Shown: positions 1 through 64,000 of the stretch, piece after piece | Layout: each line of letters begins with the position of its first letter | How positions within the stretch are numbered: position 1 is the stretch's first letter | DNA from: Daphnia pulex | Taxonomy: Eukaryota > Arthropoda > Branchiopoda > Diplostraca > Daphniidae | DNA: 64,000 bases | NCBI RefSeq assembly: GCF_021134715.1 | Contig: NC_060026.1 | Coordinates: forward strand, 14,933,001 to 14,997,000 | Direction: 5' to 3' | Made by a program: the position numbers and the translations under genes | Notes under the pieces: generated by a model | Seen by the model: the letters and a program-made list of their open reading frames with translations, nothing else | What the model was told of the DNA's origin: nothing | Database searches by the model: none

Positions 1-532
1 TTACTGGATTTGTTTGAGAAGCTGGCTCCTGAGAAGCTGTTGGTGATAAGTTGACATCTCCTGGAGCGACGGGCACTGAATAGGCTGTTGAGATGGCTGC
101 GATCACCTGACTGATTATGTCCCGATTGAGTTGTGCTTGGGTTGCTGCCTGGTGTTGGAGAATTTGGAGCATTCTTTCTCTGTCCTTCTCCCATTCTTCG
201 TCATCTGCTTCCTTTTCGAGTTTGTCTAACCATTCTCTTCGTTTTTTCTTTAAGATGTGAATTTTGGCGACAATAACATCGTCCATTGTTTGGTACATGG
301 TGTCGATGTCTGCATTGATCTCTTCTTGGTCTTCGCCTTCTTTGTACATTTCAGCCTGGACCCTTTTTGAGAATATCTCATAAGTTTTGTAGAATCCATC
401 TAGCTTTTTTTCTAATTTTTCGACTTCGATAAACGCTTCCAACGTCATTTCTGTTGATTTGTACGTTTCGACGAGGTTAATGATACGGGTGATATGCTTT
501 TTAATTAAAGTTCTTGCGTAATTTGGAGCCAT
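1..532 (-). mobile_element. 5' coding part of a BEL/Pao-like retrotransposon (gag region), cut by window edge
   Basis: An open frame runs from an ATG at 532-530 leftward to the window edge without a stop, about 177 codons. The product is hydrophilic and rich in Lys and Glu. It starts MAPNYARTLIKKHITRIINL, has a long helical stretch around residues 30-110, then a Gln-rich part. This layout resembles the leader that precedes the DUF1759 segment in BEL/Pao retrotransposon polyproteins. Sequence to its right looks like untranslated leader and LTR. No protease or reverse transcriptase is visible because they would lie beyond position 1. The family call is from pattern memory only; a host coiled-coil protein remains possible. 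Confidence 0.55.
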
Positions 533-639
533 TGTGAGTTGGAGGTGGCTCCTAAGGAGCTGCTGAGAGTACGAAAAGAAGATAATTAGTTTAAATTAAT
601 GTTTTGATTAAGTTGATTAGCCTTTTTGTTTGTTGTTCT

Positions 640-2222
640 GCTCGGTCTTCGGAGATTCGTGGTGCCGAATTAAATTCTGCTGTCTTTTCCACTTTCTTTG
701 AATTCCTTTATGTGAAGATATCTGCAAAAACTGAATGATTTTGGAGCTAGGGTAATTTTCTAGCTCCTTACAATCCCACAAACGGCATAATAACAATTTT
801 TTAGGAAAGAGAATTTAAAGAGTTTTTGCCGCAAGACGGCGGTTTCTAATTCCCAATTTTGTGCTCAGAGGGCGCTTTGTGCCTTCTCAGAAAAAGAGAA
901 AGATTTCCCTTTAAGCAAACAAAAAATGCGAGAGCGTAAGAGCGCGAGATTTGTTTCGAAATGGCGGAAGGCCTTTGTAAATAGAGAGAGAGAAAAAAAA
1001 TTCAAGTTTTAATCACCCTAAGGCGCACACGAGGCGAACGCGTTGAAAGGGTAGAGAATTTTCCCGCGTTTTTTCCAGTTTAAAGGGGAAACCGGCCTAG
1101 CCCCCCAAAAAAGAGAATATTTTTCTGTCGTATTTAGAGAGATCGTTGTGCCTTCTGAGACAGAGAGAGATTTACCCAAATGATTGAATAACAAACAATG
1201 CAAATTAATTCAAAAAATGAGAGAGATTTGTTTTCGGGAAATGGTCTAAGGCCATAGCAAAGAGAGCGATAATTTATTTAAGTCTTTTCACCCTGGGGCT
1301 CACACGAGGCGAACTCATTGAAGGGTTAGAGAAGTTCCCGCGTTTTCCCAATCTAAGAGGTAGGGAAGCAAGCCCCCCCAAAAAAAAATTCTTGAAAGGA
1401 AAGAGATTCCCGCGTTATCCCATTTTTAAAGAACGGGCAGTGAACCCAATCAGCTGAGATTCGTTTTTACAATGCCGGGAGGCGTATCAAGAGATAGAGA
1501 GGGAATTTAACCTAAGGCTCACACGAGGTGAACACGTTAAAGAGGTAGGGAAGTTCCCAAGTTTGCCCAATCTTAGATATTGGAAAGCAATATCCCCCCA
1601 AAAAAAAAAAATTTGTTGAAAGGGAAGAGAGAATAATCAACTTAGGCGATGATAATTTACGTGACAAAAAAAGAAATCCCCCTTCAAAAATGATTTAGGA
1701 ATCCTATTTTAATTTTAAGAAACTTTGAGGAAATATTTTAGCTTTAATTCAAGAGAGAGAAGAAAAATAATTTACTGTTTAGAGGGATCTATTTGCTTAC
1801 TAGACCCCTGAGAACAAGTTAAACTCAGAGAGAGAGAAAAAGATTCTAATAAATGACTGACCTGCCATAATTAAACACAATTTTCTTTGATAAATGGCGG
1901 CAATGATTAAGCAAAAGGAGATAACGAGAGAAAGATTTGAGTGTGATAGAGCGAAACTAACTTAACACTGGTTGGAGAAAACTCCGGTTCGAAGGACCAT
2001 GTTGGAAATGGAACTCTTGTTGGCGGTGTCGACCGTTCAACTTCCAAGATTGAGATAAGAGATGACACCTTTGTTGTTGCTAGTTCGTCCTTATATTTCA
2101 CACTGCCGTATAATACAGCATTTTGGTATTTCAATAGTTGGTTTAGGGTTGAGTAGGGTAGGGAACAATAGATTGAATGGGAAGAGAGGGTAAAATCGGG
2201 GCCCTCTGTTGAGGTCCCTACA
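640..2222 (-). repeat. Probable 5' LTR and leader of the retrotransposon, with internal degenerate repeats
   Basis: On the minus strand a TGTAGGGACC start lies at 2222, a plausible LTR 5' end. The stretch down to about 660 has no credible gene. It contains three degenerate direct copies of about 60-70 bp, each with a CACACGAGG(C/T)GAA core followed by a pyrimidine run, near 1020-1085, 1290-1360 and 1512-1575. Each is followed by a run of C and A. The far LTR end and primer binding site were not fixed, so the borders are approximate. Confidence 0.4.
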
Positions 2223-2286
2223 AATTACACAGAATTAACAGTAGCAATAATGTCGATCACTGTTGGGATGCAATAAATTCCCAACA

Positions 2287-3020
2287 CAAATTATCTTTTT
2301 ACTGGCAAGGCACAGTGAATACAAATTTTAATAATCTAGAATTGAGACTCAGTCACTGACCTACTATGTCTAGAAAATGTGCAAGGAAATGTGAAAATTT
2401 CAAGTTTAAATATCAACGTGATTGTTTCCCACGCAAACTAGTGATTTTCTTGCAAGAACAGTGGAATGATTTGCTGACAAACAACTTATGTCAGTTTCAC
2501 AACTTTGATTATTAAATGATTTTCAAATTCAAAAATTTTTGAACTTTAATTGATAAATGCAAAAAGAAAATGGAAAATGTTGTAATCAAAAGTTGTGATT
2601 ATCAAGATGTTTTTTTGGCAAATCAACACAATTGCTTGCCAGATTGACTTTCAACATTTAAAATATTCTTAGCAATACAGTTAATTATTTCAGATTGAAA
2701 TATACCTTCAGCTGTGTTTGGATGTGATCATTCCGTTTTGGTTTTGATCTTTTAAACTAACGTCCATCCGTCACATTTTCTAATCAAAACAAAAGCAGAC
2801 GACACTAACGATGACTACGACAGACGACTACCAAAAATCTCTTCCCTCTCTAAATTCAAACCACAAAAACAATGAAAAAGCTAAAGCGGTTTTCTGGCTC
2901 GTGGAACGAAATTGGCAATCAAATTATCTTTTTTTATTGGCAAGGCACACGCATGTGGGAAAACAAATTTTAATCTAGGATTGAGACTCAGTCACTATCC
3001 TACTAAATCTTTGCGAAAGT
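2287..3020 (+). repeat. Pair of direct repeats of about 100 bp
   Basis: Two stretches near 2287-2390 and 2919-3020 share the order 'AATTATCTTTTT', 'GGCAAGGCACA', 'AAATTTTAAT', 'GATTGAGACTCAGTCACT', 'CCTACTA'. They are direct, imperfect and about 630 bp apart. The DNA between them has no gene I can support. Confidence 0.6.
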
Positions 3021-3212
3021 ACAACAATTGAAAGAATGAGGTACAAAGTATTTACACAAATAAACGATAAACTTGGTAGCGTACAAATTTGAGAAATATG
3101 AGTGGGTGATTCAAACATGGATGTAAGTGGGTAAACGAATCAATACTGTCAGCGGTGTGTCAGGAATGTTATCTCAATCCCATTACTTTCGGTCAGGAAA
3201 TAATCGGCTGCC

Positions 3213-4565
3213 TTACAAACACTTGGCTTTACCAACTCCAGATCTCATCACGGCGTAAGGTGCCAATGCGATTGCGCTGTACGGGAAGGCGACGTTCAAC
3301 AGGAACTCGAGCGTGTAAAACACCGACTCGTTTGTTTTCGGGATAGCGACGTGAGCAAGTTCAGCTCCGTATCCGAGGGCAAGACCCAAAATCATGGTGA
3401 CAATTATTTGGACTCGGGTGAAGCTCGTTCTCTCTGTCTGGGTAAAGAATCTGTTGGAAATCAAACCGATAAGTAACTGTTTCAAACAAGCGGGAGATTT
3501 AAAAATTTAAAATTACTTTGATGTTAAGCCTAGTCCAAGACCGAAAGCGGCTCCGCTGTAGCGGGTGAGACTGTAGAATGGAGTGGTGTCAACGTGAATG
3601 TATTCCCGTTTGGCACACCACTTGTAGGCTTGACTGATGGACCAGGCCGGGTTCCTTCCCGTCAGCAACAGGAACGAGTAGGTCCCGACGGCGCTGGCCA
3701 AAATAATTGAGGCGACTAGAAGCCATTGGCTGCGCTTAAGGTTCAGCAACTTTGATGAGCCGTAGATTTGATGGGCGATAGAGACACCCAAAAAGAGACC
3801 CAGTGCGCACTGGTGGGGAAAGTGGGCGGCAATGTACATCCTCGACATGACGATGAGGGTCTGGATGACGACGAATGCGCCCCATAAAAGTTGCGTCGAT
3901 TGTTGTTTCAATGAAGCGCTGCAAATTGTTATCAATCAAATTGTTGTAACAATCAGCTCATTCTTGGTTGGGAATCAGGATTCTCTTACCTCATTTTGGA
4001 CGGTTTGACGACACGGTCGATGAATGACTGGACGACGACGTACCAGGCAGCGGACATTGCCATCGAATGTCCCGATGGCATTCCCGGGCCAGTCTCGCAA
4101 GTGGATCGGTACTGGAAGATTTCGGGCAGGAGCGTCGTCGAGTTGTAAGTGACTTCCATCTCGTGAACCCACCAGTAAGGACGGTCACCGTGCATCAACC
4201 TGTTGAATTAAAACATAAAATAAATAACCGTATTCGATGTGTAAGGTAGAGGTTGACTTACCATTTCAAGACTTGGTTAAGCCACTCGACGACGATGATG
4301 GTGCCTAATAATTTGATACCGATGGCCCATTGAAGAGCGAAAATGATGGGGAAGTAGATGGTGAAGACGTATTTTGGATCAAAGACTTTGGAAACGTCCA
4401 TAAAGAAGCTTTCTCCATCGGGAAACCTTGATCCAATAAAAAAAGCAAAAAGGTCAATTACATGCTGACTCAAAATTTTACAAAAATTAATTTTGCTTAC
4501 GATGATTGGAGAATACTGATGACGTCGATGCCATAGCTGTACATTGGCTGCAGTTCGGAAGCCAT
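3213..4565 (-). CDS. G6pc: Glucose-6-phosphatase catalytic subunit, copy 1
   Basis: Hydrolyses glucose 6-phosphate to glucose in the ER membrane, the last step of gluconeogenesis and glycogenolysis. Exons (minus): 4565-4501, 4426-4262, 4199-3990, 3918-3517, 3450-3213, giving 359 aa against 357 in human G6PC. Every junction keeps phase and all introns are about 62-75 bp. The PAP2-type phosphatase signature is complete: K-x6-RP at Lys76/Arg83 (KWLMHGDRP), PSGH at 118-121, and SRMYIAAHFPHQ with Arg173 and His179. Several hydrophobic segments fit the family's nine-helix topology. The last intron uses the acceptor at 3451; the earlier AG gives a frameshift. A second copy lies 4.68 kb to the right in the same orientation. 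A TATA box and paired E-boxes lie upstream. Confidence 0.95.
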
Positions 4566-4667
4566 AGTATAATAAAAAGCTTATTCAAGCTGAGATTTTT
4601 CTGTTAAGAGAAGATGTTGACTGAGCAGCTCTCAAATTCGAATTGGAGTCCGGTATGATTTTATCCG

Positions 4668-4675
4668 CTTTTATA
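4668..4675 (-). promoter_or_regulatory. TATA box of G6Pase copy 1
   Basis: TATAAAAG on the minus strand, about 100 bp upstream of the ATG at 4565. Copy 2 has an equivalent box, and both promoters share the context CGTGTATAAAA. Confidence 0.7.
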
Positions 4676-4947
4676 CACGACGGCGAATGCGGACAGAGAC
4701 GGCCGAGCCCACTTGTTGACTCGTTAATAGCTGCCCCGGAGCTGTTGTTGTTTACTCGTTGTTGACTTGTTTGTCTCTCCCGAACCCTGGTTTTTTTTTT
4801 TCCTCCCTATTTAGAATCGCATAGTTACAACGCCTGACGCATCCTTTTTCGTCTATACCTTGGCCATTCGGTCCATAGAACCTTTTTTTCTTTTTGCTAC
4901 TTAACTTTCACATTAAAATTTCTTTTATGGTCTAGAAAAACATTTCG

Positions 4948-5026
4948 TGACGTCAGCCTCACAAACAGCAACAGGCATTGAATTTCAATGAGCTGCGCAT
5001 TTATTCCTGCATAACATGTGACGTCA
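4948..5026. promoter_or_regulatory. Two palindromic CRE octamers upstream of G6Pase copy 1
   Basis: TGACGTCA occurs at 4948-4955 and 5019-5026, roughly 380-460 bp upstream of the start codon. This is the full CREB/ATF consensus. Neither is seen in the matching region of copy 2. Function is inferred; mammalian G6PC promoters are known to respond to cAMP. Confidence 0.45.
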
Positions 5027-5313
5027 TTTTTTCCCGCCTTTTTCATTCTCCAAGAAAATAAACTATCTCTAATGCGACCCACATAGACGCTTTGAAATTA
5101 AGATCGGGATAAATGCTGATTTTTTGTTTGTGTCCAAATTTTCAAATCAACTGGCGAACTCTGTACCTGTTGACTTGTTATGGGCGAAGGTGTAGATTTT
5201 GGACTACGGTACGAACGAAGCGGTAAACACCTTATTTTGTTTTTTTACCTTTCGCCGACATTTTCTCCCTTTGATGCTTTTAATTTAGGACGTGAATCCC
5301 GCAACGCGCTGTT

Positions 5314-5330
5314 CACGTGGCCATCACCTG
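5314..5330. promoter_or_regulatory. Carbohydrate-response-element-like paired E-boxes, G6Pase copy 1
   Basis: CACGTG-GCCAT-CACCTG: two E-boxes separated by exactly 5 bp, the spacing of ChoREs bound by Mondo/ChREBP with Mlx. It sits about 750 bp upstream of the copy 1 ATG and is nearly identical to the element at 10216-10232 upstream of copy 2, though most of the surrounding sequence differs. Confidence 0.55.
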
Positions 5331-5339
5331 CACACAGGT

Positions 5340-7893
5340 TAGGCCGGTCCGTGCTAGTGATTTTCCCGACATTCAGGATTTCTTGTGACACATCTGTCGC
5401 AATTTTGTTGTTCACATCCGAACACTTTTTCCGAGAATTGTGGATAATAATATCGGCACCGAATCGTGTAAAACTATCAGGAACGAAATGATGGGCCGTC
5501 GAAAGTTCCTGTTACTAAATCTGAAAATAAATGTTATGTTTAAATGTTCTTATATCAACTTGAACTCAATTACATTCTAAAATAGAACACCCTAAATCAA
5601 TAGCGATAACCGTGGAATTATAAATGAAACATTAAAAACTATTATCTAGTTGCTTTCATTTGCTGTAGTGACACAACGCCAGTTTGCGGGCAGATTTACG
5701 TAACGGAATTTAAATGCTATTAGGTTTTATTTGTGGGGGTTTTGTCTCAACGAGGAGTTGCCGGTGTGGAGGCAGGTCCCTCTTATAGTCAGAAAATTTT
5801 CTAGTTTTGCTTAAAGTGTTCAAAGTTCAAATATTTTTCGAATTTGATTGTTTCCCCACAGACAAATTCGGCCAAAGTTGTAAGGTAAAAAATCGGGCCT
5901 CATCTGCAGTCGAAAATGAGTTATTTAATGACCCTAACTGAGTAAAAAAAAACAGCAAGTGCCAGTCAACCGGCAAGCTTAGGAATAATCGTATCCCGTA
6001 CTATTTCACGCTTTCTAATAAGCCCCAAAATAGTAAAAATAGAGAAACAGTTATCCTACCTTAAAGCCTTGGAAATACGTCCAGGTATCCACAAGTGATC
6101 CATCCATCCGAATCCGATGGAATCCACCAGGCGGGATAGGAAAAAGGGGGTCCTCATGAATACACTCACACTCACATGGGTGTACAGGAGGACATTTAAA
6201 GAAAAGGGAATCGAAGAGATCTGTGACTCGATCCGACTTCCGATACCGGTAGGATCATCACTCAAACAGGATGCTGTTTATCTTAATCAAAAATAAAAAA
6301 TGGCTTATGAAAAATATTTGCAGAAACAACAAGTAAGGACAAGTTGAAACGAGACAGTAGGTAAACCCAAATTTTTAGTAAATGGAAGAATTGAAAATCA
6401 TTACCCAATCGATGAGAATGTTGCTGATGACAGGTTGAATAGCAGCACATGCAAAACTTTGCATATCTTGTGGTTATGATGGCTGGCTCAGGCCTCAAAT
6501 CTACACAAAGGAAAAGGTTACATAATGCAAACAAACTGCCATGCATTGACAGGGGGCACATATGATAAATGCTAGTCAGGACTCAGAATTTCAGGAATCA
6601 ACATTTCACCAATTTGGAACAGGTTTAACTCTTCTAATTTATCTCCCATAATCATTCCATTTGTATTATTAGTTTTAATTACCTGCCAAACAGATTGAAG
6701 TGGAGAGCATGGAGAGCCATGACACCAGCGTTCACACGACGACCACATTTTTATAATTTTAACTTAGTTTCCCTAATATTTTTCGACCGTTTCCCAAAAA
6801 GACAACGTGATTGTTCTGTTTTCTTTGAAATTTCAAACAGCCTCTTTTCGAAACCTGTAAACACATGGAAAGCAGACGAAACTCAATCTTCTAATTAGCT
6901 TCTTAAGATATCGATATAAATTTAAAATCGACCTCCCTCCCCTTAAATCCAAACCGCTCAAAAACGATAAACATAAATGGATAAAAGTGGTTGTTTCCGC
7001 TCGACATCCGCTGAACGGATCAGGATTATTTAATAATAGTTCATCTCATTAAGTTACACTGAGCCCCTCTACAAGTCAAGAAAAAAATTAGCACTAACCC
7101 ACAGAAAATTATTTTTAGACCAAAACCGCCATAATAAGACCCTCCATGACCCTTTTAGAAGCCGAGATGGAATAAGAAGGTTTATTCAAATGAGATGTCG
7201 TTCTAGTGGATGTTGCGCAAGACTGAGTCACGAAATCAATTTTGCAACACTCGCCCACGCTACTCTGTCACGTGTTTAAGACGTGTTCATCCATTTGTTA
7301 CTGATTGATCAAAAACATGATGTCTTCGTTTAATGTCGTAAGCATTTATAGATTTTTTACCGCAAGTAAAAAAAAGAAGCCGACAAAAGACAACGTTTGC
7401 AGGTCCTTCATTATTTATAGTTATAACAAAAATCAAGAAAACGAATAGAAATTAATTTGAAAATCTTTATTTGTAAAATTCACGTATTCAACATTCGATA
7501 TTACGAAGATAGTATACATTTGAATTTAGTAAAATGACCTATTTTTGGCGCTTCAACAACAAGATAATTGATCGCATACACAGTTACACATTACAGCCAT
7601 ATATAAATATCACCAATCTGTCACACAAGAAAGATTCTTCGCCTCGCAATAAACCAATTTGTTATAAAAGATACTATTCACAAAATTATAGGAAGACACA
7701 AGCCAGCTTCATCCTAAATTTGTCGGAATGGCTGTACAAAGTGGGAGCATCAGACTAAACAAGTAATTGATTGTCCAAGACAGTCATTCAATTATTTTAA
7801 ACAAATCACGCGGTCGATTGCACACGCCGACTAATATTGCGCGTGTGAGGTATGAGCTTCTTTCTCAAAGCTTCTCTTCATTTCCTGTCCTAC
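5340..7893. other. Gap between the G6Pase copies, no gene seen
   Basis: AT-rich DNA with only short frames of no recognisable content. A patch near 6850-7010 resembles the downstream flank of copy 1 near 2790-2910: both have an AAAGCAGACGA word followed by CAAACC and a GGTT(G/T)T(T/C)T run. It may mark the 3' part of the duplicated unit. Confidence 0.4.
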
Positions 7894-9249
7894 TTACAAT
7901 GATTTCACTTTTTCTGAACCAGATCTCATCACGGCGTAAGGTGCCAATGCGATTGCGCTGTACGGGAAGGCGACGTTCAACAGGAACTCGAGCGTGTAAA
8001 ACACCGACTCGTTTGTTTTCGGGATAGCGACGTGAGCAAGTTCAGCTCCATATCCAAGGGCAAGACCCAAAATCATGGTGACAATTATTTGGACTCGGGT
8101 AAAGCTCGTTCTCTCTGTCTGGGTAAAGAATCTGTTGGAAATCAAACCGATAAGTAACTGTTTCAAACGAGCGGGAGATTAAAAAATTTGAAATTACTTT
8201 GATGTTAAGCCTAGTCCAAGACCGAAAGCGGCTCCGCTGTAGCGGGTGAGACTGTAGAATGGAGTGGTGTCAACGTGAATGTATTCCCGTTTGGCACACC
8301 ACTTGTAGGCTTGACTGATGGACCAGGCCGGGTTCCTTCCCGTCAGCAACAGGAACGAGTAGGTCCCGACGGCGCTGGCCAAAATAATTGAGGCGACTAG
8401 AAGCCATTGGCTGCGCTTAAGGTTCAGCCACTTTGACGAGCCGTAGATTTGATGGGCGATGGAAACACCCAAAAAGAGACCCAGTGCGCACTGGTGGGGA
8501 AAGTGGGCGGAAATGTACATCCTCGACATGACAATGAGGGTCTGGATGACGACGAATGCGCCCCATAAAAGTTGCGTCGATTGTTGTTTCAATGAAGCGC
8601 TGCAAATTGTTATCAATCAAATTGTTGTAACAATCAGCTCATTCTTGGTTGGGAATCAGGATTCTCTTACCTCATTTTGGACGGTTTGACGACACGGTCG
8701 ATGAATGACTGGACGACGACGTACCAGGCAGCGGACATTGCCATCGAATGTCCCGATGGCATTCCCGGGCCAGTCTCGCAAGTGGATCGGTACTGGAAGA
8801 TTTCGGGCAGGAGCGTCGTCGAGTTGTAAGTGACTTCCATCTCGTGAACCCACCAGTAAGGACGATCACCGTGCATCAACCTGTTATATTGAATCATCAA
8901 TTAGAAATGTCCAAGAATAAAGTTATAGTGAAGTTATTCGTTTACCATTTCAAGACTTGATTAAGCCACTCGACGACGATGATGGTGCCCAATAATTTGA
9001 CGCCGATGGCCCACTGGAGAGCGAAGATGATAGGGAAATAGACGGTGAAGACGTACTTGGGATCAAAGACTTTGGAAACGTCCATGAAGAAGCTTTCTCC
9101 ATCGGGAAACCTTAGCCGAGCAAAAAAAATCATTTTAGCTGCCAATCCCGCGCTGTTAATCAATTTCGAAAAGATGAAACTTACGAGGATTGGAGAATAC
9201 TAATCAGATCGACGCCGTAGCTGTAGATGGATTGAAGTTCAGAAGCCAT
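7894..9249 (-). CDS. G6pc: Glucose-6-phosphatase catalytic subunit, copy 2
   Basis: Same reaction and membrane enzyme as the copy ending at 3213. Exons (minus): 9249-9185, 9110-8946, 8880-8671, 8599-8198, 8131-7894, again 359 aa with identical phases. The KWLMHGDRP, PSGH and SRMYISAHFPHQ active-site motifs are all intact. Exons 3-5 and introns 3-4 are almost identical to copy 1, with only scattered single-base changes. Exons 1-2 and introns 1-2 are clearly more diverged. This points to gene conversion over the 3' part after an older tandem duplication. The C-terminus differs slightly (SEKVKSL against VGKAKCL). Both copies look functional. Confidence 0.95.
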
Positions 9250-9368
9250 GCTGGATTTTAGCGGGAGCGCGTTTAGCCGGTGATTTGGTGATTGGTTGTT
9301 TTAATAGGGGAGCTGTTGGTTGATCAACTGCGGGATCGTGTTTGAAGTTGGATGTTCTGCGCGCGCTC

Positions 9369-9376
9369 TTTTTATA
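9369..9376 (-). promoter_or_regulatory. TATA box of G6Pase copy 2
   Basis: TATAAAAA on the minus strand in the context CGTGTATAAAA, about 120 bp upstream of the ATG at 9249. It matches the box of copy 1. Confidence 0.7.
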
Positions 9377-9685
9377 CACGAAATGGAGAGGCGTGTAAGT
9401 GTCATGCCCACCAACGGCCGTGAAAGTCGTTACGGCATCCACACAGACCGACCGACGGACCGGAGAATAAAGGGCTCTGGCCCACTTGTTGACCCGTCCC
9501 CCACCCACCCACCAAACGTCCACCCAACTCCCGCCACCGGTTGTTGTTGTTGTTTTCCCCACTTGTTATTGACTTGTTTTTCTCTCCATCCGATGCCGAT
9601 TCGTTGCTAATCTCATTTTTTCTGGTGTGTAGCGGTTTCAAGTCCGGCGGCTCTCCGCTGGCGAATGCGGGAGCGATGATTCGTT

Positions 9686-9702
9686 CACGTGAACATCACG
9701 CT
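9686..9702. promoter_or_regulatory. Second ChoRE-like element upstream of G6Pase copy 2
   Basis: CACGTG-AACAT-CACGCT: a perfect E-box and a CACG half separated by 5 bp, about 440 bp upstream of the copy 2 ATG. Confidence 0.4.
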
Positions 9703-10215
9703 TGTTTTTCACTCAACTCGGATGATAGCTACTTGTTTCGCGGAAGGCATCAGCAACCATCACGGATTTTGGCGTATTAGATTTCATTGAACTCTCTTTC
9801 CTTCTCATAATCGCTTTCGCGCCACACTGTTCAAAAACAGACGCCCATTTCCAATTGGCCGAGGCCAATGAATTCGCGTCAGGACTCACCGAACCATTAA
9901 AATAAAATGATTTACCCATCGTCCCATCAAAACCTACCCACAAAAATCTGTTCAATCAAATCAAATTATTCCGAATAACAAATTTGGTTTAGTCTTAAAC
10001 TTTGGCCTGTGTTGTTTGTGGAAACAATGAATCAATATTGAACGTACCGTTATGAAACCGGACTTTGAGTTAAGTCATTGAATAAAAGTGCGTAAACAAT
10101 TTGATTTGATAAGGATAGTTGGAGGGGGGAAACACACAATCCCTTCACCTCGTTTGTTAGTAGGTGTAGAGGAGATTTCTCCCGTGACCGTGTGCTGTGT
10201 AGCCCACCAGTTGTT

Positions 10216-10232
10216 CACGTGGCTATCACCTG
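10216..10232. promoter_or_regulatory. ChoRE-like paired E-boxes, G6Pase copy 2
   Basis: CACGTG-GCTAT-CACCTG, about 970 bp upstream of the copy 2 ATG. It differs from the 5314 element by one base in the spacer. Both are preceded by GTT. Confidence 0.55.
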
Positions 10233-10239
10233 TGCGCGG

Positions 10240-11753
10240 TTTGTTATACACAGGACATGGCGGCCGCTGGGACTTTGTTTCGGTGACCATCACCTTCGAA
10301 TTGTGGGTGCCATTTGCCCTACCCCACCACCGGCCAACGTCATCAGTTGTTGTTTGTTTGTTTCAAAATTTCTAGGTTGACTGGACGATCCTGTCCAATC
10401 GCGCATTGCTATAAAAGGAAGCACAGAAAAATATCTAAAGGAAAATGTAGGAAAACTGGCTTTTATTAGACTGATGTTTATGGGTTTGTTTACGCAAAGT
10501 TTGCGAGTTCGGGTCTCCCCTGTGGGCGCCATATATGAAACAGTCAAGGTTCTTTCAACTTTTTGGTTATTTTTCTCGTCGGGATATTCCCAATCATTTC
10601 GCGATTTGAAATTTGGACATTGTTTTTTTCTTTTTTCAAAATTGGCGCTGAATAACAAAATAGTTGAACGAATTCTTTATCGCCCAGTTGGCCCTGAACA
10701 GAGCGCAAACAAACAAACGAAAAAGGAATAGGATCGAGTCCTATTATAGATTAACACACACACACGCAGAATAACAAATTTAAAATGGAACAGAATCGAG
10801 AGGCTCATGGCCTTTGACCGTATAGCACAGCCTTAGTAACTCAAAGCGTGTCTGCACGCTACCTTATATCAAAACGGGTCTATCCCGTTGGTTTCAAAAT
10901 CCTCCAAACAAAAAACAAAAAAAAACTATAAAAATAAAAATAAATGTTCGAAATAGAAGGGGAGAAAAACATCTCGAGACAAACAAGTTTGTTATTGAGT
11001 CTGTAAGAAATCTAGAAATCGAATACCGACAAAAGATATCGACCATGCATGCATATATATGCAATATGGGACGTTGTACCAATAAGATTATATAGTACTA
11101 AACAGCAATAATAAACTGCTCGGGTTATGTGACGAGATATATCAACCGCCCAATTTGATACCTCCGATAAAGACGAAGGTCGTTTTCCCCAGATCTAATT
11201 TATGTTTGCGTTTAAACATGTTAGTCCTGAATTTTTGATAGGACGAACATACAGTCACCAGCTCCCCCCAAATGATAATCACGATGAGGTCCATGCATTT
11301 CTAACGAAGGGATTATGAACTATGTGGACTGTGCTGGGTGATCTCCAACCGCAGGGGAGGGTACCTTCCGGTAATTGAAACTGCTGCGCTTAATCTTAAT
11401 CCTAATTGTTTCTCGTGACAGACTGTCAATTCTTAAACGGTAGAGAGACGGCAGCCAACGGATGCGTTGATTGCGGTCTGCTCTTTCCTCCGCCATCCGC
11501 CAGGTTATAATCCGACTCTTGAGAGACGTTAAAAGCATCAGAGACTTTTGTGTGTGTGCTCCTTCCTTTTCTTTTAATACCGCTGCGCAGTGCACGAATA
11601 ATAAAAGAGCTGGAAGAAAACCATCCAGTAGCATGCTCAGGATCCCGGAAGGTATAGATCTTCACAGGTCGAATATGGTTCGCCCGCACAGAATCTTTGC
11701 CAGTCATTAGCGTCCGGGTCAACCTTCCGGTCTTGTTTGCTCTCTGAAATAAA
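10240..11753. other. Gap, no gene seen
   Basis: Only short frames without domain content or a convincing exon series. Part of this stretch is probably the 5' region of the zinc-finger gene that follows. Confidence 0.4.
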
Positions 11754-12755
<1,002 letters not shown>

Positions 12756-13537
12756 AATTTCTTTAAAAGATTAAAAAAAGAAAGCTGCAACAACTTGAAA
12801 GAAAAAGTTCCGGCCTTTCACCCCAATTGTGAGACAAACAAACAACTAAATCAAAAACAAAACAAAAAATCCAAGCGTCAGAGACCCCATTCGACTTGTT
12901 TTGATGTTGTTGTTGTTGTTTACTTGGCCCTTATTTGGCGATATGTGCAAAAATGTAAGGGAAGGTTACGCAGGTCTCTCTCTCTCTCTCTTTTGTTTGC
13001 GTCACAGAGTGCGCGATTCTAACCCAAGGCAACAAGTTGTTTACAAAAGTTTCAATCTTTTTGGCTTGGTGCCCATTTTCAAATAAACAAGACCCCAGAG
13101 CGCGTCGGATCACCAAGTTTTTCCTTTTCGTTATTTAAAAAAAAACTTATGTAAAATACTCAATAAATTATTGAAATTCAAAACTTTTTATCGAGACTGA
13201 CGCCAACACGGTGTACTATTTTTCTTTCATTGAAATATTTTCCACAGCGGTCGAATTAATAAACAAAACACGCTGAAAAGAAAAACACAACAATTAAAGA
13301 GTACACATGAACCGAGAGAGGGCTGGAAGTGGCACATTTAAAACAAAAAAGCACAGGACCTTTTTTTGAGAATTGATGAACTCAGCAGGCAATCAGGGAC
13401 TTTTGATGTGATAAGACGTCATATTCAACCTTGGCCTCTCCAACAAACTCCAGGAGCCGGGGCATCAGTCTCGTTGGATTCCTCTTCTTCGTAATCGTTT
13501 CGGATGTTGTTTTTAATTCTTACAATTTCTCTGTCTT
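12756..13537. other. 3' flanks of convergent genes; CT microsatellite
   Basis: Contains the 3' ends of the zinc-finger gene (plus) and NOG1 (minus), with a short TC repeat near 12975-12990. No further gene is seen. Confidence 0.5.
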
Positions 13538-15505
13538 TTAACGGCGATCGGTTTTACCAATGCCGCGCTTGCCGGAGTAAAGATGTCTGGGCATCTTGAC
13601 TGCAATGTGTCGATCGGCTTCACCAGCCTTACCGAATTGATTCATCTTGCCCTGAGCTTTGTGACCCATCTTCTTGGCCTTGGCCTTGAGCTCAACGTTG
13701 CGGATGCCCGACTGGTCGCGCGGAGTGACGCGAGACGACGAGCTGACGCGTCCGGCAGAATCGGCGCGGGCCTTCTTGATGGGCGGACGGCTGGCCGAGC
13801 GCGATTTAGTGCGAGAGAAGTGAGCGCCACTCTTGTTGCTCATGTCGACGCCGAGTTCCTCGAACTCGGAGCGCAGACGGCTGACGGAACGCTCGCGCTT
13901 GCGTCCAGCGCGAGGCATCACGGGGGCACCTCCGCTGCGACCGATGCGACCCTCGATGGCGATGATGGCCTTCTTCTCGCGAATCTTGCCAGCTAACCGG
14001 TGGATCTCCTTCTCTTCATCGTCCATCTCTTCTTCCTCCTTTTCGTAGACTCCGGATTCAACCCGCAGCTCTTCCTCGCGCTCCAGCTCCTCCAGCTTGG
14101 CCATGATGTCAGGGTCGATGTAGTCGGCGATGTTCTTGCCTTCCCAGAATTCAGGAATGACGTCGTATTTGAAGTCGGCCGGAAGGTCGTAATTCTTTTT
14201 CAAATCCAGCGAGTAATCATCTTCCAGCTCAACCTCGAGATCGCGTTCCGTCTTCTTCTTGATCTTGGGTCCCTTCTCCAGACGTTTTTCAATCACCTTC
14301 TCGGGCACGAAGGCCGGACGTGTGCATCCGTCGCGAGGTTTAGGCAGAGCCACGTGCAGTCGGTTGAGAATGCCTTCCACCTTCTTGCTCTTGATCTTCA
14401 CCTCGATTCTGTGGGACAGCAAACGTTCGCAGGCTTCCGTTTTGACATTCATCACTCCTTCTTCGCTGAATGTCGACATTTCCATAACGGGGATGTCGTC
14501 ATTAATGAAACCTTGAATCAAGGCCTTTTGTTCAGGATTCAGCTCCTCCAGACGGATGACATCTGTCTTGTTCAGCACCACGAGCAATGGCTTGTTGGCA
14601 AAGAGAGGCTTGATGCTCTCAAAGAGTGCCACTTGCTGTTCGATGGTGTGACCACATTGCTCTGAAATGTCCATGACGTAGAGGATAGCAGCTCTCAGAT
14701 GGGCCAAGGCAGCAATGGCCTGCATTTCAATGGTGTTACGATCTTCAAGAGGGTGATCCAAAATTCCTGGGGTGTCCACCACCTGCCAACGCAGGTAGCG
14801 ATGATCAGTATGCCCGACAAAGAGCGACTTGGTCGTGAAAGCGTAAGGCTGGACTTCAACATCTGCCCTAGTGATCTTGTTGATGAAGCTGGATTTGCCG
14901 ACATTGGGGAATCCACAGATAAGCAGTGTCCGGGTATTTGGGTCAATGGAAGGCAGACGGGAGAGATGCTGCCTGACCTGCTCCAGATATTGAAGACTCT
15001 GCGCTTGCCTCTTCATGATGGTGGCCATGCGACCCAAGGCTGCCTTCTTGAGCTGCTTGCAGCGGTACAGGGAGTCACCGTACTTGAGAAGACGGACATA
15101 ATCTTTGGAGACATTGTCAATCAAATGCAGGGCAATGTTGATCTGACCAAGAGCTAATTTGTAATGATCCTTGTCGTAGAGAACATTCATCAAATCAGCA
15201 TAGAAGGGATGAATATCGTCCAGCTTGGGGAAATCGGTCAGAATGGTGGACAATTTGTCATGAAAGGTCTGCTGGGAAAACTTGACTTTGCGCATGTAGA
15301 ATTGACGGATACGAGAAATCTTGTACTGCTTGTGGACTACAGTTGGCGTCTTTCGTTGAGTTTTCGACAAGACGATGTCGATAAAATCCTGTGAAGTTAG
15401 CGAAACGTTAGCTGGCCCATCCAACAAGTAATGAAATATCTGCGTTTAATTTACCTTCGCCGTCGGAACGATGACAATCTTTTTGAAATTGTATTGCGAC
15501 GTCAT
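13538..15505 (-). CDS. Gtpbp4: Nucleolar GTP-binding protein 1 (NOG1/GTPBP4)
   Basis: GTPase needed for maturation of the 60S ribosomal subunit in the nucleolus. Two exons: 15505-15455 (17 codons, [10 protein letters not shown] start) and 15388-13538, separated by a 66-bp intron; 633 aa against 634 in human. The long exon has a methionine of its own, but the short first exon restores the conserved N-terminus and must be included. Visible parts: NOG1 N-terminal helical domain with [13 protein letters not shown], then the G domain with G1 GFPNVGKSS near residue 175, G3 DTPG, G4 NKTD, then a NOGCT-type segment with [11 protein letters not shown], and a basic Ser/Arg-rich tail ending [11 protein letters not shown]. 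Long open frames on the opposite strand are shadows of this gene. Confidence 0.97.
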
Positions 15506-15519
15506 TTTGTTGATGGTAA

Positions 15520-16155
15520 GAGTGTCGCACTATTGAAAATTACACGTTTTTCAGAGAAATTCTCTGAAATATTCAGCAATGGCGCAGCCCACTGCTCACA
15601 CGTGCAACGAAAAGAAAGAAGACACAAGAAAATCGGACATCTAGTGGTAGACTTTTATTCTCTTACTCTTTGCATCACTAGCGGCATCTATCAACATAAT
15701 CTGCATAGAATTTGAATCGAGTTTTTTAAATTTTTTACTATTCTTTTGCATCAAACTTACTATTCATGTATTCAAAGATTAAGAAAAACAAAAATAAGGA
15801 TAAATGTATTTACCGTTTACTTCATTTCAGCTCGAATATTTAGAAACGAAAGAAAAAGCTTTTATGCGGGAAACAAAATATACCACGATGGGGCTCAACC
15901 ACGATATTTAAGTGCATGTGAATCCCCGCTCCTTATCGTGCTTGTATATAATACAAAACAAATATTTGCACAACAGAATTTACAGCCAGGATCCAAAATT
16001 TAAAATGTCAGTTTTAATCAGCGGGTGAGTTTTTCAAATAAGATAATGTAATGTAAACTCGATGTAGTGTTTATACAAGGTATAAGAAACCGAGTCCTAT
16101 AAAATACGACGCAATCGTGCAACGCAATAGCTCAGTCTAAAAATTTGTGTAAAAA
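15520..16155. other. Divergent intergenic region
   Basis: Lies between NOG1 (minus) and the C1q gene (plus). It holds the promoters of both and no gene. Confidence 0.5.
16098..16105 (+). promoter_or_regulatory. TATA box of the first C1q gene
   Basis: TATAAAAT about 50 bp upstream of the ATG at 16156. Confidence 0.6.
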
Positions 16156-17285
16156 ATGTCTCGTTTCTCAGTCGGTGTCAGTTTGATATTCATTTTAGGT
16201 TGCGGCGCGATTTGTTCTTCCGCTTCTGCCACCTATTCCTTAGAAGACAAATTGAAAGAATTAGAATCGAGACTCGAAACGAAAATCGATTTATTAGAGT
16301 CTAAAAATAGAGAACTTGAAGAAAAGGTGACGCAACTGGGGACCCAATTAGAACGAAATGTAAGTTTCTAAACAGATTCATCTTGTTATTTTCCTCCAAT
16401 AGATTAAATACAATTTGATTTACACTAGAATGAAAGTAGAGACGAATTGGCTCTACAAGTTATCGAATTGAAAACTAAAGTTCAAGAACAAGACAAAGTT
16501 TTATCCGTCCTATTGAGAGAAAAGAAGGCAGATTCAGATGTTTCGATCAACATTAATAATCAATCACCCGTGGCTGTCAATGGATTGCCATCTTCGTGTG
16601 CAGATCTCAAAAGCATGGGCCACATCTGGAACGGATTTTATTCCGTTATGGGAAATACAACGATGGAATCCGTTTACTGCGATTTCACTAAACCCCCAAG
16701 CGATGCGGGTAATTTTGATTATTCTGCGTACTGTATGTTTTGTTGTAATCATCAATATTTTTTTAATATTTTTTATTATGATTTACTTTATTTGGAAAAG
16801 GTTTCCAAAAATGGATCGGATACAACGGCGTCAAATCAGCACCCGTCTATTTCCACGCTACGAGATCTTATAGTTTTAACACAATTGGACTCCCAATTAA
16901 CTACACTTACATACCGTTGAACGTAGGAAATGCTATGGATGGGGCATCAGGAATATTCACGGCCCCACGATCGGGAGTTTATTTCTTCGCCTTCACGGGA
17001 CAGGTGGAGTTTCCAGCTTCATCCTCGCCTGATCGTGTAGTGTTACAAGTTATGCTTCAAAGTACACAGAGTGAAGTCGGGAGGATTGCAGTTACAGAAA
17101 CCAACACCAACGCTTATCATAGGAGTTTACTAACTCTTCAGGCGACGGTGAACTTGAAATCAGGTGAACAAGTCTTGTTAAGGATTATCAACATTGATCC
17201 AGGAACTAATTTGAATGGCGACGGTTATCTCTGCACCTTTTTCACCGGTTTCCTGTTGGAGGAGGAAATTGCCGCGTCTGTTTAA
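16156..17285 (+). CDS. Secreted coiled-coil/C1q-domain protein
   Basis: Likely an extracellular lectin-like or immune-type protein; the ligand is unknown. Exons: 16156-16359, 16429-16708, 16801-17285, 322 aa. It begins with a signal peptide (VSLIFILGCGAICSS) and a heptad coiled coil from about residue 30 to 100. Next is a Cys-x-Asp-Leu ... VYCDF segment near 125-160 that resembles the start of fibrinogen-like and collagen C-terminal domains. The last exon encodes a C1q jelly roll (from FQKWIGY; YFFAFTG; LKSGEQV; FTGFLLEEE). It has no collagen Gly-X-Y repeat, unlike vertebrate C1q. Relatives lie at 43540-44598 and, fused to a protease, at 30832-33780. Confidence 0.88.
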
Positions 17286-17671
17286 ATTCGCGCGTTTTTA
17301 AATTCATTTTAACGTCAGCAAATCAATTGCCGAATATGAATTTACGAATAAGAATGCTTACTTTGCATCCAGATTTTTGTTTCAAGTCCGTATTAAATTG
17401 ATTATTTGTTTACCAACTGCAAAATAATAGGCGCAACCTAATTACAGATTTTCCCTACCCCATACGCATGCTTCTTATTACGTAATCCCATATGAATTGA
17501 GCCACAGACTTATTTCCATGACGTTTTCCTGGTGACATTCTTAACTGTTTTATTTTTTATTTCAGGCAATTTTGGGTAAATACAACAGTATGTGGTCAGA
17601 TAAAAATGGGAAATAATTTAAAGGGATGATTAACAAACTTCCTGAAGTAGCCACATTCAATTGTTAGTAGT

Positions 17672-19799
17672 TTATAATTTGATTTGGTAATATCTCAGAG
17701 AAAATCCAATATTTCCAACATTGGCTGCATCCCGCGTGTCGGTTACTGTCTCGTCGCTGTTGGTGTTGTAGATGATTCTGTACGGCTTACTCTTGGCTGA
17801 AATATAACCAAAACATTTAAAATAATCAGTTCACAATTAGTAGTATTCCAGTTGTTCTTACTGCAGACAGTCGTCGACATGTTGCTCTTGGGCAAAACAT
17901 TCAGTCTCTCGCCGCAGTAACGGTCACGTAAATTTGCCGGACTGTTTGGCAGGGCAGGATCGTGACCATTTGGAATGATCAAAAAATCGTTGTTGCAATC
18001 TCCCAGATTGGCTTGGCTGAAACCGGCTTGTCCAGCCGTACCGACTGACGCATCCGACCCGGTTAGACTGAAGGCTTTCCCCCCATTGGGCGTCACCGAT
18101 GGCGTAAAGCATAAAGTGGTATCAATCTGTCTATCACAATCAAATTCTCAACAATAAAATGTTGATATAAAATTTAAAAAAAAAAAAATAGCTTAAAAAC
18201 TTACACTTGCGTCAACTATTTCCCTTCTGAAGCAAATATGGTAATTTTGATTGGTAAGTTGGCGAGTGCTGTTATTGGTCGTGTCTGCCCAGTTGAACGA
18301 ATGCACTGTTCCCGATGGAAAGGAGAAATATTGAAGACAACCAAAAGGTGCTGCATAACCCGAGAAATTACATTCACAAATGTGTAATAAATATTTCCGG
18401 ATAATTTATAATTACCCAACAGGGAGTAGTCTGTGCAAGCTAGCATAGCAATTTTGATCCTCCATTCAAGATTTGGAATCAAATCGTTACCAAATTTGAA
18501 TGATAACAGGATATCAGACACTGGAGCCGGAACGTTTAAGTACACTTTTAAAATAACGGACATATAACTGACCCAGAATTTTGATAAACTTTTATTTTAT
18601 TTTCTTACTGTGCTGTCCTTTGTTTTCTCCGCATATGGGGGATACCACGGAATCTGTTCCGCCAACCAAGAAGACGTGGTTTGAGCAAACACTTTCAGAA
18701 TTCGGCTGAGCGATGTTAAATTTCTCAAAATCTAACCTGAATTTTTAAAAATCCCCCAAAAGTGTTAACTCACCACTTGTCAAAATTTAAAAAAAAATTT
18801 AAAATTTAAACCGAACTGACCGCAATTGGCAGATGGGTCCGCGCTGCTCCGCGGTCGCCGGATCTAATTTAACAGTGACAACGCAGGAAGAATCAGGATA
18901 GATGGTAGTGGGCGATCGCCAGTAGGTGTTGTTGTATTGGACAGTACCACTGCAAGTAGTCAACGTGTCTGTAAATGTATCCAATCAATGTCAAACTGAA
19001 ACCCACTAAAATATTTGTTTAAAAAAACAATTTTACTTGTGCAACAAACACCTCCGTTTGGGCAAGCTCCACTAGAGATTCCTCTTCTCATATTGCAATT
19101 GATTAGTGAAGCGCAATAGCCCAAGTCCCCAGATGCTGCGGTGCAACTGGTAAAGTCTCCTTGGATGAAGCTTCTCATTTGGGACAAACTGTTTTGCGGG
19201 TTCCCACCACTGAGAAGTGAGAGTCCGGCCAAAGATATTCCGATTGCTCCGCCGATACCGGTAATTGTAGTCACAAAATCGACGATTACATCGGTAAGTG
19301 CGATGCTGTCGGTATCGGACAGCTGTTTGCTTTGAGATTTATTTCCTAAAACTTGAATTGCAATTATTTATTTTAACATCTTTTATTGGGTCCGAAACCG
19401 CAAAATATTCAAGGGCAATGAAATACCTTTTAGATTGTTGTTGAGTTTCCATCGATTGCTGATTTTCAGTGGCGATCTCCCGCTGATTACGACCGAATTG
19501 TTTGTAACAAATTCTTTTCCACAAAAGATCATCAAGGTTATTGATCGACAGAAAAATTTATGTTATAAGATTTATTTACCTATCAGTGATTTAATGTTCA
19601 CAGGTACTAGACGGTTGTTTGAAATCAGTTGCCTTGGATAGTAGAGGAATTTGTGATGCCGGAACACGTTTGGCTGTAGAGAATTCGCGTTGAATCGATT
19701 GTAATCATCAAGAATGTGATTGTAATCGACGGTTTGCGACGGTATAGGAAACACGAAGATGAAAATCATCCAATTTCGAATAAAGACTGACAATGTCAT
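17672..19799 (-). CDS. Secreted CUB-domain protein
   Basis: Secreted protein of a CUB family common in crustaceans; role unknown. Exons (minus): 19799-19580, 19345-19037, 18968-18821, 18736-18609, 18567-18416, 18350-18205, 18126-17862, 17796-17672. A signal peptide is followed by a low-complexity region, a Cys cluster (CPNGGVCCTS), a CUB-like domain with GENKGQH, a joining part with CLQYFSFPSGTV, and a second CUB-like domain ending NTNSDETVTDTRD. All junctions fit except exon 4 to exon 5, where exon 4 leaves one base and exon 5 needs two. That is a possible one-base frameshift, assembly error or unusual splice. The start at 19799 is preferred over an in-frame ATG 18 bases upstream because it begins the hydrophobic signal. 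Confidence 0.75.
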
Positions 19800-19870
19800 T
19801 TCCTCTAGCGCTAGCAATTATACGAGGGTCTCCTCCTATCAATGCTCAATCACCGTCCGATAGCAGGTCC

Positions 19871-19878
19871 CTTTTATA
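19871..19878 (-). promoter_or_regulatory. TATA box of the CUB gene
   Basis: TATAAAAG on the minus strand about 75 bp upstream of the ATG at 19799. Confidence 0.6.
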
Positions 19879-20650
19879 TTCTCATTCGATTTGATTATTT
19901 CAATCTTTCCAATGAACCAGTTTTCTATCGCTCCGCCCTTTACAGATGCTAAAAATAAATCGGTGATGAAAGCGACGGTAAATCTAGTGAGGATGTTATC
20001 AGCTAAGCAATTAAAAAGATACACTATAGCTTTTTTATTTCTTTTCTTGAAGATTAATATTCACGGGGTCGTCGTCGGGAATAATAATAATAGACACCGG
20101 CATCTGATGTGTCCGTTTGCTCCCATTTGCCGCTGGAAATCGACTCAAAATAAAACTAATAACTGGTGGGGCAATTTGCATTCAGTTTTGGCATTTGAAG
20201 CTATAAGAAGCAATTGACCACCCGACCTTACAAGCTGTGAACGTGACTAATTTAAATGAAATGCTATTTCTGTATCAGCAATAAAGGTATTTGCAGCGAT
20301 TTCAATATGCAAATTAAATCGTTCGAGCACCTTCCGATGAACTCATTTGACTCACTATAGCGGAAACGGAATCTTGAATCGGGTTTTGAGCGGCCTTGCT
20401 TCAAATTGGCGCGCCGTAAAAAGGTTAAAAGTTCACAATCAAAATTATTATTTGACTGGCGTATAAGATTACGGATTTGCATTTAACGTCATTAAAAGCT
20501 TACAAGGATTCCCCGATAAAACAAGCACATTCGAAAACCCCTTCCTATTTTATTTGACTCGTAGGGTACTTTTACAGTGTATAACAATTTAGGGCCACTT
20601 TTATTTTGCACTGACTGGACGAAAACAGGGCTACACAAATTGTTTTTTTA

Positions 20651-21639
20651 TTAACAAGCAATCCACCACTCAACCGCACCAAATCCATGGACCCCACTTT
20701 TTTTTCCCATTCCGCTATGGGACCAAGAAATCTGAAATAATTCAGGCATATCCAGTTTTTTACTCCGGATTCACCTGTTTTTGCAGAATTTAAATATTCC
20801 CTGCCGTTCGGGAGATATTTAATGTTAAAGTTTGAGTTTTTTCAAATTTTAACAATTTTAGGGGGTCTTTGGCATCGCTTTTTGGGTAAATGCTAACCTT
20901 TAAAAACAAACAAATTCAACCAAAAGTTTGCTCGGCCATCCCTTAATACCAATCCAAAAGGAATTTACATTCCGAATTAGATTGGTCGAGTTATTCCCAA
21001 TCTAGTAAAGTGTAATTTTGACCAGTTTCCCACCCAGCCTAGTCGCCATTATTTATGACTCTCCCTCGCGTTCCTAGCGGATGACAGACGAAGCATACGA
21101 GTTCTCTACACCTCGGGCTTCATATTGCCGGCCACTAGACTATATGAAAAGGCCTTCAGTATGTCCCCCGGTCTAAAGTGAAGGCCAGGAAAGCGTAGCT
21201 TCGTCTGTCATCCGCTAGGAACGTGAGGGAGAGTAATAAAAAATGGCGACTAGGCTGGGTGGGAAACTGGTCAAAATTACACTTTACTAGATTGGGAATA
21301 ACTCGACCAATCTAATTCGGAATGTAAATTCCTTTTGGATTGGTATTAAGGGATGGCCGAGCAAACTTTTGGTTAAATTTGTTTGTTTTTAAAGGTTAGC
21401 ATTTACCCAAAAAGCGATGCCAAAGACCCCCTAAAATTGTTAAAATTTGAAAAACTCAAACTTTAACATTAAATATCTCCCGAACGGCAGGGAATATTTA
21501 AATTCTGCAAAAACAGGTGAATCCGGAGTGAAAAACTGGATATGCTTGAATTATTTCAGATTTCTTGGTCCCATAGCGGAATGGGAAAAAAAGTGGGGTC
21601 CATGGATTTGGTGCGGTTGAGTGGTGGATTGCTTGTTAA
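20651..21639. mobile_element. Fold-back element: 444-bp inverted arms flanked by TTAA
   Basis: The left arm 20651-21094 and right arm 21198-21639 are near-perfect reverse complements, with a 103-bp unique spacer. The outer ends are TTAACAAGCAATCC and its complement, so TTAA sits at both borders as for piggyBac-type insertions. There is no transposase frame. The arms differ by only a few bases, which implies a recent origin or ongoing homogenisation. Confidence 0.8.
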
Positions 21640-21743
21640 ATCATTCACCATTTAATTGCGAATCACAAGCTACGGTGGTAAACTGGGTCACGCAGAGCTA
21701 TACAACATATAGATTCAACCTCCTCTTTCTAAGTATATCGCTA

Positions 21744-23178
21744 CTAGTTACTATTTTCTGATTTCTGGAGAAATTGGTAGACGGAAGAAAAGTCTTTCTT
21801 GGCGTAGCCTCGAACAGTCATCAATCGATAGAGTTGGTGGGCAAGTGATCCCAGCGGGATCGCGGAATTGGAACGAGTCGCTGAATTCTGGGCGAGGCCA
21901 AGATCTTTCGTCATTAGGGCCGTTCCGAATCCCCCTTCATAGTTGTTTGAGGCTGGGACGTTTGGCAAGACACCAGGTACTGGATTGTAAATTTCACTGG
22001 ACCAGGAGCGACCGGAACTTGTGTTGATAATACTGCTCAACAATTTAGGATCCAGTCCCAATCTTAATCAATAGGAAAATAGACGATGGTTATTGTAAGT
22101 TTTAATGATTCCCAAGTCGGTAATTACCTAACGCCAAGATTCATGGCTTCAGCTGTTCCAACCATATTGATTGCCAACAACATGTTATTGCAAATTTTGG
22201 CGGCTTGGCCCGATCCTACTGGACCGCAGTACACAATGTTTTTACCAACATGCTCTAGTATCGCTCTGGCATTAGGAAACTGTTCTTCAGGTCCTCCAAC
22301 CATGAAAGTCAAGGTTCCAGCTTTAGCAGCCATCACACCTGCAAATAGCCATGAAAATGATGAATCACAATGATTTCATATTTAAAGTAAAGTTATTATA
22401 CCTCCAGAAACTGGGGCATCAATGAAAATCATTCCCTTCTTTTCAGCTAGAGCTGCCATTTCTTTAGAGACACTGGGATCTATGGTACTGCTGTCAATCA
22501 GTAAAGATCCTGGCTTTGCCGTCCTTTATACATGATTCAGAGTTATTTTAAGAAGTCCTGCAGTATTTATCTGTTTAAATATTACTGGAAGACACCATTT
22601 TCTCCCGCATATGCTTCTTGTACATGGCCGCTGTTTGGCAACATGGTAATGATGGTATCTGATTTTTCTGCCACTTCGGCAGGGTTATGGCCAACTGATG
22701 CTCCTGCATCTTGTAGTTTTGACATAGCCTCTGGATACACATCAAATACAGTTACAGAGTTGCCCTGAAATGAAAAACAACAACAATGAGGAATGTGGAA
22801 TTAATGAAACTACATAGTACAACAATAGCAATACCTTGTTTAATAAATTCAAGGCCATAGGTCCGCCCATGTTCCCGAGTCCAATAAAGCCAACCCGTTT
22901 GCCCGATCCATGATGGACTGTTGAACCTATTATTATTTCAAAAATACATTATTCGCAACACCATTCCTTAAAAATGTAACCAAATATACGCACTAGCAAC
23001 TACATGGTAATAAAAACCCTTTAAGATTCGATAGCTAAGTAGGCTTAATGTATTTTTATCGAGTACTAAAGTGCAGAGGAAATGATGGAAAATAAAACTT
23101 ACACGAAAATGAACGGTGTTTCCCGATTACTTTGATTAATACTGCGGCATTCCGGGTTACATTCGTTAACGCAGCCAT
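21744..23178 (-). CDS. Hibadh: 3-hydroxyisobutyrate dehydrogenase, mitochondrial
   Basis: Oxidises 3-hydroxyisobutyrate to methylmalonate semialdehyde with NAD in mitochondrial valine breakdown. Exons (minus): 23178-23103, 22926-22835, 22764-22586, 22523-22402, 22338-22128, 22062-21744, giving 332 aa against 336 in human. A basic amino end fits a mitochondrial presequence. The Rossmann dinucleotide motif GFIGLGNMG follows at about residue 40. Also present are the substrate-binding DAPVSGG, the catalytic-lysine segment GQAAKICNN, and the all-helical C-terminal domain with LGLDPKLL and [11 protein letters not shown]. All junctions agree in phase. Nothing looks damaged. Confidence 0.96.
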
Positions 23179-23513
23179 CGTCTTCTGCTTGTTTTTAGTG
23201 AATGGAATTTGTATGGGGAAGTTGGTCGTCTGTTTACACCATTTTCCAGCGCCCTCTATACTGGCATACAAATTTAGAAAAACGTAATCTCATTACATCT
23301 CTCTTATTTCAGAAAAGAAAACCAAGAAATTCTCTGGAGGAATTACTCAAAATTATTGAAAAAAGTTTTTTTTGCGTAATTTTGGGCTTACGTGCCGATA
23401 TCTAATTTACCGACAGGTGGCGTGTGACGGATAGCAACAAAGATTGTTGTTCGAAGATAAACATATACGAGTGTTAACCTTCACAGAGAGATCTTGTTTG
23501 CTTTACATTTACA

Positions 23514-24570
23514 ATGGACCACAGAAGCCATATGACATTAAGTATATATTTCATATAAATAGCCTACCAAATTTATGTGCATTGACGTTTTACGCATTTT
23601 GTAGTTGGTGCCGAAAGTCGGCTGAGTTTCGACGGAAAAACAGAACCTTCAAGTCCAATAGATAAAATTGGAATTGGTGACAAGACCCCGTTTTCCCGTT
23701 GTAGTAGTACCAGCAGCATTCACACTCTTTCTTCCTCTGCACAAAATACAGGTAGTTAACCAATTGATGGAATAGTTCGAATCACTTCTAAAGTTGTGTT
23801 TTTTTGTTTATAATTTTATAGATGATGAAGACAGTGATTGTAAAAGCACAAAAAGTTACAAGGAGAGAAGACGAGAGGCCCATACTCAGGCAGAGCAAAA
23901 GAGACGGGATGCTATCAAGAAAGGTTACAGCTCTCTGCAGGATCTAGTACCAACATGTCAGCAACAAGATCCAATCAGTGGATATAAACTGAGTAAAGCA
24001 ACAGTTCTTCAACGATCAATTGATTACATTCAGGTAAATTAGCCGCATGCATTCGACATCCTACCTTGAATAATGGTGTGGTTGCATGGGGTTTTATAGT
24101 TCCTCCAGCAACAGAAAAAGAAGCAGGAAGAAGAACTATCAGCCTTAAGAAAAGAGGTAATTGGTCTCCAGATCATGAAAAGTAACTATGACCAAATTGT
24201 GAAGGCAAACCAGACTCAGGCTGGACAATCTGAGAATAGAGTACCTGATGAAATGAAATTCCAATTGGTAATTCATTTTTAAAAAATCAGTCAGACTTTA
24301 TGTTTGTTACTTTTGTTTTATCTCTGTTTTACAGTTCCAAACTATAATGGAAAATCTTTTCCTGACATTTGATTCCATGGTCTCTGCTGCAAGCTTTGTT
24401 GACCTGTCGAGTAATGTCTTTTCCTGGGTTGAGGAGCATTGCAAACCACAGGTTCAAGTGTGCATTGGTCATATTTCTATTACACTTCTGATAATATTTT
24501 GTGTGGGCTGCAGAGTTTGAAAAACTTGGCAGTGAGTGTACTTCAGACGCTCGTGACTGGGTCCAATTGA
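23514..24570 (+). CDS. Mlx: Max-like protein X (Mlx), bHLHZip transcription factor
   Basis: Obligate partner of Mondo/ChREBP in binding carbohydrate response elements. Exons: 23514-23541, 23605-23751, 23822-24033, 24100-24267, 24335-24451, 24514-24570, 242 aa. A Ser-rich N-terminus leads to DDEDSD. The basic region AHTQAEQKRRDAI starts at about residue 75, followed by the helix-loop-helix (LVPTCQQQD loop, LSKATVLQRSIDYIQ), a zipper with LQIMKSNYDQIV, and the C-terminal dimerisation and cytoplasmic localisation domain with FSWVEEHCKPQ. All phases agree. The first exon is only 28 bp and rests on phase and context. This gene is the natural reader of the paired E-boxes near the G6Pase genes in this window. 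Confidence 0.93.
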
Positions 24571-25665
24571 GTCCAGCCGATTAGGATAAACACCATGAAC
24601 CAGCTTGTCAATATGCCACACAACTTCCGATCATTATTGCCGTAATCCCAGCACTTTGCGCCAGAGATCGCTGGGAAAATATTACACGTCCTCAAGGGGC
24701 TTATGCGAGAAACCGCCAAAGAAATTTCTAAACTCAACCGATTGCAATGTTTTAGTCTGTGTAAAGTTGTGTTATTATCCGGAATAGAATTTATATCGTA
24801 CTTTCGATTGCGATGTATGATATTTTTCATCGTTAAACCACCGTGTTCATTATATAATATTTAAACGTTTTCGTACGCCATCTACGCCATCTAGTAATAG
24901 ATTTCGAAAAATGTGCCTTCAGGCTATTTTGATCCAAGTGAAAATGAAAATAGAGGTCGCTTACTCGACACAATTTCGTCTGCATTCACCAGCGTAGCAC
25001 CGAGTGAGTTGAGAGTGTCTGTTGTTTTTAGTTGCACTTTGGACGGTCAAATGTGCGAGATGCAAAGTTGTTTTTCCACCTAATAAAGTCTAGTCTCTAC
25101 CTGTATACAATCTACTCGACTGGATACTTCACCTTTCAATCTTTGGGTGTTTGTGCAGTTTGATTTTTTCAAAAGCTCTCTCGATCGACAATTGCGTCTA
25201 CCGTCAACAAAGGTTGGTGAAATCGTTTAGAATCGTTTTGAGTTTCTTTTCGAAAGTTTTGCTGTACACATTCTTTGACTTTTTCTATTGTGTTTAATGT
25301 TGTAAGCCAAGTTGAACCACCTGATTTCATCTGCCATCGCATAGCCCCACAAAGACAACAATTTGATATACCAGAGGCTAAATTAATTGCTCTAGGCCTG
25401 ACGTCACGTACACCCTCACGTACACCCTCCTCAACCACCCCAATTAATTTTCTTTTTGTGTGTAACACGGCTTCCTTTAGTTTGGGTTGATGACGTCGTC
25501 AATTCAAAAAATATAAACCTAAATTCTTTCAAGTACTAGGAATCTATGTGGGGGGTTCGAGATAATATGTCCGTGTCATGTTTTGTTGGCATTTCGACGT
25601 CGAATAAATCTAAAGAATGTCTTTTTAATTTTAAATTTTCTTTAGACATTATCTGCTTATAAGAA
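24571..25665. other. Gap between Mlx and PDK
   Basis: No gene is seen. It holds the Mlx 3' end and the PDK upstream region, including a TGACGTCA at 25399-25406 inside repeated CACGTACACCCTC words, and a GATGACGTCGTC near 25490. Confidence 0.45.
25399..25406. promoter_or_regulatory. CRE octamer upstream of PDK
   Basis: TGACGTCA, 260 bp upstream of the PDK start codon. Consensus match only. Confidence 0.35.
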
Positions 25666-27665
25666 ATGAGGCTCACGGCCCTCACTGCCAGCAACGTCCG
25701 TAACCTGTCGCGGATGCTGGATCATTATTCCCATTTCAATCCGTCTCCATTGTCCGTCAAGCAGTTTATCGATTTCGGTAAGCCACAAGGAAAAAATAAT
25801 ATAACTTTTTATCAATGTTCTATTTGCTAGTCTCCAAAAATATTTGGACTCGTATACGGACTATCTAGAAGGTCAAACGGCTGACTTGTTTGTTTGTTTG
25901 TTTACCCGAGTTGAAAGGTTTCTTATATTGGGAAAGCTTTGTAAGTTGTTTTGAATCAAGTCGAGAAATATCTAGCCGGTAAACAACAACAGGTTTTTAA
26001 ATAAAACCGGGTTATGTGTGTAGTATATTTGCCATTTTTGTTTTGGTTTTTCTGGACGTGAGCCCAACACGTCATCGTGACTTGCACACACGTACGGGAG
26101 TCCCAAAACAAAAATAAAAAGCTCTACATTTAGTATTTTTGTGTGTCTGGACTTATATTTTGTTGGTCCCTTTCATTTGAAAATGTAGGTCGCAGCGCAA
26201 ATGAAGTCCGATCGTTTGAGTTTCTGCGCAAAGAGATACCCGTTCGCCTTGCCAACATTATGCAAGAGATCAATCTCTTGCCACAGAATCTACTGAGAAT
26301 GCCCTCCGTTCATTTGGTCCACAACTGGTATGTCAAGAGTTTCAAAGAAATTCTCGAGTTTGAAGATATCAAAAGCGTCGACAACAAAAAACTTAACGAG
26401 TTGGTGACAATCTCTCTTGATTTGTTATAAAAATATTTCATTTAATTTTTTTTCTTTATCTGTTCAAACAAAAATTTAGATTCTGCGAGGCTTTGATCAA
26501 GATTAGAAATCGTCACGCCGATGTCGTGCCGACCATGGCCAAAGGTGTGATTGAATTGCGTGAATCGCATCCGGTCGACCAGACGATTGAACATCGAATT
26601 CATTATTTTCTCGATCGTTTCTACATGTCCAGGATCGGCATCCGCATGCTCATCAATCAACACAGTAAAGACAAAAAATATTTCACAAAAATTTCCAGTT
26701 TGAATTTAAATTTAAATTTTTGACTTTCAATTGCAGCGCTGCTGTTTGGTGGACAAATGAACAACACCCGACATATCGGCTGCATCGATCCCAATTGCGA
26801 CGTCCAGTCTGTGGTGCGCGATGCCTATGAAAACGCCAAATTCCTTTGCGATCAGTATTACCTGGCCTCTCCCGATTTGGAAGTCAAAGAACATAATAGT
26901 ATAAAAACACCTTTTAACATATTTTCAGCAATTGAATTGAATTATTCTTTGCAGACTTGGAGCCTGGTATTCCCATTCAGATCGTTTATGTACCGTCACA
27001 CCTCTACCACACATTGTTTGAATTGTTCAAGAACGCCATGAGAGCCGTGGTTGAACATCACGGTGCTGCCGCTCGAGATTATCCACCAGTTCAGGTGCTG
27101 GTCATTCGAGGGAAAGAAGATGTTACCATTAAGGTTAAAATTTAGATTCATTCCCATCAAGAGAAATGGAATGTTTAATTTTTTGTTTTTGGATAGGTCT
27201 CTGATAGAGGTGGAGGTGTCACTCGATCAGACATGAAGAACCTCTTCCATTACATGTACTCCACCGCTCCGCAACCGTCGCTGTCGGATACGGATTCCGC
27301 TCCCCTGGCCGGTAAATTTCAATTGACAGAATTGACAATTTTTGATATTTGACCTTTGGAATTTTTTGGGATCAGGTTACGGTTACGGTTTGCCGCTGTC
27401 ACGTTTGTATGCTCGCTATCTGCTGGGCGATCTGACTCTGACGTCATGCGAGGGCTATGGCACGGATGCCTACGTCTTTCTCAAGGCCATCAGCGAGGAG
27501 GCCAACGAAATGTTGCCCGTTTTCAATCACAGCTCCACCCGTCAGTACAGCTCACCTTTGCCCACTCGCGATTGGGTCAGCTTCGGTGGCGGCTCGGCCT
27601 CATCGCCCGCCAGAGTCCGTCACCTGTCCACCAAGGTCCCAGGCCCATTCGATTCAATAGTATAG
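25666..27665 (+). CDS. Pdk: Pyruvate dehydrogenase kinase, mitochondrial
   Basis: Phosphorylates the E1-alpha subunit of pyruvate dehydrogenase and shuts off pyruvate oxidation. Exons: 25666-25777, 26189-26399, 26480-26664, 26737-26898, 26955-27133, 27197-27311, 27376-27665, 417 aa. The N-terminal four-helix domain with [19 protein letters not shown] and [16 protein letters not shown] segments is followed by a GHKL ATP-binding fold: N-box [10 protein letters not shown]1 box DRGGG, G2 box GYGYGLP, then CEGYGTDA. The C-terminal DW motif of the dimer interface (TRDW) is present. The donor of exon 2 is weak (GA|GTTGGT) but is the only one giving the conserved E-F junction. All other sites are standard. 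Confidence 0.96.
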
Positions 27666-28834
27666 TGCAATTCGGGGCCAACACACACAGCTAAAATTAC
27701 CCAATTACCTATCAATACCAGAATTTTGGTAAAATAATACCAAATATTACAACAAAAAATGAGCTAAGATTTACTATCATAATGGCCAGCATGTTTTAAA
27801 ATAGATTTAATTTGAAAAGAAAAATTATAATATCTACCTAAACACCATTGAAACGGTAGGAGAAAATGATTTAGAGAATCCACCGGGGTTTTTATTCTTT
27901 TAAATGTTTTATTCATTTTAATTTTTTGTAGAATTATCAATCTCATTTGAATGTTGAAATGGTTTTTAGTGGCCATTTATATTAAGATTTTCATTTGTCA
28001 TCAAACGATATTGCTCGGCGAAAGGGTAAATGATCAGTTAATCTTGTGATGGACCCCCCAGTGTTTTGTTATTATCACGGAGAAGAGTCTTGCCACACTT
28101 TCATATCCGCATTGTCGTTGTCAAGTAAACCACAAGGATTAATCGCGTACAACTTTACATTGGCAACCCACATACTCCTTTGGGTCCCTTTTTTTATTTT
28201 TTGAATTAAAAAACAAAAGATGATGGTTTGGAAGGGGGGTCTGGTTAATTTGAGAAGAAATGTATAGTTTTAAATGTAATTCCCCAATATTCTATTGAAG
28301 TTAAGAAATTCCACTTCACACACACAGCATTGTCTTAAGTGCTCTGCATTTGTCACTTGCCGAGATTTGAATTTATATATCTCCCAAAGTGTAATACACA
28401 AAACCATTTTGAAATCTTGACATTGAATTCGATTGTTATTCAAATGTTATGAAGAAAATTGACCTTCAGAATCAACTATTTGAGCCTGGATGAGAAATTC
28501 TAATATAAAGAAAAATCCGGTTTTGATCGCCATAGGCTGCGAGGGTCAATAGGCTGAGAACGACGACCCTTTTTATTTTATCGGATCAAATCATCGGAAA
28601 AGACAGCCAGCGTCTATACCAAGGTTAACAATCCCTTTTAAGGACGCTAGCACGCGTGTAAAGGTCGCGTGACAAGATCCTGGCAGGGTTTTTCCAAACG
28701 TTTTGTCCTTGATTTCCCAGTTCAACGCTCTCTGTGTTACTAACCTATGCCAACAGATTTTGTGTTATAGCCGGTGTACCAACCGACACCTTTGTACAGG
28801 TATAGCCAGTCCGGTTGCCATCGGTTGGGCCTCC
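27666..28834. other. Gap, no gene seen
   Basis: AT-rich PDK 3' region followed by the promoter region of the small secreted protein gene. Confidence 0.45.
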
Positions 28835-28842
28835 TATAAAAG
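28835..28842 (+). promoter_or_regulatory. TATA box of the Gly/Tyr-rich gene
   Basis: TATAAAAG about 73 bp upstream of the ATG at 28908. Confidence 0.65.
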
Positions 28843-28907
28843 CGGATGACTGGACTGGAGGGTGGCATTAGACCATCGTCATCCGACCACATCAAATCAG
28901 ACCTACC

Positions 28908-29363
28908 ATGTCGAGTCGTCGTATTCTGGTAAACGGAAACCTTTTTTACTTTAAATGTTAATTCGATTTTATTGTTGATAATGTTATTGAATTTTGGCAG
29001 TTGGTTTTGCGTGTTCTGCTGGCCGTCTTGGCCGTCTTGGCTACGATTGAAGCGGCTCCTCATCGTCGATCTCCTCGTCCACGTCGACATCTCGAGGCCA
29101 TTCTGTCCGGTCTACTTGGAACGCAATACGGTTACGGTATATCCTTGTTCGACTATTTTGATCTTATTCTTTTTGGGGTTATTCTTATTGATTTTGTTTT
29201 GTTTTAATTAGGGAATCCGTATGATGCGGCTGCCGCTTACGGGTACGAAGGATATGGTGCAGAGTACGCTGGATATGGTCCGGGTGAGGAAGGATATTAC
29301 GGTTATGGCGGTGGATATGGCGGCGGCAATGCGCCAATTACAATTGAGATTGAAGCCAAATAG
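28908..29363 (+). CDS. Small secreted Gly/Tyr-rich protein
   Basis: Not recognised as a named family. Exons: 28908-28928, 29001-29136, 29212-29363, 102 aa, all in phase. A strong signal peptide (VLRVLLAVLAVLATIEAA) ends near residue 24. It is followed by a short basic, proline-containing stretch (RRSPRPRRH), then a low-complexity tail of Gly, Tyr and Ala ending in an acidic ITIEIEAK. The basic segment next to a glycine/tyrosine tail resembles both cuticle-associated glycine-rich proteins and GY-rich antimicrobial peptides. PRPRRH could be a cleavage site. A TATA box sits just upstream. Confidence 0.75.
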
Positions 29364-30831
29364 AAATTGTCATCATTCTCTTATTTAAAACTTTTTAAAA
29401 TTTATTGAATTTAATTTTTTTCCCGGTCACGTATAACGATATTGATGCAATACACAAAATTCTGAATCATTGAAAATTGTGGGAGGAATTGGAAATCTTT
29501 TCTTGAGCAAGTCGATTGCAAGTGAATAATTATTGCTGCTCGAGACACCTAATATTATTATATCCGTGTCGTCAGATGATTTTAAAAAAACTGGAAATAA
29601 TACTTATTTCAGGGAATGAAAAGGTCACATTTACGTGTCGCGTCACGTCAATTAAATTTGTTTTCCTTTATTGATCGAATTTTTTTCCCTTCCCTATTTT
29701 TGTTTAGTCCCAAAATTTGTTGTAGTTTTTTGTTTTTATAATTATTGTTTAATTTTTGTTATTTATTTTTTACATATCTAAACGTTTCAGCTTTAACTTT
29801 TATGTGATTTGAAGCTGCGATCGGCAATCAAATTGAAGTTTATTTTTTATTTTTGTAGGGGGGGGGGTAATCAAATTCAAGTCCCCTGCCCTTGATTTTG
29901 CTGGTAGACGCGTGAATTTTCTTTGGGCCATGCACAACTATAGTGAGCATGGAACTGTGAAGAAATTTAGAAAAAATCCCAACCCTAAATGAATTAAAAG
30001 CAAATGAATTTTCTGACATCTCTTATCTAACGCGCCTTTTATAAATTTGACAATCAAAATTGGTTTTTTTACTTGCCACGCCCACATTTTTATAAATATA
30101 AAATTAAAAATTGGTGTGTGCATTAAAAATGTCTAGTCGCATATACAGTTTAATTTTCGTAAAGATATTCCCACTCCTTAATTGAATAAGAGTCGAACGA
30201 ATTTTCTCCCCTTCACTTTTTTCTCCTATTGCGTCCGTGAGAAAAGGAAATAATTAAAATTTATGCAAATAAAATTGTAATAGTAAAAGCATCCTTAAAG
30301 ATAAACGAGATGTGATGTGTAGCTGCATCGTTTTAAGCGAAATTTTAAATTTAAAAAAAATAGAATAAATTTTTATGCTTGGCAATCAAAATGAGTTTTT
30401 CACGTCCCGTGCCCTTGATTTTAGAGATAGACCAGTGATTTTTTCCGGACGAGTGCATAACTGAAAAGTTAATTCATCTGTAAAAGAATTTTTTGAAAAT
30501 TCCAAACCGTAAACGAATTACGGCCAAATGAATTTTCTCCCATTTCAAGGCCTCCCGTTTATTGTAAATCTGTCAATCAAAATTGGTTTTTTGCTGATCG
30601 CGTTTGGAGTTTTGCAGATCCAAACTTGAAATTCGTTTTGTGTATTCAGTAAAGGTAATTACATCTACAGTTCAACTTTGGCAAAGAAATTCCTATTCCT
30701 AAATGAATTAGAGTCGAACATATTTTCTTTCCCTCCCCCCGTAAAATTCCCTCCGTCCCCAAAATTTCGTGTCGAAATTAAACAAAAATGTTCGTGTCGA
30801 AAATGTTTCGTGTCGCCGATGAAGTTGAACC
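29364..30831. repeat. AT-rich flank with copies of a locally repeated sequence
   Basis: Two related stretches near 29810-30140 and 30380-30830 share the order GCCCTTGATTTT, (A)TAGAC, GTGAATTTT, GCACAACT, GTCAATCAAAATTGG. A third relative lies at 43050-43540 downstream of the other minus-strand C1q gene, and a shorter piece near 45390-45490. They appear to be duplicated 3' flanks of the C1q family rather than a defined transposon. Confidence 0.6.
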
Positions 30832-33780
30832 TCAAAGTGACGCGGCAATTTCCTCGTCCAACATGAAACCCGTGAAATGGGTCAAGTGGAAATTCCTGAT
30901 GTCATACAAAGACGTTTCTGAATTAGGATAAATAATCTCCACCCAGACTTGATCGCCTTTTTTCAGGTTCAGCGTCGACTGGAGGGTAAACGGACTATTT
31001 TGATCAACGGGGGCTTTATCTTCTCTGACGTAACTCGTCCCGATTCGTTTCCCGTTCAAATAAATATAAGAATGAAAATAAACATCAGATGAAGATTCAA
31101 GACGCGCAACTCCCGTGAAAGAGAAAAAATAAGTTCCCGGTCGCGGTGCCGTGAATTTCCCCGATGTCAAATTCATTGCGTTTCCCTCGTTCACCAAGGC
31201 CGAATCGAATGGAACCGGAGTTGAGTCGTTGTAAAATGGCCAATTTCTCTGGACGTAGAAATAGACGGGCGCCGATTTGACGTCGGCGAATCCGATCCAT
31301 TTCTGGTTGTCTATAAACAAAAGATTTCGATGAACAATTTACAAATGAAATTAAAACATTTCGTACCATTTTGATTGGCAAAAAAGTTGCAGTAAATCAT
31401 TTCCATCTTCTTTGCTCCTTTTACGGAAAAGAATCCGTTGATTCTTTGTCCCATTCGCTGCAGATCCCAACATGAGGTTGGCATTTTACCAATGTCGACT
31501 AATTCACTCGTTCGGGCTGTTAAATTCAAATTCTTTCAATTAGTTAATAAGCTGAAATTTTTTAATTACAGTTTACCTTTAAATTCGGTGGCCAAATCAG
31601 TAAAGGCGGACTTTGTTCTGTTCAATTCCGTTCTCGTTGAGGCCAAATTCGTTTTTGTAGTTTTCAAATCATTTGAGGTTGCTGAACCATTTCATTCGAT
31701 TAAAATATAAACAATTTCAAATAATAAAACATAATTATTTTACTTCTTAGATCTTTTTTAAAATTTTCGGCGGTAACTTTTAATTCTTGACCTAATCGAT
31801 CCGAATTCGCTACACAATCTAAGAAAACAGAATTAATTTTAAAAAAATTATTTTTCAACAAAATTCGATTCGTCGTGAAATGACGGTGCAATGATGACGT
31901 GAAATGATGGCTGCAATCCAATTACAGTAATTAAATAAAAATTTGACATTTTTTGTAACATTTTTTATAAATTTACAGTAACGGAAAAAAATACTATTAT
32001 TTTCTAAAAACCATATCAAAATACCTTCTAATTTTTTATTCAAATTGGTTCGTGTGTCAATTAAATCATTTCTCAGTTCAATATTCTTTTTCTCCAAATT
32101 GTTCACGGTTGTTTTTAAGAGCTCAAGAGTGGCTGCAATTCAGTTACAAGAAATTAAATAAATTTCTTTTATAAATCAACATTCAAAATTTCTTCTTCTT
32201 AATCTTATCTACTATTGATACCTATACCTTTTAATTCAAGCGCCAATTTCCTGCTGAACTGATTCTGCCCGTACAGTTCCTAAATTGCGTTTTTTTTTAA
32301 TGAATCATTAAGGGGAAAAATGATTTGAATCAATTTGAAAACAGTTGAATTTTCATTTTGGTGCAATTTTACCTGAACGCCTTCAATGTCGTCCTTGTCT
32401 AATTTGAAATCAGAACGATACTCGTATGCAAAATACATCACAGCAGCCGTGTTGTTTGTGTGTTCCAGTCCCAAAGAGTGGCCAAACTCGTGAGTAGCCA
32501 CCTGGAATAAATTCGTCCCTGTGCGGATGCAAAGAAATCGATCAACATTTGGAACTGAAGGAATAAAAACTTATTGATGGATGTCAAATCAATACACGTT
32601 TTACCTTTAACAGAGTCGAGCGTCCAGGTTTCGCTTTCGTCAAAATGAGCATCACCTCCGTTTATAGGATGGGCAGCGTGAGCTAAAGTACCACCCGGTC
32701 CATCAATGAAGGGATCATCGCAATTTCCATGTTCTCCATCATGTTCTCCAATTGCAAAACTGAATCAAACAATCCAATAGTTGAATTAATCGAATTTTGC
32801 CAGATAATGAAGTGTCCACTATATCATTATATCCGATTATATCATTATATCACCACTATACACTATATGATCATACACTATATTATTCACTTGCGTTCAC
32901 TTTTTGTTGCAAAATGCCATATAATGGCAATTATTTTATTCAATAGTTACAGGATGTCGATGTCGACGTTAGCCGATGTATTTTTGACATGAACGAAGGC
33001 CAAATCAGTCACGTTCGCCCAAATCTCAAAGGCTCTGGCGATTTCACGATCGACGACAGGTGGGCTCATATCCGGCGTGTATTTCTTAATTTTGTAAGTT
33101 AATTTTTTCTTAGGCCAATGGCTCCCTGCTCAAAATCAATTTAAAATATAACAAGAATCTGTAAAGACCCTAAGCAATATTGGATATCCATTCCTTCAAG
33201 TGCGAATCGTTTCGGGCGAGTCCTTGAAGAACCGGGGCGAATTCGATCCGGAACCCCACAACGCGGTTTATTCATCAATTCCTTCGTCGCCTCATCAAGT
33301 TTACCTGCGAACCATTTTTCCAAAAGGCTTTTCTTTATATAATCGACTTATTTAAAAAGGCCAGAAGGCAAATGTAAATGTAAATACTGATGCAATGACC
33401 TTACCCGTTATCTTCAATCCAGCAAAGGATTGAAAATCTTCTATTGCGCTCCTGAAAGACTCAGCTGAAACACTTTCCGAATAAGAAGAGTCCTGAGGTC
33501 CACGTTCCAAATAGCCGAATCTTCCCAGGTATCTCTAAACGACGACACGAAAAAGAACACGCAAAACAGCAAAAATAATAATTGTTAAGAGAGATCTGCG
33601 CTGGCTTTATTGCGCTTATTTTTCGCTAGTGAATTAAAATGATTGGCACATGACCCATATATAATTAAAACGGAATTTTACCGCTGCTTCTTCGGCACTG
33701 TCGATTGGAGCAGCGACGACATAATTTATCGCCGACAAGCAACACACGAAACTTAATGTCAACCACATTAGATGCCACAT
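30832..33780 (-). CDS. Chimeric matrix metalloproteinase, coiled coil and C1q protein
   Basis: Predicted secreted zinc protease carrying a C1q trimer domain. Exons (minus): 33780-33682, 33534-33405, 33304-33194, 33125-32951, 32759-32605, 32554-32373, 32279-32228, 32132-32025, 31809-31744, 31681-31577, 31516-31367, 31310-30832, 603 aa. Order: signal peptide (1-27), peptidoglycan-binding-like prodomain, cysteine switch PRCGVPD (90-96), furin site RPKR (106-109), catalytic domain with [10 protein letters not shown] and [11 protein letters not shown] (245-255), Met-turn VMYF, ending DDIEGVQELYG. The frame runs on into heptad exons, a CWDL...YCNF segment and C1q (445-603, [16 protein letters not shown]). 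There is no hemopexin domain. All phases agree, but intron 3 begins GA instead of GT, so splicing there is uncertain. The alternative is two genes or a decayed one. Confidence 0.75.
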
Positions 33781-33789
33781 TGTAAATCA

Positions 33790-35815
33790 AATAAGTAAGC
33801 AACTGCTGAGTTGAAGAAAATGAATCCAAGTTCTATTGCGAATGTTTTCGGTCGGAAACTAAATTCACGTCTGCTCACGAATCGGCCACTGTTGGTTGCT
33901 GGTTTTTAGCGATAGCTGTGCAATGTGTGTGTCATAATTGGTTTTTCCGATGATGTCGCCAGTAGGTTATCAAGAATTTAATATGTCCTTGATCTATGCT
34001 GAAGGTTCAGACTGAAGTGGTAGAATAACTAAATATTTATTTGCTTTATAGACGATGAGACCTTTGTTGATCTTTGAAAATTTCACCCAAAGATAAACAA
34101 TTTTGTTTGTTTTATATTAGGAATTTTGCTTACTTTAACTTATTTTTTTCATTAAACTGCGAGAAAAGAAATTTAAAAAAATTTAATAAATTTAATATTA
34201 TTATTATTTTTCTATTAACTTTACATTTCTGTATTAGAAAAAAGAATCTGCAGGCAAAATAAGAAACCCAAAAGAATAATTTGTGAGCTTGAAGAATGCC
34301 TTCGCTTCTTATTCGCGGCCATCGACACTCTCGTCTTATCATTTTCGAGATCATTTTGACCCTCGCGCTCAGCTTGTGCTGGCGCCGCCGTGATCAAATG
34401 TCCCGCGCGTTCGACTTGACTCTGCGATGGGCCTCGAAAAAAGCAGTGGCCTTTCCTGTGTCTCTTATAGAACGGTGCCAGCGGACGGTTTGGATTTGTC
34501 ATCCGGTAATTACACTCCCCCTTTTCTCCCCTTTTATTATTGAGTGAAAATCTTGATGGAATACATTTTCGTGTTTCATCTGAACTTTTTGGGCGTCGTT
34601 ATGTGGCGACAATTTTAATCATTCATTTCCCATTCTATATCAATGGCTGTTGAATATACAATATTTAAACGTCGCCATGGAGCGGCCCTGATTTCTTGCG
34701 GCAACCATTTTCATGTTTGTACCAAACTGCTGCGAATCCTGGAGGGACGGTGGAGGAGCAACCGAAAACCATCGCTAAAACAGGATGAGGCTCTTATTTC
34801 GCCGGATCAAAGTGTTCCGTCAAGAGCCACGCCCATAATCACCCGTTTGGATTGCCGTTTTGATATTGGCAGCAGCGATGACGCAAATGAAGAAAGGATC
34901 GATCCTGAAAAAATTTGAAAATTTCGTCGACGTCGAACTGTTACTGGTGATCCTGGCCGCCCGGTGTTTGCATCGAGATTCGCACGAAACCGACGAGACT
35001 AAAAGTGACGGAATTGTCCAAAAGAAGAGAATTAATGGCGTGTGTACGCGATGGAACGAGTTTTGCTCTACAATTTCATTTACAACGGGCGATTTATTAG
35101 GTGCGTTTGCTTTAGCGGAAGAGAGCTGCTCAAGTTAACTGATAAGTATAACGTATACAGACTAACGACCTTGACTGAAACCTAATCTATCGAGTCGCCT
35201 GAGGCAAGAAAATTGACGCCACTACAGATGGTGAGCATCGCCAATATTTTTAAGACACCGGAATCACAGCAGCAGTTTCATCGTCCCAAATGAGGTTATA
35301 GGAAATTGAACATTTTGTTATAGGCTATAATAGTTACGAGTAATCGCATCAGAATATTGAAATCAAATTAATTCACGGTCATTATATGACGTAAGCGAGT
35401 GAAGGAAGAGGAAATTGTTTCCGATCGCATCAACAAGTCGAGTTTCCCGCCATGATGCGGATTTATCAAAACCAGATTTTAAAATGAACAAACTGCGACA
35501 TGTATATTATATTCTCCTTTTTATTTATTTTTCTAGCGCTTATCATCGCAATTTCGGCTTGGAAGTGTGGAGAGCGGCGAAAGTGATGTAAAAAGTTATC
35601 GCATGAGGGACTTATATAAGTCCGTGAGTCCCGACAATGTTTTTCTCCTTCCAGCATTGGGTTGAATTAATTGCGATTGTGGCAAATTGCCAACAGTTAT
35701 AAGAATTGTCTGGTTCCTTCAATAAGTTAATTCGATACGCAATTTATGTGCAGAAGAGTAAAATGAGAGAATTAACATTTACTTTTAGGTCGGATTGAAA
35801 CCTGAACTCTTTACT
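33790..35815. other. Gap with two unassigned open frames
   Basis: Open frames at 34296-34547, 34643-34918 and 34860-35138 have no domain I recognise. The part around 34700-35130 has a more coding-like composition, so a fragment of a decayed gene is possible. No exon series was found. Confidence 0.35.
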
Positions 35816-35830
35816 ATGGATTTCCCTGGA

Positions 35831-36685
35831 GTCAACTGTGTCGATCGCCATAAGGAAAAGAATTCCAGTCGAGTCATCTGGGAAAAAGACAAACCTGCTA
35901 GACAAGAGGAGCGGGTCACCACCTAAGGTTTGGATATTAACATCACAACAAATGAATAACAAATTCTTAATAAATAAAATTGTTCGTTCTCAACCAAGGA
36001 GTAGAAAAAAGGTGACCGTGTGGCAATTTAAATGCCACCTTGTCCGCTCTCTGTCGCCTCAATGCTCGCTTCTATGTACCCGTGTCGGAGCCGTCCATTC
36101 CGTAAAGTCTTTGCCGGATGCAGTGCGGAAGCGATGGCCAGTCGCATCAATGACGGTATCCATTCTTTTAATTTCACTTTATTAATTTTTTAAAAATAAT
36201 ATTCCATTGTTTGTCATTAGCTGAAACTAAGGTATGATTACTGCTGACAGCAGTTGAAAAGTGTCCGACGGGAAATCCTAAAGGGATTGTTCATTCCCAC
36301 GCTGGCTACATATCTTCTTTTTGCGTCGTTGACACATTATATAGTTTAAATAGTTAGTGGTTTAGATAGTAGTTTTTCGATTTTAAAAAAGGAGACATTT
36401 TTGGTTGCGTGGCGGACATGGATCACGGATGGATCACGGCCCATATATTCTTACGTCGTGTACGTTGGCCAACGGAGTCACGACTCTTTTGTTCCAGAGC
36501 ACGCCAACATATCTCAATCCAGGTCTCGATTTGATTTTTCATTTGATCTCAAATGTTGACGTTACGTAATTCTCGTTTACCCAACAGGTAGATATTGGGA
36601 GGCTGTCTAGCGTCCAAAAATTAATCAATCCTTCCGCCATTCGATTGTTATTGAAATTCGGCGACCGACATGAAAACAAAACAAA
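35831..36685 (+). pseudogene. Acetyl-CoA synthetase pseudogene
   Basis: Broken pieces of the AMP-forming acetyl-CoA synthetase appear in the correct order. They are a VNCVDRHKEKN piece with VIWEKDKP at 35831-35923, GDRVAI then a stop then MPPCPLSVASML near 36011-36070, RVGAVHSV then a frame change into FAGCSAEAMASRINDG near 36080-36153, TGNPKGIVHSHAGY at 36266-36308, and FGCVADMDHGWITAH near 36399-36446. A further frame change gives LANGVTTLLFQSTPTYLNPG near 36460-36523, then an acceptor and GRYWEAV with a stop, and AIRLLLKFGDRH to about 36670. Traces of introns remain, so it is a duplicated rather than retroposed copy. It has several stops and frameshifts and cannot make enzyme. Confidence 0.85.
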
Positions 36686-37271
36686 TATCGATATAAATTA
36701 TTGATTCAAATTGATTTTCGGTTTGCGTTATTGATTTCATTTTTATTTTTCGTTTCATATATAGAACTCCCAAACTAAAACTTATTTGAAATCCTTCGGC
36801 CTTTGCACAGTATAAGATTCGCCTTTGATTTTAATTTCTAATTTCCCGCTCTTGATGCGCTCTAGACTTGAACGAAAGTTTTGCGTAGACATGTATAGAA
36901 CTTTCAAATAGATTGGTCACATTAGCTGATAATACTTGAACATAATAAAGTAATACAGTATATATATATCCTTTTAGACTTTACCAGAAATGATTTCTAA
37001 ATGAGTGCCGTTTCGCTTCGGATAATTTTGAAATTGCCAAAGTACCGACCCCTTTAAATAATGCATAAGACACATTGTCCGTACAGTAAATTCTGTTTTA
37101 CATTTCCACTATAGCAACTGGATTATATCTATAATTAATACTGAGTGGTTCTCGAATTGTTTAATTGTTCATCCACAGTGGAACGAACAGCTCAGCTCGT
37201 CGAATGGAATCTCGAAACATTGAGCGGATAAAACAGCTGGATAACGTCACCCAATATCCCGCAATCAGTAC

Positions 37272-37279
37272 TATATAAA
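37272..37279 (+). promoter_or_regulatory. TATA box of ionotropic receptor 1
   Basis: TATATAAA about 85 bp upstream of the ATG at 37362. Confidence 0.45.
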
Positions 37280-37361
37280 TCTATTGTTTCCACTGAGAAG
37301 CGGTCCAGTTAGATGCGAGATACTACCTTGCCAAGAGTATATCCAGCAATTGAACTCTGCA

Positions 37362-39700
37362 ATGTTTTCCATCAAAAGACTGTTGGAATACCCGTCGCTT
37401 TGTTACGTAATCTTTTTTGGCGTGTTATTTTATCTGATTATTCCGGTGAGTCTGGAAGAAGAGCACCAAGCGCATTCTAATCACACTCTCTTCAAGCACA
37501 TTTTAATATCCTCTACAAGGGTAACTTAGATTTTGTGACGAAATAATAACAAATTCAAATTAATATTCATATTTCGTCGTCAATTTTCTGATATATGAAA
37601 AGAGACCGTTGCTAACTAATCCCGAACTTTCGATCGTCAGCGCCGGAATAATGGAGAAAATTGTCCTCGATATTTTGTCGAATCACATGCGCTTTACGTA
37701 ATCTTGAACTATAATGAACCCCTAAACGATTCAGCTATAATTTTTTCGATCCTATATATTAGATATGAGATTATTCCTCCGTCGGACATTTTGTCATCCG
37801 GTTTCCTACAACGGAACGGTTCGTGGACCGGTACAACCGGGCAGCTCCAACGCCGGGTATAAGTTTTAATGATTTATCTTTTCTTTTTAATTTAATTCAA
37901 TTTTTTTTTATTTTTTTTATTTAAGGAAGTTGATATGTGCGTGACTTGGGGTGCACCATCGATAGCCAAAGCTTCGGTTATGGACGTGTCTTACCCAGTG
38001 GTCTATGTTGATTCTTCAATAATGATTCCATTTCCTAGGCAGAAAAGTAAAATTTGGGTTCAAGAAACAACTTTCGAGGGCCTCCCAGGTAAAAAAGTAC
38101 TGCCTTGCACTGTAATAAAATGATAGTTTATTTAAGTAAACTATCATTTTATTGTAGTGGACCCAGTAAAGTAGAAGTATCACCAAGTGGGCGTATTTTT
38201 TTTTTTGTTTCAATGTCAATATTACTAAAGACACACTGCTATATCACTGGTAGCCTATAGTACTTATCCTATATATATATAGTACCGGTATAGTACTTGT
38301 CCCAAAATCCTTCAGTATTACTTGAGTTTCTCATATTATTACTTAAGTACATTCTAAGTACTTTTTCACCTGGGCTGGTATGTCAACGATCCTTGTCTAA
38401 AAATAGATTTTCAACTTCTGTGTATAATGACCGAGTCAAATTCATTTTTTAAGTCAGGGATAATGATCGGAGCGGCTTTTACTTTCATGATCGTTGCAAC
38501 TTGGATTACCCATCGAATTACTTATTCAAGACTGGGACGCACCAGTCCCAGTGTATTTCACTGGGCATTTATCTTTGTCAGCATATGGGCATCTCAAGGT
38601 AATAATTATAAAATATAATTTGATTTCTATGTAGACGCAGAAATGCCAGTTTGATATATTTAGCATTCTCTTCTTTATTTCAAGGACTCACGCTGAGAAA
38701 TCAATCGTCATCATTTCGAATGACTTTCTTCGTTTCCGTCTTCGGAGTTTTCATCATCTCCAATTACTTTACGGCGCCCTACACTTCAATGTTATCCATT
38801 CCCATTTTCAAACCGATCGTCAACTCCATCGAAGATTTGGCAACCAGCGATTCAGTCAAGACTCTTCTCATCAAAGGATCTAGCACAGATGAGTACATTA
38901 TGGTCAGTCCCTTATTATTAGAATTATATACTTATACAGTTATACTGTCCCTGTGAAATAGTAATTGTTTAATACTTTATTAATTAAAAAAAAAAATAGT
39001 CTTCAACCGATCCGGCATTAAAGAAGATTGGCGACCAAATGCGACGTTATCCTGAGAGAAGAATTCTCGACGCGTACACCGTCGAAGACATTTCAACGAT
39101 CGTCAAAGAAGATTCTGCTCTCATAATCGTGAATAGATTGGATAAATTTGAGCAGAATAACACCTTCAATATAATTAATTGTTTCGTCAACAAGGTGAAA
39201 TCCAACGGAGAATCTTTGATAGAACAGAGTTATAAAATCAATAAGGAGTGTCGAGTAACTCAGGCCGAGAAAACCTTCTTCAGTCGTTCACAAACATTTT
39301 CCTATCCGAAAAACAGTCCCATAGCCAAAGAAATTGATTACGAGTATGACATCATTTAGATCAAATTTTACTTATCTTATTATTGCCGCATCAAAATTTT
39401 ATATAATTGATTTTTTGTTAATTTAATTGATATAGTCTTCTGCTGTTGCACCAAGCTGGACTGATTCAATACGCGGAGAAACGAGCTCAGATGGGCCACG
39501 ATCCCTGCCGCATATCCGATAAGAAAAAGGCCCAGTCTGAAAAAATTGCTCCGCTTAAACTCAGAAATCAAATGAGCGGAGCCTTCGTCTTCTTGTCCAT
39601 CGGCTTCAGTTTAGGCGTTTTGGCATTTATCGGCGAGTTGATTGCGGCGAAAATCAAGAAAAAATCAAGAATCATTTCAGGTTCAGTAACAGCTAACTAG
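37362..39700 (+). CDS. Ionotropic receptor (IR family), copy 1
   Basis: Putative ligand-gated cation channel of the chemosensory ionotropic receptor family. Exons: 37362-37520, 37603-37697, 37763-37856, 37926-38088, 38407-38598, 38685-38902, 39000-39343, 39436-39700, 509 aa. It has a signal or anchor segment, the first ligand-binding lobe (YEIIPPSDIL, GSWTGTTGQLQRR, EVDMCVT), TM1 (GAAFTFMIVATWITHRI), pore region (HWAFIFVSIWASQG), TM3 with SYT-type NYFTAPYTSMLSI, the second lobe with EDLATSDSV and SYKINKECRV, and TM4 in the last exon. There is no amino-terminal domain, as usual for IRs. A 66-base GT...AG stretch at 39129-39194 sits where copies 2 and 3 have an intron, but is open and in frame here; removing it gives 487 aa. 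Confidence 0.88.
38108..38159. repeat. Hairpin inside intron 4 of ionotropic receptor 1
   Basis: A perfect 17-bp inverted repeat (38114-38130 and 38137-38153) with a 6-base loop, extended by six further pairs, two of them G-U. The stem is AT-rich. The host intron is about 318 bp, unusually long here. Confidence 0.7.
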
Positions 39701-41310
39701 GACGTGAAAGTCGATTAAATCAACCAGTCGAACTTGAGAATAATTCTATTAAAAAGACTATAGGCGAAGACTAAGACTATTTATTTTTCGGGTAAATTTA
39801 TTTGGTTATTTAAGTGTGATAGAATTTAGCTTTATAACTATATTTGTCACTCGTCACTTGTGGTTGGAAAGTATTTTCATTCAAATAAATAAACGTTTCT
39901 TTAGTCACCCAGCAAATACCTAAATATGGAACGCGATAATGATTCATAATTATGCGCGCACTTTTCGTTGTAATAAAATTGTATACACATTACCTTGTAT
40001 AGAAGGTGGAATAATATACAATCGTCCGTTATTTGTCAACGCCCAACAAACTATCGCCCACTCGACTTATATTAAATTTGAACCCAAAATAGGATTGGCT
40101 TATTTGCATTTGTATTTCTTCGCGCCCGAAAGTTTTGCAGAGTACAGATCGATACCTAACTAAAATAATGTAGCACTCCACAATTTTCGCTGTGCTCAAT
40201 GAACCATGTCGAATGTGAAATGAGCTTCTCGGAATTGAATTATCTTCGCTTGGGGCTTGTTGGCCAAATTTATTATAATCAGAATTGATTTCCTTTCGAC
40301 TGAAAAGCCAATCCAGACAATAAATTGAAACGTATAGCAATCTAACTTGAATAATGAATCTCCCCTTTCCCCATGAATTTAAAACACGTCTGGCGCTATA
40401 CTTTCAAAATGTTAAATATAACCAAAGTTAAGGCAAGTTTCACAAACGACAGCGACAGTGTTCCAATTGATGTCGAGGCTTGTGCGACCTTCAATTACAC
40501 TTAAGACACTTGCAGTCATTATCTAAAGTGCTTTTCGTCACGATTCACCGGTGGTTCACAGACAATCAATACCAAATTGATTTCCCGATGGCGACACGTC
40601 AAGCGTTTTGCACGAATATAAAATTATATTATTAGCGTAAATTATAGAAGAGGCCGCTGCAATTTTGCAAATCAATTTTAGATCGATCGCTTGATTGATT
40701 TGATTTGAATCTCTAATTTAAGTGAACTCAATTGGCATTGCTGGAGGTTGGCTACGCTCCGCAATCTCTAAATTGTAGGTTATAAGAAACTACAACGAAA
40801 AGAAATCTCCGTTGACGTCATAAGGAGTTACACGATATAAAGAAATTGACAAATGTCCAGAGAGAGTCTTCGTTTGAGTGTTTAACCGACCGTGCGTTCA
40901 CGTCAAGCCCCCCGGAGACATACGGCAATCAGTTTGTTTCAGGACTAGTGGACATAAAAATCACGTTGATCTCAATTTTGCACAAATGGAGAAGTAACAC
41001 TCTCGGACATTTGCAATATTATGGGAAAATAAAGATGTGGAACAAGCCCAACAAATATAGTGGAAAAGGCAAGCACGTTAACATGCAATTCTCTATGGTT
41101 GCCGACACTCGGATGAAAGTCTGCTGGTCGTGATAGTAACCGCAAAAGTGAACGTGCAAAAATAATCGTCTTCTTTTATCCGCCTCAAGTTTCCCTTTTT
41201 TTCCCTTTTCTCACAGGGCAGCACAAAATCGTAATAATAACTCACTCATTACTGCCAATCTAACCATAACGGAAATCGCTTTTGTCACCATGGAAAAAGT
41301 GTACCAGCAC
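39701..41310. other. Gap, no gene seen
   Basis: IR1 3' flank and AT-rich DNA, then the promoter region of the cuticle gene. Short frames have no recognisable content. Confidence 0.4.
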
Positions 41311-41318
41311 TATAAAAA
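41311..41318 (+). promoter_or_regulatory. TATA box of cuticle gene A
   Basis: TATAAAAA about 78 bp upstream of the ATG at 41389. The sequence from here to the ATG is almost identical at the second copy. Confidence 0.7.
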
Positions 41319-41388
41319 CGGCCGTGTCGACTGGGTAAAAGTCATCAGTCGATTCTCGATTCTCCTACCAAAAGCTTCACCAACCAAC

Positions 41389-41896
41389 ATGCAGGTCTTG
41401 CTCATTTCATTACTCAAATGATTGCGACTTTTTATTTTAGTTTAATGCTCGTAAACAGGTCCAAACTATCGTCGCCCTTGTTTCGTTGGCTGTCGTTATG
41501 ACAGTCGGACAGGAACAGTACGCCGGCAATGCCGCCAAGTCATCCTACGAAGAACAACAGGTAAATTAAAAATAACGTTCAAGTGTTCAAATTAAACATT
41601 TTAATTTTCCATAGCACGCTCCTATGCCGCACTCGTTTGCCTGGGAAGTGAAGGACGAGCCGAGCAAGAACGACTACTCGCACCAACAGGAAAGCGACGG
41701 CAAAGTCACGACCGGATCCTACCGCGTTGCCTTGCCCGATGGCCGCACCCAAATCGTCACCTACAGAGCCGACCAAAACGGATACGTCGCTGAAGTCAAA
41801 TACGAAGGAGAGGCCCAGTATCCCGCACCTTCTTCATACAGCAACAAACCAGCGAGTTATCAAACTGAACAATCTAAACCATACCCAAGTGCTTAA
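41389..41896 (+). CDS. Cuticle protein with RR-type chitin-binding domain, copy A
   Basis: Structural exoskeleton protein that binds chitin. Exons: 41389-41394 (just Met-Gln), 41459-41560, 41615-41896, 129 aa. The signal peptide (VALVSLAVVMTVGQ) is split from the initiating Met-Gln by an intron, typical of arthropod cuticle genes. The Rebers-Riddiford consensus spans about residues 40-105: SFAWEVKDE, then DGKVTTGSYRVALPDGRTQI, then VTYRADQNGYVAEVKYEGEA, of RR-1 type. A short Pro/Ser/Tyr tail follows. An AATAAA lies at 42014-42019. The predicted protein is the same as that of copy B, 19 kb to the right. Confidence 0.95.
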
Positions 41897-43539
41897 ATAG
41901 CCCGAACTCTCGACAATCTATATGCAGCATCTGCAGGAACAGCATAATGAACCGATGCGTTTTCTCCAATTCCTAAATAAGTTTGTAACTAAATCTTTTG
42001 TAATATATGGAAGAATAAATGTAAAAAGTTAAAACAACATTTTAAAATTTTCTAATTTCGCCAAATCTTTATGGCATTTTGATGATAGAAACTTGTTTTC
42101 GCTACATAGCTTTTTATAACTTGGCGGTTGTTAATGCTGACTGTTGTGGGCCTCAACTCAAACATCAGCTGATCCAAAATGCAGATAGAAAATTCGATAT
42201 TTTATCAAAGAAGAAAAAAACTAGAGCCAAGTTATAAAAGGGAGGAAGAGATGGCCGAAAAATAAGTCGCCTTCCAGCTTAAAGATAAATAATTAATCTG
42301 CAATCATATGATTACTTAACTTTTTTTAAAAATTACTGGCTATTTTTGGCCGAAAGTTTTTGCCTTTCTTGTTAATTAATCGAATTAATTAAGTTATTAA
42401 AAATTGTCACATTGATGTAGTTTTTCAGATAAGTAAATTAATCATTTTTCGTTCGAATTCCATGGCAGTCGTGTGAGAAAAGAAATTTCAAATTTTGCTA
42501 CTATTATATTAATCACCGCCATCAGGTTACTGTTTACTCCATCAATTGGTTTCGTCTGCGCCTCTGCGGTGCAAACCAAATGTTCGACGCGTTTTACTGT
42601 GTGGCTGCCAAGTGCCAATTCAGTTCACATGTTTAAGTGTAAACCATTCAACTGTTGGAGATTGGATTGGATGCTGGAGACTGTTGGAGATTGCAGAGAT
42701 TGACGTCAACGTATAATTGAGCCCTCTAAATACCGTGAGTGACCATGAGCCTGGCACACTGGAATATGAATTGTATTACCTCTGACATTAAAGACCAAAC
42801 GAACGTCATCAAAGTAAGAAGAATCTTCATTTAATTAACTAAGACGACATGGTTCAATTCAATTGTCAGTCTCTCAACATTTTTTGGTCATTTGAAACTG
42901 ACAGTTTTCGTCTTTTTTGACACCAGTGGATTGGTCGTCCATTTCTTGCGGGAGTTATCGTGAATTAATTCACATTTTTTATTTTAAAAAATGTTTTGTT
43001 ATTTTTTGCAACATAGGCGTTTCAGCGTTCATTTCTGATTGTAATTTCAAGCTGCGAGCCTGCGATAAGCAATATTTTTTTTTTGTGAGGGAAGGAGCTA
43101 GAATCAAATCAAATCCCTGTCCTTGATTTTGCAGATAGACGCGTGAATTTTTTTTGGTCCATGCACAACTATAATGAGCAAGGAAATGGGAAAAAATTTT
43201 GAAAAAATTCCAATCCGTTATCGAATTAGAATTTAGAAGCGAATGAAATATCTTCCATTTCAATGCCTTTCTGTTTTATTGTAAATCTGGCAATCAAAAT
43301 TGATTTTTGTTGGTCGCGTCTAGAGTTTTACAGTTAAAAACTTTAAACTTGGTTTGTGTATTCAGTATAAGTGTATTTGTATCCACAGTCAAATTTAGGT
43401 ACAGAAATGCCCGCTCCTTAATGAATTGGAACATGAATGAATAATCTTCCCTTCCCCCTTACAAATTCTCTCCAAAATTTCGTGTCGACATGAAACAAAA
43501 ATATTCGAAAATGTTTCGTGTCTCCGATGAAGTTGAACC
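41897..43539. other. Gap; right part is C1q-flank repeat
   Basis: No gene is seen. From about 43050 onward the sequence aligns by eye with 29810-30830, the downstream flank of the MMP-C1q gene. Confidence 0.5.
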
Positions 43540-44598
43540 TCAAAGGGACGCCACAATTTCTTCCTCCAACATGAAACCCGTGAAATGGGTCAAGTGGTAA
43601 TTAAGGACGAGGTCATTCAAATACGAGGATGTACCACCTTCAAAATAAATCGACACCCAGACTTGATCGCCTGTTTTCAAGTTCAGCGTCGACTGGACGG
43701 TCAACGGACTAACTTGATCAATGGGGCCGCCGTTAATTTGAACAAAACCCGTCCCGATTACACTCCCGTTCAAAACAAGAGCAGAAAAAAAATAAGGTCC
43801 AAGATGCGCCACTCCCGTGAAAGAGAAAAAATAAATTCCCGGTGCTGGTGCCGTGAATTTCCCCGACGTCAAATTCATGGCATTTCCAACGTTCACCACC
43901 GCCAAATCGAACGGAAGCGGAGTGTATTGTTGGGAAAATGTTGAATTTCTCTGGACGTAGAAATGGACGGGCGTCGATTTGACGTCGACGTATCCGATCC
44001 TTTTCTCAAAACCTTTTCATTAATTATAGAATTAAAAAACATAAAATTGCAACTGAATAATTCGTGAAAATCTAAAACATTTACCCGCATCGCCAGGGGG
44101 TTTAGTGAAATCGCAGAAAACGGATTCCATTTTCGCCAATCCCATGACGGAATAAAATCCGCTCCAAATGTGGCCAATGCTTTTGAGATCCGCGCATGAG
44201 GACGGCAGTCCGTTGATGGCAACAGCCGATGGATTATTGACAATTGGAACAGAGTCGGTTGCTGCTGCTGTGCGTTCATTTTTCTCTCGTGAAAGGGAAG
44301 TTAAAAGCGAATCTTGTTGTTCAACTTTGGCCTCCAAACTTTTTACGATTTGTTTCATTTGAATCTATTGGCAAATGGAATAAAATTACAATAAGACATG
44401 AAAAATTAACAAATTGAATTGGACGGTCGACAATCATCGCGTGAAAAAGAAATTTTGATAAATTCTTACGTAATTTTCCTTCAGTTGTAGGAATTCTTCC
44501 TCCAAGGAAAAGGCAGCGCCTGTCGAACTCGGCGTCCAACAAATCAAAACCAACAGCCAAACAACTTGGGTGAGTGAAACTACAGAAAAATGCGCCAT
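43540..44598 (-). CDS. Secreted coiled-coil/C1q-domain protein, second simple copy
   Basis: Same architecture as the protein at 16156-17285. Exons (minus): 44598-44470, 44364-44085, 44012-43540, 293 aa. The middle exon is 280 bp in both genes, with the same phases. Signal peptide (VVWLLVLICWTPSSTGA), a short coiled coil with VKSLEAKVEQQDSLL, the CADLKSIGHIWSGFYSV ... VFCDF segment, then a C1q domain from GFEKRIGYVDV to FTGFMLEEEIVASL. The C1q exon is much closer to that of the MMP-C1q gene (shared [25 protein letters not shown]) than to the first C1q gene. That makes this gene the likely sister of the chimera's tail. Confidence 0.9.
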
Positions 44599-45922
44599 TC
44601 TTTAGTTATTCGGAATTGTTAATAATGAGACTGTGTTTTCCAACTGGACGTGCGTTTCAATTTATACAGTTTGACTTGTTAGTGGACCTGTTGTTGTTGC
44701 GTCCAACTTAAAGGTTAGTGATAAATTGAGAACAACGGGTCTATGTGTCTGTAAATAAGAAGATAAGTTTTCGATTAGAATTTTTTAAAATGTCAGTCTA
44801 ATGTCATGGTATTATTTGTTTTGTAAGTGGTTATAGATAATCTTAACGTTTACTGAAGCGGGGGTTACCCTGCGGACTGGTCAAACAGGGAAAGGAAAAC
44901 AAAAACTTAACAGATATAAATTAATGACTCACATTTTTTCAACTTTATAACTCGCGTTTTACTGGACGTGAAGGAAAATTGAAATTTAATTGAAATTATT
45001 CACATTAGCAATCGTTTATTAACTGTTAATTAACTCAATAACAAGTCGAACGGACCATTTTAATTGGCATTAAAGTTGCAATGGTAAATCATTTATTTTT
45101 AATCCTTTAAGTAGCGAGGAATCATAAAACGCTAGCCAAGTATTGCCTTTCACTATCGAAAGACATTAGCGACTAGATATGGTAAAACATGTGCGTCAGC
45201 AATTGTGAAATTAAGTAGACTGTTACTCTCGTAGTGTCAGCTGATTGGTTGGTGGAGTTCATGAAATCTATTTACGCTACTGTCGTAAGTTGTTTGAAAT
45301 TTTCATGCAGACATTTTTGTTGTCGAGTTACACCTTGCCGCTTTTATCGTTATCATGGGCTTAGATAGACTCGTCTACAAACTTGGTGTGTGTATTCATT
45401 TAGTCTAGTTGCATGCATTGTAAAATTTTCGTAAAGAAAATTAAAGTCGAACCAATTTTCTCCCCTTCCCTTATTTTTTCTCCCATCCCATCCTGCGACC
45501 ACGAGAAATTAATAATTAAAATTTAATGAAATCAAATTGAAATAGATCCATCACGATTGTAAATGAGACTATAACTGTTTAAACAACTTTGTAATTTAAC
45601 GGAGAATGTGAAATGAACCAGCAGTCGAACTCTCCGCATAGATGAATTCAATCTACATGTTATCCCGTTAAATTTAGGTTTCGTTGCTACAAGTCAACAA
45701 ATGGTAACTAAGAGAGAAAAGCGTAGGTGCTGTCGTCATTTTGGTCTATATATTATGGGTCAATCGGCTCTCTCCATCCGAAGTTGAAGGCGAATTCTTC
45801 AGGAGTCAAGTTGCTCTGCAGTCTGCACGAAGACTACGCTAGGCTAATTTCCTTATACTTGATTTCATTCCAGTTAAGGCAAATTTTCCAAAACCATTTT
45901 GTCAGAAAGACATAAAATAATA
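44599..45922. other. Gap, no gene seen
   Basis: Promoter of the C1q gene (TATAAA on the minus strand at 44666-44661) and AT-rich DNA; a short C1q-flank-like fragment lies near 45390-45490. Confidence 0.45.
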
Positions 45923-47902
45923 ATGTTGAATAAGACTTCGAATTTTGTCTGTTGGCTTGTCGCTTTGTTACTGGTAAATTTCTTCACGAAAGTCGTCAGT
46001 ATTGATGATAGGAAAGTTAACAAACATCAACTTGAAAATCATCACCTTCGTTTGAGCTCTTCAAGGGTATGTCTCTTATCCATCGTCAAATATGAGCATA
46101 AAAGTCTTTCCTGTAATAATCCTTATAAATTTTTACTTGTCATTTTTCAGAGCCCCTTAGTTAAAGATAAGGAATTAACGACTGTCAGTATGGGAATTTT
46201 CGAAGAAATTATTCTCAACATTTTAGCAGATAAAATGAAATTCACGTATCAAATTAATTTACTTTAAATTAATTTTCACGAATTATCGTTACACAATTTC
46301 GTTGTCGTTTAGGTATGAAATTATTCCTCCATCTGACATTTTAACACTTGGTTATCTCCAAGCAAACGGATCGTGGACTGGAACAACCGGACAGTTGCAA
46401 CGCAAGGTATAGCGGCTAACTGTTTTTTTTTTTTTTTTTTTATAATGAAAAGGCTAGTTAAGTTAAAGGAGGTTAAAAAATAATTTTATTTTTTATTTTA
46501 GGAAGTTGACATGTGTGTCACTACTAGTGCTCCGGCTTCTTCTAAGACACCGGTTCAAGACATATCCTATCCGGTGGTGTACGTCGATTCCGCTATTGTA
46601 ATTCCATTTCCTAAAGAGAAAACTAAGTGGATAGTAACTTCAACCTTTAAGAATAATGAGGTAAAAAAGAAAGAAGAGCGATATTACCATTACGCCAAAT
46701 AATTCCATAATTCTATTTTTATTATAAAATACTCTTAAAAAAAAAAGGTTTGGTTGGCCACCGGATCGTTTTTCATATTCATGATCCTGTCTGCATGGAT
46801 TATCCATCGCATTACCATCTCAAAATCGGATCGCAATAGCCAGAATACATTGCCATTTTGGATATTTTATTTTGTGTGCATATGGACATTGTCTCAAGGT
46901 TTTCTATTACTTATTTCTTCCATTTTTTACATTTTTCAAAATGTTTATTTCTCGCCTATTAGGGGATACACTGAGAAATCGATCGACACCCATTCGACTA
47001 GTTTGCATAGTTTCCTTTTTCGGGATTTTCATCATCATGAATTACTTTACGGCCTCGTACACTTCGATTTTATCCATCCCCAATTTTAAAACGACTGTCT
47101 CCTCCATCGAGGATTTGGCAAACAACAAAGCAGTCATTCCACTTCTTGTTAAAGGCTCCAGTTCGGACGAGTTTATTATGGTAAATTTGTTATTCAAGTA
47201 ATTTTCCCTTTCACGAAAAAGTGAAATTAAGAATTTATTGCATCAGGCTTCAACAAATCCGACCCTGAAGAAAATTGCGGACAACATGAGAAAACATCCG
47301 GAACGAAGAATCCTTAATGCGTTTACAGTTGACGATATTTCGACTATTGTAAAAGAAGAAGCCGCCCTAATTTTGGTAAAATATCCATTGCAAATATTAG
47401 ACGTTAGTTGTTAATTGTTATAGACGTAATCTATTTTAATCGCATAGGTAAAGTCTACCGCTGAATCCTTCATAGATCACAGCTATAAAATCAACAACGA
47501 CTGTAAAGTAACTCTGGCCGAAAAGACCTTCTTCAGTCGCCCACAAACTTTCTCCTATCCGAAAAACAGCCCCATAGTCAAATCCGTAGATTACAAGTAG
47601 TACAACGTGTTTTAGGCAAATAATGTCAACAAAATCCCAGTTTTAATTTTCTGTTCTGTATTTTTTTCAATAGTCTCCTGTTGATGCAACAAGCAGGATT
47701 GATCCAATACGCCGAAAAAAGATCCGCCGTTCCTTACAACCGCTGCTCTATCTCAGAAGCGACGAAAATCGCAGCTAATAAAGTAGTTCCACTTCAACTT
47801 AAAGACGTGGCCGGAGCGTTTGCTATTCTCGCCTTGGGATTCATATTGAGCTTTATTCTTCTGTTCGTTGAATGTATCTTTAAGAAGATGAACACAAAAT
47901 GA
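45923..47902 (+). CDS. Ionotropic receptor (IR family), copy 2
   Basis: Putative chemosensory ligand-gated channel. Exons: 45923-46066, 46151-46245, 46313-46406, 46502-46660, 46748-46898, 46963-47180, 47247-47375, 47448-47596, 47674-47902, 455 aa, all in phase. Signal segment (FVCWLVALLLVNFFTKVV), first ligand lobe with YEIIPPSDIL and EVDMCVTTSAP, TM1 WLATGSFFIFMILSAWIIHRI, pore region, TM3 with NYFTASYTSILSI, second lobe with RKHPERRIL and SYKINNDCKVTLAEKTFF, and TM4 AGAFAILALGFILSFILLFV. Exon lengths 95, 94 and 218 are identical in all three copies, which supports tandem origin. Clearly closest to copy 3. No damage is visible. Confidence 0.92.
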
Positions 47903-48508
47903 TGTAAGTTTTTTTTAAATTAATTCTGTATTAACCGTTACGTCACAATGAGTTTCTTGGGAACTAGGGGTAATAACGTATATATAAGACACACATGACC
48001 TTGGTTTGCAATGACATTTTTACTAGATTAACTACGTTAAACAAAGCAAATTCAAAGTGACTCATTTTCCCTCCTCTTTTTACTTGTCGTTCGACTTTCG
48101 TCGCTCATTTGTTTTTCATTAAATTTACCCGGGGGAAATGTTTCATCAGTTTCACAAAATCCTTCAGCTGGTAGACATGTTTGCACTGCACGTCTCTGAA
48201 TATTTTACGAATTGGCAGCTGTAATAACTTGTAATCTTGTATTTGATGTAAACACGTACTCATAAGCTTATGTAGCAGACGTAGTGCTTGAAATTCTAAA
48301 TTTGAGAGAATAAAAGAAAATACAGTAAGAACTGTAATCGCCTCGTGTCCAAAAAGTGAACGAAATTAATTCTTCTGCTGGTAAGAAATTATTTAAAACA
48401 ATAAAATGCATTCAAGTAAAGCTGTTTTCTCATAGGCCTAGTGGTACACTTGTCAACTAGAGTTATTGTCTGGACATGTCTGACTAGCTATCGGAAGCAT
48501 CTCAGAAA

Positions 48509-51500
48509 ATGGAAAGGCATGTAATTGTCAAAAAAGAAAAGGTGGACTCTTCAAATTCAGTCTCTTCAACAACAACCAAATTTGCATCTAAACTCCAAGT
48601 TTCGATAAAACAGGAAATAGTCACATTATCCTCTGATGAAAGTGATGTCGATGATGGACACCAAAATGTTGGTGGCAGCAAACCTGCACAGTTAGAAAGA
48701 CAAGTGATTGTTAAACATGAAAAGCCAGAAATCCCAGCTGCAGAAACTAAATCGAACGAAATGCCTTCGTTCAAAGTTCAACGCGTTCAGAAACATCCAG
48801 ACCAGATAGTCGAAAACGCTTCACTGGCCAGTGTTTCACTTCCTGATGCCTGGTATAAGCTCGTCTTGCCTGAAGAAATCATCGACAGTGGAGCTCTATC
48901 AGCCGTACAACTGGAGCCCATCATCCATGCCTGTCAAAGGCATAAACATAGGCTGCCGGATGGATCTCGAGCTGGATTTCTTGTCGGAGATGGAACCGGA
49001 GTGGGCAAAGGCCGGATTGCAGCCGGAATTGTCGTGGAAAACTACAGTCAGAGACGTAAGAAATCTGTTTGGATCTCCGATTCAAACGACCTCAAATACG
49101 ACGTGGAACGAGATTTTCACGACATTGGAGCCGAGTTCATCCCCGTCTGCTCCTTGAACCAATTAGACTCCAGTTCCAGGATATTGGATTGCGAGAAAGG
49201 TGTTCTATTCACCACTTATTCGGCATTAGTCGAACAAGTCCGATCGTCAATCGGAATATACCAGACGGGTCTGAAACAATTGTTGAAGTGGTGCGGAGTA
49301 CATTTCGATGGCGTCATCATCCTGGACGAATGCCACCAAGTCAAGGACCAGTTTTACAGAGGTTCCAAGAGTGAATCTTTAATAGAATTGGCAATTTGCG
49401 ATTTACAGAACGAGTTGCCAAACGCCAGGATCATTTACATTTGCGCCACCGGAGTTTCAGAGCCCCGGATTATGAGCTACATGAACCGTCTGGGACTCTG
49501 GGGTCGAGGGACTTCATTCAAAGGTAATTAAATTTTTTATTTGATGCAGTATATTCAAATTAATGTTTCGTCCTTGCAGGATCTAGAGCTTTCATCGATA
49601 CATTTGAGTCTGCTGGTGTCATGGAAATAGTTGGAATGGAGATGAAACAAAGCGGAATGTTCATGGCCAGACAAATGTCTTTCAAAGACGTATCCTTTGA
49701 AGCTGTCGAGGCCTCTCTCACCTTGAAATTCATCAAAGTTTTCGACAATTCCGTCAAACTGTGGGATCAGTTACGTCAATCGCTTACCAAAGCGACAGAA
49801 ATTGTGAATTCCACTCAAAATATGCGAAGACCTTTGTGGTCTCAATACTGGTTATCCCATAACAAATATTTCAAGTACCTGTCCATCTCTGCCAAAGTAA
49901 TGCACGCCGTCAGAATAGCTAAAGAGGCGGTAAAAAACGGAAAATGTGTCGTGATTGGAGTTCAATCGACTGGCGAAGCCTACACCTTGGAGCAGATGGA
50001 AAAAGAAGGTGGTGGACTGTCGGATTTTGTTTCGACCACCAAAAACATTCTGCTATCTCTTGTCAACAGGCACTTTCCTGTTTCCGGTTATTACGACGGA
50101 ACCGTCGGAGGGAAACGGAAGCCTTACTACGAAGCCGATGGGAAATTTAAAAGGCAGAAATCCGAGTCAAACGAATATTACGACGCATCCGATTTGGAGT
50201 CGGAAGGATGGAATGAAGATGCGGGAAATGACCGTGAAAGTTTGCCATCGATAAGAAATCAACTCTTTGCGCAAATCGAGAAGCTCGGGGCTGTACTTCC
50301 ACGTAATTGGATGGATTATTTAATTAACGAATTGGGAGGCCCTCAAAATGTGGCCGAAATTTCGAATCGGGAAGGCCGTGTCGTCCAGAAAGACAACGGG
50401 CAGGTGAGTTCTACCTTAAAATTTAGTCTTTGTAAATTATCTAATGACTGATGACACTTTTTAAATTATGATAGATCTTGTACGAATCTCGTTCAGAGTC
50501 AAATGTTTCTCTGGAGATGATCAATGTTCGTGAAAGGGAAAGATTTGTGGATGGAGAGAAAATTATTGCCATCGTATCTCGAGCTACTACCAACGGAATT
50601 TCACTTCACGTATATAGCTCATGTTAATTATGTGTGAATTAGGTTTAATTTTTAATTTTATAGGCTGATCGGCGTGTGATAAATCAACGCCGTCGTGTTT
50701 ACATTTTACTGGAGTGTCCGTCAAGTGCTGATTTAGCCATTCATCAGTTTGGATGTGTCCATAGGAGCAATCAAGTATAAGCTATTTCAATTAAGTTAAA
50801 AATTGATCTAATTTCATTTCTTCTGTCATAGGTTACGGCACCTGAATTCATCATCTTGTTCTCGGAATTAGCGGGAGAAAGGAGATTCGCTTCGATTGTT
50901 GCCAAACATCTTGAAAATTTTGGCGCAACTAACTCTGGTGATCGCCATGTTATCGAACCAGTTGATCCCAGCGAATTCAGCATAGACGACCAGCACGGAT
51001 GGCTGGCCCTCGAGTCTACGATGCGATCCATTTTAGGGTACAAAGAACCAGTTGTCCCACCACCAGCTGACTACTTAGGAGATTTTTGCAAAGGTTTGCA
51101 CTACAATAGTTTATTGAGACTAACCTTAATATTCTAACTGAATTTCGTTTGAATTATTAGACATAAGTGAAGCTCTATTTTCAGTTGGACTAATTAAGAA
51201 ATGTGCTTTGGGCACGGATTGGGCTCCTAACGCTTTTCCACCGCCTTACAACACTCATCTTCCTAAATTTCTTAATCGGATCCTGGGCGTTCCGGTGGAG
51301 CTGCAAACAAGGCTGTACAAATACTTTACCGACACTCTGTCAATGACCATCCACTACGCCAAAACGAGGTCCGATTTCAGCGCTATGGGGATTGTTGACA
51401 TTGGCGAAGGTAAAAATATCCACCGGACTAAACTTCAAACATTCACCACTGACATCGCAACGGGGTCAGCGGCCAAAATCGAACTGCATCGATTTGAATT

Positions 51501-52273
51501 CGACCGGGGAATGAGCTGGGAAACGGCTCAAGAGAAATGGAATTCTATTACTGGAGCCAACGAAGGATTTTATCTTTCAAATGAAGTAAAATAATCCAAA
51601 TTTTGGTTTAATTTTCTTATTTTTAATTATTCCATTTATTATACTCTAGTTTCTCAATGGAAAGTGCGGAGTCTCGCTCATTGAGAAAAGTGACATCCCC
51701 GTCAGCGCTGACAGATGCGACCAAAAGGAATTCTTGTACAAGGTTTTCCGACCCAATACGGGTCTGCAAGTGATGCCACAGTCTTTAACTGACAGGAAAA
51801 AGAAATTACGTAAAGTCACTCCTGTTGAAGCTCGACAGTATTGGGATGATATATATTTCGCTTCTCAAACCGATTGCTATCATTCCTACTGGTTCGTTAT
51901 TTTATTATTTAATTCCATTTCAAAATGCTAACTAATGTGATTTCCTGAAATGTTAGGTATGGACGTTGTGCTAAAAAGGCAATGGGACTCGAATGTCGGA
52001 AAGGTTTGCGGCTGCAGACGTACAACATTTTGTGTGGGCCGGTACTTTCGATCTGGAAAGATGTCGAAACGATTGTACTCAATGCCAATGGAACTATGCA
52101 GGTAACTAGATTCTGTTTATTTAAATCTCCTTTTAATGCAAGTGAAATATATTTATTAGGTTGCCTGTGTACACGTCGGGGGCAAAAGGACTGTTGGTTT
52201 AATTATCCCGACGATCTGTGAGTCCAGCATTTCTAACCTTCTTACCAAGCATTGCGGAAGAGGGAAATTCTAA
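48509..52273 (+). CDS. Strawberry-notch-like SF2 helicase family protein, divergent short paralogue
   Basis: Strawberry notch proteins are nuclear helicase-like factors acting in Notch and EGFR signalling. Exons: 48509-49523, 49580-50403, 50475-50609, 50664-50774, 50832-51093, 51161-51585, 51650-51891, 51957-52101, 52160-52273, 1,090 aa, all in phase. A short acidic N-terminus carries sumoylation-like VKKE, IKQE and VKHE. Walker [11 protein letters not shown] is near 160 and Walker B DECH near 272. The C-terminal half has [39 protein letters not shown] and [13 protein letters not shown], all typical of the family. Motif VI reads [10 protein letters not shown], with Cys689 where family members that I recall have Arg. 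It is shorter than SBNO1 (about 1,390 aa), so it is probably an extra paralogue. Confidence 0.88.
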
Positions 52274-53036
52274 CCTGTGACTTCCGTTTCGCTGCTAAGG
52301 TAAAGTGTCTTATGTAAAACGAAGCGCATGACATAGACATTTCCTAAAATGCTTAAGCTTTTTTGTTTCAAAATTTCTGTAATCCAATTCAATCCTGTCG
52401 TTTTCATACAAGAATTTGTTACATTGTATTTGCTCAGGTTAAGATAGGACCACTTTATAAGTCGGTAAAAAGTTTAATGTCGCTAACAAAATCACAAATT
52501 CTTGTGATCTTTTTCTCGTTTGAATTTGAAAAGTAGCACTGTGGCTGTTGAAAGTCGTCTATTTCATGTACTTGAATTTACAAAGACTTGTCAGAATGTC
52601 AGGTTCGATGTGTTTTAAAACTAGCGCTGTGTTTTAAGCATTGTTAAATAGGTTGTTTTCAACAAAGCATGGTGTATAGCAATAATGAATGAACGTTATG
52701 CTCGAATGCTTAACTTTTCGGTGATCCGACTGCGGACGCAGTAATAGAAAATGAAAGTTCACTGAATCCTTGCGTGAATTTGAGATTGAATTGCTTGAAA
52801 CTGAAAAGAAGAAGTTGGAAACGGTAACCACAACACACAAAGCAAGTTTGGGAAAACCGACAACAACTCAGAGATGTATTTCAGTGGTCATTCTAGCACC
52901 ATCCTTCACGCACTTGAAAACGGGGATCTCATTCGCTAAATCGATAAGTTAGTCTGTATGATTTTGGTAGTATTGTAAAAAGGAATTAACGACTTCTTAA
53001 TGGTATAAGTACAGGATATCCATAACTACGCGAATA
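52274..53036. other. Gap, no gene seen
   Basis: Helicase 3' flank and the IR3 promoter region; short frames only. Confidence 0.45.
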
Positions 53037-54988
53037 ATGAATTTGAAGAACACGTTTTCATTTGCTATTCGATATTTTGTGCTATTTTGTGTGACGGAAT
53101 TTTTGTTTATTGACAATTTCAAAGCAAATGCTGATGTTTACAGTCTTAAAAGCAAACTTGAGAATAAGCATCTTCTTCTGAGCGCTACCAAGGTAAACCA
53201 AGAGTTAAAACTTAATTAAAGTCAAGCTCATAAGGAAGAACTTTTCATTTTCAGAGTCCTTTGGTTAAAGATAAAGAGCTGACTACTGTTAGCCTGGGTA
53301 TTTTGGAGGAAATCATCCTGGAAATTTTATCAAGTCACATGAAGTTCACGTAATGCTTAAGTTATTGCAATTTCCCGCTTTACTACTATCACTTTTTATT
53401 ATTTTTTAAAAATTAGATATACAATTGTTCCACCCTCAGACATCTTATCACCTGGTTACCTTCGTCCAAACGGTTCTTGGACGGGAACAACCGGACAGAT
53501 GCAACGTAGGGTATGTATATAATTCTGGAGACGACGCACGGTGATAATTTTTAATGTTTTTCTTTCCATCTCAGGAAGTTGACATGTGTGTCACTACTAG
53601 TGCTCCCTCATCCGCTAAATTACTGGTGTCAGATATATCTTATCCCGTCCTATTCGTTGATGCTGCTATTTTAATTCCCTTTCCGAAAGAGAAAACTAAA
53701 TGGGTGGATGCTTCAGCTTTCCAATCTCAGGCAAATATTAAATTACGTAAAGCATACAAAACTTACGATAAATTATGGTTTGTGTTTAATTTTAAGGCTT
53801 GGCTGGCTATTGGTTGTTTCTTCGCATTTATGATCCTGTCCGCATGGATCATTCACCGCCTAACTAAATCAAATCCGGATATGGAATGTCAGAATAGTTT
53901 ATCATTTTGGATTTTCTACTTTTTCTGCATCTGGATGTTGATCCAAGGTTCTCCACCATTTAATATTTACTTTTTATTGGAGTTCGTTACAGCTGTAATT
54001 TAAACCAAAATTTTGATATTCCTGTGTTAGGGGCTACGCTGAGAAATCGATCGACGCCTTTACGTCTAGTCTGCCTTGTTTCCTTTTTCGGAAGTTTCAT
54101 CATCATGAATTATTTTACAGCCTCGTACACTTCGATTTTGTCCATCCCAAATTTTAAGGCGACTGTGGGCTCCATTGAAGATTTAGCAAACAATAGAGCA
54201 GTCAATCCTTTGCTTATCAAAGGATCTAGTACAGAGGAGTATATCATGGTGAGTACCATGTAAACTTTTAACATCCAAAGCAAACAATGTCTGATTTCTC
54301 TTTTTAATTAAAAAGTCTTCATCGGATGCAACTATGAAGAAAATTAGCGAGCGTATGCGATATCACCCTGAACGGAGTATTCGTAATGCCCTGACTGTCG
54401 ACGATATTTCTACTATCGTCAAAGAAAATTCTGCTCTCGTTTTGGTAAAATCTGATACATTTTTGGTTATGTAAATATTTTTACAATTTGAAATCCACGG
54501 TGCAGATCAAGTCTACAGGTGAATCTTTGATTGATCAGAGCTACAAAATCAAAAAAGAATGTCGAGTAACACTGGCCGAAAAGACCTTCTATAGTCGCCC
54601 ACAAACCTTCACCTATCCGAAAAACAGCCCCATAACGAAATCCGTCAATTACAAGTATTCAAATTATTATTAGACAAATAATTTCAACAAATTCTCAGTT
54701 TAATTTTCTGTCTTGTGTTTTCACAATAGCCTCCTATTGATGCAACAAGCGGGATTGATCCAATATGCTGAAAGAAGATCTGCCGTTCCCTACAATCGCT
54801 GCTCAGTCTCTGAAGCGACGAAAATCGCAGCTAATAAAGTAGTTCCACTTAAACTTAAAGACGTGGCCGGAGCGTTTGTTATTCTCGCCTTGGGATCCGC
54901 ATTGAGCTTCATTGTTCTGTTTGTCGAATGCATTCTTAAGAAGATCAAGACAAAATTATCTTACGATGGCAATCTGACGTCTAACTAA
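53037..54988 (+). CDS. Ionotropic receptor (IR family), copy 3
   Basis: Putative chemosensory channel, sister of copy 2. Exons: 53037-53192, 53255-53349, 53417-53510, 53575-53730, 53797-53947, 54031-54248, 54316-54444, 54506-54654, 54730-54988, 468 aa. Signal segment, first lobe (YTIVPPSDIL, GTTGQMQRR, EVDMCVTTSAPSS), TM1 WLAIGCFFAFMILSAWIIHRL, TM3 with NYFTASYTSILSI, second lobe with YHPERSIRNAL and SYKIKKECRVTLAEKTFY, and TM4. The intron at 53731-53796 starts with GC, is 66 bases and has no in-frame stop. Retaining it would lengthen the protein by 22 residues between the first lobe and TM1. Confidence 0.91.
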
Positions 54989-55313
54989 TCTAAAACAGAA
55001 ATTTTTGTTAATATGCGTTTTAAGTTTCCTAGGTGAGGCAGTCTCTAGATGTGATATGATAAAAACTGACTTAATTATAATACAACTAATTAATAAAATA
55101 CATACACAATTTAGGTAGTAAAGGATCGTCATTTTGATGAGGTTTTATATTTAATCATTTACTTTCGTTCATTGTTGATTTTTAAAACAATCGTCCACGA
55201 AGTGGGTTGCGCATCTGAATTAAATTTGGTCGAGTTCCCATAGAAAACATTTTAACCCACATCGCGTCCAGATTTCGAGGCCGTCCTTCACGACATTCAA
55301 CTGCCTCGAATAA

Positions 55314-55520
55314 AATTTTAAATAATTTATAAACATTTCTTTGTATGCGACAGTAGAACTCCATCGAGAGTAGAACTCCAACGACATAAGGAGTTCTACT
55401 GTCGGGCACTGGAGTTCTATTGTCGGGTATTTTTAATAATATTTAAAAAAAGGATAGTTCTTATGTCTTTGAAGTTCTACTGGCGCATACAAAGACATTT
55501 TTAAAAATTATTTAAAATAT
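55314..55520. repeat. Inverted-repeat element built on a GAGTTCTACTGTC word
   Basis: Imperfect arms of about 48 bp at 55314-55362 and 55470-55520 share TTTAAATAAT, CTTTGTATGCG and CAGTAGAACTCC. The centre and right flank hold further copies of (G)GAGTTCTA(C/T)TGTC in both orientations, to about 55575. It resembles a MITE with nested repeats. No gene. Confidence 0.6.
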
Positions 55521-55599
55521 TGGGGTTCTTCCGTTCTATTGTCGGTGGAGTTCTTCTGTCTTTGGAGTTCTACGGTCGCCATACCGATGGTTCAGCCTT

Positions 55600-57106
55600 C
55601 AGGTATAAAATTTACCAGATGTTGAGTCCTCAGAGTTGATATTTCACAATGTAGGCTTTAAATTATTTGTCAAATTGATTGTATTTACAATTTTCAAATA
55701 ACTTTCAGTTTTGTTACAACACGAAGTCACGAAGGTAAAGAATTTGATTGCATTGCATTTGCCGCCTGATACAGGCGATTGTATAGCATCTAGCGGAGAA
55801 ATTCTTTACTGCCTATCGGCCATTGCCATTCATCGTCTGCTACTTCATTTTTTCAGTTCTCACGTGGTCGGAGGAGACGGTCGGTCGCCTCTGCTCGCCA
55901 TTTTCCTGGAATTTGGAAATTCCTTTTCTAGTTGGTTATTTCTCTTCTAATTATGCTACTAAGTATTGTTTCATATATTTTGTAGTCATTTCATTTTCAT
56001 TAAACATTTCTCGCTGTCAAACAGTATCGATATTTGTTCTTCATGTCCAGCCCAGCTTTTGATTCGTTGCTCAAAGTAACTTCCATATTGAAATTTTCCC
56101 AAAATAGTTTTGTTCTGGTTTTATTTAAGTAAGAATAGTTAATGAACCTAAACATTATTTGTGTTTATCTTTCTATTTTATTCAGATTTCCTGACTTCAG
56201 AAGTTGTTGAGGTGTTAAGAGAGATCTGCAAGATTGGCCAGGACTCGTGTTCAACTGTTCATCACCAAATTATTTCATGTAGTAATTTACCTATGTTTAG
56301 TGAAAACACAAAGATTCCAAATCTGATTCCTTTGTCTAAGTTGAGACATCACAATTTTTCTAAAAGGTTTTCTTTTTAGTGTTAGGATGACGTGTTAGGA
56401 TTCATTTTTGACAGGAAAATTAAAAGAAGTTTTTTTTTTGGGGGGGGGGGGGGAAGGAGGTACTTTGGAGTTTGGATTCTTTAATTTTATCTCTCAGGGT
56501 GGGTGAGGTCGCAAGATTCAAACTTAACTGTAAATTCTGTGGCGTTGGAGGACAACGTCATTTTGAGATGACAGTATTTTAGAGTATTGTACATTTCTTT
56601 TGTTCCTGTTCCCAGAAAATTGACTCGTTTTATGCCATGTCAATCGATTTCGTAATGAATGGTCTCAATTAGATATTGTTTTTATTAGCTTTACTTTACT
56701 TCTCCCCGAGATTAGTTGCTCCTGACTAGTAGTTGCTATTTTCCGTATCGACTTCTTCCTAATATTAATTGCCACAATCTTCTCCTGACTGAATGTCTTG
56801 GATGCAGTTTTATCACGGCCATGTTTACAGTTGACTGATCGGTGAAATTTTGTTCTTTTATTTGAAGACATTTCTAAAAAGATTTTCTGAACATCAACCA
56901 GCTCTTTCTCATGCTAAATAAACTATGTATATTCGTTTACGATATGTAGTGTGTTTAAAAGTATTGATTCTTAAAGTTGAAATGTGAAATTTAAAACAGA
57001 AATAAATAGTTGGAATTGCATTTATTTTCCCACCTCCGCCCACAATTCCTCCACTTTTCATACAATATACATACATATAAACATACATACATACAATACA
57101 CTTAAG
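55600..57106. other. Gene-poor stretch
   Basis: Open frames at 55711-55950 and 56161-56379 have no recognisable domain. A T-run followed by about 14 G lies near 56430-56452. An (ATAC)n-like run lies near 57060-57095. Confidence 0.4.
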
Positions 57107-57446
57107 TTAACCCGTTGGCTGCCACGCCATACAACCCGTAGGTTGCTTTTCTACTACTCTACGCGCCACGTCTGAAGGATCTATGACCAAGGTGGGACTT
57201 GCCATTGCTGACAAGTCCGGGCTGACACGGTGACAGGAGAAGATGGAATGCACAACCTCTAGAATCCATCACCGTATCGACAAGGGGGGAAGTCCCTATG
57301 GTGCATTGCCTAACAGGGCCTTTCGGCGAATCTGGGGCTGGTGCAACTGTCCGACCCCGCGGCAAATAAACCACGAGACCGAACAGCGCGGGCCCGTGCT
57401 ACAGAGCTAACATGGGGGAACAAAAGCGTGGCAGCCAACGGGTTAA
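57107..57446. mobile_element. piggyBac-type MITE with 17-bp terminal inverted repeats
   Basis: The element 57111-57442 (332 bp) begins CCCGTTGGCTGCCACGC and ends with the exact reverse complement. It is flanked by TTAA at 57107-57110 and 57443-57446, the piggyBac target duplication. The inside is GC-richer than the surroundings and has no transposase. Family assigned from the CCC ends and TTAA. Confidence 0.85.
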
Positions 57447-60387
57447 CTAACGAAAACATATTACCAACAACAAAGGATGTTCTGCAACTGACGTTTTTGG
57501 TGTCGGTCTTCTCAACGTCTCCTCTGCAATACCTGAAAGAGAAAACAATTCTTATGAAATGACATGGCAATTTAAGTTACACATTGGTACAAGGATCAGA
57601 TTTTCTGCTGTAAACTTAAACAGGGCACTTCTATTTGCTTAAAATCTAGCTGGCAATATCAAAAAATATACGCAGAATAGAGCTCACTTGCTAGTTTCAT
57701 GCAAATTTTCCGGAACTATACCGGAAGTAAGCGATAGCGCCTTAACCATTGAGCTCCCGTCAAAATAAACCAGATATTCGTGATCTCCATGAAATTTGGG
57801 GTCGATTAGATGTGATCTAAACGAAATCTAAAATTTGGCCAAAATCGAGAATTTTCCTGAACTATAGTTCAGGAAAATTTTCGAAACCGGAAGTACGCGT
57901 ACGTACAAAAAAGAACATGAACTTTATCACAAATTTGATAAGGATCCCGAATATGTGGTTCTTTTGTGCGTCAAATGAGTATTTACTGAAGTACTGACTG
58001 AAATGCGAAAACCGGAAGTAGAAAAAAAAACCCATTATTAAAAATCTAACAAGAGCTTTGTTGGAGGAAAAGTTAACGTCAGTTTTCACTAAAAAATTTC
58101 CACACAACAGCTGCCGATAAATGTTTAAAGAGATTTGCAAAGTAACTTAAACTGACTGTTTTGACAGCTGAAAATGATCGAAAAGCCATCTAGCGTTGGA
58201 AAAAAGAGTTCACAATTCTTTTACGCGCAAGAAGGGCCTGATTTTGGAATCATTACACAGACAGAGAGTTTAACGCAAATAGATTACTAGAAGATAATCT
58301 ACGAAAATAAGTCAATTGTCCGGTACCTGGCCATAATCCCTTGGTGAGTGGCTGCAGGTGAGTCACAGCAACTGAAGTGATCCAACTCGCCAGTGAAGCA
58401 AGAAAAGTAGACGTGTAACAGCATAAGAAGCGCTGAAGCAGTGAAGCTGTATGAGCGTACGTCTTGAAGATAAGGATGGAGCAGAAAGTTGGTGGAAGTC
58501 CCTCTTCTGTCCAGCATTGACTCAAGGATGTCCTCGGGGATCTTGCATGCTTTTTAAAAAACTGTGTTGCATTAATGAAAATATAAAAATTAAAAAAGCA
58601 TATCAATCTTTACCTTTTCCAAGAAGCACACTGAAATGTTCATGATGAAAACCCGTAATAATCGAATTACTGCAACCAACTGTATTACTCCTCATCAGGT
58701 GGGATACATTTCCTGATGCTAAAGAAAGTGTTATGAAGTATTGCAGTAGTGTGGTGATAGGTGATATTGATGCTTACCTTTATCATATAGGTGATGATTT
58801 AGTAGCCCTAAGGCAACTGACGTAGTTTGTTTGGTGCGGTAGCAGTAATGGGAAAATAACTCACACCCAAACATTTATATTCCACTATATGTGTGCTTTA
58901 AACATGAGTTTAAGGCTTTTGACAGCATTTGGATTTAATGGATGGAAAGTGACTGAGTGCTAGAAGTCAACTTGTTGGTATGACTGACAGTTAGCTAATT
59001 GGCTATGCATCTATTTGAAGAAATAAGTTGGTATAATATGAAAATAAGGAAACTAGGTCAAGATAAACCTACACAAGATACGAAGATCCATTTGGTATTT
59101 GAAATCACAGGAATACAAGTATAATTAGCAACAATTTGTTTGGTTTCGCCCATTTTTTCGTGTTTCATGACATGGGAACGTAAACAACAAGAACGACAGT
59201 GGCGACATCTAGTAATGAGTTTTGAATCTTGTGTTTGTTGTACAATCACAGTAGCATGACGAAGTGCGCTTAAAAACAAACAACCAAAAAGCTGGGTTTG
59301 CTTTTGCTTCTATTTCCACTAAAAAACTTTCATTATATTATAATACGATCAATATTAAATTATAAATTTTCTTCAGCAATTTTGATTTTAAATTTTTAAT
59401 ACTTCAAATTCACTGTTATGGAAAAACTGTTGGAAATATTGTTGTGGTTATTCCCTCCGTGCTCCGCCATCGATGATGCGATTAAAAGCAAGAAAAGTAG
59501 AGCGTCATAAAATGTATACTTGTCATGTATATGTCACAACCACGAAGCGTGAAATAGAACTCGACAATGACATAGAGTGCATGTGGTCACCCGTCACCGG
59601 TATCTGGTATGCATGTCGTGAAAGGATGGCCTCGAAATCTGCTGGACACGAGGCAAGCGTGGGAATTTTGATATTTTTTTAAAATTCACGGAACTGAGAC
59701 AAACTTTATTCATTTATATGATTTCAGCAGGTATGTTTTACCCTTCTAAATAACGTAGATCAAAACTCTAATAACGTTCAACAGTGAAATTACTGTGTGA
59801 AATCTCAACGTTGATCACAATATTTCTAGTTAAAAATTTAATAAACTTTAGTAATACTATAAAATGGGTAATCCCATAAGAGAAAATCCTCTCAACTTGC
59901 TACACAACCGACCAGAGATACCAATGAAGCAATATTTCAATTTTCGCCCATTTTTGGACGAGGGCAGAGTCTATAGCTCTGACGAGGGTTCTAGAATCAA
60001 ATACTCCTTGCTCCTTGACGGCAACAGTTAATTCGTAATGTTTCATCTTATTTCAACTGCAAAAGAGCGGATAGCAATAATCAGCCGAAAATACCATTAT
60101 TTTCTAACACCCCAAAAGCCAAGATTTCTAGCAAGTAATAACATTATGTCAATGGATCAACTAAGGGAAAGGTGAAGCGAATAGAAAATTCTCCCATAGT
60201 ATTACAACGCCGGATGAAAGTTTTGACGTATATAACGGTATGCAACCACAAAAGTGAACGTTCAAAAGTAATTGTCGCTCTTGTTCTTTTACCTGACAAG
60301 TTTCCCTTTTCTTTCCAATAATAATCTCAGTCGCACGTCTTGACCACACTATCGAGAATCACCTTGGCCATCGTGTAAAAGTGTAAC
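57447..60387. other. Gene-poor stretch with a palindrome and repeated ACCGGAAGTA words
   Basis: A perfect 30-bp palindrome lies at 57850-57879. The word ACCGGAAGTA occurs at 57720-57729, 57886-57895 and 58011-58020. No gene is supported in the rest. From about 60240 the sequence is the duplicated upstream region of the cuticle gene. Confidence 0.5.
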
Positions 60388-60394
60388 TATAAAA
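60388..60394 (+). promoter_or_regulatory. TATA box of cuticle gene B
   Basis: TATAAAA about 77 bp upstream of the ATG at 60465. Confidence 0.7.
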
Positions 60395-60464
60395 CGGCTG
60401 TGTCGACTGGGTAAAAGTCATCAGTCGATTCTCGATTCTCCTACCAAAAGCTTCACCAACCAAC

Positions 60465-60971
60465 ATGCAGGTCTTGTTCATTTTATTACTCAAATGATTG
60501 CGACTTTTATTTTAGTTTAATGCTCGTAAACAGGTCCAAACTATCGTCGCCCTTGTCTCGTTGGCTGTCGTTATGACAGTCGGACAGGAACAGTACGCCG
60601 GCAATGCCGCCAAGTCATCCTACGAAGAACAGCAGGTAAATTAAAAATAACGTTCAAGTGTTCAAATTAAAAATTTTGATTTTCCATAGCACGCTCCTAT
60701 GCCGCACTCGTTTGCCTGGGAAGTGAAGGACGAGCCGAGCAAGAACGACTACTCGCACCAACAGGAAAGCGACGGCAAAGTCACGACCGGATCCTACCGC
60801 GTTGCCTTGCCCGACGGCCGCACCCAAATCGTCACCTACAGAGCCGACCAAAACGGATACGTCGCTGAAGTCAAATACGAAGGAGAGGCCCAGTATCCCG
60901 CACCTTCTTCATACAGCAACAAACCAGCGAGTTATCAAACTGAACAATCTAAACCATACCCAAGTGCTTAA
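60465..60971 (+). CDS. Cuticle protein with RR-type chitin-binding domain, copy B
   Basis: Exons: 60465-60470, 60534-60635, 60690-60971, 129 aa. The predicted protein equals that of copy A (41389-41896); the nucleotide changes I noticed in the coding part are silent (for example GATGGC against GACGGC). Introns, the promoter back to about 60240 and about 60 bp of 3' flank are also nearly the same, so the unit was copied recently or is kept alike by conversion. The chitin-binding consensus SFAWEVKDE ... VTYRADQNGYVAEV is intact. Both copies look able to be expressed. Confidence 0.95.
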
Positions 60972-62310
60972 ATAGCCCGAACACTCGACAATCTGCAGGA
61001 ACATAATGAACCAATGCGTTTTCTCCGATCCCTAAATGCCTCATTGGTTGTAAGTTTGTTACTATAAATCTTGTAATATATGGAATGGAAATATAAAGCG
61101 ACAAAGTAGCGCAAGTTCACTGACGAAACAGAAATACGTAGCTGAATAGTAGATAATCGAAGAATTGCCTAAATAAAACAAGAAAATTGACAATAACTTG
61201 ATTGAATTTTAGATAAATAAGATCGAGTCCCATACTTATTGGGGGATGAGGACACTGCATTGATGCGCATCTACATTAACTTTCGATTGTCGTGAAGCAG
61301 AGCCGTGACGTTGTCCTCAGCTAGAAAGTTGTTGCGTGCTTCTCCGTGAAGCGTAAATGTTTAGTAATGCCCTACTGAATCAGGAAAAGTAATTTGTAAA
61401 TTTACTATGTAAAATTGAAATCAAAAAGTCAATACCTGTTTTACGATCATCCTGAATAGTAAATCTGAGAAAGCGATGGAGATTGTATGCTTTGGCTCCA
61501 GAACGCCATTGCTTGATGTTCTTTTTCAATATAAGCGCATCCGTTGGGTTCAGTCAGATACTTTATGCTGGTTTAATGTAAATAAAACAGTGTGACGTCA
61601 CCGCAATGGGCAACCAAATTAACGATCCGGAAATCATCGCCAAAATGAGCAACATTTGGAACCAAATATCTGCGGAAACGATTTCAATTACGGACGGCTG
61701 GATCCGCCCATGATAAACAAAATATTCCAACCAAAAAGTGACCGAAACGTTGCAACACTTTTCTACACTCCAACAAACTTGTGGGGGGCTGCTGAACTGT
61801 TAAGGGAAAGTGGATGAGGGACTTGACGATGCAACACCTGAGCGGTTTGTTCTTCAACCTCCACCAATCATATTAAACCACTCAACAAGTCAGCTAACGC
61901 ATTGAGTGGTTGAAGAACAATTGTTAGTAGAAACTGCAAGAGCTACGGATGGACGCTGGATGTCCATCTGAACGGAACCATGAATTCGGTGAGGGTGAAC
62001 AAATGTTTTGTGGCCAACTCCCAGCTCCTTCAAACAGAACAAGGAAAGTTTACCTAGCATTAAGGAATAGAATTTTTCTTTATTTTTGAGCTCAACGAAT
62101 CTGCCAGATACAGAGACCGAACATTCGCTTCCACCCCTTAAACAAGAAAGAAAACATAAAATTTACCATCTTTTGTTTAAAAAAAGGACAACCAAGATAG
62201 ACCTGTATATAATTAAATCATTTAAGGCTTTCTGCTTAATTTCAATTAATTTTGATGAAGTGTAAAAAAAAAAAGATCCAGGAATGTTCGTTGTTCGGAA
62301 TGTCGTCGTT
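60972..62310. other. Gap, no gene seen
   Basis: A short ATG frame at 61605 gives about 35 codons of unknown content. A 10-bp inverted pair (AACCACTCAA / TTGAGTGGTT) lies inside a TTGTTCTTCAACC / GGTTGAAGAACAA pair at about 61837-61921. The right end is G6PD 3' flank. Confidence 0.4.
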
Positions 62311-64000
62311 TTAGATGGACGAAGGTTTCACCCACTTGTACGAGCCAGAGTATTTGAAATTGCTGCGTGCCAGCAAGTCGTCAGCCTCTCTCGGGCCTCT
62401 CGATCCATACCTTTTTCCATTTAAAATTTTTAAAAAATAATTACGTCAGTAAAAAGAAGACTCAAAACAAAGTGAAAGTTTTAACGAACTTGTAAGGTAG
62501 TGGTTTGACTTTCTCCCCTTCAATTTGGTGCAAGAGGGGCGTGAAGATGCGCCAGGCTTCGGCCAACTCATCCGATCGAACGAAATGCATTTGAGATCCA
62601 CAAAAGACGTCGAGAATCAACCGTTCGTAAGCGTCCGGCATTTTGACGTGCTATGCAATTCAGACAATATAACAATTAATCAATGAATAAAATCCTGTTC
62701 ATTATTCAATGAGAATTTACCTTGTAACGAGCGCCGTACGTCAAGTCCAGCTCGGTCTCTTCCATGTCGAAACTCATGCCAGGTGTTTTGGTAACCATTT
62801 TGACGTAAATGGCCTCTCCCGGCTGAACGCGAATGACCAATTCGTTGCGCTTGGCCTGCCCTTGAAAGATGTCACCGGGTACGTCGCGGTACTGGATCCG
62901 AACCTCGGCTTTCCGTTCGTTCAGCGCCTTTCCGCAGCGAAGAATAAACGGGACACCGTCCCATCGCTCGTTATTAATTCGCAAAGCGGCCGAGGCGTAA
63001 GTCGGAGTGGTGGAGTCTTTCGGAACAGTCGGATCGTCCAGATAACTTTCCTTGGCTTCTCCCTGGCCTTCGGGATCGCCAATGTATTGGCCGAGAACGA
63101 CATCGTCCATCGTCAGGGCCGGAATGCATTTGAGCACTTTGACTTTCTCGTCGCGAATGTCGTTGGGATGAGTCGAGGCCGGTTTCTCCATGGCCGTCAG
63201 GCAGAGCATTTGCAACAGATGGTTCTGCATGACATCACGAATGATGCCAAACTCGTCAAAGTAGCCGCCACGGCCTTCAGTGCCGAAAGGTTCCTTGAAA
63301 GTGATGAGAACGCTGGCGATGCTCTCACGATTCCACGTCGGACCGAACAGTCGATTGCCGAACCGGAGAATCATCAAATTCTGGACCATCTCCTTGCCGA
63401 GATAATGATCGATTCGATAGATTTGATCTTCACGGAACAAAGCCGCCAAATGAGCCGATAAATGAGCCGACGATTCCAAATCACGACCGAACGGCTTTTC
63501 TACAATCACTCGAGTCCAGCCCCTGGAAAAAACAAAAAAATGAATTAAATTTACATGAACTTTGAATTAATTTATGAAAGATTTATACTTGGATGCCATG
63601 CAGGAACTGCGGATGTTGGCAGTGACGGATTCGAAAACGAACGGTGGGACGGCCAAGTAAAAGAGTCGATTGGCGGCTGGACCACGTTCGTGCTGAATCA
63701 TCTCCTGATCGAGCATTTCGAAATCTCTTCGGGAGTCATAGCCGCCCGCAAAGTAGCGATTGGCCTCCCAAAAAGCCTCGTAGCGCTCCTGTTCCTCCTC
63801 CTTGACTTTCATGTACTGGTGGCTCTTGGCTCTCACCTCCTCCACCTTCATGTGAGAACGGGCGTAGCCATAGAAGATTGTGTTCTTGGGTAATAAATTA
63901 TCGCGGTACAGCCACCAGATGGTCGGGTAGATTTTCTTTCTCGCCAAATCGCCCTGTTTGCATCGAATAACGATAATCAACATGTCAATTAAAAAACAAT
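62311..64000 (-). CDS. G6pd: Glucose-6-phosphate 1-dehydrogenase, 5' exon(s) outside window
   Basis: First enzyme of the oxidative pentose phosphate pathway: glucose 6-phosphate and NADP to 6-phosphogluconolactone and NADPH, in the cytosol. Exons in the window (minus): 63953-63589, 63522-62721, 62650-62490, 62410-62311, 475 aa. The first visible exon opens at [15 protein letters not shown], so the start and the first half of the GASGDLA coenzyme motif lie beyond 64000. Visible motifs: EKPFGRD, the substrate-binding and catalytic [44 protein letters not shown], and a C-terminus with [16 protein letters not shown] and YGSRGP. All phases agree. Long frames on the other strand are shadows. Confidence 0.96.

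Follow-up and report, generated by a model that had tools for sequence, protein, structure and literature searches.

The window, a stretch of 64,000 nucleotides of Daphnia pulex DNA, carries on its minus strand a gene of 12 exons, from 33780 to 30832, hereafter called the window gene. Exon phases match throughout and yield a frame of 594 residues with no internal stop, and a spliced aligner queried with the 594-residue protein returned identical exon borders (Table 1). Encoded parts follow one another in the order signal peptide, MMP propeptide, cysteine switch, furin site, matrixin domain, coiled coil, CWDL..YCNF module and C1q. In Pfam, the protein matched PG_binding_1 at residues 30-87 (E 5e-9), Peptidase_M10 (PF00413) at residues 116-276 (E 4.2e-49), and C1q (PF00386) at residues 453-586 (E 4e-17, profile positions 2-127 of 127), all three domains sharing one frame. 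A preliminary description of this DNA had proposed 12 exons in consistent phase, a junction between DDIEGVQ and ELYG, and an in-frame fusion of an MMP to a C1q tail. The exons lay where it had placed them, the junction was as described, with a phase-0 intron, and the fusion held, protease and C1q standing in one continuous frame with the protease motifs intact. No Pfam hemopexin match was found in the protein or near its locus.

The protein belongs to the MMPs (M10A), since the matrixin domain, the HExxHxxGxxH motif, and the Met-turn AAVMYF in exon 6 are all present. As a matter of fact, its protease half matched stromelysin-1 (E 8e-49), interstitial collagenase, and others among the 60 matches listed out of 125. 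The propeptide cysteine switch PRCGVPD is present in exon 3 and enters the mRNA only if the GA donor of intron 3, or an alternative to it, is used. Further downstream, hydrophobic residues were in excess at the heptad period of the coiled coil (shuffle P 0.009). The last exon matched by sequence the heads of adiponectin, cerebellin, C1q, and collagen X in the PDB. A model of the C1q exon built from three window sequences was only fair (mean pLDDT 67), and among its 387 PDB matches at E 0.001, the 50 listed were C1q-family domains. Solved relatives of this exon include trimers, as judged by structure titles. For the two-cysteine module, a fibrinogen or COLFI identity was considered and rejected, as three pieces of it matched neither in Pfam, even at E values up to 10. 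Beyond exon 12, the 3′ flank (29792-30831) is common to many C1q genes, and repeated blocks at 30737-30400 and 30214-29876 match there at shifted places.

Table 1. Features of the window gene and of two other C1q genes of the window (positions are those of the window)
Feature	Position	Strand	Remarks
Exon 1	33682..33780	-	Signal peptide and propeptide start; phase 0 at end; hydrophobic N-terminus seen directly
Exon 2	33405..33534	-	MMP propeptide (PG_binding_1)
Exon 3	33194..33304	-	Propeptide end; 111 nt, phase 1 to 1
Cysteine switch PRCGVPD (exon 3)	33266-33246	-	
Furin-type RPKR (exon 3)	33218-33207	-	
GA donor, intron 3	33192..33193	-	Non-canonical
Exon 4	32951..33125	-	Start of matrixin catalytic domain
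Exon 5	32605..32759	-	Metal-binding loops of catalytic domain; 12-bp tandem repeat (GGAGAACATGAT/GGAGAACATGGA)
Exon 6	32373..32518	-	Zinc site 32492-32460 and Met-turn; DDIEGVQ at end, phase 0
Exon 7	32228..32279	-	ELYG end of catalytic domain, then charged stretch; phase 0 in, phase 1 out
Exon 8	32025..32132	-	Coiled coil
Inferred exchange point, intron 8	31881..31972	-	Similarity switches from copy E2 to X-type gene L017
Exon 9	31744..31818	-	Coiled coil
Exon 10	31577..31681	-	Coiled coil
Exon 11	31367..31516	-	CWDL..YCNF two-cysteine module; no Pfam family above cut-off
Exon 12 and stop	30832..31310	-	C1q domain at about 31260-30859
Neighbour C1q gene	16156..17285	+	Signal peptide, coiled coil, C1q; outside fusion; start read by eye
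Neighbour C1q gene, same short type	43540..44598	-	Outside fusion; start read by eye

C1q exons downstream of MMP genes

A genome search with a matrixin model returned at least 41 matches (counts for large families are lower bounds), which were grouped into 16 MMP loci; at L045, a second fragment close by was counted within the same locus. A same-strand C1q exon was located within 3 kb downstream at 9 of the 16, 0.8-1.5 kb from the matched protease exon. These nine were the window gene and copies A, B, C1, C2, C3, D, and E1, all on contig C10, and copy F on contig C8. Random places in 10-16.3 Mb of C10 gave a background of 2.0%, against which 9/16 corresponded to a P of 6e-12. The C1q places of B, C2, and C3 came from their own spliced models and were added to this count by hand; with the blind Pfam list only, the count was 6/16 (P about 5e-7). 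For the proximity count, eight C1q places, some with rounded coordinates, were added by hand to the 150 C1q matches scored in the genome out of 242 candidates. Ninety-nine of these 150 lie on C10.

Spliced models of all nine loci ran from the protease through LYG (LYD in E1) and a charged stretch to C1q. Intron phases were shared across the nine: 0 after DDIxGxQ where modelled and 1 before the C1q exon, with agreement also around the protease and the module. Most models took the window gene as query and so lean towards its exon plan, and the charged or coiled-coil stretch could be modelled only approximately in A, B, C1-C3, and F, where it varied with query and penalty. Copy C2 showed one stop in its first model and in two of six re-models, the other four having none, and the two-cysteine module was not found in the C3 models. 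The HExxHxxGxxH motif was intact in eight of the nine C1q-tailed copies. In copy B (L040, C10:12.705 Mb), the zinc site reads HNIGH and the catalytic glutamate is lost, the C1q tail being still open; some family members have therefore probably lost activity.

The other MMP loci had different surroundings. E2 showed protease and coiled coil, and no C1q match in the 2.2 kb up to the next gene. Behind it, a small minus-strand frame (L043:6691-7243, C10:15.4977-15.4982 Mb) contains the bulb-lectin repeats QEDGNFVIY and MQDDGNLVGY; its PF01453 match (E 7e-6) is below the family cut-off. This frame looks like a separate gene, as its phase, read by eye, misfits E2 exon 8. L045, L047, and L048 were partial or degraded MMP copies with no C1q tail downstream. 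Beside the degraded copy of L045, a remnant of the end of a C1q exon, together with the adjoining 3′ flank, lies in reverse orientation (L045:5400-5453, minus strand, and 5132-5399). Hemopexin was found near 3 of the 16 MMP loci only, namely L044, L049, and L050.

Relatives of the tail and probable exchange between genes

Besides itself, the window tail had its best three protein matches at 74, 68, and 68%. The two places read for those matches, L071 and L015, both share the extra coiled-coil exons. The upstream side of L015, which is in L072, holds one long frame with a hydrophobic start, here called X, whose N-terminus spans about 560 residues (L072:1-1794, minus strand). An X-type frame was present upstream of 8 of the 20 C1q loci examined (L013, L017, L018, L027, L031, L036, L055, and L063) and a shorter X-related frame upstream of two (L060 and L066), the remainder being organised otherwise or having insufficient sequence upstream. 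The X family counted 84 genome matches, many on C10, and among the best 39 of these, 28 were followed within 6 kb by a C1q exon on the same strand. In Pfam, the X N-terminus gave a single match, PF14198 (E 0.0018), which stays below the cut-off, and a sequence comparison with the PDB yielded no match. We did not equate X with the ‘Cladoceran-specific’ family, whose six members shown in the available part of that source have 239-365 residues and, in five cases, a transmembrane segment (PMC9894429). The window gene has the tail cassette of the X-coiled coil-C1q family with its phase-1 introns, and an MMP instead of the X-type N-terminus. On its sequence, the window tail belongs to this family. 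A three-row alignment of window C1q exons found no relatives in prokaryote genomes and viral contigs, where crustaceans are not expected.

Comparison at the DNA level separated the window copy into two portions. E2 matched it from the 5′ flank (77%) through exons 1-8 (82-96%); in exons 3-5, E1 equalled or exceeded it (88-91%). Exon 8 was still 96% identical to E2 as against 74% to L017, an X-type gene on contig C5. From intron 8 onward, L017 matched the window gene, with identities of 91% at the end of intron 8, 97% in exon 9, 95% in intron 9, 93% in exon 10, 91% in intron 10, 91% in exon 11, 86% in intron 11, and 82% in exon 12. No counterpart of exons 9 and 10 was found in E1, E2, D, A, or B at the threshold used. 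By this pattern of identities, the window copy is a mosaic of a protease-copy front and an X-type tail, with the join in intron 8. E1 resembled the window gene once more over exons 11 and 12 and the 3′ flank (83-84%), and L017 was equalled in exon 12 by L015 (84%) and L009 (83%); more than one exchange is therefore likely. Copies C1-C3 are three tandem MMP-C1q genes (C10:15.679-15.687 Mb). C1 and C2 share 92% identity in their C1q parts and 75% in their proteases, which suggests tail exchange or conversion again.

Protease dN/dS of the window gene was 0.64, 0.65, 0.46, 0.69, and 0.63 against A, B, D, E1, and E2, and 0.32, 0.33, 0.37, and 0.23 against C1, C2, C3, and F, with dS >1 for the latter four. 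For the C1q part, values were 0.34, 0.55, 1.29, and 0.97 against A, B, D, and E1, and 0.23, 0.34, 0.20, and 0.19 against C1, C2, C3, and F; the part was cut at the first VKS, by chance too early in A and D, whose alignments still had 147 and 149 columns. Among 12 close tails, the module exon (exon 11) gave 0.31 (bootstrap 0.23-0.42) and the C1q exon (exon 12) gave 0.92 (0.67-1.22), with the highest value, 1.23 (0.78-1.90), at residues 511-560. Nowhere did dN/dS exceed 1 with confidence, the C1q ratio was low (0.19-0.55) against A, B, C1-C3, and F, the more distant copies, and gene conversion can lower or distort dS. As these ratios have it, the tails change fast around a conserved frame, which falls short of proof of positive selection.

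Origin of the fusion and alternative readings

On the MMP side, the hemopexin gene L050 was informative. Its intron places and phases (0, 1, 1, 2, 1, 0) are the same as those of window exons 1-6, and its exon 7, read by eye, starts with QLYGK and ends in phase 1. The fusion thus appears to use an ancestral intron after DDIxxIQ, with a phase-1 entry for what follows. A tree was built from 15 of the 16 MMP loci, the broken L047 being omitted. Grouping the 12 hemopexin-free proteases as one clade against the three with hemopexin was not rejected (p-AU 0.31), and the best tree had L050 among the C1q-type proteases; a single fusion is thus allowed, but unproven. The preliminary description had attributed the fusion to the arrival of a protease gene next to a C1q gene of the neighbourhood. 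This was not supported, as closer tails occur elsewhere on C10 and on C5 and the fusion recurs at nine loci. The two other C1q genes of the window, which were discarded as a source, have a shorter exon plan in which the module exon is entered at phase 0, and their C1q exons share 62% and 39% identity with that of the window gene.

A very improbable reading is that a C1q gene and, next to it, an MMP gene lacking a C-terminal domain were misread as one. Exon 7, if unspliced, could run on to a stop (read by eye), and E2 shows that protease and coiled coil occur with the C1q match absent over 2.2 kb. Yet order and strand are identical at nine loci, and the tail frame has no methionine at residues 273-396, so that a separate tail transcript would start near or inside the two-cysteine module and would lack a signal peptide. 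Comparison of the gene models thus makes the two-gene alternative unlikely. Several independent MMP-C1q fusions, instead of one fusion followed by tail exchange, also seem rather unlikely. From the 61 tails taken, nine duplicates were removed, and in the tree of the remaining 52 (9 fused, 43 not) the nine fused tails were scattered among the others, with six changes on the tree; placing them in one clade was rejected (log-likelihood 99.8 lower, p-AU 0.0005). This argues for repeated fusion, as does L050, which the best MMP tree puts with the fused proteases. However, the same catalytic-domain end, LYG, precedes the join in the models of the nine, and the intron-level identity of the window tail shows that exchange happens.

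Whether the window copy itself is still functional depends in part on intron 3. Ten of its introns are GT-AG, and intron 3 is GA-AG, a point absent from the preliminary description. In the five close relatives A, B, D, E1, and E2, the donor is GC, with the context AAG|gcagg or AAG|gcatg vs AAG|gaatg in the window, and in C1, C2, C3, and F it is GT; introns of the other nine models, pooled, were 67 GT-AG and 8 GC-AG. It is conceivable, though we lean against it, that within a real family this copy is defective or wrongly spliced: the GA donor would fail, and intron 3 would be retained or exon 3 skipped in frame. Retention would introduce a stop at residue 131, and skipping would keep the frame and leave 557 residues without cysteine switch and furin site; the small tandem insertion in a metal-binding loop goes in the same direction. 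In contrast, all other exons are open and their introns GT-AG, protease dN/dS stays below 1 against the nine copies (0.23-0.69), and the frame would survive with any of six GT-AG alternatives, one of which, a 47-nt intron, retains both switch and furin site. The GA donor may nevertheless make this copy splice poorly or skip exon 3, the carrier of the cysteine switch; were exon 3 lost in frame, a protease without cysteine switch would arise from this copy.

Proposed protein and known systems

The nine genes probably encode a family of secreted, furin-activated MMPs with a coiled coil, a two-cysteine module, and a C1q head in place of hinge and hemopexin, the protein being trimeric and ligand-held and the heads exchanged. 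As for related proteases, furin would activate the enzyme in the secretory path. Coiled coil and C1q head would make a trimer, by analogy with solved C1q relatives, and the head would bind surfaces or ligands and hold the protease there, which would thereby be concentrated at the bound surface. The C1q head would have replaced hemopexin, heads being exchanged within a fast-changing C1q pool. Exchange and fast change might let the family follow moving targets, for which microbes or parasites are the most plausible candidates and self matrix a possible one. An immune role is a guess, to which the fast change of the heads, their sharing with a large family, and, by analogy, the C1q gene described in the available part of PMC11193740 lend support.

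Another view, which we hold to be possible but doubtful, is that the C1q tail only oligomerises the protease or anchors it in the animal's own matrix or cuticle as a hemopexin substitute, with nothing immune about it. Solved relatives of the C1q exon do include the non-immune collagens VIII and X, cerebellin, and adiponectin. However, in the 12-gene tail set, dN/dS of the C1q exon is three times that of the module exon, and the tails are exchanged and common to a large family, which a fixed self anchor would presumably not need. Returning to the ligand-held protease with exchangeable heads, a further, less likely possibility is a combinatorial effector system in which, in this lineage, rapidly changing C1q heads from a large pool are swapped by intronic recombination between at least two kinds of N-terminus, one of them a protease, and in which the protease family keeps gaining new heads.

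As a rule, MMPs take their direction from hemopexin, and C1q heads recruit proteases that are separate proteins. A single chain with MMP and C1q would merge recognition and cutting and, if heads are exchanged between genes, water fleas could retarget a secreted protease by recombination. Water fleas are a main model of host-parasite coevolution. With nine copies, three hemopexin MMPs, and donor-type genes in one genome, both origin and function are directly testable. In the open-access literature, with subscription journals, preprints, and protein databases outside its scope, our search found no report of a matrixin-C1q protein in crustaceans; public annotation may well include gene models of these loci.

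Most secreted MMPs have a hinge and a hemopexin domain, which are absent in matrilysins. The hemopexin MMPs of M10A in this genome (L044, L049, and L050) share with the window gene the matrixin domain with HExxHxxGxxH, and L050 also shares the hydrophobic start, the switch (PRCGVRD), and the exon 1-6 intron phases. They differ after LYG, where hinge and hemopexin blades follow, whereas the window gene continues into coiled coil, two-cysteine module, and C1q. Among C1q proteins, the bivalve class of C1q-like type II consists of signal peptide, coiled coil, and C1q; it resembles the window gene in having a coiled coil followed by a C-terminal C1q and in belonging to a large, tandemly expanded family, but has no enzyme domain in the available part of its description (PMC6835236), whereas the window gene has a protease in front. 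In Daphnia magna, 11F-21.35 combines COLFI and C1q and lies near Pasteuria resistance loci, and a water flea C1q gene near such loci shows trans-species polymorphism and signs of balancing selection (PMC11193740, available part). Like the window gene, 11F-21.35 encodes a water flea protein that ends in a C1q domain. It differs, in a comparison by description only, in that this part of the source mentions no metalloproteinase; Pfam gave no COLFI match to the window two-cysteine module. The X-coiled coil-C1q family (L072 with L015, and L017) has the same tail cassette and phase-1 introns, L017 being 91-97% identical in exons 9-11 and introns 9 and 10, and differs by its long non-protease N-terminus in place of the MMP.
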